From: Alphaproteobacteria bacterium
GTDB lineage: Bacteria > Pseudomonadota > Alphaproteobacteria > Rs-D84
Assembly (NCBI GenBank): GCA_015062525.1
Contig: SUUM01000005.1
Location: 1-64,000 of the forward strand
Direction: 5' to 3'
Length of the DNA: 64,000 bases
The first letter of the stretch is position 1. The number at the start of each line of letters is the position of its first letter. The position numbers and the translations under genes were made by a program. Shown one piece after another: positions 1-64,000 of the stretch. The notes below the pieces were generated by a model. The model ran no database searches. It was given only the letters and a program-made list of their open reading frames with translations, and had not been told where the DNA came from.

Positions 1-148
1 TTTTTCCTGATGATAATTAGCTGTGGTTCTTTTTTGTTTAAAACGACCAATCCTGCACAATTCCGGCTTTTCGATGTTTTAAACATTATACAAACAACAA
101 AAAAGCCCCAAATAGTCCAGAAAAGTTGGTTTGTGGTATCAGTGGGTT

Positions 149-1162
149 ATGCCGAAATCCGCCAAAAACTTAGCAGGACAAAATACTACTGCACACAAAC
201 AATGTGGCGGTTATTCATGTGATGCAGCCATTCCGCAAATGGATGCGGATTGTGATATTGCCGGCATTGATATTATTGAACGCAACCTGCCCAAATCATT
301 GTTAGAAATTCTGTTAAAGGATATGAGCACAGGCCGTAATATCCTGTGGGCATGTGATGGATATGCACAATATGGTAATGCATACAAATCAGGCTGTGAA
401 ATTACATACAAAGCCATTGCAGGCAAAAAGAACACTATGTTGATTCAGCCACGTATTCTGAAAGCAAAATGTTATCAAAAAGAACGCACCCGTACCCATG
501 CCGAGGTTTTTACACCATCCTGGATATGCAACGAAATGAATAATTGCTGTGACGAAGAATGGTTTGGCCGCAAGGACGTATTTAACACAATGAAATCAGA
601 CCATACATGGACTGCGACAACTGGACCTATATTTCCGGCTGGCTCAAAAAAATGGCATGCGTACGTATTGTCCAAACGCCTAGAAATTACCTGTGGCGAG
701 GCACCATACCTAGTCTCGCCATACGATACAACAACCGGAAAAATAATCCCCATTGAACAACGTATTGGACAGCTGGACCGTAAACTGCGTGTCATTAATG
801 AAAATATGAATTCAGAACGCTATTGGTTTGAATGGGTGCTAAAAGCATTTCAAAGCACATACGGATATGAATATCAAGGTGACAACTTGTTATTGGCACG
901 CGAAAACCTGTTGTACACATTTATAGATAATTACAAATTCAAATTCGGCAAAGAGCCGAACATTCAGAAACAAAAGAAAATCGCGCAAATTATTGCCTGG
1001 AACATATGGCAAATGGATGGGCTTAGCGATTGTGCCCCATTCAGCTCAGAAACCAATGATTTTTACCAGATGGGTTTGTTTGGCAACGCCCCAATTCCAT
1101 GTCGGGTTATCGACTGGGAAAACAATCTGCAGTTGTGCTTCAAAGATTTAAAAAAGGACTAA
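149..1162 (+). CDS. Restriction-modification methylase subunit, N-terminal half (motifs X and I)
   Basis: ORF 131..1162; probable start ATG 149. Contains 'AEVFTPSWICNE' (motif X-like) and 'LEITCGEAPYLVS' (motif I-like), followed directly by an NPPY-containing ORF. Confidence 0.65.
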   Translation: MPKSAKNLAGQNTTAHKQCGGYSCDAAIPQMDADCDIAGIDIIERNLPKSLLEILLKDMSTGRNILWACDGYAQYGNAYKSGCEITYKAIAGKKNTMLIQPRILKAKCYQKERTRTHAEVFTPSWICNEMNNCCDEEWFGRKDVFNTMKSDHTWTATTGPIFPAGSKKWHAYVLSKRLEITCGEAPYLVSPYDTTTGKIIPIEQRIGQLDRKLRVINENMNSERYWFEWVLKAFQSTYGYEYQGDNLLLARENLLYTFIDNYKFKFGKEPNIQKQKKIAQIIAWNIWQMDGLSDCAPFSSETNDFYQMGLFGNAPIPCRVIDWENNLQLCFKDLKKD

Positions 1163-1164
1163 CG

Positions 1165-2151
1165 ATGAAATTTGATTTTTGCATAGGAAATCCACCATAT
1201 CAGGAATTGGTCGCAAATAATTCCGGTTCTATATCTCAAGCAAATCCTGTTTATCATTATTTTGTTCAACAGGCTATTTCTATAACAACTGGGAGCGTAT
1301 GTATGATTACCCCAAGCCTGTGGATGACAAGTGGAACAGGGTTAGATGAATTTAGAAATTTTATGTTAACAAAAAATCACATTTCATTTATGTGTGATTT
1401 TGAGAATGCATCAGATGTTTTTCCAAATATATCACTAGCAGGTGGCGTGTCCTATTTTATATATGATGACAGGGTGACAGCAGCTACAAAATATACATAT
1501 ATTGATTCTATCAACGCTGAAACGTCTGTTAGAGATATGGCAAAACATGGAACTTCATTTTTTATCAGAGACCCAAAAGCCGATAAAATTTTAGAAAAAA
1601 TTGGAGCGTATGAGCCGAATTTTGAAAGTTTTATGGGAGTAGTTTCTACTTACTCACCATTTGCTAATGGTAAGGTAGGTAATTATAAGCAGTTGTTTAA
1701 GTCGAGTCCGGATAAAAATTCAATAAAAATTTACAGATTTTCAAGAAACAAAGAAGATGGTAAATACGCATATATTAACAGAAATGAAATAATTTCTCAT
1801 GCGGACTGGATTGATAAACATAAAATTATGGTATCGAAAGCGGGTGAAATATCTGCTCGCTTTAATGGTCTGCCTTTTTATGCAGGGCCAGGAACTGCAT
1901 GCAACGAAACCTACCTGGTTGTTGGACCTTTTAAAGATAAGAAAACTTGTGAAAATGTTTTATCTTATATGAATACAAATTTGTATAAGTATTTAATATC
2001 ACAAATTAAGAAATCTCAGAATGCAGCTCGTAATGTTTATAAATTTGTTCCGATGCAGGATTTTTCAACTTCGTGGTCTGACAAAGATTTATATAAAAAA
2101 TATAAATTGACAGAAGAAGAAATTGCGTACATAGAATCAAAAACGAATTAA
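1165..2151 (+). CDS. Eco57I-type N6-adenine methylase, NPPY-containing half
   Basis: Begins MKFDFCIGNPPYQELV (motif IV NPPY at the very N-terminus); start ATG 1165, 2 nt after the stop of the preceding ORF. Confidence 0.75.
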   Translation: MKFDFCIGNPPYQELVANNSGSISQANPVYHYFVQQAISITTGSVCMITPSLWMTSGTGLDEFRNFMLTKNHISFMCDFENASDVFPNISLAGGVSYFIYDDRVTAATKYTYIDSINAETSVRDMAKHGTSFFIRDPKADKILEKIGAYEPNFESFMGVVSTYSPFANGKVGNYKQLFKSSPDKNSIKIYRFSRNKEDGKYAYINRNEIISHADWIDKHKIMVSKAGEISARFNGLPFYAGPGTACNETYLVVGPFKDKKTCENVLSYMNTNLYKYLISQIKKSQNAARNVYKFVPMQDFSTSWSDKDLYKKYKLTEEEIAYIESKTN

Positions 2152-2163
2152 AGTGAGGGCATA

Positions 2164-5100
2164 ATGAAAAAGCTGAATATCAATACCAGTAAAAAAGTTG
2201 TGCCGATGTGTTATGCATACACAACTCCCGAAATTGCACGCCACCATGGGTGGACCAAGATTGGTTTTACGGAACAAGATGTAGAAACCCGTATTCGCCA
2301 ACAAACCCAAACGGCCGATATAAAATATAAACTGGAATGGATGGGAACTGCAATTTATGACGATGGTACCGGCGACACATTCCGTGACACAGATTTTCAT
2401 GCATATCTGCAAAAACATGATATTGAACGTGGAACACATACATATTTGGATGCCAATGGCCAGGAACGCACTGAAAAAACAGAGTGGTTTCATGTAGAGC
2501 CAGATGCCTCCCACAATCATTTTATAAAGTTCAAATCAAATCGTGGAATTTTGGAATCGCTTGGGTCAATAGAATATAAATTACGTGATGAACAAAATAC
2601 GGCGGTTGGTAATACAAAATCATACTTTAATGCCAATCAAGATGATGAACCTGAATTCTTGTGGAATGCAAAACCCAGATTTGGCAAAACATTATCTACG
2701 TATGATTTGTGCAAACAACTGGGGGCACAAAAGGTGTTGATTGTCACGAACAGGCCGGCGATTGCAAATTCTTGGTATGATGATTATGTGAAATTTTTGG
2801 GCACAGAATCAGGTTATTACTTTGTTAGCCAGGTTGACGCATTGAAAAATAAAGCCTATGTTTTGACACGTGACCAATATACACATCACCTGGCAGACCC
2901 AAATCACAAAGGGTGTATTGAATTTGTGTCATTACAGGATATGAAGGGCTCAATCTACTTTGGTGGCAAATACGATAAATTGCGTGAAGTTGCCGACCTG
3001 GAATGGGATTTGCTGGTCATTGACGAGGCCCACGAAGGCGTAGATACATACAAAACAGACGTTGCGTTTGACCATATAAAACGCAGATTTACATTACACT
3101 TATCTGGCACACCGTTCAAAGCATTGGCGAATAATAAGTTTGATGAAAAAGCAATATTTAACTGGACCTATGCAGACGAGCAAAAAGCAAAACGTAATTG
3201 GTATGAAAATCAAGACAATCTAGAAATGGAAAACCCATACGAAAGTTTGCCCCAGCTAAATCTGTACACGTACCAAATGTCAGAAATCATACGCGATAAA
3301 TTGCAAACGGGTGCAGACTTCAATGCAGATGGCGAAACAGAAGAATACGCATTTGACCTGAACGAGTTCTTTATCACAAAATCAGACGGGAGTTTCAAAT
3401 ACGAGGATGCAGTTGATAAATTCTTGGATGCTTTGGTAAGTCAGACCAAGTTTCCATTTTCTACACCGGAATTGCGTGATGAACTAAAGCATACATTCTG
3501 GTTATTAAATCGTGTCGACAGTGCCAAAGCATTGGCCAAGAAATTGAAGGAACACCCCATATTTGGTGAAGGACAGTATGAAATTGTCTTAGCGGCAGGA
3601 AACGGCAAAATTGATGACGAAGAAGAAAACCAGAAGGCGCTGGACAAAGTAAGAAAAGCCATCTCAGAACACGACAAAACAATAACGCTATCTGTTGGTC
3701 AATTAACCACAGGAATAACTGTTCCAGAATGGACCGCTGTATTAATGCTAAGCAATGTTCAAAGTCCGGCGTTGTACATGCAGGCGGCATTTCGTGCACA
3801 AAATCCATGTCTGTTCAAGGTTGGTAACGAGTTTTACAGAAAAGAAAACGCCTATGTGTTTGACTTTGACCCTGCCAGAACCCTGAATATAGTAGAACAG
3901 TTTGCAAACAACCTTAGCCCTGATACTACATCCGGTAAAGGCGATATTGTAGTACGCAAAAAGCACGTGTATGAATTGTTAAACTTCTTCCCTGTCTATG
4001 GCGAGGACGAAGATGGCGAAATGATAACACTGGATGCAGAAAAGGTTTTATCAATTCCACGCAAGATACACTCGCAGGAGGTTGTTAGACGTGGATTTAT
4101 GAGCAATTTCCTATTCCAAAACATAAGCAATATCTTCAATGCACCGGCTGAAATAATTGATGTTATAAAACAACTAGAACCAACCAAAGAACAAATATTA
4201 GTCACACCAGAAACCAAGAATGACCTAGCAATTAACGAAGATGGTGAAGTTGATATTCCACAAGACATAATTATAGGTCAAGCCCAGGAAGTATTTGGCG
4301 ATAAAATTTATGGTCTTAGCCAGGATTTGATAGATAAGGTTGAAGAAATAACCGAACAGACACCGGCGCAGCCAGATGAACTGGAAAAATATCGTGAGGC
4401 CTTCAAGGAAGTTACAACATCTCTGATAGAAACCGCCAAAGAAGAATACGGCAATGAAATTAGCAAGGCAGCACAGCAAAACTTGGCTCGCAACATAGCA
4501 GCAGATGCCAACACGATGCTGACCAAAGAGTTTTATGACTATCAAATTGAAGATAAAAAGAACGAATTGGAACGTCAAAAAGAAATTGAACAAGCGACCA
4601 CCCAGAAAGAAATAGACAAAATAAACAACATATACGACACACGAAAAAAGGAAATACATACAAATTTTGTTGAGAAGATAAAAGAAAAAGTTGACGATGT
4701 TGTGCAAGGTGCCGGTGAAAAAATCGTAAAAACCATCGAAACAGAAAAACGCAAGAAAGAAAAAGAAAGTATAGAAGAATCTGTTCGTGCTCATTTACGT
4801 GGATTCTCAAGAACGATACCTTCTTTCTTAATGGCGTATGGCGATGAAAATACGACCTTGGAAAACTTTGACCAAATCATACCGGACGAGGTATTTAAGG
4901 ACGTAACAAGTATTTCGTTGGACCAATTTAGATTCTTACGTGATGGTGGCGACTATATCGATGCAGAAACAGGACAAACAAAGCACTTCGAGGGACATCT
5001 GTTTGACCCTGTGGTTTTTAATGATTCTGTCAAAGAATTCTTGAGCCTTAAACAACGGTTGGCGAACTATTTTGATGAAAGCAGCAAGGAAGATATATTT

Positions 5101-5517
5101 GACTATATTCCACCACAGAAAACCAATCAGATATTTACCCCAAAAAAGGTAGTAAAAGAAATGGTTGATTATCTGGAGCAGGAAAATCCCGGTTGCTTTG
5201 ACGACCCGGAAAAGACCTTTATAGACCTGTATATGAAATCTGGGATGTATATAACAGAAATCGTAAAACGCCTGTATCAAAGCAAAAAAATGCAAAAACT
5301 GTATCCAAACGACAAGGATAGATTAAAGCATATTTTTGAACATCAGGTATATGGTCTGGCCCCAACGGAAATTATATACAAGATTGCTACTGAGTATATT
5401 TTGGGCTTTGATAACACCATTGATATAAAGAAACATAACTTTAGACAGTTCGATGCGTTACCAGTAGCCCAGAATGGAACATTGGAGCAGGAATTAGACA
5501 AAGTGTTTGGCGATTAG
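2164..5517 (+). CDS. Restriction enzyme: N-terminal GIY-YIG/T5orf172-like nuclease, DEAH helicase, C-terminal methylase-like region
   Basis: 1117 aa; N-term 'YAYTTPEIARHHGWTKIGFTEQDVETRIRQQ'; 'NAKPRFGKT' Walker A-like; 'LLVIDEAHEG'; C-term 'NQIFTPKKVVKEMVDYLE...TFIDLYMKSGMYITEIVKRLY'. Confidence 0.75.
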   Translation: MKKLNINTSKKVVPMCYAYTTPEIARHHGWTKIGFTEQDVETRIRQQTQTADIKYKLEWMGTAIYDDGTGDTFRDTDFHAYLQKHDIERGTHTYLDANGQERTEKTEWFHVEPDASHNHFIKFKSNRGILESLGSIEYKLRDEQNTAVGNTKSYFNANQDDEPEFLWNAKPRFGKTLSTYDLCKQLGAQKVLIVTNRPAIANSWYDDYVKFLGTESGYYFVSQVDALKNKAYVLTRDQYTHHLADPNHKGCIEFVSLQDMKGSIYFGGKYDKLREVADLEWDLLVIDEAHEGVDTYKTDVAFDHIKRRFTLHLSGTPFKALANNKFDEKAIFNWTYADEQKAKRNWYENQDNLEMENPYESLPQLNLYTYQMSEIIRDKLQTGADFNADGETEEYAFDLNEFFITKSDGSFKYEDAVDKFLDALVSQTKFPFSTPELRDELKHTFWLLNRVDSAKALAKKLKEHPIFGEGQYEIVLAAGNGKIDDEEENQKALDKVRKAISEHDKTITLSVGQLTTGITVPEWTAVLMLSNVQSPALYMQAAFRAQNPCLFKVGNEFYRKENAYVFDFDPARTLNIVEQFANNLSPDTTSGKGDIVVRKKHVYELLNFFPVYGEDEDGEMITLDAEKVLSIPRKIHSQEVVRRGFMSNFLFQNISNIFNAPAEIIDVIKQLEPTKEQILVTPETKNDLAINEDGEVDIPQDIIIGQAQEVFGDKIYGLSQDLIDKVEEITEQTPAQPDELEKYREAFKEVTTSLIETAKEEYGNEISKAAQQNLARNIAADANTMLTKEFYDYQIEDKKNELERQKEIEQATTQKEIDKINNIYDTRKKEIHTNFVEKIKEKVDDVVQGAGEKIVKTIETEKRKKEKESIEESVRAHLRGFSRTIPSFLMAYGDENTTLENFDQIIPDEVFKDVTSISLDQFRFLRDGGDYIDAETGQTKHFEGHLFDPVVFNDSVKEFLSLKQRLANYFDESSKEDIFDYIPPQKTNQIFTPKKVVKEMVDYLEQENPGCFDDPEKTFIDLYMKSGMYITEIVKRLYQSKKMQKLYPNDKDRLKHIFEHQVYGLAPTEIIYKIATEYILGFDNTIDIKKHNFRQFDALPVAQNGTLEQELDKVFGD

Positions 5518-5533
5518 CAAAAGGAAATAATAG

Positions 5534-5950
5534 ATGTCTGACAAAACATACGAAAACGAAGAGTTGTTTTTGAAAAAATTGGCCCAAGCATACACAGAAT
5601 ATAACGCAGAACACATCTTGCCATTTTTAGCGGATGATTTTGGTTATTCTTCGTTTTGGGTTGCTGCGCCAGACCTAAGCAAAGAAAAATACACCGATTA
5701 TATTGTTGGAAAGTTGGCGACCATGAAAAAGCTAAATACCATCAACAAGTTTTTTATGATGTATGAGCAAGGAACAGGAAAACCGTTTTTATTAATTGGT
5801 TCTAAAACGCCACAAGGAGATTTTGGTTGCTTTGATGTAACTGCGGATGCTGATGGAAAAATAGCAAAGCTAGCGATTATGCCGTCTTCGTTTTATCATC
5901 TTGGATATAAAAACAAAGAAGATTTTGATAAGTTTCTTGCTTCTTTGTAA
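5534..5950 (+). CDS. Small protein, possible SnoaL/NTF2-like fold
   Basis: 138 aa ORF with good spacing after the helicase; overall pattern resembles NTF2-like proteins (weak). Confidence 0.5.
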   Translation: MSDKTYENEELFLKKLAQAYTEYNAEHILPFLADDFGYSSFWVAAPDLSKEKYTDYIVGKLATMKKLNTINKFFMMYEQGTGKPFLLIGSKTPQGDFGCFDVTADADGKIAKLAIMPSSFYHLGYKNKEDFDKFLASL

Positions 5951-5959
5951 ATAATCGGC

Positions 5960-7630
5960 TTAGACATAAATTTGAAACCCGTCATCATTGTTTATCGCTT
6001 TGGTGACGTTTTTTAGCCGTTGGATTGTGATTTGGTGAATGAATTTGAATCCAGCTTTGGCTTCAATGCTACCTGCTTGTACTTCTTCGGGTAGTTGACA
6101 TAGGATGAAACTTCTTGTGCCACCATCTAGCTTGTTTTGAACTATTACAGCCTCGGCCGTAGTTGCAGAACCGGCAAAAGCATCAAGAACAACCACATTC
6201 TTCTTTCCAATCCATTTTAGTAAATCTCGGATAAGCTTGACTGGTTTCTTGCCGGCACTAAAAGGCACGCCACCTTCCTTCTGTATACGACTTTTTTCTG
6301 AGTAATATCCCTTCCAGATGTCGCCACGAATTACAGAATTGGCCAGTACACCATTATCGTCTGTCTGCAACTTATTATAAAAGGGCTTTAAATGATACAC
6401 AGTGCCGTCTTGCGTTTTCTCTAATAATTTGCCGTCATATTCAAAAACAACGCCTACAGGGGCATTAAAATCGCTTTTAACTGGGTTTTGATATGGTTTG
6501 GTTCTTTTGTACAAGTTTTTTGACAGAGTTTGGTACATATAGTTTTCAAAATCAGTGTCGTAATCCATAAGTTTAGCGATGTTCTCGTTTTTGATGGCTA
6601 GTTTGTGTGATTTGAACCGCTGGACTATATCAGGCTGCTGTTTTAGGAAGTCAATCAATGGTGTTTTATTCAATTTTTCATCCAAGACAATATTAAAACC
6701 AGATGTAAACTTGTCGTCAGCCGGGTCGTATAATCTTTGCAAATAGTTGACTTGTGACTTATCCTTGGCATAAACGAGCAAATACCCCTTTGTGCTAGGT
6801 AGCTTATATTGTGTATAACCAGAAACAAGGCCTGCTGGGATTGCCATTTCTATGACAATGTTATTTACTATGTTTTCTCTACCGAAGACCTCGTCCATAA
6901 GCAACTTTACATAGGCGACTTCGTGTTCGCTGACTGATAGTGCTAATAAGCCGGTGGATGACAGTAGTTTTTGTACCAATTTCAAGCGTGGCAGCAGCAT
7001 GCATAGCAAATCGCAAGTGCCATCAAAACTATCACTGTATGCCTGTTTAAGTCGAGTGCTAGGCATATTATACGGTATGTCAAAATACGCCAAATCGACT
7101 GTTTCTTGGTATTTGGACATCATGGCCTTCATGCCGTCTAGATTGTCACCAATGTATAATCTGTTGCTTGAATTTCTGTTTGCCAGCTTTTCGTTGTGAT
7201 ATTTATATGGTTTAAATCGTTTGGTACTGGGTGTGTCTGATAGTTTGTCTGCAAAATCTCGACCGTTAAATTGCAGGAACAAGCCATTTTTGTTCTGGGT
7301 GCGTGTAGTATTGTTTTCAAAATCCCCCAGAGAGCCAACCAGTGCATCGTACTTATAACATTGGCCCCATTTTTTATTGTGATTTATGGCGGATATTATG
7401 CCGATTCCTTCTAGTTTCTTTATGGTATTTGTGACTGTTGGGCGGGTTAAACCGGTCTTTTGTACCAAGGTTGTAATATCTAGCTTGGGGCTTTTGCAAA
7501 ATTCATCCAAGATACGCATGGCAGACTTTTTGCACTTGCCTATATTTTCTACTTTTTTGCGGTCGGCTGCAATTTGCTCTTGGTTGAAATTATCCAAGGT
7601 TTGACGAAGATGTTTTTTATTGTTTTTCAT
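5960..7630 (-). CDS. Site-specific DNA methyltransferase (type III Mod-like, beta class) with N-terminal winged-helix
   Basis: wHTH 'LTRPTVTNTIKKLEGIGII'; 'AYFDIPYN' at motif IV position; 'VVLDAFAGSATTAEAV' motif I; 'GGVPFSAGKKPVKLI'. Confidence 0.75.
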   Translation of the reverse strand: MKNNKKHLRQTLDNFNQEQIAADRKKVENIGKCKKSAMRILDEFCKSPKLDITTLVQKTGLTRPTVTNTIKKLEGIGIISAINHNKKWGQCYKYDALVGSLGDFENNTTRTQNKNGLFLQFNGRDFADKLSDTPSTKRFKPYKYHNEKLANRNSSNRLYIGDNLDGMKAMMSKYQETVDLAYFDIPYNMPSTRLKQAYSDSFDGTCDLLCMLLPRLKLVQKLLSSTGLLALSVSEHEVAYVKLLMDEVFGRENIVNNIVIEMAIPAGLVSGYTQYKLPSTKGYLLVYAKDKSQVNYLQRLYDPADDKFTSGFNIVLDEKLNKTPLIDFLKQQPDIVQRFKSHKLAIKNENIAKLMDYDTDFENYMYQTLSKNLYKRTKPYQNPVKSDFNAPVGVVFEYDGKLLEKTQDGTVYHLKPFYNKLQTDDNGVLANSVIRGDIWKGYYSEKSRIQKEGGVPFSAGKKPVKLIRDLLKWIGKKNVVVLDAFAGSATTAEAVIVQNKLDGGTRSFILCQLPEEVQAGSIEAKAGFKFIHQITIQRLKNVTKAINNDDGFQIYV

Positions 7631-7740
7631 GGCGAAAAGTTTTTCATTTTTCCTTTATTTTTTCAACTAATAAATAAAGGTATTTCTTATGGTGTTCATT
7701 TTGGATTTTTTTGTTGTTCTATATAAAAAAGGTAAAAATC

Positions 7741-7929
7741 ATGACATATACAACGGACACGCTACTAACAGTCAGTGAATTAGCCGCATTACTGAAAATC
7801 AAACCCGACACTATCTATCATTGGCATCTTCGCAAAGCTTATCCCGAAATCAAAAGAGTAAAGATAGCAGGCAGGGTATATTTCAAACTATCTTCGTTGC
7901 AACCATTTTTGAATATAGATACGCCTTAA
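7741..7929 (+). CDS. AlpA/excisionase-like helix-turn-helix protein
   Basis: 'LLTVSELAALLKIKPDTIYHWHLRKAYPEIKRVKIAGRVYFKLSSLQPFL' is a typical MerR-like DNA-binding (HTH_17) pattern; ATG 7741 preceded by aaaaaggtaaaaatc. Confidence 0.7.
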   Translation: MTYTTDTLLTVSELAALLKIKPDTIYHWHLRKAYPEIKRVKIAGRVYFKLSSLQPFLNIDTP

Positions 7930-8757
7930 TTTATTTATCGGATTGGGTATATTCAGACAGTTATTTCTTTTTAATATCACACCAAACCCCACCCATAACT
8001 TCAACGTTGATAGTGACGAAGGAGTGTATGGGTATATTTTTTCTTGTACCTTATTACCGAACCATGTTTTCAAGTAGAATAGATAAGCACCTTCATCTTG
8101 GATATATCTTGCATTTGGACTGTTAGTATATTTGTTTAATTCCTTGAGCATATATGCACAAACACCTTCCTTATCATAGATATATCGCAGGTTGATAACG
8201 GTCTGAAAAAATCCAAAATACTCCCTTGCTTCATCAATGGCTTTTATCAATCGTCTTAGTACATCCATAGGTTCACCACAGTGTTTAATAGCTAAATGAA
8301 CATGCCAGAAACCGCTTTTACCACGTTCAAACACACCCACAAAAGGCAATGGATTACGTTTCCAATTATGTTCGCTGCATGTAAAAAGTCTTTCTATTGT
8401 ACGGATGATATTACGGTACATTTCTTTGGCAACCTGTTGATTTTTTGTCCTTTTATATCCTGATTGGTTTACATGGGGTAATTTGATGGTTAGTAACGCC
8501 AAATATTCCGATTTCATAAGGTCCAGAAACCATGCTTGTTGTTCTGGGGTCATGTTGTATTTATGGTTTCTGTATATTCCTTGGTCTTCGGCATAACATT
8601 CATTGTTGAAAATATCCAATATATCTGTGAGCGTTCTGCGGGATATTTTGTCTTGGGTTGCATCTTTGTACCACGTTCTTCGTTTTATTGTATTTGCATG
8701 CCTAGTTAATGTTTCTGTATTTTTGAAAAAGTTAGTTGTTGGTTCTGTGTTGCTCAT
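7888..8757 (-). CDS. HUH-endonuclease-like rolling-circle replication/relaxase-type protein
   Basis: 'FVGVFERGKSGFWHVHLAIKHC' (HxH motif) followed by 'GVCAYMLKEL' (YxxK motif). Confidence 0.6.
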   Translation of the reverse strand: MSNTEPTTNFFKNTETLTRHANTIKRRTWYKDATQDKISRRTLTDILDIFNNECYAEDQGIYRNHKYNMTPEQQAWFLDLMKSEYLALLTIKLPHVNQSGYKRTKNQQVAKEMYRNIIRTIERLFTCSEHNWKRNPLPFVGVFERGKSGFWHVHLAIKHCGEPMDVLRRLIKAIDEAREYFGFFQTVINLRYIYDKEGVCAYMLKELNKYTNSPNARYIQDEGAYLFYLKTWFGNKVQEKIYPYTPSSLSTLKLWVGFGVILKRNNCLNIPNPINKLRRIYIQKWLQRR

Positions 8758-9013
8758 AGTTGAATACCTTTATGGTGTAGTGATAGACCCCGTCTGGAAA
8801 GCCCTTGGACGGCAATATTGTAAAAAGACCCACGCGGCATATTGTGAACCGATAGGAATCCCATTCACACCACGCAGTCAATTGAATAGAACTGTTGATT
8901 TGGATAAAAATGGAAATGTTTGATTATTTATGATGGTTCAGCACTGCAAATGCATGCGTGCACCCAACAAAAATGCCCTTAAAGGGCTCATCAAAGAAAA
9001 TTTGCTTAAGAAA

Positions 9014-9223
9014 TTATTGCAATGAGATTTCTGCTTTGAACCGCAGCAGGACATTTGCCTGTTTGCATGTAATTGGATAGCCAGAACACATCTGTTCTGT
9101 AATATTGCTTATCGCAGGATGCACATACATACCTGCCACCTTGGCCATCAGTATCAGATTTTCCCAATATTCTGTACCCAATCCCATAACTTCGTGGACT
9201 TCAGAATTTTCATAATTACACAT
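9014..9223 (-). CDS. Small hypothetical protein
   Basis: 69 aa ORF preceded by an A/T-rich region and palindrome; no recognised domain. Confidence 0.35.
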   Translation of the reverse strand: MCNYENSEVHEVMGLGTEYWENLILMAKVAGMYVHPAISNITEQMCSGYPITCKQANVLLRFKAEISLQ

Positions 9224-9239
9224 TTCTTTTTTCTTTTTA

Positions 9240-9261
9240 GTTCTATATATATGAATAGAAC
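9240..9261. promoter_or_regulatory. Perfect inverted repeat GTTCTAT-N8-ATAGAAC (candidate operator)
   Basis: gttctatatatatgaatagaac, immediately upstream of the 9014..9223 ORF. Confidence 0.35.
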
Positions 9262-9450
9262 TGTATTTTTTTTGAAAAAAATGAAATGCAGGTAAAAATA
9301 GTCTAATTTAAACTTTACTTGTTTTTGACATAGTGATATACTCTGTTGGAACTTGAAACTGATACGAAAAGTGATACGATTTCAAGGGCAAGAAGATTTA
9401 GGGTAATACAGAAAAGCTAGATTTCCGGCACTTTTGGAATAATGTGACGG

Positions 9451-9740
9451 GCTCCCCTGTGTCCCCACCAGAAATAAAGAAACGCCTAATGGCGTTTTTT
9501 TATTTCTGTGGACACGGGACGAAGAACCCGTAAGAGGGTTCGACAATGAGTAAAAGAGCCAAGCCTTGCGCAGGCGATTTGTCAGGAATGCCCCACAGCC
9601 GGTGCTGTGCACCGTGCGAGGGAATCCCTGTGTCCCCACCAAAAATTCAACGACCGCTTGCCGGTCGTTTAATTTTTGTATGGGACCCGGACGAGAACCC
9701 AAAAAGGGTTCGGAACGCCAGTTGGTGAAAACAAGCATAT
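9451..9740 (+). repeat. Two tandem tRNA-like acceptor ends with associated hairpins
   Basis: ctcccctgtgtccccacca (to 9470) and aatccctgtgtccccacca (to 9641), each followed by a long hairpin and then 'gggac..gga cga(a)gaaccc...gggttcg'. Confidence 0.55.
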
Positions 9741-9912
9741 GCGCCGTTTGAACCTTACGTAGTGAATGGGGCCCATCGCGCCGACGCGGCGCAGATGGGG
9801 ATTTACAGTCTGTTTTTTGACACGGAATCATAGTATGTTTTTACCCCATCGCTTTTGTTGGACAAAAAAATTATGCGCCCATTTTGGGTACATATTGTTA
9901 TATGATTTTTTA

Positions 9913-10004
9913 TTGAAAAAATTCGTATTTTATGGTACAATACACTTATTCAGCAGACGACATTTGGTCGTCTTTTTTATTACCCGCAACCGCGGGTGTT
10001 TTTT
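9913..10004 (+). promoter_or_regulatory. Promoter plus twin-hairpin leader (copy A)
   Basis: TTGAAA (9913-9918), 17 nt, TACAAT (9936-9941); hairpin GACGAC/GTCGTC (9956-9972)+T-run; hairpin ACCCGC/GCGGGT (9982-9997)+T6. Nearly identical to copy B at 51978-52080. Confidence 0.85.
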
Positions 10005-10024
10005 ATTTAGCAAAAGGAGTTTTT

Positions 10025-10522
10025 ATGAGTGATAAAGGTATCGAGTGGTTGAAAGGGTTAGAAGGTTCGGTCAAGGTTAATGGAAAACACGTTATATACG
10101 ATGATGCTACGAAGAAACCAGTAAATCCAAACGAGCCTTTACCAAAAGGTGCAACAATTGGCTATGGGCATTTGGTAAAGCCGGGTGAAGATTTTACAAA
10201 CGGAATTACAGAACGGCAGGCGATTGCATTATTGCGTTCTGATATAGCCACGGCAGAACGCGCTGTGCAAGATAATATTACAGCACAAATATCGCAAGCC
10301 CAATATGATGCCCTGGTATCTTTGGCGTATAATATTGGTGCAAGTGGTTTCAAAAATTCTACGGTTGTGAAATATATAAACAATCCAGATTTTCATAGCT
10401 CTGTTTATTCAGATTTGGAATCCGCATGGAAAGCCTGGAATCGGTCCCAGGGTAAAGTATCAAATGGTTTAATTAACCGCAGGCAAAATGAATGGAACCT
10501 GTATAAACGCGGTATATATTGA
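10025..10522 (+). CDS. GH24 (phage-type) lysozyme / endolysin
   Basis: 'GIEWLKGLEGSVKVNGKHVIYDD...ATIGYGHLVKPGEDFTNGIT...QYDALVSLAYNIG' typical GH24; start ATG 10025. Confidence 0.85.
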   Translation: MSDKGIEWLKGLEGSVKVNGKHVIYDDATKKPVNPNEPLPKGATIGYGHLVKPGEDFTNGITERQAIALLRSDIATAERAVQDNITAQISQAQYDALVSLAYNIGASGFKNSTVVKYINNPDFHSSVYSDLESAWKAWNRSQGKVSNGLINRRQNEWNLYKRGIY

Positions 10523-10642
10523 TTTATTTGAATCAGTTGTTCCAGGTATTGTTTGGCAGCATCAAATTTTGATGTCGTCGCATTTGTCCCAATGATTGAA
10601 CCGCACTGTGGATAACATGAATCTGGGCGCTGAATATATGAT

Positions 10643-10680
10643 GTTGCATCCCCACCACAAATTCAACAATCGAAATTGTT
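10643..10680 (+). repeat. Third, degenerate tRNA-like acceptor end + hairpin
   Basis: tgttgcatccccaccacaaattcaacaatcgaaattgttat resembles 9631-9660 (tgtccccaccaaaaattcaacgaccg...). Confidence 0.4.
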
Positions 10681-10822
10681 ATGTTTTATTAACTTTTATT
10701 ACAACTTATGATTGTTTTTAATGTGTTATTCTATTTTTGTACTTGACTTTTGTTGCGTAACAGGAAATAATGCAACCTGCATTTGCATATAACAGAAATA
10801 ACAATTAAAAAGGGAGAGTGCT

Positions 10823-11059
10823 GTGGAACATCGGTTGTTATGGAGAGCTATTGAAAAACTAGCAATCAGTCATGGCTTAACGTGTTCAGGGCTGGCAAAG
10901 TTATGCGGTTTGGACGCAACTACGTTTAATAAAAGCAAACAGTTTTCATCAGATGGCACACCACGTTGGCCATCGTGTAATACAATTAGCAAACTTATTC
11001 GGGCAACCAATATAACAATTCTAGATTTCGCGAAATTGTGCACACCTGAATCAGAATAA
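10823..11059 (+). CDS. Short HTH regulator (phage-repressor-like N-terminal domain only)
   Basis: 'HGLTCSGLAKLCGLDATTFNKSKQFSSDGTPRWPSCNTISKLIRATN'; GTG start with gggagag upstream. Confidence 0.6.
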   Translation: MEHRLLWRAIEKLAISHGLTCSGLAKLCGLDATTFNKSKQFSSDGTPRWPSCNTISKLIRATNITILDFAKLCTPESE

Positions 11060-11111
11060 AAATTTTGATATGTCGTTTTTTTATAGGCTGCAACTTTAAA
11101 TTGCCTGTGTC

Positions 11112-11141
11112 ATAAAAAAATCCCCCAAACGGGGGATTGTT
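11112..11141 (-). terminator. Intrinsic terminator downstream of gap
   Basis: aaaaaaatcccccaaacgggggattg (minus-strand stem followed by T-run). Confidence 0.75.
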
Positions 11142-12142
11142 TATTTAATTAATTTACCCATCGCAACGGCGGTATCGTTCATACGGTTTGAAAAACCCCA
11201 TTCGTTATCATACCACGCCGTCACATGCGCCAATTTATCGCCCAGAACCTTGGTCTGACCGGCATCAAAAATTGAACTGTGTGCATCGTGTGTAAAATCA
11301 ATTGATACCAATGGTAATTCATTATAACCGAATGTTTTTGACTGTGCTGCACGCATAGCATTGTTAATTTCATCAGCGGTCGCATCGCGTTCCAGATTCA
11401 CAACCAATTCCACAACAGAAACATCCGGTGTTGGCACGCGAATTGCCATACCATCCAATTTACCGGCCATTTCTGGCAATACCAATCCAATTGCCTTAGC
11501 GGCCCCGGTGCTGGTTGGAATCATAGACAAATTTGCCGCGCGTGCGCGACGGAAATCTTTGTGATTTTTATCCAATAATTGCTGGTCGCCGGTGTATGCG
11601 TGTACGGTTGTCATCCAGCCTGATACGACACCAAATTTATCATTCAGCACCTTGACCACCGGTGCCAGACAATTTGTTGTACAGGATGCATTTGAAACAA
11701 TTAAATCATCCGGTGTCAATGTATCTTGGTTCACACCAAACACAATTGTTTTATCAGCCCCCGCCGATGGTGCAGATACCAGCACACGTTTCGCCCCGGC
11801 TTCCAGATGAACGCGTGCTTTGTCCGCAGCGGTAAAGATACCTGTGCATTCCATAACGACATCAATGTCCAGTTCGGCCCATGGCAATTTTGATGGATCG
11901 CGTTCCGCTATACACTTGATGCGTTGATTGCCAACAACAATATATTCGCCATCCAGTTTTACATCCATAGGCAAATTACCATGTACAGAATCATATTTTA
12001 ACAGATATGCATTCTGTTCCGCCGGTGCCAGGTCATTTACCGCCACAAATTCAATATCATCACGTCCCGATTCCAATGCCGCGCGCAATACCAAACGACC
12101 GATACGTCCGAAACCGTTAATAGCAACTCTTAATTTTGACAT
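11141..12142 (-). CDS. gap: Glyceraldehyde-3-phosphate dehydrogenase, type I
   Basis: 'INGFGRIGRLVLRAALE', 'SNASCTTNCLAPVVKVL' catalytic Cys motif. Confidence 0.97.
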   Translation of the reverse strand: MSKLRVAINGFGRIGRLVLRAALESGRDDIEFVAVNDLAPAEQNAYLLKYDSVHGNLPMDVKLDGEYIVVGNQRIKCIAERDPSKLPWAELDIDVVMECTGIFTAADKARVHLEAGAKRVLVSAPSAGADKTIVFGVNQDTLTPDDLIVSNASCTTNCLAPVVKVLNDKFGVVSGWMTTVHAYTGDQQLLDKNHKDFRRARAANLSMIPTSTGAAKAIGLVLPEMAGKLDGMAIRVPTPDVSVVELVVNLERDATADEINNAMRAAQSKTFGYNELPLVSIDFTHDAHSSIFDAGQTKVLGDKLAHVTAWYDNEWGFSNRMNDTAVAMGKLIK

Positions 12143-12249
12143 AATTATTTCCTTTCGTTTATAAATTGGACGGGTATATGATACCCCCCGTTGTATAAAA
12201 ACACAATATTTTATTTACATTTGGGACATCTTGACTATAATCTTCTCAA

Positions 12250-13143
12250 ATGAAGACAAAAGCGTACATTATCACAGGGCCAACCGCATCAGGCAAATCA
12301 GATTTTGCCCACGAATTGGCGCGCCAAACGAACGGCACAGTCATAAATTGCGACAGCGTTCAAATCTATCGCGGGATAGAGGCAATTTCGGCCAGCCCCT
12401 TTGCCAATCGCACCGCATTTGACGAAATTGATGGTATTCCATACCGTCTGTTTTCCATCCTTCCATTAACGGAACAAATATCTGTATCTGATTACCTGCG
12501 CTTGGCGCGCGCCGAATATGAAAATGCGATTGGGGCGGGGCGCACCCCAATATTTGTAGGGGGGACGGGTTATTATATAAATGCATTGATAAACGGCATC
12601 TCGCCAATGCCGGACGTGTCGAACGAAAGTCGCGCCCGCGCCCGCGCATTGGTGGAAAATGATTTGACCGCTGCGCGTGGATTATTGCCCCCCGAATTTT
12701 CCGCCACCGATCCCCAGCGTGTTGCCCGCGCAGTCGAGGTGTTCTTTGAAACCGGCCGTCATATCACAGAATTTCAGAATATGCCACGTGTCGGCGCGGT
12801 CGTTCCAAACGCAAAACGTATCTTAATCAATCCGGATTCTGTAGTTTTACGCGAACGTATCGCCGCACGGATTCCGTTGATGCTATCGTCCGGCGCACTT
12901 GCCGAGGCCCAATCTGTTATCAATTCCGGTTGGGATGAAAACCGTGCAATTGGCGCATCCCAACTGTGTAAATTCATCCGTGGTGAAATAACTGAATCTG
13001 AATGCGTTCAAAACTGGATAACGCGCACCAACCAGTATGCCAAACGTCAACGCACTTGGTTCCGCACCCAGTATAACCCAGACATAGTAATTGACCATTG
13101 TCCCACGGCGGATGATGTTGCAATTTTATTAAACAACCGCTAG
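12250..13143 (+). CDS. miaA: tRNA dimethylallyltransferase
   Basis: 'ITGPTASGKSDFAHELA', 'NCDSVQIYRG', 'FVGGTGYYINAL'. Confidence 0.93.
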   Translation: MKTKAYIITGPTASGKSDFAHELARQTNGTVINCDSVQIYRGIEAISASPFANRTAFDEIDGIPYRLFSILPLTEQISVSDYLRLARAEYENAIGAGRTPIFVGGTGYYINALINGISPMPDVSNESRARARALVENDLTAARGLLPPEFSATDPQRVARAVEVFFETGRHITEFQNMPRVGAVVPNAKRILINPDSVVLRERIAARIPLMLSSGALAEAQSVINSGWDENRAIGASQLCKFIRGEITESECVQNWITRTNQYAKRQRTWFRTQYNPDIVIDHCPTADDVAILLNNR

Positions 13144-13174
13144 AATACTTTTAACAACCAAAGGAGAAAAACAC

Positions 13175-13714
13175 ATGTGGACCACAATCGCAGTTATCAC
13201 AGTTTTATTGTTATATTTTATTGCCGTGTACAACGGTCTGGTTGCGCGCCGGAACCAGGTACGCGAGGCATGGGCAACGGTTGATACGCAATTAAAGCGT
13301 CGTTATGATTTAATACCAAACCTGGTTGAAACGGTTCGTGGTGCGGCAAAACATGAATCAGAAACATTGTCGGCGGTAACCGCTGCGCGCAATGCGGCGA
13401 TGGCGGCAAATGGTCCAACGTCTGCGGATGCACAAAACAAATTAACCCAGACATTAAAAAGCCTGTTTGCGGTTGCGGAATCTTACCCGGACCTGAAAGC
13501 AAATCAGAACTTCCTTGAACTGCAACGCGAATTGACGGATACCGAAACCAAGATTCAGGCATCGCGCCAGTTTTACAATACTGTTGTTATGGCGCTGAAC
13601 ACCCAGATTGAACAGTTTCCATCAAATATAGTTGCACGTATGTTCGGTATTTTGCCGGAAAAGATGTTTGAAATTGAAGAATCTGAAAAAGTGGCACCCC
13701 GCGTTCAGTTCTAA
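13175..13714 (+). CDS. LemA family protein
   Basis: 'YNGLVARRNQVREAWATVDTQLKRRYDLIPNLVETVRG' LemA signature. Confidence 0.93.
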   Translation: MWTTIAVITVLLLYFIAVYNGLVARRNQVREAWATVDTQLKRRYDLIPNLVETVRGAAKHESETLSAVTAARNAAMAANGPTSADAQNKLTQTLKSLFAVAESYPDLKANQNFLELQRELTDTETKIQASRQFYNTVVMALNTQIEQFPSNIVARMFGILPEKMFEIEESEKVAPRVQF

Positions 13715-13725
13715 TCAGATATATT

Positions 13726-15000
13726 ATGCTGGAAAATGTAAACCCCATCTTGAACGCAACCCAGTTATCGGCATTTGATGCGATTGAACACACAAATTCC
13801 AACCTGTTGATATTGGGACCGGCGGGGACGGGCAAATCCACATTTGTTAATTATCTGAAAAGCGCATCGAAAAAACGCATAGTTTGCGCATGTCCAACGG
13901 CCGTGTCTGCATTAAATGTTGGCGGACAAACGATACATTCGCTATTCCAGATTCAGCCACGTGATTTCATCATGCCTGAATTTTTAAAGTTAAAGGCAAA
14001 ACCTAGAAATATTCTGAATGCGACGGATGTTTTGATTATTGATGAAATTTCTATGGTCGCACCTGATTTGCTGGATGCGATTGATATCTTGGCACGAATG
14101 GCGCGTCATAATAACGAACCTTTTGGTGGTATTCAGGTTGTCGCCATTGGCGACCTGTACCAATTGCCCCCTGTAATCACACGCGAAGCAACGCAGTATT
14201 ATGATGCTGAATACGGACATCCCAACGCATACTTTTTTGACAGTAATGTCTATAAACGTGCTAATTTTATAAAATATAATTTTGATTTTGTATATCGTCA
14301 AAGTGATTTACCGTTGTTGGAAAATTTGGTGCAGTTGCGCAATAACAATACGCACAGTTTGGAATTTTTCAACGCGTGCCGTATCGATGATGACACACGC
14401 CGTGCCAATGCGGTTCTGATTACACCGTTTCGCGCGGTGGCGGAACGTATAAACGCGACCCGCCTGGCCCAGATAAATGAAACACCGGTCGTTTATAATG
14501 GCGTGTTGACGGGGAATTTTTCAGAACGCGATGTTCCCGCGCCCCTTGCGCTGGAATTAAAAGTTGGTGCATTGGTTATATTTGTCAAAAATGGTGATAA
14601 GTGGCATAACGGGTCTATGGGCCTGGTGCGCAGTTTATCCGCCCGTGAAATTGTGGTCCAATTATTATCAGATTCGCGCGAATTGGTATCGGTCAAACCG
14701 GAAAAATGGGCCAAGATAGAATATTCACGCGATGAAAACGAACGACTTGTTGAAAACGAAGTGGGTGCATATAAACAGTTTCCATTAACACTGGGCTATG
14801 CGATGACAATTCATCGTGCCCAGGGCAAAACATTGGATGCGGTTGTGGTTGATATTTCGCGTGGTGCATTTGCCCACGGCCAGGTTTATGTGGCATTATC
14901 GCGTACCCGGCGCAGTGCGGATATGCACGTCGCCGCGCCCCTGCGTCCACGTGATGTCATATTTGATTCACGTGTTTTGGAATTTGTGTCTAACGACTAA
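13726..15000 (+). CDS. PIF1-like/RecD-like AAA helicase
   Basis: 'LLILGPAGTGKSTFVNYL', 'VLIIDEISMVAPDLLD', 'GDLYQLPPV', C-term 'AMTIHRAQGKTLDAVVVDI...VYVALSRTR'. Confidence 0.88.
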   Translation: MLENVNPILNATQLSAFDAIEHTNSNLLILGPAGTGKSTFVNYLKSASKKRIVCACPTAVSALNVGGQTIHSLFQIQPRDFIMPEFLKLKAKPRNILNATDVLIIDEISMVAPDLLDAIDILARMARHNNEPFGGIQVVAIGDLYQLPPVITREATQYYDAEYGHPNAYFFDSNVYKRANFIKYNFDFVYRQSDLPLLENLVQLRNNNTHSLEFFNACRIDDDTRRANAVLITPFRAVAERINATRLAQINETPVVYNGVLTGNFSERDVPAPLALELKVGALVIFVKNGDKWHNGSMGLVRSLSAREIVVQLLSDSRELVSVKPEKWAKIEYSRDENERLVENEVGAYKQFPLTLGYAMTIHRAQGKTLDAVVVDISRGAFAHGQVYVALSRTRRSADMHVAAPLRPRDVIFDSRVLEFVSND

Positions 15001-15170
15001 ACTTGCTGAAAATTTCGTGTCCATTGGCGCGCATTTGCGTGATGTCAATGCACCACCCAGAATAACCAGTGCGGGTTTGCCCAAATCAATTTTATCAGCA
15101 TACAAAAACGGTCGCGGACCGCCCGTGGGACTTTGTTTTATCATATGCGCGCTGCTGCCGACATAGTTCA

Positions 15171-15557
15171 TCATATATCTTTCCTCATCATAATGGCGTC
15201 CACACCATCATAGTATTTCGGTCTGCGCCCAACAATCACAAATCCACATTGTTCATACAGGGCGCGTGCTGATGCGTTATCTTCCGCCACCTCTAAAAAT
15301 ATATGCTTTATGCCATGTTTTTTCAAGTCCGCTTCCATCACCCCAATCAGCGCGATTCCAATGCCGGTTCGACGTGCATCGGGATGAACGCCAATAGTGA
15401 TAATTTCGGCTTCGTCCGCTGCTGCGCGATAGACGATAAAACCATTTTGACTGGCGATAATTTCACAACCCGATTTTTTCAAATCGGCAAACTCATCCGC
15501 ACTCCACGGTTTGTGTGGAAAACACAGTTTATGCAGATTTGCCAAATTATCTAACAT
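15171..15557 (-). CDS. rimI: Ribosomal-protein-alanine N-acetyltransferase-like GNAT
   Basis: 'IGVHPDARRTGIGIALIGVM', 'LEVAEDNASARALYEQCGFVIVGRRPKYY'; two genes from tsaB. Confidence 0.85.
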   Translation of the reverse strand: MLDNLANLHKLCFPHKPWSADEFADLKKSGCEIIASQNGFIVYRAAADEAEIITIGVHPDARRTGIGIALIGVMEADLKKHGIKHIFLEVAEDNASARALYEQCGFVIVGRRPKYYDGVDAIMMRKDI

Positions 15558-15668
15558 ATTACTTACTTTATTCGCATCTGTATTTCAGTTTTTTTTCAGT
15601 ATCGCCTTGGCAAACTTGCGGTTTCATAAATATTTTTGTATAAAGTTCGCCATCGTTTCATCCTTGTC

Positions 15669-16046
15669 TTAACGTTGTTTATGAATAATAAACACAGGAT
15701 TTCTCCATCCGCTTTTTAATTGAGTACGTGCTACTTGTCTGGTATATTTTGCCTCTAACAGATTAAACAATTGTTTTGCGTACGCACCCGTATCGCGTAC
15801 AGATACAACAGACTTTTGATTCTTTGTATCTGACTTAACCATTAATTTCAGAATATATTTATGCGTTGCTTTGGTTGTTTTATTTCTGATTGCATATGCT
15901 GCCATACGCACATTTTTATTGTCAACATAATAACAATGAACAACGGCATTTGTGCCATTGCCAGAACCCACGGTATATTTAACCTGGTTTTTTTCAACTG
16001 TTGACTTAATCTGCTTATCGTGTTCTGTATAAAAGTCCTTTGTCAT
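15669..16046 (-). CDS. Hypothetical protein
   Basis: ORF continuing the lon-tsaB strand; start ATG 16046. Confidence 0.5.
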   Translation of the reverse strand: MTKDFYTEHDKQIKSTVEKNQVKYTVGSGNGTNAVVHCYYVDNKNVRMAAYAIRNKTTKATHKYILKLMVKSDTKNQKSVVSVRDTGAYAKQLFNLLEAKYTRQVARTQLKSGWRNPVFIIHKQR

Positions 16047-16047
16047 T

Positions 16048-16593
16048 TCAATTTTCCTTTTTATTTTGTTCTGCATAACTGGGGCGCAGATACATCGGCA
16101 CCACGGGCGCAATATCACCAGCCGCGATTTTTTGTTTCACAATTTGCGCACCTAATTTCAAATCAAATGGTCTGTGCCCAACAGTGCGTGGCCATTCCAT
16201 TTGCTTGGTTTCGATTTCTTCGATGTCCATTGTTTGTGGTTCCAAACCGTTCGCCGCAACAAAGAAATCCCCACGGCCGGAATCGATTGCGACAAACGCA
16301 TCAGGCGTAGCCGCCAGGTACAAATCAAACGCACTAATCCCAACAACGGGTATGTCCAGTCCCATCGCCACCCCCTTGGCATAGGCGATGCCCAGGCGGA
16401 TTCCCGTAAAACTGCCCGGTCCAACAACAATGCCAATGGCGGTTATGTCTTGCCATGTTGCACCACATTCGCTAATGAATTTTTCAGTTTCCACGGGCAG
16501 GGCAACGGATTGCTTTTCCACCACAACAGATTTGTATTTATCGCCCAATACAAATTCTAAATCCTTGCCGGATGTGTTAATTACTAAAATCAT
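16048..16593 (-). CDS. tsaB: tRNA threonylcarbamoyladenosine biosynthesis protein TsaB
   Basis: 'ILVINTSGKDLEFVLGD', 'IGIVVGPGSFTGIRLGIAYAKGVA'. Confidence 0.9.
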   Translation of the reverse strand: MILVINTSGKDLEFVLGDKYKSVVVEKQSVALPVETEKFISECGATWQDITAIGIVVGPGSFTGIRLGIAYAKGVAMGLDIPVVGISAFDLYLAATPDAFVAIDSGRGDFFVAANGLEPQTMDIEEIETKQMEWPRTVGHRPFDLKLGAQIVKQKIAAGDIAPVVPMYLRPSYAEQNKKEN

Positions 16594-18353
16594 ATCCGCA
16601 CCCCAAATCCAATTTTTTTAGAAAATCCTGCGGATTTGCGTAATGACAACAGTTCATCAATTTTTTCCGGTGTAAATTCCGTTTTGACATCCGCACAGTC
16701 ATTTTCCAACAAAGACCGACGCAGAACGGCGGTGATTTCACGCTGAACCTGGCGTACACCTTGTTCGGATGTATAGTTCTGAATCAGGTGTCGAATTGCA
16801 TCATCGCTGATAACAATATCATCCATATTCCATCCCGTATCACGCGCCGCACGCCCAATCAAATGTTCGCGTGTAATTTTTACCTTGTCATCCATTGAAT
16901 ATCCCGGGATTTCGATAATTTCCATACGGTCTTTCAATGCGTTTGACATATTCAAACTGTTTGCCGTGGCAATAAACATCACGTTTGACAGGTCAAAGTC
17001 CACTTCTAAATAATGGTCGCGGAACGTTTTATTTTGTTCCGGGTCCAGAATTTCCAACAACGCAGATTCCGGGTCGCCACGCCAATCGCGTCCCATTTTA
17101 TCAATTTCGTCCAGCACGATAACCGGGTTGTTCGTCTTGCACCGTTTCAGTGCATCCATAATGCGCCCAGTCTGCGCGCCGATGTATGTCTTGCGATGAC
17201 CACGGAAATGCGCCTCGTCCGAAATCCCCCCCAGGGAAATTCGCTGATATTTGCGCCCCAATGCCGTCGCGATGGATTTGCCCAGCGAAGTCTTGCCAAC
17301 ACCCGGCGCGCCAACAAAGCACAAAATGCTGCCTTGGTTTGACTTGGTCTTTTTCATGACGGCGATATGTTCCAGAATACGTTCTTTGACCACTTCCATA
17401 CCCGAATGTTCGCTGTCTAAAACTTCGCGCGCATGCTTCAAATCAATTTCTGGCGTATCAGATTTACCCCATGGCATCGCCAACAGTTCATCCAGATATG
17501 TTTTCAGCAGTCCCCCCTCATTAGACATTGGCGACATAGAACGCATACGTTTCCATTCGGCCATGGCCTTTTCCTTGGCATCCGCCGGCATCGCCGATTT
17601 CAGGATTTTCTTGCGAATATTTGCGGTATCTATTTCCCCGTCGTCTTCGCCCATTTCTTTTTGCAGGGCGCGCATTTTTTCCTGTAATATCGCCTCGCGC
17701 CGACCATTTTCCATCTGCTGGTGAATACGTTTATTGATTGATTCTTCTATTTTTGCGGTTTCAACCATTAATTTCACCGCTTCTAACAGAATATTTAATT
17801 TTTCCGCCCAACTTGTTGCACTCAGAACCCTGACCGCTACATCTGTTTCAATATCGGCGGTCTGAATAACGGCGTCAACAAACGCGGGCAGGGGGTAATT
17901 CTCGATTACATTGCGCAGTTTTTCCATCTTGAACTTGCGCGTGGACATCGCCAACGTTTGCATATTATCCGCCAAAATATCACGCAGAACCAATGTTTGT
18001 TCCGCTTCCATATCGTCTGCAACCGTAATTTTTTCAGGCGTTCCTGTAAATATGCCGTCGTTAATTTCTATGTCTTTGATTGCCACCGCGTCCGTTGTGC
18101 GCACCAACAGGTGTATTGCCCCGTCCGGCATGGACAGAACCTGAACCACATCGCCAATTGTCCCAACGGTATAGATGTCATCAATACTGGATGGGTATGC
18201 CCAACTGTGTTGCGCCACCAAAATCAACTGTTGATGACCCGCGTTTGCGGCGGTTTTGATACAATTAACAGACATGTGATTGTCGACCAACACCGGCACA
18301 GTCAGCCCCGGCGAAACGACCAAATCACGAAACGGTAAAATATAGTTTTTCAT
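16590..18353 (-). CDS. lon: Lon-like AAA+ ATPase apparently lacking the C-terminal protease domain
   Basis: LON N-domain 'LPFRDLVVSPGLTVPVLV', 'CFVGAPGVGKTSLGKSIATALGRKYQRISLGGISDEAHFRGHRKTYIGAQTGRI'; stops at 587 aa before any GPSAG-type Ser/Lys protease domain. Confidence 0.85.
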   Translation of the reverse strand: MKNYILPFRDLVVSPGLTVPVLVDNHMSVNCIKTAANAGHQQLILVAQHSWAYPSSIDDIYTVGTIGDVVQVLSMPDGAIHLLVRTTDAVAIKDIEINDGIFTGTPEKITVADDMEAEQTLVLRDILADNMQTLAMSTRKFKMEKLRNVIENYPLPAFVDAVIQTADIETDVAVRVLSATSWAEKLNILLEAVKLMVETAKIEESINKRIHQQMENGRREAILQEKMRALQKEMGEDDGEIDTANIRKKILKSAMPADAKEKAMAEWKRMRSMSPMSNEGGLLKTYLDELLAMPWGKSDTPEIDLKHAREVLDSEHSGMEVVKERILEHIAVMKKTKSNQGSILCFVGAPGVGKTSLGKSIATALGRKYQRISLGGISDEAHFRGHRKTYIGAQTGRIMDALKRCKTNNPVIVLDEIDKMGRDWRGDPESALLEILDPEQNKTFRDHYLEVDFDLSNVMFIATANSLNMSNALKDRMEIIEIPGYSMDDKVKITREHLIGRAARDTGWNMDDIVISDDAIRHLIQNYTSEQGVRQVQREITAVLRRSLLENDCADVKTEFTPEKIDELLSLRKSAGFSKKIGFGVRI

Positions 18354-18546
18354 AGCCCAATAAATATAATACATTTTATACACTTTTCAAGATGAATAAA
18401 AATGCTTGATTTTTCGAACAAAACCGTATAAACTGTGCCTCGCTGGGTAATCAGAACTGATTAAACGGCGGTGCATTTTGGTCCCGCCCGCGATAAGGAT
18501 TCTGTAAAATATCCGGCACCGTAAAAACCAAAAAAAGGATAAAACT

Positions 18547-19179
18547 ATGGCAAGAGCAGGCGCAAAGCGCAGCACACGCAAGCTGAAGATTGGACGCTCA
18601 CTGGGTGTCAATCTGTGGGGTCAGGCTAAATCCCCATTTAACAAACGTAAATACAAACCGGGTCAGCATGGTCCAACATCTCGTGGTGGCAATTCATCTG
18701 ATTATGCAAAACAGATGCGTGCAAAACAGACGTTAAAGGGCTACTATGGCAACATCGGTGAAAAGAAGTTCCGTAAATATTATATCGAAGCCGATAATAT
18801 GAAGGGCGACACACCAGAAAACTTGATTGGTTTGTTGGAACGTCGTTTGGATGCGGTTGTATATCGTGCGAAATTGGCACCAACTGTATTCTCTTCGCGT
18901 CAGTTAATCAGCCACGGCCACATCAATGTTAATGGCAAACGCGTAAAGATTGCATCGTACCAGGTTAAACCAGGCGATGTCATCACCGTCAGCGAAAAAG
19001 CCAAACAGATGCCATTGGTCGTATTGGCGTTGGAATCTGCTGAACGCAACTTTGCGGACTATGTATCTGTTGACAGTGCGAACTTCACAGCGACATTTGT
19101 ACGCGTACCTGCGTTCGAAGACGTACCATATCCGGTTCAGATGTTCCCAGAATTGGTCGTCGAATTCTATTCTCGTTAA
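18547..19179 (+). CDS. rpsD: 30S ribosomal protein S4
   Basis: '[60 protein letters not shown]'. Confidence 0.97.
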
Positions 19180-19199
19180 TTTTAGTAACGAGTACGGAA

Positions 19200-19230
19200 A
19201 AAATCCCGCAATTGCGGGATTTTTTTTGAT
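19200..19230 (+). terminator. Intrinsic terminator downstream of rpsD
   Basis: aaatcccgcaattgcgggatttttttt. Confidence 0.85.
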
Positions 19231-19326
19231 TATCTGTTTCGGGATAATCGATTAATATGCGCGGTTTCCGGGTTCTGTTCCGGCGACAGAAAACATACCC
19301 CGCAGTTAAGTTTGCGGGGCGGTTTA

Positions 19327-21411
19327 TTAATCTTCCAAGAAACTGCGCAGTTTGCGGGCGCGTGTTGGATGTTTTAACTTGTTCAGCGCCTTTTGTTCAA
19401 TCTGGCGGATACGTTCACGGGTAACGCCGATGTATTCGCCGACCTCTTCCAGGGTGCTGGTCTTGTTTGTGGACATACCAAAACGCTGGCGCAGAACGGT
19501 TTCTTCCTTGGGGTCCAGTTCAGACAGAATCTGGGTTACGATTTTGCGCAGATTCTTTTGCGCAGCGGATGTGAACGGATTTTTCGCCGTTTCGTCCGCA
19601 ATAATTTCAATGCGTGAACTGTCGTCTTCGGTGCCGACCGGCGCTTCCAAAGAAATTGGTTTCAGATTAACCTTCATGGCCTTGTGGATTTTATCCACCG
19701 GCAGATAGATAATCTTGGACAATTCTTCGGCGGTTGGCTGGCGACCATATTTATGCATAAACTGGCGCGTGGCACGCTGAATCTTGTGAATATTGTCAAT
19801 CATATGCACAGGGATACGGATTGTACGGGCCTGGTCCGCGATACTGCGGGAAATACCCTGCTGAATCCAGTTTGTCGCATAGGTCGAGAATTTATTACCC
19901 AACCGATAGTCAAATTTATCAACCGCCTTCATCAAGCCGATGTTTCCATCCTGAACCAGGTCAGAAAAGTCCAATCCCAACCCGCGGTTGCTGGATTTCT
20001 TTGCGAATTTGATAACCAGACGCAGGTTAGCCTCGATCATTTCGCGTTTGGCACGGGCGGCTTCGGTCTGGCCACGGCGAACTAATTCCACAACCTTTTT
20101 GTATTCTGATGTTGGCTGACCCGTTTCAATGGCGATTGCCGTGATGTCTTCTTGGATTTTCAGAATATCTGCTTCGTGCTTCTTAGCAAAGTTTGACCAT
20201 ACTGGGTTCTTGTGTTTTGCCAATTTTTTAACCCAGTTGCGGTTCAATTCATTGCCGGTATATTCCGCAAGGAAATCTTCGCGTTTGATTTTGTTTGCCA
20301 ACGCCAGACGCAGTAATTTCCCCTCAAGTCCCATTAACAACTGGTCGCGCTTGGTCAGCTGTTCCAAGATTTCCGCAACGCGGTCATCGTTCAGGCGAAT
20401 TTTGCTGACGTGTTCAAATAATTCAAGGCGTTGTTTAGTATATTTCTTTTCCAACGTCGCGTCCGGCATATCGGACGTCAACAGATTTTCCAAACGTTTT
20501 GCCTGCAATTTCTGCATGCTGTTAAATATACGTTTAATCTTGGCAAACAGGTCCAAAACCATTGGCATCAAGGATTCTTCCATAACTGGAATTGGAACAC
20601 CCGATGTGCTGCGTGGGGTATCTTCTTTCTTGATACCATCTTCTTCGTCGTCCAGCTCGTCATTTTCTTCGTCTTCATCGACGGACGCGTCCGCCAAATC
20701 GTCCAAATCATCATCGTCCAGTTCATCAACATGCTCGACCCCCTTGGATTTTAGGGCTTCGGACAAGGCCACCAATGATTTTTGTTCAGATTCACTGGAA
20801 TACATTACTTCCAAATTTACGATATAGCGCAGACGAATATCTTCGTTTAATAACTGCTGATACCAATCCAGCATAGCCTGGATTGTCATTGGACTTTCGC
20901 ACAGGCCATATACCATCAGACGGGATGCAGCCTCAATCCGTTGGGCAATTGCAACTTCGCCCGCGGCGGTCAGCAATTGAACTGTGCCAATTTGTTTCAG
21001 GTATGACTGAACCGAATCCTGGACCCCCAGAACCAATGAACCGGTCTGGCTGCGTTCCAATTGTTTGGCATAGTGTTCATAGTCATCGTCGCTGACATCA
21101 ACCTGTTCTGCATCAGCATTTAATAAATTGCGGGTTTTATCGCGCGGTTCATCGTCTTCGTCATTGCCATAGTATCTGTCCAGATCCTGGGGATAGTTAT
21201 CTGATTCCAATATTTCCAGCCCCAGATCTTGCTGAAAGAAATCCATAACTTCGTCGTGTTCATCTGCGGGAACCTCGTCCGCTTCGGTTGCGGTTGCGAA
21301 ATCCATGCGCGACATATAGCCAACTTCCATCGCGCCATATGCCAATTTCTGCAAATTTTCCGGCAAAGAATCAATCAATAAACGTGTTGCTTCGTCCAGT
21401 TTTTTAACCAT
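19327..21411 (-). CDS. rpoD: RNA polymerase primary sigma factor RpoD
   Basis: 'LGLDFSDLVQDGNIGLMKAVDKFDYRLGNKFSTYATNWIQQGISRSIADQARTIRIPVHMID', C-term region 4 'EEVGEYIGVTRERIRQIEQKAL'. Confidence 0.97.
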   Translation of the reverse strand: MVKKLDEATRLLIDSLPENLQKLAYGAMEVGYMSRMDFATATEADEVPADEHDEVMDFFQQDLGLEILESDNYPQDLDRYYGNDEDDEPRDKTRNLLNADAEQVDVSDDDYEHYAKQLERSQTGSLVLGVQDSVQSYLKQIGTVQLLTAAGEVAIAQRIEAASRLMVYGLCESPMTIQAMLDWYQQLLNEDIRLRYIVNLEVMYSSESEQKSLVALSEALKSKGVEHVDELDDDDLDDLADASVDEDEENDELDDEEDGIKKEDTPRSTSGVPIPVMEESLMPMVLDLFAKIKRIFNSMQKLQAKRLENLLTSDMPDATLEKKYTKQRLELFEHVSKIRLNDDRVAEILEQLTKRDQLLMGLEGKLLRLALANKIKREDFLAEYTGNELNRNWVKKLAKHKNPVWSNFAKKHEADILKIQEDITAIAIETGQPTSEYKKVVELVRRGQTEAARAKREMIEANLRLVIKFAKKSSNRGLGLDFSDLVQDGNIGLMKAVDKFDYRLGNKFSTYATNWIQQGISRSIADQARTIRIPVHMIDNIHKIQRATRQFMHKYGRQPTAEELSKIIYLPVDKIHKAMKVNLKPISLEAPVGTEDDSSRIEIIADETAKNPFTSAAQKNLRKIVTQILSELDPKEETVLRQRFGMSTNKTSTLEEVGEYIGVTRERIRQIEQKALNKLKHPTRARKLRSFLED

Positions 21412-21463
21412 TAATCACCCCGACACAGTTTTTAATGTTTTAATACAAGCGTTTGAAAATAAG

Positions 21464-22018
21464 TTATTTCTTTTTGCTTTTCTTTTTAGGTGCATTCGCC
21501 GCCTTTTGCGCCTTGGCAACCGCATCGTGGATTGCTGATTCAGAAACCAACCCCAGAACAATTGGGCTTTGGATTTGAATAATGGAATAAGACGCATGTG
21601 TTTTATTGCGAACAGACGCAACCGTTGGATTTGTACTGCGCATCAGGCGTGCAACCTGGCCGTCGGACAATTCTGGATAGTTTTTCAAAATCCACAAAAT
21701 ACCACCCAGGCGATTTTGACGATGCAATTTTGGTGTATAGCCAACGCCGCGTTTGTTCTGTTTCTGTTGGGCGTCAACAATTTCTTTGCGCAAAGTCAGG
21801 CGCGCGGATGCATCCGCTTCGCAATTTTCGATGTCTTCACGTGTTAACTGACCGCTTAAAATTGGGTTTAACGGTTGAATTTTATATGTTTCAGCGTCTG
21901 CGATATTTTTGACTTCCAATTCATGCAGACCGCAGAATTCCGCAATTTGTTCAAATGTCAATGCTGTGTTTTCAATTAACCACAGGGCTGTTGATTTTGG
22001 CATATATGGATAGTTCAT
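21464..22018 (-). CDS. DUF1013 / TrcR-like alphaproteobacterial transcriptional regulator
   Basis: 'MPKSTALWLIENTALTFEQIAEFCGLHELEVKNIAD...LTREDIENCEAD'. Confidence 0.85.
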   Translation of the reverse strand: MNYPYMPKSTALWLIENTALTFEQIAEFCGLHELEVKNIADAETYKIQPLNPILSGQLTREDIENCEADASARLTLRKEIVDAQQKQNKRGVGYTPKLHRQNRLGGILWILKNYPELSDGQVARLMRSTNPTVASVRNKTHASYSIIQIQSPIVLGLVSESAIHDAVAKAQKAANAPKKKSKKK

Positions 22019-22109
22019 GGAAATTTCCTCTATTGTTAACGTGGGGCAATATACACCAATATTGCCCCAATTTCAACCGATTTTTATTATTTTTTGCGTT
22101 TTTAGTAAT

Positions 22110-23534
22110 TTATACCCGTTTCACGATTTTATACCCGTCGCGACCGTCCAAAACCGACCAGCCGGCATTTTCGATTTCCGCGCGCAGTGCATCCGCCGTT
22201 GCCCAGTCGCGGTTTGCCTTGGCCGTGGCACGGGATTCTGCCAGCGCGACAATTTCGGCCGGCGCAGTTTCATTTTCCAGCGCACGCAACTTTTGCGCGC
22301 GGTCAATGAATTGCAGTCCCAACAAATCATCTGCAAAACGCACCAATGCCAATTTCGTTGCATCGTCAATATCGGCGGATTTAATAAAGTCCTGGACCAA
22401 GACCAATACAGACGCGGTTTTCAGGTTATCAGACATCGCCGCCAACATATCGTCGTGCCATTTGGTATAAACACCTTGGTTAACCGGTTTGCCGTCAGAC
22501 GCCAACAAATCCGCCACGCGACGCGTTAGGTTCGCATAACTTTTTGCCGTTGCGTCCATGGTTTCCCATGAAAACGCCAATTGCGACTGATAATGCCCCA
22601 TTGCAACAAAATAGCGATACACCATCGGGTCATAACCACGATTGCGGACGGCATCCATCCCCAGGAATTCGCCCTTGGACTTGGCCATTTTTTCGCCGGA
22701 TTTATCCAGCAAGAAACTGTAATGCAACCAAGTGTTCACCCATGGCGCGCCAGTTATCGGTTCGCTTTGCGCGATTTCGTTTGCGTGGTGTATACGCGAC
22801 AGGTCTTCGCCACCGGTATGAATATCAAAGTGATTGCCCAGTAATTTCATACTCATCGCGCTGCATTCTGCGTGCCAGCCGGGGAATCCGACGCCCCATG
22901 GACTGTCCCATTCCATTTGGCGCTTTGTATCGGTCGGCGAATATTTCCACAGCGCAAAGTCCGATGGATTGCGTTTAGCATCGTTAAAGCCCACGCGCGC
23001 CCCCGCACGATTACCAGACAACGTCCCGCCCGTCAATGCACCGTATGCGGCAAACTTGGATGTATCATAATAAATACCGTCGCCCGGGATTTCATAGGTA
23101 TAGCCCAGGTCTTGTAATTTCTGGACCAGTTCGATTTGTTCGGCAATATAATCTGTTGCATGTGGCATAACCGTTGGCGCAATCATGTTCAGGTCATTAA
23201 AATCGCGCATAAATTCGCCCTTGTAGAATTTAGCAATATCCCAGACTGATTTATTGTCGCGGGCGGCACCTTTTTCCATTTTGTCTTCGCCAGAATCATC
23301 TTCGTCGTTGGTCAGGTGGCCCACATCTGTGATATTCATAACATGGCGCACATCATAGCCGTTTGCCAGAAACATGCGCTTTAAAAAATCATTGTGTAAA
23401 AATGTACGCAGGTTACCCAGGTGCGTATAGTGATAAACCGTTGGACCGCATGAATAAAAACCGACCTTGCCTGGTTCCAGGGGGTGAAAGTCTTCCAGTT
23501 TGCGGGTTAATGTATTATATAGTCTAATCGTCAT
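22110..23534 (-). CDS. cysS: Cysteinyl-tRNA synthetase
   Basis: 'YSCGPTVYHYTHLGNLRTFL', 'NITDVGHL', 'KMAKSKGEFL' (KMSKS variant), 'GWHAECSAMSMKLLG'. Confidence 0.97.
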   Translation of the reverse strand: MTIRLYNTLTRKLEDFHPLEPGKVGFYSCGPTVYHYTHLGNLRTFLHNDFLKRMFLANGYDVRHVMNITDVGHLTNDEDDSGEDKMEKGAARDNKSVWDIAKFYKGEFMRDFNDLNMIAPTVMPHATDYIAEQIELVQKLQDLGYTYEIPGDGIYYDTSKFAAYGALTGGTLSGNRAGARVGFNDAKRNPSDFALWKYSPTDTKRQMEWDSPWGVGFPGWHAECSAMSMKLLGNHFDIHTGGEDLSRIHHANEIAQSEPITGAPWVNTWLHYSFLLDKSGEKMAKSKGEFLGMDAVRNRGYDPMVYRYFVAMGHYQSQLAFSWETMDATAKSYANLTRRVADLLASDGKPVNQGVYTKWHDDMLAAMSDNLKTASVLVLVQDFIKSADIDDATKLALVRFADDLLGLQFIDRAQKLRALENETAPAEIVALAESRATAKANRDWATADALRAEIENAGWSVLDGRDGYKIVKRV

Positions 23535-23736
23535 TGTATGTGTCCTTTCGGTTTATTGATATTGGGATTTTAGTAAGTGTGTGTTTGAAACGCAAACAAA
23601 TTAAGTTTGCGAAAATGTATTATTAGCGACAACAGTAAAAATTAATAAAACGAATTGTCATACACCTATTATGGCACGGTCACCCCACATAAGTCAAGAC
23701 ACAAAAAAACCACCGGGTGGTGGGTGGTTTCTTAGA

Positions 23737-24185
23737 TAAATAAAAGTTTAACAGAGATATTAATTTTTAGAAATTAAACACCATTACCTGCCCCCGTCGG
23801 GCCCCGAAAAATTCAGATGAATTTTTTGGGTGACTTTGTGGGGCGGGACAGTTTTACTTGACCCGCCATGCGGGTCTTTAGTAAAACTTGGGTGGGGGCA
23901 AATATGACAAAACATCGCATACGATAACACCAGAACAGAATACATAGAATCCCAGGGCTATAATTCCCAATACATATTTGACCCGCACAGGAATAGATGA
24001 AGTTGTTCATACTTTGCACAGGTGCATACAAGACAATCTGGATGTGCATAATTATTTTACTAACACCCCCCACCCCGGAATTCCAACGCCAATAAATTGT
24101 CGGGAATTCCGCCCGCCCCACACACGGGGGGCAGATAATGGTGCTTAATTTCTAAAAATTAATATCTCTGTTAAACTTTTATTTA
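23737..24185. mobile_element. MITE-like non-coding element A with perfect 41-bp terminal inverted repeats
   Basis: 23737-23777 TAAATAAAAGTTTAACAGAGATATTAATTTTTAGAAATTAA and its exact reverse complement at 24145-24185. Confidence 0.75.
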
Positions 24186-24364
24186 GCGGGGTAAAAGTTC
24201 CCCTCCGTCGGCGGCGCACATGCGCCCCCGGGGAGGGGTGGACGCGAAGCGGACGGGGTGGGTTAACCCACCTCCCGGCTACGCCGTACTCCTCCCACGG
24301 AGGAGAACTTGTCTCTGTTCTTAATTTTTTTTAACAAGTAAATACTTCACTAAACTTTTATTTA
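24186..24364. mobile_element. MITE-like element B, copy 1
   Basis: GC-rich body near-identical to 43062-43221; right end CACTAAACTTTTATTTA. Confidence 0.75.
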
Positions 24365-24414
24365 TTTTTTGTCTTAAAAACACAAGTAATATCAATACAT
24401 TAATTCGTATAAAA

Positions 24415-24532
24415 ACTATAAAACAAACCAACGTTTGTTTTATACCATTTTGTCGAAAAAAAGAATGGCAGATTTCCGCCATTTTTGCAAGCGAAAATCA
24501 ACTATAAAACAAACGTTGGTTTGTTTTATAGT
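24415..24532. repeat. Inverted pair of 30-bp palindromic repeats bounding 58 bp
   Basis: 24415-24444 actataaaacaaaccaacgtttgttttata; 24503-24532 is its exact reverse complement tataaaacaaacgttggtttgttttatagt. Confidence 0.85.
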
Positions 24533-24548
24533 CTAAATGGGGGGATTT

Positions 24549-25547
24549 ATGCCGGCAATACATGTTAATAATGTTGATATTCAGGTGTATGAACAGCAGT
24601 ATACATCACCCACCCTGCACGTGCAAAATACCGACGGAAAAATATACCATGCAATTGTTATACCCGATGGGGGCGAATTTCTTGATGCCTCGGAAAAACT
24701 GGTATATTCCGCGGATTCAATCAACGAATGCGAACCGGTCACATTGGATGCGGGAATGTATCGCGTGGAATTACGTGGTGGCGCGGGTGGAAAACAATCG
24801 AAGTGTCAGTCCGGTTTGGGTACAATAAACCCAATTGCCAATACGGTATCCCAGATTTTTAAATTACCCACACAAACAACCGTATATGCGTTTCGTGGTG
24901 GCGACGGTAATGACAGTGATGCGGTGACAAAACATCAGATTCCGGGTGGTGGCGCATCGGGTGTGGACAGCATGCTGGTGGTGGGTGACCGTGCAATTGT
25001 TGGTATCGGCGCACCATCGTCACAGTGTTTTAATTTAACTATACAAGCATATCCAGGTGGGGGACAAACTTACAAATACCATTGTCAATCTACACCATCC
25101 GGAACATATTCAGTGGAAAATATTAAAATCGGGAATGCTATGGGTACTACTAATCATGGCTGCAGTGCTGGTGGCGGTGGCGCCCCAAATGGTTTGGGTG
25201 GCGCGGCGGCATCCAACACAAAAGTAAAAGCGACCGCCGGCACCAATGCGACATCTGATGGTGGTGGTAATGGTGGTGATATTGAAAATTTAACGGGGGA
25301 TTCACAAACAAAAAATCTGGGGATTGGTGGCATTGGTGGCAAAAACGTATATTGGCAATGTGCCGGCCACACGGCGGTGTCATATGGTGGTGGCGGCAGT
25401 GGCGGGGTATGTGCCTTTGCTATCCCCAGCACCTGTGAAGCCCTTGGTTCATGGTGTTATTCCGATTGCGCCGATGGTGGCAATGGTGCATCGGGCAGTA
25501 CCGGCAAATCAGACACCAGTTACGTTAAAATTTATAAAATAGGATAA
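24549..25547 (+). CDS. Glycine-rich protein (paralogue 1)
   Basis: ORF 24537..25547; RBS GGGGGGA then ATG 24549; repeated GG/GGGG motifs, 'GGGASGVDSMLVVGDR', ends 'YVKIYKIG'. Confidence 0.75.
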   Translation: MPAIHVNNVDIQVYEQQYTSPTLHVQNTDGKIYHAIVIPDGGEFLDASEKLVYSADSINECEPVTLDAGMYRVELRGGAGGKQSKCQSGLGTINPIANTVSQIFKLPTQTTVYAFRGGDGNDSDAVTKHQIPGGGASGVDSMLVVGDRAIVGIGAPSSQCFNLTIQAYPGGGQTYKYHCQSTPSGTYSVENIKIGNAMGTTNHGCSAGGGGAPNGLGGAAASNTKVKATAGTNATSDGGGNGGDIENLTGDSQTKNLGIGGIGGKNVYWQCAGHTAVSYGGGGSGGVCAFAIPSTCEALGSWCYSDCADGGNGASGSTGKSDTSYVKIYKIG

Positions 25548-25552
25548 TCATC

Positions 25553-26527
25553 ATGTTATTACCGTTGGCATTATTATCGGCATTATATTTTAAAACATCG
25601 GATGGTAATATTTATCATACCATTGATGAAATACCGCCTGGCATGTGCATATTAAACAATAACGGCACGGAATTGGTGTACGAAGCAACCAATTTTAACA
25701 CCTGTAACGAAATTGTATTACAACCCGGATGTTATCGTGCGGAATTACGCGGTGGAATTGGCTTACAAAATGAACATTGTTTATCCATTGCCGAACAGGA
25801 TTTTACCCCCATCATATCCGCAATATTCAGTATAAACGAACCAACCACGGTATATGTACTGCGCGGTGGTGATGGGAATGCGGGTGGGGTAAATGTTGTA
25901 AATAACAGAACTAGTTCATTTGGTGGTGGTGCATCGGGCGTGGACAGCATATTGGTTGTTGGTGACCGTGTATGGCGTGCATCGGGTGGCGCGGGTAAGA
26001 CGTGTACAGATTCAGACACAGTATATCCTTTTAATACAGCAAGTACTGCTTCCTCACTTCAAAACAGCAATGGTATTGGTGGCGGTTCCATTTTAAATCA
26101 ACCCACATTACAAAAGCGCGTATATTATGTGCATCGACAACAAGATATATACGGAATTGGCGGTGGTGGTGGCGCGTCACCAAATGGCGCCGGCGGTACA
26201 GATTGGCAATTCCACAGTGCTTTTATCAATGCGGATGAATATGTAAATGCCGGCACCAATGGCACAGATGAACGTGCCGGTGATGGTGGCGATATTTATG
26301 TATGTAATAACCCAGCCTGTACATCCATGGTATCCGCCACGGGTGGCATTGGTGGCGCAACCGTTACATATGAATGTGGCGGCCAAACCGCAAAAACATA
26401 TGGTGGTGGCGGCGGTGGCGGGGCATACAATGGAATCTACATTTCAATCTCCGCCGACGGCGGTGATGGCGGTTCTGGTTCAACCGACCACAGCGACACA
26501 TCATTTGTACGAATTTATAAAATTTAA
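25553..26527 (+). CDS. Glycine-rich protein (paralogue 2)
   Basis: Shares 'YHTI..', 'Y(R)AELRGG', 'GGGASGVDSILVVGDR', 'FVRIYKI' with the upstream ORF. Confidence 0.75.
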   Translation: MLLPLALLSALYFKTSDGNIYHTIDEIPPGMCILNNNGTELVYEATNFNTCNEIVLQPGCYRAELRGGIGLQNEHCLSIAEQDFTPIISAIFSINEPTTVYVLRGGDGNAGGVNVVNNRTSSFGGGASGVDSILVVGDRVWRASGGAGKTCTDSDTVYPFNTASTASSLQNSNGIGGGSILNQPTLQKRVYYVHRQQDIYGIGGGGGASPNGAGGTDWQFHSAFINADEYVNAGTNGTDERAGDGGDIYVCNNPACTSMVSATGGIGGATVTYECGGQTAKTYGGGGGGGAYNGIYISISADGGDGGSGSTDHSDTSFVRIYKI

Positions 26528-26548
26528 GAAAAATCCCCAATTTACCCC

Positions 26549-26672
26549 GATAAATAAAAGTTTATCTTAGTGATAAGTGGTTAGTGTAAGTGGTAAGTGA
26601 TGGCACTATAATGTGCGGCATTCGCCGCACACATCCACTAACCACTTGCACTAACCACTAAACATTTATTTA
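26549..26672. mobile_element. MITE-like element C, copy 1
   Basis: gataaataaaagtttatcttagtg...cactaaccactaaacatttattta; internally palindromic gtggttagtg/cactaaccac. Confidence 0.7.
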
Positions 26673-26722
26673 GCGAAGTATCTAGGCAAAAATTAAACCC
26701 GACAAAAGTCGGGTTAAATTTA

Positions 26723-26810
26723 TGGCGGAGCGTATAGGACTCGAACCTATGGACCGAAAAATCCGGTCACAGATTAGCAATCTGCTGCATTACCACTCTG
26801 CCAACGCTCC
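26723..26810 (-). tRNA. tRNA-Ser(GCT)
   Basis: Reverse complement GGAGCGTTGGCAGAGTGG...CAGATTGCTAATCTG...GGTTCGAGTCCTATACGCTCCGCCA; long variable arm. Confidence 0.95.
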
Positions 26811-26868
26811 GTGCAGGGGGTATTATATAGAAACACAAAAACAAATGCAAGTGGGAAAATGTTTCCAC

Positions 26869-26983
26869 GATAAATAAAAGTTTATCTTAGTGTAAGTGGT
26901 TAGTGTAAGTGGTAAGTGATGGCACTATAATGTGCGGCATTCGCCGCACACATCCACTAGCCACTTGCACTTACACTAACCAC
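26869..26983. mobile_element. MITE-like element C, copy 2 (right end truncated)
   Basis: Near-identical to 26549-26660; 320 bp downstream, same orientation, other side of tRNA-Ser(GCT). Confidence 0.7.
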
Positions 26984-26985
26984 AA

Positions 26986-27012
26986 AAAACCCGCCATTCG
27001 GCGGGATTTTTA
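26986..27012 (-). terminator. Intrinsic terminator downstream of ferredoxin
   Basis: aaaaaacccgccattcggcgggattttt. Confidence 0.75.
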
Positions 27013-27192
27013 TTGCATATCTGGTGCAATTGCACCAACCGGACAAATTGCGGCGCATGTGCCACATGAAATACATTTACTGGGGTCAATTACACACTTG
27101 CCATCTGCGCCTGTTGAAATTGCGGCAACTGGACAAACCCCCATACAGGTATGGCAACCGATACATTTACTTGGGTCAATTTTATAAGCCAT
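27010..27192 (-). CDS. 2x[4Fe-4S] ferredoxin
   Basis: 'CIGCHTCMGVCPVAAI' and 'CISCGTCAAICPVGAI'. Confidence 0.95.
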   Translation of the reverse strand: MAYKIDPSKCIGCHTCMGVCPVAAISTGADGKCVIDPSKCISCGTCAAICPVGAIAPDMQ

Positions 27193-27221
27193 TTTATTTT
27201 TCTCCTTGTTTTACTTACTGC

Positions 27222-27941
27222 TTATTCACGGTTAAATAAACTTAACAAATACTGGAACATTGCAATAAATGAAATATACAGATGCAACGCCCCCAGAACA
27301 GCCAATTGGTTTTTCTGGTTGTCGTCCCCAATAACGGCATATGCGCGTTTCAGGTTTTGCATATCATATGCAGTAAACAGTGCAAACACCAACACCCCAA
27401 TAAAGCATACTATTGTGCCAAACGTGCCACCCATCATTCCCGGCCAAATAAATGACAGTAATCCAATCAGAATCAGACCAATCATACCCATCATCAAGAA
27501 AATCCCCAAGAAAGACAAATCCTTGACGGTCTTATACCCAAACAATGCCATACATGCGAACATCAGTGCCGCAATAATAAATGCCATCAGTATAGAAGCG
27601 GGATTTACCGCCAGTGCGCTTGCAATCAAAGGGGTCATTGTCACGCCAATCAATACAGCATACAGCGCAAGCAACAGCGCCGCCGACGCGGGTTTCATAT
27701 TAAATACGCGCACCTGAGCCCAAATGGACAGCGCCAGCCCGCCAAACAGCAAAATATAGTACAAAGCCGACATGCCACCTGTATGGAAATTAATCAGATA
27801 TTGTAATCCGCCACCCCAAATTGTCAGGTATGCGGCGACCGCGGTCAATCCAACTGCCCCAAACATCAGTGCGAAAATACGTTTCAGATACAGATCGATT
27901 CCGCCGACCCTTTGATTGTTCGTTAAACTTTGTCTATTCAT
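27222..27941 (-). CDS. Bax inhibitor-1/YccA family membrane protein
   Basis: 'GLTAVAAYLTIWGG', 'LFTAYDMQNLKRAY', multiple TM segments; start ATG 27941. Confidence 0.88.
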   Translation of the reverse strand: MNRQSLTNNQRVGGIDLYLKRIFALMFGAVGLTAVAAYLTIWGGGLQYLINFHTGGMSALYYILLFGGLALSIWAQVRVFNMKPASAALLLALYAVLIGVTMTPLIASALAVNPASILMAFIIAALMFACMALFGYKTVKDLSFLGIFLMMGMIGLILIGLLSFIWPGMMGGTFGTIVCFIGVLVFALFTAYDMQNLKRAYAVIGDDNQKNQLAVLGALHLYISFIAMFQYLLSLFNRE

Positions 27942-28018
27942 GTGGTGTTTCTCCTTGCTATTTACAAAATATATAATACAATAGCCGTGCAAATTCAAGA
28001 ACAAAAGGAAACAAAAAC

Positions 28019-28216
28019 ATGGTGAAAAAAACTTCTCGGTGCCCCAAAGTGTCACTCCGACAGTCCAAGGCAGACACAATGAAAGACTTGAATAAAATGC
28101 TGTCAGATGCCAAGGCCAAACTGAAACAAAGAATAGCCGAAAAAGACATGGTTGGTGCCGATAAAATTCGTGAAAAAATAGCCTTGTTAGAGGGTACAAT
28201 TAGTCGTCAAAAATAA
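28019..28216 (+). CDS. Small hypothetical, UVR-like helical pair
   Basis: 'LKQRIAEKDMVGADKIREKIALLEGT'; aaaaggaaacaaaaac upstream. Confidence 0.5.
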   Translation: MVKKTSRCPKVSLRQSKADTMKDLNKMLSDAKAKLKQRIAEKDMVGADKIREKIALLEGTISRQK

Positions 28217-28235
28217 AAACAAAAGGAAAAACATT

Positions 28236-28487
28236 ATGAGTTATATTACGTTTAGTCAAATACAGGCTTCTTTGAAGGCTGGTGCTGCTGAAAAAAAAAT
28301 GGAAAGAGAAAGTCTGGCGGGGCGTGAACTACGTGAAATATCTATTAAGGGCATAAAACAACGTGCACAGGAAGTTAAGCAAAAAATTGCCGACGAACAA
28401 GCGCGTGAAAAACCAGATATGGTGCGCCTGGCGCGTTTGCGTGAAATTGAAAAATGTATTGCATCTACATTAGAAAGGTGTCGTTAA
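28236..28487 (+). CDS. Small charged hypothetical protein
   Basis: 83 aa, RBS aaaaggaaaaac. Confidence 0.5.
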   Translation: MSYITFSQIQASLKAGAAEKKMERESLAGRELREISIKGIKQRAQEVKQKIADEQAREKPDMVRLARLREIEKCIASTLERCR

Positions 28488-28508
28488 TATTTGTACGACG
28501 GGGGGCGT

Positions 28509-29306
28509 ATGGCAATTACAATAAATCCGATTTCTCCGGTTGCATTTTCTGTGCTGGGGATTGATATTCGTTGGTATGCGTTGGCGTATATCACGGCGTT
28601 TATTGTTGGCTATTGGTTGTTTATGCGCCTTATGCGTCGTTCTAACAGTGGTCTGACCCTTGATAAAAAACAGATGGATGACTTGCTGACCGCGATAATC
28701 ATCGGTGTTATCGCGGGCGGTCGTTTGGGCTATGTTCTGTTTTATGATTTTGGATACTTTCTGACGCACCCCATGGAAATTTTTGCGGTTTGGCATGGTG
28801 GAATGAGTTTTCATGGCGGTCTGATTGGTGTAATTGTTGCAACATTTTTGTTCGCGCATCGTCGCAAAATAAACGCATGGAAAATTCTGGACTTACTGGC
28901 GGTCGTTGCGCCAATTGGTTTATTTTTTGGTCGCATCGCAAACTTTATTAATCGCGAGGTTATGGGTCGTCCCACCGACGTGCCATGGGCGGTTGTGTTC
29001 AATGGCGACACGCCAATTCCACGCCATCCAAGTCCCCTGTACGAGGCGACAACCGAAGGTCTGCTTTTGTTCGTCATAATGTATTGCCTGTATCGATACA
29101 CGAATTTACGTCAAAAGCCGGGTGCGCTGGGCGGAATTATGGGCATGGGGTATGCTTTGTTTCGTATGTTTTGCGAATTGTTCCGCGCCCCGGATGCCCA
29201 GATTGGATTTTTGACGTCATGGGGGCTGACAATGGGGCAATTGCTATCATTGTTAATGTTTTTTGCGGGCTTTGCGATTTTTGTGTTTGCAATACGCAAA
29301 AAATAA
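28509..29306 (+). CDS. lgt: Prolipoprotein diacylglyceryl transferase
   Basis: 'WHGGMSFHGGLIGV', 'GLFFGRIANFINREVMGRPTDVPWAVVF', 'RHPSPLYEA'. Confidence 0.96.
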   Translation: MAITINPISPVAFSVLGIDIRWYALAYITAFIVGYWLFMRLMRRSNSGLTLDKKQMDDLLTAIIIGVIAGGRLGYVLFYDFGYFLTHPMEIFAVWHGGMSFHGGLIGVIVATFLFAHRRKINAWKILDLLAVVAPIGLFFGRIANFINREVMGRPTDVPWAVVFNGDTPIPRHPSPLYEATTEGLLLFVIMYCLYRYTNLRQKPGALGGIMGMGYALFRMFCELFRAPDAQIGFLTSWGLTMGQLLSLLMFFAGFAIFVFAIRKK

Positions 29307-29322
29307 TGTACAATATGCGCCG

Positions 29323-29844
29323 TTGACCAAAACCGTAGGTTGAAAGACCGACGGAAACGAAAAAAAGTTTAGGATGGTTGGCAGACGGGGCGTTGCGGCG
29401 GTCTTGCATACGAGTAAGCGAGACAAGCGAAGCGCGGTCGAGTGCTAACGAGTGGTGAGCAGTGCCGTCAGGCACGGTCAGCGAACAAAACCGTAGGTTG
29501 AAAGCCCGACGGAAACAAAAAAAGTTTAGGATGGTTGGCAGACGGGGCGTTGCGGCGGTCTTGCATACGAGTAAGCGAGACAAGCGAAGCGCGGTCGAGT
29601 GCTAACGAGTGGTGAGCAGTGCCGTCAGGCACGGTCAGCGAACAAAACCGTAGGTTGAAAGACCGACGGAAACAAAAAAAAGTTTAGGATGGTTGGCAGA
29701 GCGGTCGAATGCGGCGGTCTTGCATACGAGTAAGCGAGACAAGCGAAGCGTGGTCGAGTGCTAACGAGTGGTGAGCAGTGCCGTCAGGCACGGTCAGCGA
29801 ACAAAACCGTAGGTTGAAAGACCGACGGAAACAAAAAAAGTTTA
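29323..29844 (+). repeat. Tandem ~158-bp repeat containing 5' halves of tRNA-Ser (3 copies)
   Basis: GGATGGTTGGCAGA..GGCGGTCTTG at 29372, 29529, 29687 (period 157-158), then intact tRNA at 29845. Confidence 0.9.
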
Positions 29845-29934
29845 GGATGGTTGGCAGAGCGGTCGAATGCGGCGGTCTTGAAAACCGTTGATGGGGCAAC
29901 CCATCCGGGGGTTCGAATCCCTCACCATCCGCCA
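29845..29934 (+). tRNA. tRNA-Ser(TGA)
   Basis: GGATGGTTGGCAGAGCGGTCGAATGCGGCGGTCTTGAAAACCGT...GGGGGTTCGAATCCCTCACCATCCGCCA; anticodon TGA. Confidence 0.96.
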
Positions 29935-29942
29935 ATTAAATA

Positions 29943-29967
29943 AAACCCGGGTAACTCCCGGGTTTTG
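29943..29967 (+). terminator. Intrinsic terminator after tRNA-Ser(TGA)
   Basis: aacccgggtaactcccgggttttg. Confidence 0.75.
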
Positions 29968-30080
29968 TTTAATTGGTGATTGGCATTGGGTTGGACACTG
30001 CAACAAAGTTGCCGGGTTCGGAACAAGCGCACACTGTGCGCGCAGTGAAAGGGGCACGCGAGCAAAGCGAGTGGGAATTA

Positions 30081-30100
30081 CAATCCCTCACCATCCGCCA
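30081..30100 (+). pseudogene. 3' end fragment of tRNA-Ser
   Basis: caatccctcaccatccgcca matches the last 19-20 nt of tRNA-Ser(TGA); gggttcg lies ~65 nt upstream. Confidence 0.8.
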
Positions 30101-30412
30101 GTATTCTGGGATATACGGTATCCTACATAAAAAGCCCGCGGTTCTGCGGGATTTTTCATGCATTGACTATGGGGCGGCCCCAGGGAACCCCATTTTTACC
30201 CCCAAATACACCCGTTTCTATACACCCCCCATTTTTCGATAGCCAATGTATCATTTGCTTCAAAAACGTACCGTGCGTTATTTTGGACAAAACTAAAATC
30301 AATGCACATATCGACACTATCAAAAATGAATTAAAGGCAATCAAACGCGAACTGATGGCGCAAAAATAATAAAACATATTGAATATTTGCGTGGTTTCCA
30401 CTAAATTTATAT

Positions 30413-32470
30413 GTGATGAGGCGCGAGATAACAGATTTTTTAACAACCGACCTGCAATTTATTCGCGGGGTGGGGCCCGCGTTGGCGGCGCGTCTGGATG
30501 AAGTTCTGGGGGGGCGACGCGTGCTGGATTTTCTGCGTCATCGGCCGTCGTATGTGCGGGCACGCGGAATAACCGAAAATGTTATGGATGCAAATCCCGG
30601 CGACACAATCACAATTCCATTATTAATCAAATCCCATCGGGCGGGACGCGCATTTCGGGGACGGCGCAGTCCGACCCAGATTACATGCAACGATAAGATG
30701 GGGAATACGGTTATTATTCAATTCTTTAATGCAAAATATCTGGATTATTGGCTGAATAAAATGCCGGTGGGGGCGTGGCGTATGGTATCGGGCAAACTGG
30801 AAAAGACAGCCAAACCGACAATTAACCACCCGGACTTTATCGAAGAATTACAAAACGCAGCAAAAATACCATCCGCCCAGGCAATTTACCCGGCGGGCGA
30901 AGGCTTAACCCAGAAAGTATTCGCAAATATCCGCGACCAGATTTTTGCCACCCTGCCAGATAAACTGCGCGGGGAAGGTGATGAACGGGTGTTGGAATTC
31001 TTTGATGCGCTGGAACATGTGCACTTTCCAAAGTCAGATGCTGATTTAGCGCCGAACAACACATATATGGCAAAGTTGGCGTACTGTGAATTATTGGCGC
31101 ACCAGGCGGCGATTGTTATCAGTCGACGCAATCGAATGGACGTACGAAACCGGCGAACTGTGCGGGGAAAAAAATATGATTTGATGGAACGGTTTTGGGC
31201 AACATTACCTTTTGAAATGACGGGCGCACAAAAACGCACGTGCGAAGAAATATTTTCCGACATGATGCGCGATGTGCCGATGATGCGTCTGGTCCAGGGG
31301 GACGTAGGCAGCGGAAAAACCATTGTCGCATTGGCCGCCGCCGTACGCATGGCGGAAATGGGCGCTCAGACCGCCATACTGGCACCGACGGACACGTTGG
31401 CACAACAGCACTTTGCAAAATTAAAACCTATGTGCGATAAAATTGGTATTGTATGCGATATTCTGACCGGACGGGACAAAGGTGTGGCACGTCGTGAAAA
31501 ATTAATATCATTGCGTTCGGGACGAACACGCGTTGTTGTTGGAACGCACGCCCTGTTTTCCGCGGATGTCGAGTATAAAGATTTAGGACTGGTGATAATT
31601 GATGAACAGCACAGATTTGGCGTTGCCCAGCGCGAAGCATTACGCAACAAGGGCAACAACCCCGATTTGCTGGCATTGTCTGCGACACCAATTCCGCGCA
31701 CATTATCAATGACGATTTACGGCGATATGGATGTGTCAATTATCAATGAAAAGCCCGCCGGCCGAAAGCCAATTAAAACAACCAAATTATCATGCGGACG
31801 TATTATGGATTTATTGGAACGCATAGATATGCAAGTTAATGCAGGTGCCAAGGTATTCTGGGTTTGTCCGCTGGTTGAAGAATCAGAAAACGATAATGCC
31901 ATGACCGCTGCCGAGGAACGGCATAAAATGCTGGCAGAATATTTCCCAAATGCGGGACTGGTTCATGGAAAAATGGACAAGAAAGAACGCGATGCGGTTA
32001 TGGCTGAATTTGCCGCACCAGATTCCAATATGCCGATACTGGTCGCCACAACTGTTATCGAGGTTGGAATTGACGTGCCACAGGCGTCTATCATTGTAAT
32101 CGAAAACGCAGAACGGTTCGGATTGGCGGCGTTGCACCAATTACGTGGGCGCGTTGGACGCGGCAACACACAATCGTACTGTGTACTGGTATTTGGACGA
32201 AATGTATCAGATGATGGATTAAAGCGATTGGATGTACTGTGTGATACGGATGATGGATTTGCTATTGCAGAACAAGATTTGATGATGCGTGGCGTGGGCG
32301 AATTATTGGGCACGCGACAAAGCGGTTGGATGCGATATTATTTTGTTGACTATCGCGAACATCGGGATTTGTTCAAATTGGCATCAACGGCGGCACGTGA
32401 TAATGATATAGATTCGTGGGTACATGATTTAATGTTTTTCTTTGACCGTGGGGTGGTGCTGGGTGCGTAA
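30413..32470 (+). CDS. recG: ATP-dependent DNA helicase RecG
   Basis: 'MRLVQGDVGSGKTIVALAAAVRMAEMGAQTAILAPTDTLAQQH', 'VIIDEQHRFGVAQR', 'ALSATPIPRTLSMTIYGDMDVSII'. Confidence 0.97.
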   Translation: MMRREITDFLTTDLQFIRGVGPALAARLDEVLGGRRVLDFLRHRPSYVRARGITENVMDANPGDTITIPLLIKSHRAGRAFRGRRSPTQITCNDKMGNTVIIQFFNAKYLDYWLNKMPVGAWRMVSGKLEKTAKPTINHPDFIEELQNAAKIPSAQAIYPAGEGLTQKVFANIRDQIFATLPDKLRGEGDERVLEFFDALEHVHFPKSDADLAPNNTYMAKLAYCELLAHQAAIVISRRNRMDVRNRRTVRGKKYDLMERFWATLPFEMTGAQKRTCEEIFSDMMRDVPMMRLVQGDVGSGKTIVALAAAVRMAEMGAQTAILAPTDTLAQQHFAKLKPMCDKIGIVCDILTGRDKGVARREKLISLRSGRTRVVVGTHALFSADVEYKDLGLVIIDEQHRFGVAQREALRNKGNNPDLLALSATPIPRTLSMTIYGDMDVSIINEKPAGRKPIKTTKLSCGRIMDLLERIDMQVNAGAKVFWVCPLVEESENDNAMTAAEERHKMLAEYFPNAGLVHGKMDKKERDAVMAEFAAPDSNMPILVATTVIEVGIDVPQASIIVIENAERFGLAALHQLRGRVGRGNTQSYCVLVFGRNVSDDGLKRLDVLCDTDDGFAIAEQDLMMRGVGELLGTRQSGWMRYYFVDYREHRDLFKLASTAARDNDIDSWVHDLMFFFDRGVVLGA

Positions 32471-33752
32471 AATTTTTGTGTTTTTATTGTTGCTGATTGC
32501 CGCCATGCCGTCAATGGGGGCGACACTGATAAACGACACAGAAACAGAACGCGTGATTGGGAAACTGGTTGCGCCGCTGGCACGTGCCGCCAATATCCCA
32601 GATGGACGAACAAAGATTCATATTGTAAACGATGATGACTTTAACGCATTCGTTATGGGGGGCGAAGATATTTATGTTTATACCGGTTTATTAAAACAAA
32701 TAAAAACACCAAATGCATTACAGGCCGTAATTGCACATGAATTGGGGCACACACTTGGCGGTCATATGGCCCAGATGTCCGACCGCATGGCGGCGGAAAT
32801 GAAACGCACTATGTTGATTCAGGCGTTGGGGGTTGGTCTGATGGTGGCGGGTGGCAATCCGACACTTGGGGCCGGCGTTTTGGCGGGTTCATCCGGGGTT
32901 GCCCAGCAATCCATGTTGGCATTCACCCGCGATGAAGAACGCATAGCAGATAATATGGGCGTGGATTTAATGGTGCGCGCAAATCAAAACCCAAACGGAT
33001 TTATTACTGTTTTTGAACAAATGCATGATTTGACGGGCGCGCTGGAATCGCGCATCAACCCAAATCGTATAAACCATCCCCTGACCATGGAACGATTGAA
33101 CAATGTCCGCGAACAAATCGCACAGATTGATAATGACAAAATCTTGAACACCGCAGATAACGAAGAGTACGAGTTGGTGCGGGCAAAACTTATTGGATAT
33201 CTTGACACGCCAAAACAGGTACGCGAAAAATACCCCAGCCATGATAAATCTGATATGGCTATTTATGCACGCGCAATTGCGAATATGCGTGGCGGAAACC
33301 TGAGTGGGGCGCGCGTTGGGACGATGACGCTGATATCACGCAATCCAAACAATCCGTATTTCTATGAATTGTTGGGTGATATTGAATATCAATTTGGGCA
33401 CTATGACGACAGTGTTGACGCATACGAAAAATCATTAGAATTGGTGGGGAACGCGCCACAGATTCAGACTGCGTTGGCATTGGTGTTGACCGAACGCGAC
33501 AAACCCGGCGATGACGCACGCGCAATTGAAATGTGCAAGCGGGCAATTTTATCAGAACCCACCCCGATGGCATATTGGGTGTTGGCGCGCGCATATGGTG
33601 ACGCGGACGTGGGGCGAAATGCATGGGCAATGGCGGAATATAACAAGATGATTGGTAAAGAAGCCGAGGCCAAATCATATGCCAAACGTGCACAGAAAAA
33701 ATTACCCAAAGATTCCCCGGAATACATCAAAGCCGGCGACATTATCAAATAA
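32463..33752 (+). CDS. M48 family Zn metalloprotease with TPR-like C-terminus (BepA-like)
   Basis: 'IAHELGHTLGGHMAQM', signal peptide; likely GTG start 32463. Confidence 0.88.
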   Translation: MRKIFVFLLLLIAAMPSMGATLINDTETERVIGKLVAPLARAANIPDGRTKIHIVNDDDFNAFVMGGEDIYVYTGLLKQIKTPNALQAVIAHELGHTLGGHMAQMSDRMAAEMKRTMLIQALGVGLMVAGGNPTLGAGVLAGSSGVAQQSMLAFTRDEERIADNMGVDLMVRANQNPNGFITVFEQMHDLTGALESRINPNRINHPLTMERLNNVREQIAQIDNDKILNTADNEEYELVRAKLIGYLDTPKQVREKYPSHDKSDMAIYARAIANMRGGNLSGARVGTMTLISRNPNNPYFYELLGDIEYQFGHYDDSVDAYEKSLELVGNAPQIQTALALVLTERDKPGDDARAIEMCKRAILSEPTPMAYWVLARAYGDADVGRNAWAMAEYNKMIGKEAEAKSYAKRAQKKLPKDSPEYIKAGDIIK

Positions 33753-33782
33753 AAGTTTGGTAAAGCAAACAGACAACGTCTT

Positions 33783-33815
33783 AAAAAAAATCCCACCAAA
33801 AGGCGGGATTTTTCA
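33783..33815. terminator. Bidirectional-type intrinsic terminator
   Basis: aaaaaaaatcccaccaaaaggcgggatttttc. Confidence 0.7.
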
Positions 33816-33831
33816 GACAACCTGAACAGAT

Positions 33832-34104
33832 TTAGTTCAAAGCTTCTTTCAATGCCTTGCCTGGTTTGAACTTAGGCTGAGTAGATGCTGGGATTTTGAT
33901 AGCAGCACCTGTCTGAGGATTGCGGCCTGTTGTTGCTTTGCGTTTTGCAGTTGCAAATGTACCAAAACCAACCAAGCGAACTTCGCCCTTCTTTTTCAAA
34001 ACTTTTGTAACTGTGTTGATAAATGCATCCAAGCATGCAGCAGCTGTTGCCTTGGTAACATCTACTTCGTTTGCGATAGCTTCAATCAATTGCTGTTTGT
34101 TCAT
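33832..34104 (-). CDS. HU family DNA-binding protein
   Basis: 'MNKQQLIEAIANEVDVTKATAAACLDAF...VRLVGFGTFATAKRKATTGRNPQTG'. Confidence 0.95.
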   Translation of the reverse strand: MNKQQLIEAIANEVDVTKATAAACLDAFINTVTKVLKKKGEVRLVGFGTFATAKRKATTGRNPQTGAAIKIPASTQPKFKPGKALKEALN

Positions 34105-34303
34105 AATGTTTCTCCTTTCATAGAATTGTATTATAAGGTGTCCCGCAGTTCCAATGGACATTCCTTGTACTGCTTGTCCGAATCGTAGAGAATTCCGCGC
34201 TTTAAGTCAAGTTAATAATGAAAAAAACCCGGTTTTTTGCAATCTTGACAAAATTAGGCATAAAAAAACCGCCGATTGGCGGTCTTTTTATATGTTATAA
34301 GCG

Positions 34304-35551
34304 TCATTTGCTGATGCAATTTGCAAAAGACTGTGCCACAAGCGATTGTTCTGCATCGGTCATTGTCGCAACCGGAACAACAAAGCAACGCGCACTGTCG
34401 CGCAGGATGAAAACCTTGGTCCCGCGGCTGTACGCCTTTTGCATATTGTCGATTTGTGCACTGGTCAAAAACGCATTTTGTGTTGTTGACGGCAAAGACA
34501 TAGCCGCATTTATTATCTGAAATGCCCGGTCATATGTATAAATCTCATCACTAAGGGAACGAACCTCCATCCAAATGGATTGATTTTCATATGAATTATT
34601 ATTTTTTTGTGTCGTTGTCGGGAATGCCGCATTCACAGCCAAAGCCGCAACCGTCTGTAATGTCGTTGGTTGGGATGATGACGTGCCGTGCGAAACCGTG
34701 TTTAACTGCATATTATCGCCACAGGCCAGATTCATGCGGTTTGTATAGCCCGCCAAGACAGCATCAATGGCCGCCTGCCAGTCTTCGCCCTTTTTATTCA
34801 AGTCCAGACTGACGATTTTTTCCGCCCAACCCCAGATGTTTGCACCGACATTTCCCGCATTGGCAAAACGTGTTACCATTTCTGCGCTGCCCCCGGGAAC
34901 GCCCGCACCACAATAGTCCGTCAATTGGGTGGTCAGCATACTGGATGTCTCATTACCATAGGCAAGCGCAACAGAGTGACAGGACATCGCAGCTTCAAGT
35001 TCCTGGCGACGCTGAATACACAGGTCGGAATTAGATTTGGACAACTGGGTTGCCATATTCGCCATGGACATGTATGACATTAATTCCTGTTGAACATAGG
35101 ACGGGCACAGGCGCGCCGCTGTATTCATTCCACCCGTATAATTCACGGTATTTGCACCATATTGTGGCAATAAAATTTCTGTATCGCGTTGCAGACACAA
35201 CAAAGCATAATTATATAACTCGGTTTCCGTTGCATACTGACACTTGGATTCACGTTGACCCGGTACGACGGTTGTATCGCCACAATAATCGGATAAACAT
35301 TTGAAAATCTTGGCACGACATGCCGTATCAACATCAGGCTGGGTCACCATAAAGTATGTATTTCGCTGGTTCGTTTTGTATGCATTTGCAACCCCCGCAT
35401 AACCACGTGCACCACCGGTTGCGGTTGGGGTTTGAATCAAAGAACCGCGGCTCTTTTCCGTTGCGCTAACCGTGCCCGCAGACACAGCAGACGCAGAATC
35501 CGCCAGTAAACATGCGCCAATCACACCAAAAACACACAGAAAATGTTTCAT
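34304..35551 (-). CDS. Hypothetical secreted protein
   Basis: Signal peptide 'MKHFLCVFGVIGACLLADSASA'; Cys-containing 416 aa ORF. Confidence 0.7.
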   Translation of the reverse strand: MKHFLCVFGVIGACLLADSASAVSAGTVSATEKSRGSLIQTPTATGGARGYAGVANAYKTNQRNTYFMVTQPDVDTACRAKIFKCLSDYCGDTTVVPGQRESKCQYATETELYNYALLCLQRDTEILLPQYGANTVNYTGGMNTAARLCPSYVQQELMSYMSMANMATQLSKSNSDLCIQRRQELEAAMSCHSVALAYGNETSSMLTTQLTDYCGAGVPGGSAEMVTRFANAGNVGANIWGWAEKIVSLDLNKKGEDWQAAIDAVLAGYTNRMNLACGDNMQLNTVSHGTSSSQPTTLQTVAALAVNAAFPTTTQKNNNSYENQSIWMEVRSLSDEIYTYDRAFQIINAAMSLPSTTQNAFLTSAQIDNMQKAYSRGTKVFILRDSARCFVVPVATMTDAEQSLVAQSFANCISK

Positions 35552-35646
35552 AGACAATCCCTCTCGTTGCAATAATTTTATCACAACCATTTGCAAAAGG
35601 CAAACATTCATTTGATTTAGCAAAATAAACTGGTATGATTATTGGC

Positions 35647-36718
35647 ATGATTATAGCAACAGAAGTTTTAGCACAAATTTCAGACGACATTTCCGCCGTC
35701 AGGGGGTTTCTTTGACCCTGAAAAATTACAATTACAAATAGACGAACTGAATACCCAGGTGAATGCCCCTGATTTGTGGGATAACCCGGACAATGCACGG
35801 GCGATATTGCAAAAAAAATCTAATCTGGAAAAGCCCCTGAATGAGCTGATTTTCATGGAATCAGAATACGCAACGTTGCGCGAACTGTATGAAATGGATC
35901 CAGAAGATGCGGATGTTCTGGGGGCGATTGAGAAGCTGGGGGATGTGGCACATCGGGCTAAGTTTATTACGTTGTTCCGTGAACCAGCAGATAATAACGG
36001 TGCGTTTTTATTCATTCAGGCCGGTGCAGGTGGGACCGAGGCACAAGACTGGGCCCAGATGATGTCACGAATGTATGCACGATGGGCGGAACGGCACGGT
36101 TTTTCGATTGAGGTTATTGAAGAACACGAAGGCGATACGGCCGGAATTAAAAACATAACTTATCGTATAACTGGCGAAAGGGTCTATGGATGGTTAAAGA
36201 ACGAGATAGGCGTACACAGACTGGTACGTATTTCCCCATTTAATGCGAATGGAAAACGTCAGACCAGTTTTGCATCTGTGGACGTATGGCCCGATATTGA
36301 TGATACGATTGAAATTGAAATCAACGAGAAAGATTTACGTATTGATACATATCGTTCATCAGGTGCGGGTGGTCAGCATGTTAATAAAACCGACAGTGCG
36401 GTTCGTATTACCCATATTCCAACAAATACGGTGGTAACATGCCAGAATGAACGCAGCCAGATTCAAAACAAAGAAGTAGCGATGAAAATGTTGCGCAGCA
36501 GGTTGTACGAACTGGAATTGCGAAAACGCGCCGAGGCCGAAGATGCCGCCAAGGCCGCCCAGAAAAAAATCGAATGGGGCAGCCAGATTCGCAACTATGT
36601 CCTGTATCCGTATCAATTGGTCAAGGATGTGCGAACGGGGGTTGAAAAAACAGATTCAGAAGCCGTATTGGATGGCGACTTGGACGATTTTATGTTGGCC
36701 AGTCTGCAACAACAATAA
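35647..36718 (+). CDS. prfB: Peptide chain release factor 2 with programmed +1 frameshift
   Basis: Start ATG 35647; AGG GGG TTT CTT TGA C at 35701-35716; in-frame continuation after +1 shift to ORF ending 36718; 'SSGAGGQHVNKTDSAVRITHIPT'. Confidence 0.96.
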
Positions 36719-36849
36719 AAATTCCAACAGCCGTCTTTATTAAACCGTACTTTTTTAGTCGCGGATTCAATTCAATAATTGTTTGGATGTTTTTAATCGC
36801 CACCGTTTTTTGATTGAAAATCAATAAAAAACTGCTAGAATCACCCACC

Positions 36850-37182
36850 GTAAGATGCACAGGGCATGGCTGGCCAGCAATGGTCAGAGGAAAGTCCGGA
36901 CTGCACGGGACAGCGTACCGGCTAATATACCGGGCGGGGCGACCCGACGATCAGAGCAACAGTGACGTAAACGATTAAATTCGAGTGAAACGGGCAATCT
37001 CTGCGCGCAGCAACTTCAAATAGGCCCCCTATATGTGTCCCGCATCGGGGGCGGGTAGAAGGCTTGACATATCGCAGTAATGCAATATGCAGATTAATCA
37101 TGCCCACTACCGCGGGGTGGTATGCGAAACATACTGGCCCGTCGGCAGGACAGAATCCGGCTTATATGTTCATCTGCACCAT
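36850..37182 (+). ncRNA. rnpB: RNase P RNA (bacterial class A)
   Basis: 'gaggaaagtccggac', 'cagagcaacag', 'ggacagaatccggcttat'; P1 agatg/catct. Ends approximate. Confidence 0.92.
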
Positions 37183-37261
37183 GCGCCCACGGGCGCATGT
37201 TTTTTATCTTGTATATTTGTTTGCTTTTTTATGATAAAATATATCAAAACGGAGAGAGTAC

Positions 37262-38191
37262 ATGAAAATATCTATCATAGGAATTGGTTCTGTTGGTTCT
37301 GCGGTTGCAACCGCGGTTGCAAACACGGGGCTGGCACATGAAATTGTTTTATTTGATCGTGATGGCATTCGCGCCCGCGCCGCCGCCGAAGATTTGGGGC
37401 ATGCCGCCGCATTTTCATATGATATAAAAATAACGGCGGTAAATACATATCGTGCGATTCGTGGATCTGAAATCGTAATCATTGCCGCCGGTGCAAATCA
37501 AAAGCCGGGGCAAACCCGTACTGATTTATTACATGCTAATGCGGCGGTAATATCAGACATTGTTCCGCGTGTTATGGCAAATGTTGATGCAAAAAATGTA
37601 AAGTTGATAATTGTCACTAATCCATTGGATGTCATGGTTATGTTGGCACAAAAAATATCAAAACTGCCCGCGTTGCGTGTTATTGGAACTGGAACAATGC
37701 TGGATTCTGCGCGCCTGCGTACAATTTTGTCGCGCCAATTGTCCGTGTCAACACAATCTATTAATGCATACGTCCTTGGCGAACATGGTGACAGCAGTAT
37801 GATTGCATGGTCGTCTGCGTGCGTTGGCGGTATTGATTTGAATTCATTCTGTCGCCAGACGAAAATCAGTCTGCCCCAGACGACGCGAAAAACCATTGAA
37901 CATCGTGTACACAATGCCGCATACGAAATCATCCAGGGCCGTGGTGCAACTTGGGACGGCATTGCCGGCGCGGTTGCGGATTTGGTGCGTTGCATTTTGA
38001 ATGACGAACGCAGAATTTTAACCGTGTCCACGGTTGACGGGCTGGGTGATAAATCGTTGTCTATGTCACTGCCACGTATTGTGGGGCGGGGCGGGGTTGT
38101 TGCAACCCTAACCCCTAAAATGGACGGACCAGAATCAACGGCGCTTCGTCGCAGTGCCCGCACAATCCGCAAAAACTTTGACTTATTATAA
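37262..38191 (+). CDS. L-lactate dehydrogenase-like (LDH/MDH family)
   Basis: 'IIGIGSVGSAVATAV', 'VTNPLDVM', 'IGTGTMLDSARLR', 'VLGEHGDSSM'. Confidence 0.9.
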   Translation: MKISIIGIGSVGSAVATAVANTGLAHEIVLFDRDGIRARAAAEDLGHAAAFSYDIKITAVNTYRAIRGSEIVIIAAGANQKPGQTRTDLLHANAAVISDIVPRVMANVDAKNVKLIIVTNPLDVMVMLAQKISKLPALRVIGTGTMLDSARLRTILSRQLSVSTQSINAYVLGEHGDSSMIAWSSACVGGIDLNSFCRQTKISLPQTTRKTIEHRVHNAAYEIIQGRGATWDGIAGAVADLVRCILNDERRILTVSTVDGLGDKSLSMSLPRIVGRGGVVATLTPKMDGPESTALRRSARTIRKNFDLL

Positions 38192-38197
38192 CAGCAT

Positions 38198-38222
38198 CCC
38201 GCAATGCGGGATTTTTTTTGAA
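38198..38222 (+). terminator. Intrinsic terminator
   Basis: catcccgcaatgcgggattttttttg. Confidence 0.8.
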
Positions 38223-38267
38223 TACAGTCCGATACAAAAAAGGTCTTGGCTGTGTTATATTAAAAAC

Positions 38268-38567
38268 ATGTCAGATGTTGTTCAATATTTTATGTCAGAA
38301 ACTCGCAATGGATTTGATGCCATAGTATCTGGACAAAAGGTCGGCGAAATAACATTCGTCCGTGTTGGTGCGGATAAATTGATTATTGATTACACTGGCG
38401 TTGCTCCCGAATATCGCAATCGTCACATTGGTTTATCCTTGGTTCGTAATGTTGCCAGCATGGCCCGCACCCAGCACCGCCACGTTATTGCCCTGTGTCC
38501 GTTTGCACGCGCGATGTTTAATCGGTTTTCTGAATTTGATGATATTCGTCTGATGAATGCGCATTAA
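38268..38567 (+). CDS. Small GNAT-type N-acetyltransferase
   Basis: 'IDYTGVAPEYRNRHIGLSLVRNVASMA'. Confidence 0.75.
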   Translation: MSDVVQYFMSETRNGFDAIVSGQKVGEITFVRVGADKLIIDYTGVAPEYRNRHIGLSLVRNVASMARTQHRHVIALCPFARAMFNRFSEFDDIRLMNAH

Positions 38568-38634
38568 AAAAAATCCATTGCGTCATCCCGTGTTTTTTTA
38601 CTAAGATGCCAATCGTATATCATGGGGGAATGTT

Positions 38635-40014
38635 ATGCATAAATTATCGCGCACTACATTGGTATTTTTAATCTTTTTGAATGGGTATGTAAGTTTGTCT
38701 TTGGAATTGGCTGTTCTGCGCCAGTTATCGTTTTATGTCGGGTCCAGTGCCGTTATAACCAGTATTATTATGGCGATATTTCTGGGCTTTATGTCATTGG
38801 GTTATTTCTTGGGCGAATCCCAGAAAATAGATAATAAAAAAATCCGCAAAATATTAAATGTCAGTTTTCTTGTAATCGCAACATTGTCGGTCTGCGCGGC
38901 CAGTTTTCCCCTTATCACGCAATACTTTACATGGATGTATGCGGGCGGCATACAATCGGGTGTAATCCAGACATTTATCTATTCGCTGATATTCTTGTCT
39001 GCGGGACCATTTTTATTCGGGTTTAACACAACATTATTGTCGCGCCAGTTGCACACATACAATACAAATTGTACGGGTAATATAATGGCATGGGATACAA
39101 TTGGGTCTGTGTTTGGCTCAATCGCGACAACATTATTGCTGATGCCATTTATGGGTGTAAATTACACGGTTATTTTGATAACGATTTTGGCTGTAATAGG
39201 TGCATTGGTATTGTCGCGCCGTTGGTGGGTGTGGTTGACGTGCGCAATTGTTTTGACGGCATCATTTTATATCAACAGTAACACTTACCAGCGTGAAAAA
39301 CATGGGATTATTGTAAATAATGCAAATTCCACAATATCTGTTGCACACTGGGAAGGGGGTCGTATCTTATACATGAACGGTCTGCCTATGTCGATGTATC
39401 AGTTGGACGGCAATATGGCGGACTATGTAAATTACCTGAATAATCACTTTATTTATAATATGCCGGCGGATAAACCGCATAAAATTCTGGTTCTTGGGGC
39501 TGGGGGCTTTACATTAGGACTGAATGATACGCGCAATGATTATACATTTATTGATATAGAACACACATTAAAAGACGTGTCGGAAAAACACTTTCTGAAT
39601 CAAAAGTTGTCGCCCAACAAGAAATTCATAGTCGCCGACGCCAGCCAGTTTTTAAAGAACACCACGGAACAATATGACTTTATATTGCTGGACGTTTATT
39701 CAAATTCGTATCAGGTCCCAGAATCTTTGATTGCCGCGGAATTTATGATGCGTCTGAAATCGCGTATTGCGCCAAATGGCATAATTGCGATGAATATGAT
39801 TGTATCGCCTGAATTTGATGACAAATATTCGCGTGTGTTTGATAACACTTTCCGCACGATTTTTCCACACAATACCACACGCCAGGTAATTGGGTATTTT
39901 AACCCCTGGACGGAAATAGACGGTCCGGCAAACGTGTTATACATATATCATAACATTGAAAATGACGGGCGTATTTATACAATAAACAAAACCCCCGTCA
40001 TATATGACAGATAA
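38635..40014 (+). CDS. Membrane-anchored spermidine-synthase-like protein
   Basis: N-terminal TM segments plus C-terminal 'KILVLGAGGFTLGLNDTRNDYTFIDIEHTLKDVSEKHF', 'YDFILLDVYSN'. Confidence 0.8.
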   Translation: MHKLSRTTLVFLIFLNGYVSLSLELAVLRQLSFYVGSSAVITSIIMAIFLGFMSLGYFLGESQKIDNKKIRKILNVSFLVIATLSVCAASFPLITQYFTWMYAGGIQSGVIQTFIYSLIFLSAGPFLFGFNTTLLSRQLHTYNTNCTGNIMAWDTIGSVFGSIATTLLLMPFMGVNYTVILITILAVIGALVLSRRWWVWLTCAIVLTASFYINSNTYQREKHGIIVNNANSTISVAHWEGGRILYMNGLPMSMYQLDGNMADYVNYLNNHFIYNMPADKPHKILVLGAGGFTLGLNDTRNDYTFIDIEHTLKDVSEKHFLNQKLSPNKKFIVADASQFLKNTTEQYDFILLDVYSNSYQVPESLIAAEFMMRLKSRIAPNGIIAMNMIVSPEFDDKYSRVFDNTFRTIFPHNTTRQVIGYFNPWTEIDGPANVLYIYHNIENDGRIYTINKTPVIYDR

Positions 40015-40045
40015 AAAACCGGGATTACCCCCGGTTTTTATTTTT
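40014..40045. terminator. Intrinsic terminator between convergent genes
   Basis: aaaaaaccgggattacccccggtttttatttt. Confidence 0.7.
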
Positions 40046-40565
40046 CGCGTTCTCTTTCGCGTTCGTAATCACGTGAATTAAATATTTCTTGAAATTGTGG
40101 CATTGTTGATGGTGTCGTGCCTGTGCGTGTCATGCCCCCTGGTACAAATTCCATAATTTTGCGACGAATAATATCTAATCCATCTTGAATCTTGGATTCT
40201 GCATCTGCATTCCACGCATCTCGCTTTTCAGGTGGACACTTGATATATTCGTTGGTATGTGCCGTTGCGGTCATTTTAATTTTCATTTTGCGAATATGTT
40301 CAAACGTTGCAAATCGTACATACTTGGTTGCCAGATTTTCAATCGGAATTGCAAAAACGATATCGCGCAATATATCAAACGATTTCGTCCATGCTACCCC
40401 CAATTGCACCCCCGTCAGCCATTGTTGCAGACTGATTCCAGTAAATAAAACCTCGACAGCATTGTTAATAATCGTTTTATCCGCATCATTAATTTGCACG
40501 GCATCAAAATCCTGGGCGGATTGCCCGGATAACATCGCCAAAGTTTTTTCAAAATCGAAATCCAT
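40038..40565 (-). CDS. Hypothetical protein (paralogue of the next gene's N-domain)
   Basis: 175 aa; shares layout with 41669-side ORF ('LFTGISLQQWLTGVQLGVAWTKS'). Confidence 0.65.
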   Translation of the reverse strand: MDFDFEKTLAMLSGQSAQDFDAVQINDADKTIINNAVEVLFTGISLQQWLTGVQLGVAWTKSFDILRDIVFAIPIENLATKYVRFATFEHIRKMKIKMTATAHTNEYIKCPPEKRDAWNADAESKIQDGLDIIRRKIMEFVPGGMTRTGTTPSTMPQFQEIFNSRDYEREREREK

Positions 40566-40580
40566 TCTTACCTCCCTGGG

Positions 40581-41669
40581 TTATGCAGCATTCTGTTTGA
40601 ATTGCCCGATTTGCCACATCTGAATCCGTCGCTGGAATTCAATTTGCAATTGTGCGCGTTGTTTCGCGCTGATTTCCACGCGTTTTTGCGCGACCTGAAA
40701 TTCCTTGACCTTTTCTTCGCTTTTAACAATATTCTGCCGTTTAACATTATCGCGAACCGCGGGCAGGGCGCCTGATTTCTTGACCGGTGCCACGACCGCC
40801 TTGGGCATATGATGAACAATTGGTTTTTGTTTCTGTGCAACCACGGGCTTGACCTCGGGTTGTTCTTGCTTTTTCTCGATTGGTTTTGCCTGGGCTGGCT
40901 TTGCAACCACAGTCGGCACTTCGACCGGTTTATCGGCAATCGCGGTTGTGGGCTTTTTGACTGTGTCGCGCACCATCGCAAACGCGCCCGATTGCTGTGC
41001 CGGCTGTGCAACCGATTTTACAGAATTTTGTGCCACTTGTTGTGGCGCCTGTGGCAATGCGTGCATTGGTGCCTGCGCTGGTGCCACCCCCGGTTGATGT
41101 TCAGATTGTGCCTGTGCCGGGGCAGTTTGTGCCATCGCCATCGCGGGTTGCGTTGCGACCTGTGCCATCGCCTGTGGCATCGCAGATGTATGCATTTGCG
41201 CTTTTTCCTTTGATTGCGTGGCAATTAATTCTTCGGTCCGTTCATTATATCGCGCCAGTATCAGGTTAATTTTGTCCATCGCTTCGCGAATCATGCGTTC
41301 ACCATGTGCGCGTAATTTTTTGATTTCTTGGTCGTCTGGGTTAATTAGATTATCGCGCGCACCATGCGTCATAATAACGCGGGACCAGTATTTTTTATGC
41401 GCGTCATATACATTTGTCAGATATTTTGCCGCTGGGTTCTGTTTATTTTTAGTATCACAAAACGCGCCACATTGTGCCAACGCGGTCTGCCATGCGCGCC
41501 CCAGCGAATATTTATTGGTCCAATTTCGCCATGTAAATCCTGTGAACATCGTCAGATATGCCTCTGCCATTTCTTTGCGGTCAAATGGCAATACGATTTT
41601 TGCGATTTGTGGGTCAACGTGGATAATAAACTTTTCTTGATTTTCAGCGATATTCATTTGTGCATTCAT
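40581..41669 (-). CDS. Hypothetical protein with Ala/Pro/Gln-rich linker
   Basis: N-domain 'MFTGFTWRNWTNKYSLGRAWQTA'; low-complexity middle; coiled-coil C-term. Confidence 0.65.
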   Translation of the reverse strand: MNAQMNIAENQEKFIIHVDPQIAKIVLPFDRKEMAEAYLTMFTGFTWRNWTNKYSLGRAWQTALAQCGAFCDTKNKQNPAAKYLTNVYDAHKKYWSRVIMTHGARDNLINPDDQEIKKLRAHGERMIREAMDKINLILARYNERTEELIATQSKEKAQMHTSAMPQAMAQVATQPAMAMAQTAPAQAQSEHQPGVAPAQAPMHALPQAPQQVAQNSVKSVAQPAQQSGAFAMVRDTVKKPTTAIADKPVEVPTVVAKPAQAKPIEKKQEQPEVKPVVAQKQKPIVHHMPKAVVAPVKKSGALPAVRDNVKRQNIVKSEEKVKEFQVAQKRVEISAKQRAQLQIEFQRRIQMWQIGQFKQNAA

Positions 41670-41828
41670 AATAGAACCTCTTGATTAAAGTACTGCGGCT
41701 CCCCACAGCAATTTTATATAGGTCGCCCGTCATAACTTTTCAAGCCCCCCATGTCAAGAAAATTTATTTTTTGACATATGTCCTAATCTGGTGCAACAAT
41801 ATGTATGTTCATATCGCAAAAACATACT

Positions 41829-41880
41829 GTTGCCAATAATGGGCGGTATGGGTATGAACCCGCATCTTGCCAATAATGGG
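41829..41880 (+). promoter_or_regulatory. Direct repeats TTGCCAATAATGGG flanking a small hairpin, upstream of a porin-like gene
   Basis: ttgccaataatggg at 41830 and 41867, hairpin gggtatgaaccc between. Confidence 0.5.
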
Positions 41881-41917
41881 GGTGTGGCATTTCATCGAAA
41901 ACTAAGGAGTTAAACAG

Positions 41918-42952
41918 ATGAAAAAAACTATCAGCGCGGCGGTTGCATTGTCGATATTCGCGGCACCTGCGATTGCGGCCAACCTGGAAAATCCATTGTA
42001 CATGCCGAAACAGGGTACGGGATATTCCAAAACATCTGCGGGCATAATGTACAAAATCGCAGATGATTCAGACGCACATGTTAAAAAGAATCATGATGGC
42101 GTAACAGAATTTCCAATCTGGCGTGTTCACGAAGAATTGGGATACGGTATCTTGGACAACCTGGAAGCGTACGCGAAATTCGGTTATACCCACGACGGCG
42201 ACATTGATCGCAAGGGTATGCACCTGGGGCGCGCTGGGTTAAAATACCGTGCCATTAACACGGACGATGGTTGGGTGTGGGATTTGTATGCCGACGCACA
42301 GTTGGGCGGAATCAGTGAAATGTCTGGTTCATATGCGGCAAATGGTTTCACATATGATAACTATTCAAATGGACGCTGGGGATTCCATGTTGGAACCCAG
42401 GTGGGCAAGACGTGGTCGAAATTCAGCACCGCTGCATTCGCAGAAGTCCTGCGCACATTCGGCAACGACAACAACAGCATTGAACTGATTGCTATTGACA
42501 CAGAAAGCCCATTGGGCATCCTGGGGCGCACTCAGTTGACTGCCTTGGGTTTCCCAGATGAAATCTCGGTTGACCTGAAATCTACAACCGAAGTTAATGC
42601 CGGGTTAAAGGCTTTCTATCAGTTGGATGATCGTTGGTCATTCGGTGGTGGATTCACATTCAAACACCATGCCGACAATGGTGTAGAAGGTTTAGCATCA
42701 GAATTAAAAACATTGCCTTCACCATATGCCGAGAAACAGGCGATGTTGGTAAACGGTTTATTAGACAAAGTTGCCGACATGAACGACGGTTTTAATGAAT
42801 ATATCATCAGCCTGTCCGCCGCATATCAAATGACGGACGCTATGCAGGTTGCCGTCTATGGCGAATACACATTCGATACAGCGCATGAACAATCCCAGAA
42901 TGGCACAGATGTCAAGGCTGAAATGGGTGTTCGCTTGAATGTTCAGTTCTAA
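41918..42952 (+). CDS. Outer-membrane beta-barrel / porin-like protein
   Basis: Signal peptide 'MKKTISAAVALSIFAAPAIA'; alternating aromatic strands; C-terminal 'VRLNVQF'. Confidence 0.82.
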   Translation: MKKTISAAVALSIFAAPAIAANLENPLYMPKQGTGYSKTSAGIMYKIADDSDAHVKKNHDGVTEFPIWRVHEELGYGILDNLEAYAKFGYTHDGDIDRKGMHLGRAGLKYRAINTDDGWVWDLYADAQLGGISEMSGSYAANGFTYDNYSNGRWGFHVGTQVGKTWSKFSTAAFAEVLRTFGNDNNSIELIAIDTESPLGILGRTQLTALGFPDEISVDLKSTTEVNAGLKAFYQLDDRWSFGGGFTFKHHADNGVEGLASELKTLPSPYAEKQAMLVNGLLDKVADMNDGFNEYIISLSAAYQMTDAMQVAVYGEYTFDTAHEQSQNGTDVKAEMGVRLNVQF

Positions 42953-42999
42953 TTAAACGGAACTTACAAGAAAAAATAAAACTAACATATATTGGACAA

Positions 43000-43027
43000 A
43001 ATCCCCGGCACGCCGGGGATTTTTTAT
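43000..43027 (+). terminator. Intrinsic terminator
   Basis: aaatccccggcacgccggggatttttta. Confidence 0.85.
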
Positions 43028-43042
43028 CCCCTTGCGTACCTA

Positions 43043-43240
43043 GATAAATAAAAGTTTAGTGGGGTAAAAGTTCCCCTCCGTCGGCGGCGCACATGCGCCC
43101 CCGGGGAGGGGTGGACGCGAAGCGGACGGGGTGGGTTAACCCACCTCCCGGCTACGCCGTACTCCTCCCACGGAGGAGAACTTGTCTCTGTTCTTAATTT
43201 TTTTTTAACAAGTAAATACTTCACTAAACTTTTATTTATC
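43043..43240. mobile_element. MITE-like element B, copy 2, intact with 19-bp perfect TIRs
   Basis: GATAAATAAAAGTTTAGTG (43043-43061) / CACTAAACTTTTATTTATC (43222-43240). Confidence 0.85.
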
Positions 43241-43426
43241 ACAGTATTAGATATTTTAACACTAACCACTAAAAATCCCCGGCATGCCGGGGATTTTTTA
43301 TTTATCGCAGCATTTATTTCCAAGAAATTAAAAGCCCGTGTCAATCCCGCATTTTTATTCGTCAGTTGCAACCCTAACAAAAACGCCCCGATATGGGGCG
43401 CAGACATGAAACTGTGGATTACAAGA

Positions 43427-43642
43427 TTAACGGTCGTTGCGTGATACAGGACGGTCTATAAACATCCAGATTAACCATATCAACGCCGCAATACCAATGA
43501 TGGCATATACAATATTGCTGGCCAATGTAGCTGGTCCAAACAAAAATGCAACCAAGTCGAAACCAAAGATACCAATCAACCCCCAGTTCAGGGCGCCGAT
43601 AAATGTCAATGGAATAAGAACATAGTTTGTAAGTCCTCTCAT
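43427..43642 (-). CDS. DUF378 family membrane protein
   Basis: 'LTFIGALNWGLIGIFGFDLVAFLFG'. Confidence 0.88.
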   Translation of the reverse strand: MRGLTNYVLIPLTFIGALNWGLIGIFGFDLVAFLFGPATLASNIVYAIIGIAALIWLIWMFIDRPVSRNDR

Positions 43643-43828
43643 CTATTTTTTCTCCTTTTCAAGGTGTTATACTTGTCTTGTAAATAAGACACAGTTATTA
43701 TAACTACTTTATTTTATTCGTGCAATCTCAATGCATCAATTAGGAAAAGGTACCTAGCCCAGGAATCTTGCCTTAATACTGGAACTGGTTGCCGTAAATC
43801 AAGGGTGTTGTATAATGATGTCAAAGGG

Positions 43829-43863
43829 GAAAAAATACCCCCCAGACTATTTCTGGGGGGGGT
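43829..43863 (-). terminator. Intrinsic terminator of the minus-strand gene upstream
   Basis: Minus strand CCCCCCAG-aaatagt-CTGGGGGG-TATTTTTT. Confidence 0.8.
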
Positions 43864-43880
43864 AATGTATGGCGCATATA

Positions 43881-44912
43881 TTAAAACCATGTCCAGGGTT
43901 GAAATACCTTTAACAGGCCCAGGGCAGTACGCTTGTCGGCATAGGTATGACCACAGCGCGGGCATACATTAAATGGCTTGATGACGGCTTTGGCCTTTTT
44001 GAATACCAACAGCCACAAATACGCACCAACAGCCCAAGCAGCGATTACCAAACCCCACGCAACATAGCCAAAGTATTTATCAACTGTATTGGTGATGACT
44101 GTAATCGTTGTGACGTCTGACTGTGACAGGTCGTTATAAATCTTGGTTGCCACAGGCCAAGAAGATGGACGCCACGGATAAACATGTTCAATACCATAGT
44201 TTGTTAAGAATGTTGTCCCCAGACCACCAGTCTGTTTATCCAGTGATTTTTTTATCGCTGCATCCAGCATCTTGTCAACCTCGGTCTGGGCGACGCGTGT
44301 CAAATCTGTTTTTATTTTATCCAGTTGCTGATTTACCTTGGCCGCAGTAGCATCAACCTTGGCGATTGTTGTGTTGGCCTTGTCTATGGCGCTGTCTGCC
44401 TTATCCAGTCCTTTATTCACTTCATCAACGGCATTATCAACAGTGTCTGTTTTTACCCCCAGCATTTTTGCAAATCCAGTCAGTTTTTTTACGCCAGATG
44501 TTTTTTCGCGTGCATCTGCGGCGGCATCTGATGCCTTGGCCGTTGTTTCCTTGGCCGAGGCAGTAGTTTCCGAGACTTTATCGACCCCCTGTTCTACCAT
44601 CTTGACACCATCTATGGCGACAGCAATCGGTTTTTCCAAATTGATAGAATCTGCGACGCCATCTAATAACGCTTCATACTGTTTTACAATTCCCTTTTGC
44701 AAATCAAAAAACATTGACACAACAATTGATTTCTTAATCGGTTGGGAATAAGTGTTCTTTATGTGTAACGGGAACCAAATTAACAGGGCAAACCATATGA
44801 TTGTAAATATTAACATTGCGCGTTTGACACCGTTTATAAGCGATTTCTTTTTCGCAACAGTTTTTACGCCCCCCATATCGATAACTTCTATTTGTTTTTT
44901 TGCACGTGCCAT
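43881..44912 (-). CDS. Hypothetical membrane protein with coiled-coil and C-terminal zinc ribbon
   Basis: TM 'AMLIFTIIWFALLIWFPL', Ala/Lys/Asp heptads, 'CPRCGHTYADKRTALG'. Confidence 0.7.
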   Translation of the reverse strand: MARAKKQIEVIDMGGVKTVAKKKSLINGVKRAMLIFTIIWFALLIWFPLHIKNTYSQPIKKSIVVSMFFDLQKGIVKQYEALLDGVADSINLEKPIAVAIDGVKMVEQGVDKVSETTASAKETTAKASDAAADAREKTSGVKKLTGFAKMLGVKTDTVDNAVDEVNKGLDKADSAIDKANTTIAKVDATAAKVNQQLDKIKTDLTRVAQTEVDKMLDAAIKKSLDKQTGGLGTTFLTNYGIEHVYPWRPSSWPVATKIYNDLSQSDVTTITVITNTVDKYFGYVAWGLVIAAWAVGAYLWLLVFKKAKAVIKPFNVCPRCGHTYADKRTALGLLKVFQPWTWF

Positions 44913-44974
44913 AAAAAAACTCCTTTGATTTATATCAAGGAGTTTAGACGATTGTAGGTACATTTTGCAACGAT

Positions 44975-46454
<1,480 letters not shown>

Positions 46455-46859
46455 TTATCGTGTGCGCGCATTTGCCATGGCAATTTGCATTTGTTGCATG
46501 TGCGATTGATATTGCGTCTGCATTTGTGCCAACAAACGTTGCATTTCAACAACGTTGCGCCCCAATGTAAATGTTAATTCAGACATTTTATCGTTGTTAT
46601 CACGCGCACGGTCCAGTTGCGATTCCAATTTTTCAACACGCTTTTGCAGGCGTGCATAATCACGTAATTGCTGTTTATATTCCTTGTCGTTTTTCATGGC
46701 GTCGCCGTTGCGATTGATGAATTTACCAATGGCATTTTGTGCCATGCGCGAATTTAACAGCATACTGCCGTATTTCAACGCCGCCTTTTTCCCAGCACGT
46801 GTCCCCAGGAACCGTTTCAACACCCGTGGATTTGCCAATACTCTCAGCCACACTGCCAT
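46455..46859 (-). CDS. Hypothetical coiled-coil protein
   Basis: Between tgt and queA on the same strand; 'YARLQKRVEKLESQLDRARDNNDKM'. Confidence 0.6.
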   Translation of the reverse strand: MAVWLRVLANPRVLKRFLGTRAGKKAALKYGSMLLNSRMAQNAIGKFINRNGDAMKNDKEYKQQLRDYARLQKRVEKLESQLDRARDNNDKMSELTFTLGRNVVEMQRLLAQMQTQYQSHMQQMQIAMANARTR

Positions 46860-46862
46860 AGT

Positions 46863-47900
46863 TTATTCCCCCTGTTCTGGTTGTTTTTTGAAAAGCAGGC
46901 AACAATCGCCATAACTGAAAAAGCGGTATTTTTGTGATATTGCATGTGCATATGCCGCGCGCATTTCATTTACCCCCGCAAATGCCGACACCAACATGAA
47001 CAATGTTGACTTAGGCAAATGAAAATTCGTCAGTAATACATCAACCACACGGAACTTATAACCCGGGGTGATAAAAATTCTTGTAGTGCGACAGAACGGT
47101 GAAACGCGCTTGTATTTCTCGGGTGCACGGTTGTATTTTGCCGCACTTTCCAACAGGCGCATCGACGTTGTGCCAACTGCGATAACGCGCGTTGCCTTGT
47201 TGATAATTTCCGCCTGGTCGTCTGTGATACACCCCCATTCGCTGTGCATTTTGTGTTGGGACAAATCTTCGGTTTTAACCTGCATCCAGGTGCCGGCCCC
47301 GACATGCAATGTGATATTTACAATTTTTGCGCCACGGGCACGAATTTCATCCAATAATTCCGGTGTAAAGTGCAAACCCGCCGTTGGTGCCGCCATTGAC
47401 CCCAGGGGTTGGGAATATACGGTTTGATAACGGTCACGGTCGGCCAGTTCTTCTTCGCGTTTCATGTATGGTGGCAACGGCATTTTACCAACGCGTTCCA
47501 ATGTGGCAAACACATCTTCACATAAAAATTTGATTTTAATACCGCTGGCCATATTTTGTGAAACGATACCAATCATTGTGCCGTCTTCCAGCGTCAGCAG
47601 ACGACCTGGTTTTAATTTTTTAAATTTCTTGCACAGCCCCCACCAATATCCGTCTTTGGTTGCGGTGTGTAATGTGATTTCATATTTACCGTCCGCAATA
47701 AAGCGCGCCGGTATAACACGTGAATTGTTAAAGACAACAACATCGCCGGGCTGCAAATAGTCCAGGAAATCACGAATGTGTTTATCGGCAACTGCGCCGC
47801 CATTAACAACCAACATACGCGACGCATCGCGCTGATCCAATGGGCGGGATGCGATTAATTCTTGTGGCAAATCAAAATCAAAATCAGACAATCCTAACAT
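46863..47900 (-). CDS. queA: S-adenosylmethionine:tRNA ribosyltransferase-isomerase
   Basis: 'DFDFDLPQELIASRPLDQRDASRMLVV', 'GSMAAPTAGLHFTPELLDEI', 'TNFHLPKSTLFMLVSAFAG'. Confidence 0.96.
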   Translation of the reverse strand: MLGLSDFDFDLPQELIASRPLDQRDASRMLVVNGGAVADKHIRDFLDYLQPGDVVVFNNSRVIPARFIADGKYEITLHTATKDGYWWGLCKKFKKLKPGRLLTLEDGTMIGIVSQNMASGIKIKFLCEDVFATLERVGKMPLPPYMKREEELADRDRYQTVYSQPLGSMAAPTAGLHFTPELLDEIRARGAKIVNITLHVGAGTWMQVKTEDLSQHKMHSEWGCITDDQAEIINKATRVIAVGTTSMRLLESAAKYNRAPEKYKRVSPFCRTTRIFITPGYKFRVVDVLLTNFHLPKSTLFMLVSAFAGVNEMRAAYAHAISQKYRFFSYGDCCLLFKKQPEQGE

Positions 47901-47904
47901 AGTA

Positions 47905-48801
47905 CTACTTCTTGAATTCAAGCCCCTGATCTGTATAGTTTTCAGCTTTGTCTTCCCAATCGGGTTCCACGCGCACAAACAGGTGCAGACGTGCATTCAC
48001 ACCCCATTGGTCTTGGATGTCATGGCGCGCCGCCGTGCCGATTTGCTTTAACTGTGCACCACCACGACCGACAACAATCTTTTTATGTCCTTCGTTGCGG
48101 ACAGCTATTTTCTGGTAAATATCCAGCACGCCATCTGCGTCAACATCAACACGTTCGGTCATAACGTTAATGTGATATGGCAATTCCTGATGAATGTATT
48201 TGTAAATTTTTTCGCGCGTTAATTCCGCCAGATACAGTTCATCGGGCACATCGGGCGCATCAACCGTATCAAATAAATACGGGGATTCGGGCATAACATT
48301 CGCCAGCGCGGTCAACATTTTCTCAATACCATCGTTTTTCAACGCAGAAATCATAAATATCTCAGCCCAAGGTGCCAATTCATTTAATTCCGCGACCATC
48401 GGCAATAATTCCAACTTGGCAATTGCATCAACCTTGTTTAACGCGACAAAGATGTTTGGGCGATTGGCAATCTTTTCCGCCAATGTGCGAATTGTTTCGG
48501 TTATACCCTTTTGCGCATCAACCAACAACAATATCGCATCTGCATCGGACACCGCGTCCATCGCGGCGGCAACCATTGCACGGTCCAGACGGCGCGACGG
48601 TTTGAAAACACCGGGCGTATCAACAAATATCAATTGTTTATCACCCACCATTTTAACGGCACGCAGACGGGTACGTGTGGTCTGAACCTTGTGCGAAACA
48701 ATGGACACCTTGCGTCCCATGATTTGATTTAACAAAGTACTTTTGCCCGCATTCGTCGGGCCGATAATGGCAACAAAGCCGGAATATGTTTTTTCTGTCA
48801 T
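47905..48801 (-). CDS. era: GTPase Era
   Basis: 'FVAIIGPTNAGKSTLLNQIMGRKVSIVSHKVQTTRTR', 'FVDTPGVFKP', KH domain 'GRGGAQLKQIG'. Confidence 0.95.
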   Translation of the reverse strand: MTEKTYSGFVAIIGPTNAGKSTLLNQIMGRKVSIVSHKVQTTRTRLRAVKMVGDKQLIFVDTPGVFKPSRRLDRAMVAAAMDAVSDADAILLLVDAQKGITETIRTLAEKIANRPNIFVALNKVDAIAKLELLPMVAELNELAPWAEIFMISALKNDGIEKMLTALANVMPESPYLFDTVDAPDVPDELYLAELTREKIYKYIHQELPYHINVMTERVDVDADGVLDIYQKIAVRNEGHKKIVVGRGGAQLKQIGTAARHDIQDQWGVNARLHLFVRVEPDWEDKAENYTDQGLEFKK

Positions 48802-48912
48802 GATAAAACCATAGCACACCATTTTCAAAAGTAAATAAAATCTTGAAAAATTACGCATATATGCTAAGAATAGTGCGTGTGGGCGGGGTAATATAAAAAA
48901 AGGACATAAAAT

Positions 48913-49620
48913 ATGCAACTGACCGGACCCGAAATTCTACGCCGTATGCAGGTGAAAAAAAATCCAGATATTATAATCAGACCATTTGACAAGCGTTGCC
49001 TGGGGTCAAACAGTTATGATTTACACCTGGCCGACACCCTGCGCGTGTACAAACATACGTTACCAAGTGGCATGAAACCCGCAATCGAATACCAAGGGCA
49101 GAATATAGTATATAGTATGCGCGATTGGTTCGAAAACGAAACAATATATAAAAAATTTTGCAAGTCACCAGAGAAATATGACATTCGCAATCCGCGATAT
49201 CTGATTGACCCAACAAACCCAACACACCATGAAACGATTGATATAAAAATCCCGGAAGGGGGACTGATTTTATCACCAGATGTCGGTTACCTGGGGTCCA
49301 CTGTTGAATACACAGAAACGCGCAACTTGTTCCCGTATATTGATGGAAAATCTAGTGTTGGACGCAATTTTATATTAAATCACCATACCGCCGGCCGTGG
49401 CGACGATGGATTCTGTGGGGAATGGACGCTGGAAATTCGTGTACTGTACCCAACGGTTGTTTATCCGTATATGCGCATAGGTCAGATTTATTATGAACAG
49501 TTCAAAGGAAAACGTATGCCGTATGACAAGAATCCGCACAGCCACTATAAAGGGCAACGCGGTCCAACGGCGGCGGCGATTATTCCGATTGATTCCTTTT
49601 TGAAAGAAAAGCAGAAATAA
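48913..49620 (+). CDS. dcd: dCTP deaminase-family protein
   Basis: 'MQLTGPEILRRM', 'RCLGSNSYDLHLAD', 'IDGKSSVGRNFILNHHTAGRGDDGFCGEWTLEI'. Confidence 0.88.
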   Translation: MQLTGPEILRRMQVKKNPDIIIRPFDKRCLGSNSYDLHLADTLRVYKHTLPSGMKPAIEYQGQNIVYSMRDWFENETIYKKFCKSPEKYDIRNPRYLIDPTNPTHHETIDIKIPEGGLILSPDVGYLGSTVEYTETRNLFPYIDGKSSVGRNFILNHHTAGRGDDGFCGEWTLEIRVLYPTVVYPYMRIGQIYYEQFKGKRMPYDKNPHSHYKGQRGPTAAAIIPIDSFLKEKQK

Positions 49621-49838
49621 AAATCCCACAAACGTGGGATTTATTTATGGGACCCCAAATTTGACACACATCGAACCGAAAAAGTGCAACAAGTGCTTGA
49701 TTTAGGCCCGTTGTTGAATGAGGTGTTAGCGGAAATAAAAAATCATAATACTAAGTTGTGTAACGTTCCTGATTGATTCAACGTGACCTGTGTATAATGT
49801 CATTGACAGACGATATAAATCTAAATAAGATTTGAAGT

Positions 49839-50777
49839 ATGAAGAAGTTTTTCAAAACACTTTGTCTGTTATGTCTGCTGGGATGTGGTTATGATATACC
49901 CAAAAAGACCAACCACACTGTATGTGGCGATATTTATTCCCTTGATTGGTCAAAAAAACAGGAAGCGATAGACATATATAATGCATGTTTAGCAACCTTG
50001 GACACAAACGATAAAAAATATACAGATTCTATGTTGTATCTGGCATATATCTATTTGTCCGACAATGAATACCAAGACATTGAATATGCCAATCAACTGA
50101 TTCACAACGCAATGCAGATAATGGCCGCTGATTGCGATGGTGCGCATGGTACATATGATAATTTTTGTTATTTTGAATATTTCAAAGACGAGGTTTCTTG
50201 GCCAGAATATTTTAAGAATTTTGATGATGCCAAACATTTATTTCACATGACCTTGCCTTGTGTTCACATAGATATGATAAAGGAAAATAAAAGCGCACTT
50301 GAATTGATAGAGGACTATTTCGGCAGTTCTCGTGATGCTGCTATTGCCGGTATTTGCGACCCCTTTAATCCATACGAGATAACACAATTAAGACGCTTTG
50401 TCCGGTCTCCTGGTTTTGACGAACTGTCAAAAATAAATCCAGAACCATCCATTAATGGCACAATGAGTTTCGCATTCAGTACATCAAATTATCATGATAT
50501 GATAGAGATGTTGACTTATCCTGTGTCTTTTTTTCAAGATAAGACACATGATGATTTATTCATAAAACTCAATTTTGAAGAAAAAAAGTTTTTTTATGCA
50601 AAAGATTTGCTATCAGAACTGGCTAAATATGACGACCTGGTTTTGATATATGATGCAATGGCAGACAATATCAAAAAATACTATATTGATGCATTACATA
50701 TGTCAGAACAAGATGCGGTCAAATATGCTAAAATGACCGCATCCACCCTGATTTTGCACAAAATATTCTATCGTTAG
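49839..50777 (+). CDS. Predicted lipoprotein, unknown function
   Basis: 'MKKFFKTLCLLCLLGCGYD' lipobox; 3' end overlaps the convergent gene by 4 nt. Confidence 0.75.
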   Translation: MKKFFKTLCLLCLLGCGYDIPKKTNHTVCGDIYSLDWSKKQEAIDIYNACLATLDTNDKKYTDSMLYLAYIYLSDNEYQDIEYANQLIHNAMQIMAADCDGAHGTYDNFCYFEYFKDEVSWPEYFKNFDDAKHLFHMTLPCVHIDMIKENKSALELIEDYFGSSRDAAIAGICDPFNPYEITQLRRFVRSPGFDELSKINPEPSINGTMSFAFSTSNYHDMIEMLTYPVSFFQDKTHDDLFIKLNFEEKKFFYAKDLLSELAKYDDLVLIYDAMADNIKKYYIDALHMSEQDAVKYAKMTASTLILHKIFYR

Positions 50778-51967
50778 TTTGCATTTAAAAACATTCGTTT
50801 TGTCCATTCACGACGAGCTTTTTGTACATCTTTTCTTTCAGACGCTTCCTTTGCGGCGGTTTTCCAGTCTTTATTTTTGATGGCTTCAAATAACTTTGGC
50901 CAATACCGTTCAGAAAACCTGTTGTTTCCCATATTAAATTGCATATCTAACAATGCTTGCTGTACAGATATCGGCATATCTATAAAATTCATTATTTTTT
51001 TGTTTAATTCATTGTATGCAATTTCCAGTTGTTGGTTAAACTGGTTATAAATTTGATTTGGCGATATTTGTATGTGTGCATAATCATATTCTCTAAAAGT
51101 ACCATTATTTATTTCTGATACCATTTTTGAATGAATATTTTGTTTTTCGGCTTCGGTTAATTCCGTACCAGTGTTTGTATTTATAATATCTAACTTTAAA
51201 AAATCGTTTAGTTTATGTATATTTTGACCGATTCCAATTGTTAAATAACCTTTGGAATCTGTGTATGGGCTTTTTCTGATTCCTTCGTGCGCCATTACAT
51301 CATTCTTAAATTTATCAGTTAATATATTTTTCATATCACTTGCCTTTTGTGTTTCTGGTTTTTGACCTTTGTAAACTTTGCTGTCTATTTTCTTGCCGGC
51401 CTCATTCAATTCTACTTCTTCAACCCAACAACGACAGTTTGGATGAACGGGGATATCTGATATACATTCTTCGGTTTCATAGACCGTCCCATCATTCCCC
51501 ACGCAGTCGTCGCATGTATTTTCGCCATGCTCGCTGTGCCATATCCATATCTTGGGCGTAATTTTGAATTCTGGAATATTCAAAACAAAGGTTTCCAGAC
51601 TGCGCTTTGATACATGACCGCCCGGCATTAAAACTTTGACCAGTATCGGCGTGCCAGGAACGACGTATTCTTCGATATCAAAATTAAAACCGATTGTTTC
51701 AAAGTAATCACCGTATGTGTCCAGGACATCTGCTTCTGCCTCGCTTTTATCAGACTCGAACTCCGTTTCTATTTCATGTTGTGCATTATAAAACTGCTCC
51801 AATGTCATATCATATTCTGGGCGCATCATACGACCCGTGGCATCAAACGCCACGGTTCCCGGATACAGAATATTCATATACTTGGTCGCACGTTTATATG
51901 TTTCGCTGTTTTTATCACCGTATTCAGGCGACGATATCAGTTCTTGTAAAAATTTTGGTGTTTGCAT
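50774..51967 (-). CDS. MuF-like phage head-morphogenesis domain fused to a lysozyme-like domain
   Basis: 'WIWHSEHGENTCDDCVGNDGTVYETEECISDIPVHPNCRCWVEEV' (MuF/gp7 C-x2-C...HPNCRC) then 'DVMAHEGIRKSPYTDSKGYLTIGIGQNIH...VQQALLDMQFNMG' (lysozyme-like). Start ATG 51967, RBS gggggaag. Confidence 0.75.
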   Translation of the reverse strand: MQTPKFLQELISSPEYGDKNSETYKRATKYMNILYPGTVAFDATGRMMRPEYDMTLEQFYNAQHEIETEFESDKSEAEADVLDTYGDYFETIGFNFDIEEYVVPGTPILVKVLMPGGHVSKRSLETFVLNIPEFKITPKIWIWHSEHGENTCDDCVGNDGTVYETEECISDIPVHPNCRCWVEEVELNEAGKKIDSKVYKGQKPETQKASDMKNILTDKFKNDVMAHEGIRKSPYTDSKGYLTIGIGQNIHKLNDFLKLDIINTNTGTELTEAEKQNIHSKMVSEINNGTFREYDYAHIQISPNQIYNQFNQQLEIAYNELNKKIMNFIDMPISVQQALLDMQFNMGNNRFSERYWPKLFEAIKNKDWKTAAKEASERKDVQKARREWTKRMFLNAN

Positions 51968-51977
51968 TTTCTTCCCC

Positions 51978-52080
51978 CATAAAAAAAACACCCGCGTGTG
52001 CGGGTAATAAAAAAGACGACCAAATGTCGTCCGCTGAATATGCGCATTATATCATAAAATACGAATTTTTTCAATAAAAA
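51978..52080 (-). promoter_or_regulatory. Promoter plus twin-hairpin leader (copy B)
   Basis: Minus strand: TTGAAA (52074-52069), 17 nt, TATAAT (52051-52046); hairpins at 52032-52014 and 52005-51990; ~90% identical to copy A. Confidence 0.85.
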
Positions 52081-52107
52081 ACACCCCGTTGGGGTGCCTT
52101 TTTATAA

Positions 52108-52185
52108 TGGGGCGGATAACCGGACTCGAACCGGCGACATTTGGTACCACAAACCAACGCTCTAACCAACTGAGCTATATCCGCC
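52108..52185 (-). tRNA. tRNA-His(GTG)
   Basis: Reverse complement G-GCGGATATAGCTCAGTTGGTTAGAGCGTTGGTTTGTGGTACCAA...GGTTCGAGTCCGGTTATCCGC-C-CCA; anticodon GTG, encoded G-1:C73. Confidence 0.95.
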
Positions 52186-52200
52186 ATACTGAATCTTTAT

Positions 52201-52276
52201 TGGTGGAGCTGATCGGACTCGAACCGACGACCCCTTGCATGCCATGCAAGTGCTCTACCAACTGAGCTACAACCCC
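52201..52276 (-). tRNA. tRNA-Ala(GGC)
   Basis: Reverse complement GGGGTTGTAGCTCAGTTGGTAGAGCACTTGCATGGCATGCAAG...GGTTCGAGTCCGATCAGCTCCACCA; anticodon GGC. Confidence 0.95.
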
Positions 52277-52326
52277 ACGACAACTTGAACTTGCACCCAA
52301 TCTCGGCTGTGCTATGCACAGACGGA

Positions 52327-52340
52327 TGAGCTACAACCCC
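52327..52340 (-). pseudogene. 5' fragment of tRNA-Ala upstream of intact gene
   Basis: Reverse complement GGGGTTGTAGCTCA = first 14 nt of tRNA-Ala(GGC), 64 nt upstream. Confidence 0.6.
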
Positions 52341-52421
52341 ATGCGCCGACATATTCTATATTTCTTCTTGCCAAATGTCAAATCAATTTGCTAATCTTTT
52401 TCATATCTAAGGAGACATAAC

Positions 52422-52982
52422 ATGGATTATCAATCATTAAAGGCCGAAGTTGAACAGAAAACGGCACAAACACTGGAAGTTTTGAAAAATGAATATGCGG
52501 GCTTGCGTACAGGGCGTGCGTCTGTACATTTACTGGATGCTGTGCGTGTGCCGGTCTATGGTTCTGAAATGCCAATTAACCAGGTTGCAACGGTTTCCAC
52601 ACCTGACAATCAAACATTATCTGTAACGGTTTGGGATATTACAAACGCGCCCGCTGTTGAAAAGGCCATTCGCGATTCGGGTTTGGGGCTGAACCCAATG
52701 ACGGCCGGCGGTGTAATTCGCCTGAACATGCCACCACTTACCGAAGAACGCCGTCGCGAATTGACCAAGGTTGCCGGTAAATATGCAGAAGAGGCTAAGA
52801 TTTCCATGCGCAACATCCGCCAAGATGCTATGGGCAAAATCAAGCGTGCCGTCAGCGACAAAGAAATTTCCGAAGATGACCAACGCAAATTCGAAGATGA
52901 TATTCAAAAGGTCTTTGACAAACGCGGGACCGAGGTTGACGCCCTTGCGCGTGAAAAAGAAGCCGACATTATGTCTGTTTAA
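52422..52982 (+). CDS. frr: Ribosome recycling factor
   Basis: 'LRTGRASVHLLDAVRVPVYGSEMPINQVATVSTPDNQTLSVTVWD'. Confidence 0.96.
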   Translation: MDYQSLKAEVEQKTAQTLEVLKNEYAGLRTGRASVHLLDAVRVPVYGSEMPINQVATVSTPDNQTLSVTVWDITNAPAVEKAIRDSGLGLNPMTAGGVIRLNMPPLTEERRRELTKVAGKYAEEAKISMRNIRQDAMGKIKRAVSDKEISEDDQRKFEDDIQKVFDKRGTEVDALAREKEADIMSV

Positions 52983-53762
52983 TTGCAATTAATGGATGGA
53001 ATGAATATGTTAAAATTATTCAAAAAGAAAACAGCGCCTGTGATTGCAGGCAAAATTCCCCAGCACATCGCATTTATCTGTGATGGTAATCGTCGTTGGG
53101 CGGAAATGCGTGGTCTGCCACCATTAATGGGGCACCAGGCGGGTATTTCAAATTTTGAAAATCTGGTTGATTGGTTTTTTGCGCGTGGTGTATCGACAAT
53201 AACGTTCTTTTGCTTTTCAACAGAAAACTGGAATCGTTCCGAAGACGAGGTTAATTTCCTTATGGATTTGTTCTATACTGAATTGACCAAGAACATGGAA
53301 CACGCACTGGAAAAGAATATTCGTTGCCGCGTAATTGGTTCACGCGATAGACTGCCAAAAAAACTGGCCGCCCTGTGCGATGAGTTAGAGGAAAAAACCG
53401 CCGAAAACACGGGCGGTACGGTTGCCTTTGCTGTGAATTATGGTGGGCAACAGGAAATTGTGGACGCGGTAAATGCGGCAATTGCGGCGGGCGAACCGGT
53501 CAGTTTGGAAACATTTGAAACATATCTGGATACGGGCGACCTGTTGCCAATTGATTTGATGGTTCGCACCAGTAATGAAAATCGCATTTCTAATTTCTTG
53601 CTGTGGAAATTGGCATATGCAGAATTGTTGTTTGTGCCAGAACATTGGCCCGATTTGGTTAAAAACGAACGTGGCTGGCAAAATGTACTGGATGAATTTG
53701 CAAAACGCAATCGCCGTTTTGGTGGTGGGAAAAAGGCAAATTATCTTGGTAAAAAGAAATAA
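52983..53762 (+). CDS. uppS: Isoprenyl transferase (undecaprenyl diphosphate synthase); exact start uncertain
   Basis: 'HIAFICDGNRRWAEMRGLPPLMGHQAG', 'TFFCFSTENWNRSEDEV'. Confidence 0.94.
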   Translation: MQLMDGMNMLKLFKKKTAPVIAGKIPQHIAFICDGNRRWAEMRGLPPLMGHQAGISNFENLVDWFFARGVSTITFFCFSTENWNRSEDEVNFLMDLFYTELTKNMEHALEKNIRCRVIGSRDRLPKKLAALCDELEEKTAENTGGTVAFAVNYGGQQEIVDAVNAAIAAGEPVSLETFETYLDTGDLLPIDLMVRTSNENRISNFLLWKLAYAELLFVPEHWPDLVKNERGWQNVLDEFAKRNRRFGGGKKANYLGKKK

Positions 53763-53774
53763 AGGGGACGGGTT

Positions 53775-54419
53775 ATGTCAAACACAACACAAAGAATAAT
53801 TGTTGGCACCATTATGGCGTCGATTGCTGCATTGGCGGCATTGGGCGAATACTTTGGTTTGCCCGCGGTACGTATTCTGGGAATTGTGGTCGTTTTGGCG
53901 ATGATTGTAGAATTCGTTTTATGCCTGCGTCGCGTGCCACGCGATATTGTGCGTGCAAATAAATTATCCTTGGGTGGCTTTCTGGTTTGGTTGTTCGTAA
54001 TGTTGGCGGCAATTAACGTTGTTGGTGCGCGTCCTTGGATTGTTTTGCTGTTGCTGATGATTATTTGTGCGGCGGACATTGGTGCATGGTTGTTTGGTCG
54101 TATTATTGGTGGCGATAAAATGTGGGAACGCCTGTCGGCGAACAAGACGTGGTCTGGCCAGATTGCGGGTGTTGCCTGTGGTACGTTTGCGGGTGTGATG
54201 TATGGTCTGTTGGGGGCGGATACATTTATGCCACAATTGATGTGGATTGGTATTAGTGTATCTTTATTGTCCCAGTATGGCGACTTGACCGCCAGTTGGA
54301 TTAAACGTAAACTGGGGATTAAGGATTTCGGTCGCATATTGCCGGGGCACGGTGGTGTATTGGACAGATTTGATGGCTGGATTTATGCATTGCCGTTGGT
54401 CTGGTTGGTTATGTTGTAA
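53775..54419 (+). CDS. cdsA: Phosphatidate cytidylyltransferase
   Basis: C-term 'QYGDLTASWIKRKLGIKDFGRILPGHGGVLDRFDGWIYALP'. Confidence 0.94.
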   Translation: MSNTTQRIIVGTIMASIAALAALGEYFGLPAVRILGIVVVLAMIVEFVLCLRRVPRDIVRANKLSLGGFLVWLFVMLAAINVVGARPWIVLLLLMIICAADIGAWLFGRIIGGDKMWERLSANKTWSGQIAGVACGTFAGVMYGLLGADTFMPQLMWIGISVSLLSQYGDLTASWIKRKLGIKDFGRILPGHGGVLDRFDGWIYALPLVWLVML

Positions 54420-54447
54420 GTTTGTATGGTAAAGGAAGGGTGAAAAC

Positions 54448-55515
54448 ATGCATATACTGTTGACGATTGTCGCACTGTTGATTGTTTTAGGCGTTGTCGT
54501 ATTTGTGCACGAGTTGGGGCATTTTTTAGCGGCGCGCTGGGCTGGTGTGCGTGTTGATACCTTTTCCATTGGTTTTGGCCCCGCGATTGTAAAGTGGCAC
54601 GATAAACGTGGAACATTGTGGAAAATTGCATGCTTGCCCCTGGGTGGCTATGTTTCTATCTATGGCCAAGAAGACATGTTCAACCGCAAAAAGTATGCGG
54701 AATTACCGGCTGAAAAAAAACGTGGTCACTATTTGTCTGCGCCCGCCTGGAAACAGTTTGTAATCATCGGTGCTGGTGTATTTATGAACTTTTTATTGGC
54801 GTGGATAATTTATACATCCTTGTTCATGTTCCAGCCACGCTTGGTCGGCAATTCCCAATTGCCCGTCATTGGCCAGGTAATTCAGGAATCGGTTGCCTTT
54901 AACGCGGGTGTCAAGCCGGGTGATACGATTGTTCGTATTGATAACGAAAAAATCACCAACTGGGGCGAGGTTATATTGGCCAAAGAACTTGCATCCAATC
55001 GTGATGCAGATGTCTTGATTGTCCGTGGCGATGAATTGGTAAATATCAAATTGTCGCCGGCGGAACGTTGGGGCATGGTTGCCGACGGTGCACGTCGTGC
55101 CGACCCAAAGCCCCAGGGACTGTTCCGCGCGATGTATTCTGGTGCGCGTAAAACATACTATGAATCTAAAACATTGGTTGTTGTGTTAAAACAGATTATA
55201 ACCGGCGAACGTTCATCAAAACAGTTGGGTTCGTTTATAACAATTGCCCAATATTCGGGACTGGCGCTTGCTGCGGGATTTTTCAGCCTGTTGTCCTTGA
55301 TTGCATTGCTGTCTGTTAATTTGGGCGTGCTGAATTTATTGCCACTGCCGGTACTGGACGGTGGGTATCTGTTGATATTAATTATCGAGGGGCTAACCCG
55401 TCGCAAACTTCAGGGTCGCGGCATGGAAATTGCAATTATGTGTGGTTGGATTTTGATTCTGGGGTTATTTATATTAACAATGTGGAATGATTTGGCACGT
55501 GTATTTGGGTTATAA
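54448..55515 (+). CDS. rseP: RIP metalloprotease RseP
   Basis: 'VFVHELGHFLAARWAGVRVDTFSIGFG', PDZ, 'LNLLPLPVLDGGYLL'. Confidence 0.95.
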   Translation: MHILLTIVALLIVLGVVVFVHELGHFLAARWAGVRVDTFSIGFGPAIVKWHDKRGTLWKIACLPLGGYVSIYGQEDMFNRKKYAELPAEKKRGHYLSAPAWKQFVIIGAGVFMNFLLAWIIYTSLFMFQPRLVGNSQLPVIGQVIQESVAFNAGVKPGDTIVRIDNEKITNWGEVILAKELASNRDADVLIVRGDELVNIKLSPAERWGMVADGARRADPKPQGLFRAMYSGARKTYYESKTLVVVLKQIITGERSSKQLGSFITIAQYSGLALAAGFFSLLSLIALLSVNLGVLNLLPLPVLDGGYLLILIIEGLTRRKLQGRGMEIAIMCGWILILGLFILTMWNDLARVFGL

Positions 55516-55518
55516 AAA

Positions 55519-57792
55519 ATGAAGAAAGTATCGTATATTGCATTATTGTCATTATTTGTTGCGCCCGCGGCATTGGGCGCAACCGTTTCGCGCATAGACG
55601 TATCGGGGAATCAGCGTATGGATGCGGAATCCATACGCATTTTGTCAGATGTTAAAATTGGCGACAATGTTGGTGAATCGCGCACAAATGCGATTGCGAA
55701 AAAATTACAGGAAAGTGGTTATTTTTCCAAAATCAACGTTCGCATGTCTGGCAACATATTAAAGATTGATGTGGCGGAATCCCCAATCATCAATATGGTC
55801 ACCATCGAAGGCAATGACGAAGTTTCCACCGACGATTTGAAAAAGGAAATCAAGACCGCCGAACGTGCGTCTTATGATGCAGCGACAATTGGCGCCGACG
55901 TTCAGCGTATGTTAACGGTCTATCAACGCCAGGGTTTTTTTGGCACCAAGATTGAACCACAAAAAATCGAACTGTCGGACAACCGTGTAAATATAGTGTA
56001 CGAGATTACCGAAGGGCACCCAACCTGGATAACTGACATTAAATTCGAAGGAAATAAAAAGTTTTCCGACCGCACCCTGCGTGGTGAAATTCTGTCGCGC
56101 GAACATGCTTGGTGGCGTTTTATGACGCAATTTGATACATTTGACGAAGATCGCATCCAATACGACGGTCAAATGTTGCGCCAGTTTTATTTGCGCAATG
56201 GTTATGTTGATTTCAATGTATCTGATATATCTGGCACATTCACCCCCGACCGCCAATATTATTCGGTCGTATTCACCGTGGAAGAGGGGGCTAAATACAA
56301 ATTCGGCAAATTAAATGTGGACAATCCGTTCCCGGATGTACCGACAGACGAACTGCTGGACGTGATTGTGATGTCGTCTGGCGATACATACAATGTGGAC
56401 TTGGTCGATGAAACATTATCGGCGTTGCGCAGTGCGGTTGCGGAATATGGTTATGCGTTTATAAACATTGAACCCGTCCCAACAAAAAACGCAGATGATA
56501 AAACGATTGACCTGACGTTCAAAATCCAAAAGACCAATCGCATTTACCTGAATTCGATTAATATATTGGGTAATGTGCGTACTTTTGATTCTGTGATTCA
56601 GCAATCTTTGCCAATGCGCGCGGGCGATCCATTTTCGCTTCAAACAATCGAAGAAGGCCGCCAGCGTTTAATGCGCACGCGCTATTTCAAAGATGTTCAA
56701 ATGGTCCCAACCCGCGTTGCAGATTCCAACATGATGAATCTGGACATACGTGTCGAAGAACAACCAACCGGTGAATTATCGGGCGGATTTGGTTGGTCAA
56801 ACATCAACGGATTTATGGTTGATGCGGGAATAACCGAAAACAACTTTATGGGACGCGGACAAATTGTACAACTGCGTGGCTCGATTGCGGAATATCAGAA
56901 ACAGGCCCTGTTCAGTTTTACCGAACCATATCTGTTTGGGCGTGCGTTGTCTGCGGGATTTGATGTGTCGTACACAATGTATGATTATTCGAACTTGGGT
57001 GGTTTTGGTTATGACCGCGATTCTTTGACGGTTGCGGGGCGCATGGGGTGGCGTCTGACCGACCATTGGACCCAGAACGTACGCCTGTCCGCTGCATTTG
57101 ACCAGAACTATGATATTCAGGCGGACGATGGCTGGCAAGAGGCACGCCTATACACCCTGGGCACCAATTTCCGCTATCATAACCTGGACACAAACTTTGC
57201 CCAGAACACACACACCGGTGTTGTTGCGAACCTGGGGGTGGCATACACGGGCTTTGGTGGCACAGAATCCTATATGCGATACAATGCGGACATCATTGGT
57301 ATGGTAAAATTCTGGGATGACCGCTGGCAATTGCGTTCTTCGCTGGACTTTGGCTATATTCAGCCATTGGGCGGTGATTATGTGTCGCGTGTTTATCGTT
57401 ATTTCTTGGGCGGCGAATCCCTGCGCGGTTTTGACGTGGCGGGCGTTGGTTCGCGTCTGTGGTATAATTCTACATATGCATTGGGCGGTCTGTGGAAATT
57501 AAATGGTTCGACCCAGTTAAATTTCCCAATGTTTATCCCAGACGAATACCAGATTAAGGGTTTCGTATTCTTTGATTATGGTGTCTTGGGCAAACCGCCT
57601 GAACAAGAATATAAAGATCCATATATGCATCAGCCAAATGACATTGATGATTCATGGCGTACATCTGTTGGCGTTGGTATTTATTGGAACACCCCAATGG
57701 GGCCAATGAATTTCAGTTGGGGCTGGCCGTTAAAGATGACCGACTATGACCGTGAACAACGATTCCTGTTATCGTTCGAAACCCAGTTTTAG
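55519..57792 (+). CDS. bamA: Outer membrane protein assembly factor BamA
   Basis: POTRA repeats, 'YFLGGESLRGFDVAGVGSR', C-terminal 'LLSFETQF'. Confidence 0.96.
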   Translation: MKKVSYIALLSLFVAPAALGATVSRIDVSGNQRMDAESIRILSDVKIGDNVGESRTNAIAKKLQESGYFSKINVRMSGNILKIDVAESPIINMVTIEGNDEVSTDDLKKEIKTAERASYDAATIGADVQRMLTVYQRQGFFGTKIEPQKIELSDNRVNIVYEITEGHPTWITDIKFEGNKKFSDRTLRGEILSREHAWWRFMTQFDTFDEDRIQYDGQMLRQFYLRNGYVDFNVSDISGTFTPDRQYYSVVFTVEEGAKYKFGKLNVDNPFPDVPTDELLDVIVMSSGDTYNVDLVDETLSALRSAVAEYGYAFINIEPVPTKNADDKTIDLTFKIQKTNRIYLNSINILGNVRTFDSVIQQSLPMRAGDPFSLQTIEEGRQRLMRTRYFKDVQMVPTRVADSNMMNLDIRVEEQPTGELSGGFGWSNINGFMVDAGITENNFMGRGQIVQLRGSIAEYQKQALFSFTEPYLFGRALSAGFDVSYTMYDYSNLGGFGYDRDSLTVAGRMGWRLTDHWTQNVRLSAAFDQNYDIQADDGWQEARLYTLGTNFRYHNLDTNFAQNTHTGVVANLGVAYTGFGGTESYMRYNADIIGMVKFWDDRWQLRSSLDFGYIQPLGGDYVSRVYRYFLGGESLRGFDVAGVGSRLWYNSTYALGGLWKLNGSTQLNFPMFIPDEYQIKGFVFFDYGVLGKPPEQEYKDPYMHQPNDIDDSWRTSVGVGIYWNTPMGPMNFSWGWPLKMTDYDREQRFLLSFETQF

Positions 57793-57851
57793 TCTTGACG
57801 GCGATTGTGAAATTTGCGTATAATTAAAAAAACAGGAAAGGGGGACACAAC

Positions 57852-57998
57852 ATGAAGAAATTATTTTGTGGTGTATTGTTGGCATTGTGCCTTGCCGGCT
57901 GTGGCCAGGTTTATGACCGCGAACCGGTTGGCGTTGGCTATGACAACAATGAATTAAAGTTAAGTCCATGCGCCTGCATCATGGTGTACCAGGCATAA
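57852..57998 (+). CDS. Small lipoprotein (48 aa), VirB7-like by position
   Basis: MKKLFCGVLLALCLAGCGQVYDREPVGVGYDNNELKLSPCACIMVYQA; lipobox LAGC; below the ORF track length cutoff. Confidence 0.65.
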   Translation: MKKLFCGVLLALCLAGCGQVYDREPVGVGYDNNELKLSPCACIMVYQA

Positions 57999-58034
57999 TT
58001 TACCATTAATTGTTCTGGAACCGGGGGGGACGGA

Positions 58035-58736
58035 TTGTTAAGATATCCAGACGAATTTAACACACCAACATTTCCGGCGGGTCCGCGTACTGCGTCCACC
58101 CGCGTGTTGTCTGTTGCAATAATGGTTGTATTTTTTTTGATTATATGCGCATGCGGTCTGTTACTTTGGACCCAGCGTTCCGCCCACGTCCATCCGTTCT
58201 TGGTGTCAATAAATAACATCACGGGTCAATGGGAAATCGTCGGACACCAGCATGGTGCAATGCGCGAAATGTCCACCACCCAGACATTACAGGAATCGGT
58301 CCTTGGGAAATTTGTGCGCAACTGGTTTTGGATTGCTGCGAACGATGATTTGAATGTGGCGCGCTGGGAAAAATGCGACCGTGCATTGGCGTGCAGCCCT
58401 GAAAACAAAACCGGTGTTGAAACGGGCGCGTGCGGAATTTATTGCCTGACGGGTGAAGACATGTTTTCGCGTTTCAATACAAATGTTAAACCGGAATACC
58501 AGGCGCGTATCGCAGATGGTGAAACATGGCACGTTGATATGTCGTCAATTCAGATGTTGCCTATTGGCGAAGTTCTGCCGAATGGTGGCGCATGGCAAAT
58601 TCGCGCAAAAATCATTTCAAACAAATCTGCCCCGATTGAAATATTGGCATACGCAACCGTTGGGCGTAATATGGATGCATATCCACAAACATTGGGATAC
58701 TATGTGGCGGACTTTAACGCGTATCGGATGAACTGA
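58035..58736 (+). CDS. VirB8-like inner-membrane protein (tentative)
   Basis: Single N-terminal TM, 'HVHPFLVSINNITGQWEIV', TTG start with GGGGGGA RBS. Confidence 0.55.
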   Translation: MLRYPDEFNTPTFPAGPRTASTRVLSVAIMVVFFLIICACGLLLWTQRSAHVHPFLVSINNITGQWEIVGHQHGAMREMSTTQTLQESVLGKFVRNWFWIAANDDLNVARWEKCDRALACSPENKTGVETGACGIYCLTGEDMFSRFNTNVKPEYQARIADGETWHVDMSSIQMLPIGEVLPNGGAWQIRAKIISNKSAPIEILAYATVGRNMDAYPQTLGYYVADFNAYRMN

Positions 58737-59377
58737 TGAAAAAGTTGATAATGTTTTTATCGGGATTGATGTTAATGGTACTTATGTGCGGTGCCTTGGT
58801 TTTGGCGGGATTTATTTATGATACGGGTTCCAAAACAACAATCGACACGTATTTTTTTCAGCCCGATGATAACGCGATACGTCGCCCCGGCGTTCCGGTT
58901 GATGATTTGGTTCTGGGGGCGGACAAGATGCGTGAACGCCTTATTGCGAAATACATAACGGAATATTTCTATGCCACCCCAGACATATCGGACGTCAACC
59001 GGCGCAAGGCCGGCGAAACATCCCTGTATCGTATGTCTGCGCGTCCGGTGTTTAAGGCATGGCTGACAAATGTTGCCCCTGAAATAGAAGATTTGGCAAA
59101 CTCACGTGCACTGCGTACGGTATCTTTGGTGTCATTAACCCAGGACACAAATAACAAATACTGGATTGCGGAATACGAATTAAAAACATGGCAGACGCCA
59201 AACAATTTTGCGATAAAACCAGTTGTAAATCGCGGCATTTTGTACCTGGGTATAAATTATGCACCGGGCATGCGCGATAAAATTGGCAAAAAATCGGTCG
59301 AAGACTATCTGGAATCTGGGGGCGACCCCGCGGCCGTGTTCAAGTTTATTGTGATTGATGTTGCATCACATGACTAA
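58736..59377 (+). CDS. Second single-TM periplasmic protein, possibly VirB8-like
   Basis: TGATG overlap with the previous gene; N-term TM; similar size and layout. Confidence 0.45.
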   Translation: MKKLIMFLSGLMLMVLMCGALVLAGFIYDTGSKTTIDTYFFQPDDNAIRRPGVPVDDLVLGADKMRERLIAKYITEYFYATPDISDVNRRKAGETSLYRMSARPVFKAWLTNVAPEIEDLANSRALRTVSLVSLTQDTNNKYWIAEYELKTWQTPNNFAIKPVVNRGILYLGINYAPGMRDKIGKKSVEDYLESGGDPAAVFKFIVIDVASHD

Positions 59378-59396
59378 AATGGGAATAATATAGTAT

Positions 59397-60176
59397 ATGA
59401 AACAAATGCTGACGTTTTTTATGTTTTTATGTGCCGCGCTTGTTGCACCTGCTTATGCGGCATCTGATGCATTTGATTTTGATAATTTTGCGATTGTGGA
59501 CAGTGCGGACACCGACATCACGATGGCGGATGTAGATTTGAATTCTGGTGCGGATGTTGCATCGGTTGCATCTTTTGATATTGCGGGTATTATGTTGGGC
59601 ATGTCGTTTGATGATGTGTACACATTGTTTTTCCGCGAACGTGGTCTTTATTCTCCACGTGAAAAGAACAGCATAATATATACTATTCATCCTGATTGGA
59701 AATATAATCTGGATTATGAATGTAGGGGTGGGGGTACGGTTATACCGGCTGAATTGGAAAAATGTATCAACAGCCTTGCACGCAATCGCGGATTATTGTA
59801 CGCGTCTGAATTGCACCTGGTTCGTGAAAACACGGGCGAAACGATTGTAGTGTATTTTACCAGCAATGCCACCGATAATCGTGTATATCGTGTGGTCTAT
59901 AACAATGATGTTAATGAAATCGAGGGTGCGGCCGAAAAATTCGAAAAACAGCGTGAAAATAAAATTCTGGCATTTTGGCAACATGTACTTGATAAATACG
60001 GTGCGCCAAATTCCGGCACCGACCATTGGATATCCAGTACAAACTCATACGACCCAATGTTGATTGCATATTATGGTGCGCTGGATTTGGTTGACAATGG
60101 TCGTAATGCATCTGATTTGGTAAAAAATATCCAGTCTGCACGTGAAAACTTCCGGGCCAAGCCATATGCGTTCTAA
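59397..60176 (+). CDS. Hypothetical secreted protein
   Basis: Signal peptide 'MKQMLTFFMFLCAALVAPAYA'. Confidence 0.7.
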   Translation: MKQMLTFFMFLCAALVAPAYAASDAFDFDNFAIVDSADTDITMADVDLNSGADVASVASFDIAGIMLGMSFDDVYTLFFRERGLYSPREKNSIIYTIHPDWKYNLDYECRGGGTVIPAELEKCINSLARNRGLLYASELHLVRENTGETIVVYFTSNATDNRVYRVVYNNDVNEIEGAAEKFEKQRENKILAFWQHVLDKYGAPNSGTDHWISSTNSYDPMLIAYYGALDLVDNGRNASDLVKNIQSARENFRAKPYAF

Positions 60177-60516
60177 GACATCATATCAAAGGGGATTGTT
60201 CGCCGAATTTTTGGCGCGTGTGTATTTGCGCCTGCATGGGTTTCGTATTGTAAAATCTCGTTATATTACTGGTCGCAATACACATCGCGCAGAAATAGAT
60301 ATTATTGCCCGACGTGGAAATTTGCTGATTTTTGTCGAGGTTAAAAATCGTCGCAACATTCAAACGGCATTTGACGCAATTACCACGCCCCAGGCAATCC
60401 GTCTGCGTCGTGCGGCGGAAACGTATATTACACGTACGGGGTGGGGCGGGGATGCCCGATTTGATGTAATTGCGGTATGTGGTCTGCGTATTCATTGGAT
60501 AAAAAATTCCATATAA
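60166..60516 (+). CDS. YraN/UPF0102 family protein
   Basis: 'GLFAEFLARVYLRLHGFRIVKSRY...EIDIIARRGNLLIFVEVKNR'. Confidence 0.9.
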   Translation: MRSKTSYQRGLFAEFLARVYLRLHGFRIVKSRYITGRNTHRAEIDIIARRGNLLIFVEVKNRRNIQTAFDAITTPQAIRLRRAAETYITRTGWGGDARFDVIAVCGLRIHWIKNSI

Positions 60517-60581
60517 ATATTGAATTCAGGAATATGTTCCTGTATAATTTGCATGTTGACTTTAACACCAAAGGAGAATAC

Positions 60582-60731
60582 ATGAAAAAAGCATTATTGG
60601 CATTGTTTGCCGTTATGACATTGGCCGCCTGCACAGGTTCTTATAAATCAGGCAATTGTGAATATCACTTCCTGTTGCACAAGGATATTTCTGTTTCAAA
60701 AATCATCGGCAATATGACCGGCGGTTGTTAA
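60582..60731 (+). CDS. Small lipoprotein (49 aa)
   Basis: MKKALLALFAVMTLAACTGSYKSGNCEYHFLLHKDISVSKIIGNMTGGC; RBS aaaggagaat. Confidence 0.7.
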   Translation: MKKALLALFAVMTLAACTGSYKSGNCEYHFLLHKDISVSKIIGNMTGGC

Positions 60732-60733
60732 TC

Positions 60734-60766
60734 AAAATCCCCCGATTGGGGGATTTTTTATTTTTT
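60734..60766 (+). terminator. Intrinsic terminator
   Basis: aaaatcccccgattgggggattttttatttttt. Confidence 0.85.
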
Positions 60767-60826
60767 GAATGCTTGCGTGTCATGCTATAAAATGATATAA
60801 TAAACCCAAGGAAATATGGGAAAGGC

Positions 60827-61927
60827 ATGAAAAAGATAAATGTTTCAGCCGTGTTTGCTGGTATTCTGTTGGGGACGCCATTGGCGCTGTATGCCGCGTA
60901 TCCTGCGTATCCAACATATCAGACAGCCGGCACAAATGGCCAGATGATGTATCTGCCATCTGTGAACAGTCGTGTTGTTTCAACGAATAGTTATGCGTCG
61001 ACGGGCTATAATCCTGTGGTTGCGGCCCAGCCATCGCGCATAACGGGTGCGTTGCCACGTGTTGGTTCATCACAAACGACGGCCGGACGTCAATATTACC
61101 AGCCTGCGGACTATGACCGTCTGGCGGACAGCGGTTTGTATGTTGGATTGTCTGTTGGTTATACGGCTTCATTAATGGGGACGGTAAAATCTGACTATAT
61201 CGGCGAAGAAGATGCATATACGGTGCCCGGTGCTTTCCAGGCGGCGGACTTTGATTCGGACAGTGTGATTCCATTACAGATTTCTGTTGGTGCGGCATTA
61301 AATAACGATGTACGTGTTGACTTTTCATATTTGCGTTATTCTAACATCAGTTATCCCAACGTTGTTCAAACTGACGATGGTACCGGCGGTTATATCGAGG
61401 CCCAGGTTGATGGTGGTGCAATTACATCCAATGTGACCATGCTGAATCTCTATTATAATATTGATTCTTATACTGGCTATTTGGCGGGTGGTTCGTTGCG
61501 CCCATACATTGGTGCGGGGGTTGGTATTGCGTTGAATACAATTGCGGACTATGTTGTGTATGATAATACGTTTTATGCAATTGTGGATGACCCAGCGTAT
61601 GCCGGTCCGGGCCAATTAACTGGAATTTCAGATATTTATGCATACCACAATGGTGGTACGAACGAACAACTTGCCTTTATGTTAGAGGGGGGGCTTACCA
61701 CAGAATTAGAAGGTGGCATAAAAATGGACTTCTTTGTCCGTTATGCAAATCTGGGCAAAGTAAAAACATCGGGCAGCATTGTGTTAAGCCAAATTGAATG
61801 GCTGGGCGACGGCGCCGGGGGCGAGTATGAAGCCCCATACGACAGTGTATATCATTATACAAACTGGTATGAAAGTGGTCGTTTAGGCATGGTTGACCTG
61901 GGGGTCCGTCTAAGATTACAGTTTTAG
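60827..61927 (+). CDS. Outer-membrane beta-barrel (surface antigen-like) protein
   Basis: Signal peptide; 'LYVGLSVGYTASL', 'LGVRLRLQF' C-terminal strand. Confidence 0.78.
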   Translation: MKKINVSAVFAGILLGTPLALYAAYPAYPTYQTAGTNGQMMYLPSVNSRVVSTNSYASTGYNPVVAAQPSRITGALPRVGSSQTTAGRQYYQPADYDRLADSGLYVGLSVGYTASLMGTVKSDYIGEEDAYTVPGAFQAADFDSDSVIPLQISVGAALNNDVRVDFSYLRYSNISYPNVVQTDDGTGGYIEAQVDGGAITSNVTMLNLYYNIDSYTGYLAGGSLRPYIGAGVGIALNTIADYVVYDNTFYAIVDDPAYAGPGQLTGISDIYAYHNGGTNEQLAFMLEGGLTTELEGGIKMDFFVRYANLGKVKTSGSIVLSQIEWLGDGAGGEYEAPYDSVYHYTNWYESGRLGMVDLGVRLRLQF

Positions 61928-61954
61928 TTCCTTGGTTTAGGACAGGGGGGGATT

Positions 61955-63595
61955 ATGCGCACAAATTCATTTTTGTTTTATTCATTTTTGGCTGCGCTTA
62001 TGCCTTATACGGCATCGGCCGGTATTCGCGTGGGCAATCTCTCGCGTAATAATGCGGCGGCATACCAACAGTTAAATGAACTGCGCTATGGGGCCCAGAC
62101 CGCCACAACGGCGAATCCAATCCCGGTTGCAAATACTGTTCAGGCCGTTGATGTAACCACGTCCAACACACCGATGAATATGGAAAAATGTTCAATGATT
62201 TACCCGGACGGTGAATTTGCCTTGGCGCGTCCAACCTTGGGGCGTGGTATGGGGGGCGCAACCACATGCACGGCGGTTGTTGAAATGCGTGCAATTGGTG
62301 CGGGGCCAAATGGTTCGGATGCGATTTTGGCGCGTGCAAATCTGGCGGCGGGTGATGCGGTCGAATGCAATATTTCCATGTTCCCAAATGCAACATATCT
62401 GCCTGCGGCGGGTGAAATTGAATTTCCCGCGGATGCAGAACCAACCATTGACGATGTTATCAAGATTATGAACGCCGAACAGAAACAAAATGCCGGTCTG
62501 AAAATTGCAGCCGGTGCCATAATTGGTGGTCTGGGGGGCAATATGGCGGGGCGTCCCGAACCGGGCAGTGATGGCATTCTGGGCGGTGGTAAGGCTAAAA
62601 CCAACAGTACAATTATCGGCGCATTGGGTGGCGCGGCATTGATGGCGGGTAACGCCTATACGGGCAAGGTTGCGGGCGACACAATTTTATCCACCGGTGT
62701 TAATGCGGCGGCGGGTGCGGTTGTGGGAAATATTGTTGCGACGGGTGATTCGGTCCTGCGGATTGAGGGATGTACCGTTGATAACAAAGAAACCAAGTGC
62801 CTGTGGGGCTATGTAGAAGAACACGGTAATTTGGACGGCACTCCCTATATTTCTGCCAAGAACCCAAGTGATTTCAAGGTATGTAAAACAAACGACAAAG
62901 AAGAATGTGAATACAAAGAATTAAACATTACAAATGCCACAATCGCTGGGTGTGATATGGACAAACAAAAGAATCGTTCAACCGGCGAAAAAATGGACAT
63001 TGAAACGCTATTTGCCCAGCCTGATGGTTTAAGTTGTGCCAATAAAAAATTCTGCTATCGTGACGGCAAAATGGTTGCGGGCTGGTCCGGATGTGATGAT
63101 ACCTGGGTGCAATTGGATGAAAAAACGGTTAATGTTGTTAACAGTCGCACCCCCGCCATGGTTGTGGACATAGAAGACAATGCCATGGGATGGAAAAAAT
63201 CTGATTGGTCCAAATTTAAAACACAATACGCATCGCGCGAGGTTGTCGGACGCACCGGACGTGGTGTTGCATCCAATCTGGGTAATGGGACAAAAAAGCG
63301 ATTCCTGGGCGATGTCGATATGAATTTCTCGCCCGTGTACCAGGAAGCCGAAGATGGTGCAATGATTGATCTGTCGAACAAAGCGCGCATGAAAGGTACC
63401 CTGACTGGTGCCGGTGTTGGTGCGGGTATGGGCGCGTTTGCTGGGTACCAAGGCGCCCAAAAGGATGTCGAGGATCGCTGGGTCTCCGCCGTACGCGAAT
63501 ATAAAGATTCCCTGCAAAAAATATACTGCGTAACTGGTAATCGATTCTTGTCGTACTATAACGACACAATAATAATTCCCGATATAGGTGAATAA
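61955..63595 (+). CDS. Secreted/envelope protein with glycine-zipper-like segments
   Basis: Signal peptide; 'AAGAIIGGLGGNMAGR', 'LTGAGVGAGMGAFAGYQGAQ'. Confidence 0.7.
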   Translation: MRTNSFLFYSFLAALMPYTASAGIRVGNLSRNNAAAYQQLNELRYGAQTATTANPIPVANTVQAVDVTTSNTPMNMEKCSMIYPDGEFALARPTLGRGMGGATTCTAVVEMRAIGAGPNGSDAILARANLAAGDAVECNISMFPNATYLPAAGEIEFPADAEPTIDDVIKIMNAEQKQNAGLKIAAGAIIGGLGGNMAGRPEPGSDGILGGGKAKTNSTIIGALGGAALMAGNAYTGKVAGDTILSTGVNAAAGAVVGNIVATGDSVLRIEGCTVDNKETKCLWGYVEEHGNLDGTPYISAKNPSDFKVCKTNDKEECEYKELNITNATIAGCDMDKQKNRSTGEKMDIETLFAQPDGLSCANKKFCYRDGKMVAGWSGCDDTWVQLDEKTVNVVNSRTPAMVVDIEDNAMGWKKSDWSKFKTQYASREVVGRTGRGVASNLGNGTKKRFLGDVDMNFSPVYQEAEDGAMIDLSNKARMKGTLTGAGVGAGMGAFAGYQGAQKDVEDRWVSAVREYKDSLQKIYCVTGNRFLSYYNDTIIIPDIGE

Positions 63596-63597
63596 AA

Positions 63598-63622
63598 ATT
63601 AATCCCGCCATTTGCGGGATTT

Positions 63623-63625
<3 letters not shown>
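63598..63625. terminator. Intrinsic terminator between convergent genes
   Basis: aattaatcccgccatttgcgggattttt. Confidence 0.75.

Positions 63626-64000
<375 letters not shown>

What the first reader, a model, noticed from the sequence alone, without database searches (positions are those of the whole stretch)
9907..10024. Promoter plus twin-terminator leader shared by two lysozyme-domain genes 42 kb apart
The region upstream of the GH24 gene (tttttattgaaaaaattcgtattttatggtacaat...attcagcagacgacatttggtcgtcttttttattacccgcaaccgcgggtgtttttt) is almost identical to the reverse complement of 51978-52080 upstream of the MuF-lysozyme fusion. Conserved parts are a near-consensus sigma70 promoter (TTGAAA-N17-TACAAT/TATAAT) and two successive terminator-like hairpins located between promoter and start codon. 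The coding regions are not close copies, so selection or transfer acts on the control element. Inference: a conserved conditional-termination or antitermination module that keeps lytic enzymes off until released, defining a small regulon.
Basis: partly seen in the sequence, partly recalled or inferred. Interest (0 to 1): 0.87.

Follow-up and report, generated by a model that had tools for sequence, protein, structure and literature searches.

The report
Shared off-switch of dispersed phage-like particle
Two lysozyme genes in this tiny gut bacterium sit behind the same promoter followed by two stop signals, and that control element turns out to precede the scattered genes of a T7-like phage particle kept by the whole bacterial order, which looks like a domesticated gene-transfer or weapon particle held silent until something lets RNA polymerase read through.

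Summary
Window 9906-10001 (+) and 51986-52081 (-) are 92% identical: sigma70 promoter (TTGAAA-N17-TACAAT/TATAAT), two T-tailed hairpins, start codon. It is not a generic repeat. The same architecture, with different but covarying stems, is found across candidate genus Enterousia and its relatives (alphaproteobacterial order Rs-D84, about 1-Mb genomes), always in the sense direction. It precedes a restricted gene set: MuF domains fused to peptidoglycan cutters, lone lysozymes, tail-fibre-like genes, methyltransferases, a 216-aa family, and the head operon of a T7-like particle (portal, capsid, scaffold, tail tubes, split terminase). The capsid gene is present, nearly always once per genome, in 173 of 191 order genomes (six families), under purifying selection. 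A detector blind to leader sequence, run over 1.4 Mb of host DNA around the capsid, hit the head-operon leader in 52 loci and nothing else. Best reading: a regulon-wide termination gate on a dispersed, domesticated podovirus-type (GTA-like) particle, opened by read-through or antitermination. The regulon is strongly supported. Antitermination itself is inferred: no RNA data, no antiterminator found, GafZ-like DUF6456 absent. DNA packaging is untested. I know of no report of such an element in this order.

The parts
9913..9941 (+). sigma70-type promoter, copy A: TTGAAA-N17-TACAAT
   Evidence: sequence; conserved TTG and TNTG-N-TATAAT over 92 distinct leaders
9956..9978 (+). terminator hairpin 1, copy A: GACGAC-ATTTG-GTCGTC then T6
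   Evidence: RNA fold; covariation
9982..10004 (+). terminator hairpin 2, copy A: ACCCGC-AACC-GCGGGT then G T6
   Evidence: RNA fold; covariation
10025..10522 (+). gene behind copy A: 165-aa GH24 lysozyme / endolysin
   Evidence: PF00959 2.7e-30; phrog_7 endolysin 1.8e-32
52046..52074 (-). sigma70-type promoter, copy B: TTGAAA-N17-TATAAT
   Evidence: sequence
52009..52031 (-). terminator hairpin 1, copy B
51981..52005 (-). terminator hairpin 2, copy B
50774..51967 (-). gene behind copy B: 397-aa MuF-motif (C..C...HPNCRC) + GH24 lysozyme fusion
   Evidence: PF00959 3.3e-9, PF04233 7.8e-4 below cut-off; phrogs head morphogenesis and endolysin
52108..52184 (-). tRNA-His directly upstream of copy B; a recurrent insertion place of these cassettes in the genus
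   Evidence: 16 of 94 elements have a full tRNA within 200 nt upstream (8 tRNA-His), 13 a tRNA 3'-end remnant by motif
49839..50777 (+). convergent 312-aa lipoprotein-like gene next to the MuF-GH24 gene; possible partner
   Evidence: ORF with lipobox-like start MKKFFKTLCLLCLLGCG; no family match; role is inference

Best explanation
The element is the shared control leader of a dispersed regulon that encodes a domesticated T7-like phage particle (gene-transfer-agent-like) of the order Rs-D84. A sigma70 promoter starts an RNA that meets two intrinsic terminators in series before the first codon, so in most cells the genes stay silent. When the system is switched on, RNA polymerase is let past both terminators (most likely by a trans-acting antiterminator or a polymerase-modifying factor, as GafZ does for the Caulobacter GTA and Q for lambda), and the scattered genes are expressed together: head operon, tail fibres, MuF-linked and free peptidoglycan cutters, methyltransferases. 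Shown here: architecture, structural covariation, specificity for this gene set, genus-wide spread (architecture at the head operon at least to a second family), order-wide conservation and purifying selection of the particle genes. Inferred: that the hairpins terminate in vivo, that read-through is regulated, that one factor opens all loci, that the particle is made and carries host DNA or effectors.
For: Covariance search: 144/156 genus genomes and 156/201 order genomes hold copies. 66-sequence alignment: 96.1% of cells paired, 86 double changes, covariation 0.408 vs 0.157 shuffled, 0/500 (alignment fitted to the structure). Independent set found only by protein homology: the head-operon leader has two T-tailed hairpins in 64/66 species vs 7/660 shuffles, 90.7% paired vs at most 80.8% shuffled, 99 double changes vs at most 54. 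Blind architecture scan of 80 host loci (2.83 Mb over both strands): 53 hits in 52 loci, all at the head-operon leader. Downstream genes of 94 leaders are phage-like late or cargo families plus the 216-aa family. Particle genes: portal PF12236 4.8e-79, capsid PF19821 2.1e-71, scaffold PF05396 5.6e-8, tail tube, terminase. Capsid in 173/191 genomes, 121/126 high-quality, nearly always single copy. Same gene order in 52/52 named loci. dN/dS medians 0.07-0.28. In this genome leaders also precede the head operon (C8:105138), an EcoRI-type methyltransferase (C8:151424) and tail-fibre genes (C2:11358, C10:29908). Precedent for GTA antitermination: PMC11150451.
Against: No RNA or protein data; all genomes are MAGs. 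No antiterminator identified: no DUF6456 (GafZ-like) hit in 14 genomes; one NusG in 14 of 15 genomes, so no LoaP/RfaH-type paralogue seen; the unknown 215-aa neighbour has no structural match and was found beside the cluster only in family f1. No strongly conserved element between -35 and -10 beyond an extended -10. Some members, e.g. the 201-aa MuF genes in L065, L095, L142, L143, L159, have only one hairpin, and so does the C10:29908 fibre gene of this genome.
Confidence: 0.72

Rival explanations
1. Passive bet-hedging gate: no dedicated antiterminator exists; a strong promoter followed by two leaky terminators simply gives a tiny constant or stochastic read-through, so few cells express the lytic particle genes.
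For: No antiterminator candidate found; spacer and post-promoter DNA carry little conserved sequence apart from the extended -10; two terminators in series give multiplicative damping.
Against: Keeping the pair at dozens of separate loci with stems changing in a compensatory way suits a gate that must be opened together; known GTA and lambdoid systems with the comparable layout use antiterminators.
Confidence: 0.2
2. The leader is mainly a small-RNA gene (short RNAs ending at hairpin 1 or 2) that acts in trans; the downstream gene is expressed by occasional read-through.
For: Promoter plus terminator alone would make RNAs of about 30-60 nt.
Against: Stem and loop sequences vary freely while pairing is kept, which a trans-acting sRNA with fixed targets would not tolerate; the leader nearly always lies 7-33 nt before an ATG of a restricted gene set.
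Confidence: 0.04
3. The near-identity reflects recent cassette copying or recombination of mobile morons at tRNA 3' ends; the leader is conserved as a homology arm rather than for regulation.
For: 16 of 94 copies lie within 200 nt 3' of an intact tRNA gene and 13 more next to tRNA 3'-end remnants by motif; different cargo genes sit behind the same leader at the tRNA-His site.
Against: Leaders elsewhere have diverged in sequence while structure and T-tracts are kept, including at the non-mobile head operon. Recombination may explain the 92% pair but not the class.
Confidence: 0.1
4. The hairpins merely insulate toxic lysis genes against transcription coming from upstream genes.
For: Genes encode lysozymes and other potentially harmful products; an upstream terminator-like hairpin often precedes the promoter too.
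Against: Insulators would sit upstream of the gene's own promoter; here the conserved promoter lies upstream of both terminators in essentially every copy.
Confidence: 0.05

Closest known systems
Caulobacter crescentus GTA (CcGTA), GafY/GafZ/IHF control (PMC11150451)
   Same: Alphaproteobacterial GTA genes under a sigma70 promoter with a strong terminator in the transcribed region that must be passed by antitermination; accessory GTA genes elsewhere in the genome.
   Different: GafZ acts at only one promoter and the terminator lies after the first gene; here nearly every dispersed locus has its own promoter with two terminators before the first codon. No GafZ-like (DUF6456) gene found. The particle genes are T7-like; CcGTA is an RcGTA-type particle (my own knowledge).
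Phage lambda pR'-tR'-S-R-Rz late gate opened by Q
   Same: Constitutive promoter, promoter-proximal terminator, then late genes including lysozyme (own knowledge).
   Different: Lambda has one such gate for one long operon; here many short transcription units each have a gate, with two terminators. No Q homologue was searched beyond GafZ-like and NusG families.
[quoted passage not shown]
   Same: Podovirus-type GTA-like element in a gut bacterium.
   Different: Firmicutes host; no gut alphaproteobacterial element is reported in the passages read. Here the element is order-wide in Rs-D84, with split terminase and a dispersed regulon. Gene homology with FpGTA was not tested.
T7-like / Pelagibacter podoviruses (e.g. 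Pelagibacter phage EXVC031P)
   Same: Capsid 45% identical over 99%; portal, scaffold and tail-tube families.
   Different: Phage genes here are chromosomal, nearly always single copy, vertically kept, flanked by birA and dnaB; no replication or integration genes recognised in the 20-kb cluster.
MuF polymorphic toxins
   Same: MuF motif fused to exchangeable C-terminal domains with type-specific small partner genes downstream.
   Different: C-termini are peptidoglycan cutters (GH24, GH108, Tlde1-type L,D-transpeptidase); no adjacent portal gene; MuF scores are often below the Pfam cut-off.

Membership tests
Processive antitermination gate (lambda Q / GafZ type) | sigma70 promoter followed by terminator(s) before the controlled genes | tested here: met
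Processive antitermination gate (lambda Q / GafZ type) | terminators look real: conserved structure plus U-tract | tested here: met
   covariation and U-tracts; termination itself not measured
Processive antitermination gate (lambda Q / GafZ type) | factor-binding element between -35 and -10 | tested here: inconclusive
   only T-rich spacer and extended -10 conserved
Processive antitermination gate (lambda Q / GafZ type) | GafZ-like antiterminator gene (DUF6456; the link GafZ-DUF6456 is from memory) | tested here: not met
   0 of 14 genomes at E<=1; Caulobacter control rings
Processive antitermination gate (lambda Q / GafZ type) | regulated read-through in vivo | not testable with these tools
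   needs RNA data
Gene transfer agent | phage-derived head/tail/terminase genes in the host chromosome | tested here: met
Gene transfer agent | vertical inheritance, single copy, conserved locus | tested here: met
   173/191 genomes; same gene order 52/52; capsid identity to the G082 query falls from 79-91% within genus to 64-72% across families; no tree was built
Gene transfer agent | purifying selection on particle genes | tested here: met
   median dN/dS 0.07-0.28
Gene transfer agent | component genes dispersed over the host genome | tested here: met
   (assignment of dispersed genes to the particle rests on the shared leader)
Gene transfer agent | no autonomous replication or integration genes | tested here: inconclusive
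   none recognised in the clusters examined; whole genomes not surveyed
Gene transfer agent | particles package mostly random host DNA and transfer it | not testable with these tools
   needs particle DNA
MuF polymorphic toxin | MuF domain joined to exchangeable toxin domains | tested here: inconclusive
   one case over the Pfam cut-off (41.2 bits), others below it; motif
MuF polymorphic toxin | cognate immunity gene downstream | tested here: inconclusive
   type-specific secreted, lipoprotein or membrane partners; function untested

The most novel reading that the evidence does not exclude
A whole bacterial order keeps a domesticated T7-like particle whose parts are scattered in the chromosome and are switched on together by passing twin terminators in front of nearly every unit; besides (or instead of) DNA it carries exchangeable MuF-linked peptidoglycan-cutting effectors with matching immunity genes, so the particle is both a gene-transfer and a kin-selective weapon system, under a new antiterminator.
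Probability: 0.35. Interest if true: 0.93.

Novelty: new variant of a known kind. Interest (0 to 1): 0.87.

Why it matters
It gives a sequence tag that finds the dispersed parts of a cryptic particle in Enterousia and related genomes, turns 'which genes belong to a GTA' into a search, and predicts one factor that opens many gates at once. If true, it is a podovirus-type GTA-like element conserved across an order of reduced-genome gut bacteria, with a toxin-immunity repertoire behind the same switch.

Tried and rejected
Viral contigs: no match to the leader pattern and none for the MuF-GH24 protein, so the units are not seen as part of a known phage. NusG paralogue (LoaP/RfaH type): one NusG in 14 of 15 genomes, none found in the other. 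GafZ-like DUF6456: none. The 215-aa gene (P215) inside the cluster as antiterminator: predicted all-helical (pLDDT 83), no PDB match at E<=0.001, not found near the cluster in families f2-f6. Weak covariance hits were checked: C9:109919 in this genome is a promoter without terminators and C4:58901 looks like chance.

Full report
1. Observation. The two leaders are real and nearly identical. Each has a sigma70 promoter with 17-nt spacing, then two stem-loops each followed by a T-run (fold -21.1 kcal/mol, z=-5.0), then a start codon 20-30 nt further on. A mechanical detector of this layout calls one place on each strand of the 64-kb window, these two, and none in 20 shuffled windows. The two proteins are unrelated by BLASTP: a lone GH24 lysozyme and a MuF-motif/GH24 fusion.

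2. Not a generic repeat. DNA search found relatives of the leader in the same genus. A covariance model found it in 144 of 156 genus genomes. A second model built on 66 copies found it in 156 of 201 order genomes; every listed genome with a hit outside the genus is in family f1. The stems differ widely (GACGAC/GTCGTC, GACGGC/GCCGTC, GGCGAC/GTCGCC, GGCAAC/GTTGCC and others) while pairing is kept: 96.1% of cells paired, 86 double changes, 0 of 500 shuffles as high. That alignment was fitted to the structure, so I sought an independent set (point 5).

3. What lies behind it. In 94 leaders with an ORF, the ATG follows the second hairpin by 7-33 nt in nearly all. The genes fall into few families: MuF-motif proteins fused to GH24, GH108 or a Tlde1-type L,D-transpeptidase, an NNNPGNL/MuF protein, lone GH24 and GH108, tail-fibre-like proteins (Mtd_N PF18454 4.4e-17; T7 fibre N-terminus, weak), EcoRI-type and C5 methyltransferases, and a 216-aa family without match. 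Hits without a detector call were inspected by hand and mostly precede the same families. The two low-scoring exceptions in this genome are noted under Tried and rejected.

4. The particle. One relative carried T7-like portal and terminase near such a gene. The region holds, next to host genes birA and dnaB, a cell-wall hydrolase (PF07486), T7 scaffold (PF05396), capsid (PF19821 2.1e-71), tail-tube and tail proteins, portal (PF12236 4.8e-79) and a terminase split into an ATPase gene (PF03237 1.1e-4) and a nuclease gene (PF22530, PF17289). The capsid gene is present in 173 of 191 order genomes, 121 of 126 high-quality ones, nearly always once, in six families. Named records identify the group as gut Alphaproteobacteria including Candidatus Enterousia, order Rs-D84 with reduced genomes according to PMC12306168. 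All 52 full-length named loci have the same gene order. The terminase halves are separate ORFs wherever both were found. Median dN/dS is 0.07-0.28; the stop counts in that output probably reflect alignment overhangs and were not followed up. Vertical, single-copy, constrained genes of phage origin are the signature of a GTA-like element rather than of prophages.

5. The same gate on the head operon. Taking the sequence upstream of the cell-wall hydrolase, located by protein homology only, 64 of 66 species show TTGAC-N18-TANNNT and two T-tailed hairpins against 7 of 660 shuffles, with covariation above all 300 shuffles. An architecture scan blind to leader sequence over 80 loci, 2.83 Mb counting both strands, gave 53 hits in 52 loci, every one at this leader and none in front of host genes. 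Two f4-family loci show the same layout. In the window's own genome the leader precedes the hydrolase/scaffold/capsid operon, a methyltransferase and two tail-fibre genes besides the two window copies; one of the fibre genes (C10:29908) shows only one clear hairpin.

6. Mechanism. The promoter lies upstream of both terminators in essentially every copy and there is no room for another promoter before the ATG, so expression needs read-through. Caulobacter controls its GTA by GafZ antitermination, with a GafZ-binding element inside the promoter (PMC11150451); lambda Q is the phage parallel (own knowledge). The simplest model is one factor opening all gates. That factor is not identified: no DUF6456, no second NusG, no fold match for the nearby 215-aa protein. 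A passive, stochastic gate remains possible. Stem sequence freedom argues against an sRNA.

7. Cargo. Peptidoglycan-cutter types each have their own kind of downstream partner: 165-aa secreted protein after MuF-GH108, 105-128-aa membrane proteins after MuF-Tlde1, a lipoprotein of about 105 aa after several GH24 types, a 166-aa lipoprotein after the NNNPGNL type. This looks like effector-immunity pairing and is inference. Copies are often 3' of tRNA genes or tRNA remnants, suggesting cassette exchange; this may explain the 92% identity of the window pair.

8. Novelty. No held paper joins GTAs with Rs-D84. [quoted passage not shown] The parts are of known kinds; their combination, the repeated twin-terminator gates and the order-wide conservation are, as far as I could check, new. 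I rate it a new variant of a known kind.

Noticed in passing
L168:4237-5157(-) and L168:8415-9062(-); all six families: Terminase large subunit is split into separate ATPase and nuclease genes; in the genus the dnaB, tandem-HTH (335 aa) and 215-aa genes lie between them on the opposite strand, so a read-through head transcript would run antisense through dnaB.
   Followed up: partly
L171:3668-4129(+), L168:13562-14023(-): Lys/Ala/Pro-rich histone-like repetitive protein (MAF..K..PAAKKAPAKK) encoded between scaffold and capsid genes of the particle cluster.
   Followed up: no
L032, L050, L112, L022, L061, L010, L036, L007: Each peptidoglycan-cutter type is followed by its own family of small secreted, lipoprotein or membrane protein, as in effector-immunity pairs.
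   Followed up: partly
L093, L130, L076, L096, L128, L163: Tail-fibre-like genes with the leader sit beside glycosyltransferase or other surface-glycan-type genes, as if fibres were matched to surface glycans.
   Followed up: no
L144, L162, L075 (second hairpin): A closely related insert (ATATCACCCACAAAATTTTGCAATTTTGCGGGGCCCGAT) sits in the loop of hairpin 2 in three species.
   Followed up: no
L055, L057, L089, L090, L108, L165: 216-aa family (ISDITCMKEKFCIAG) behind the leader, followed by a 140-148-aa gene (TIGFSGK..FLDVLNA); function unknown.
   Followed up: partly
L052, L072, L153, L170: Methyltransferase genes behind the leader are followed by a 206-342-aa secreted protein of related sequence.
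   Followed up: no
window 9440-9840: Repeated structured segments ending in tRNA 3'-end-like sequence (CCCTGTGTCCCCACC) upstream of copy A, looking like attachment-site remnants or a small RNA-like repeat seen also in relatives.
   Followed up: no
window 1099-7630: Low-GC stretch with Eco57I-type methylase, ResIII helicase-like and N6_N4 methylase genes: a restriction-modification island.
   Followed up: partly
window 10823-11059(+): Small HTH protein (GTG start) downstream of the GH24 gene; relatives occur near particle genes (L112, L171).
   Followed up: no
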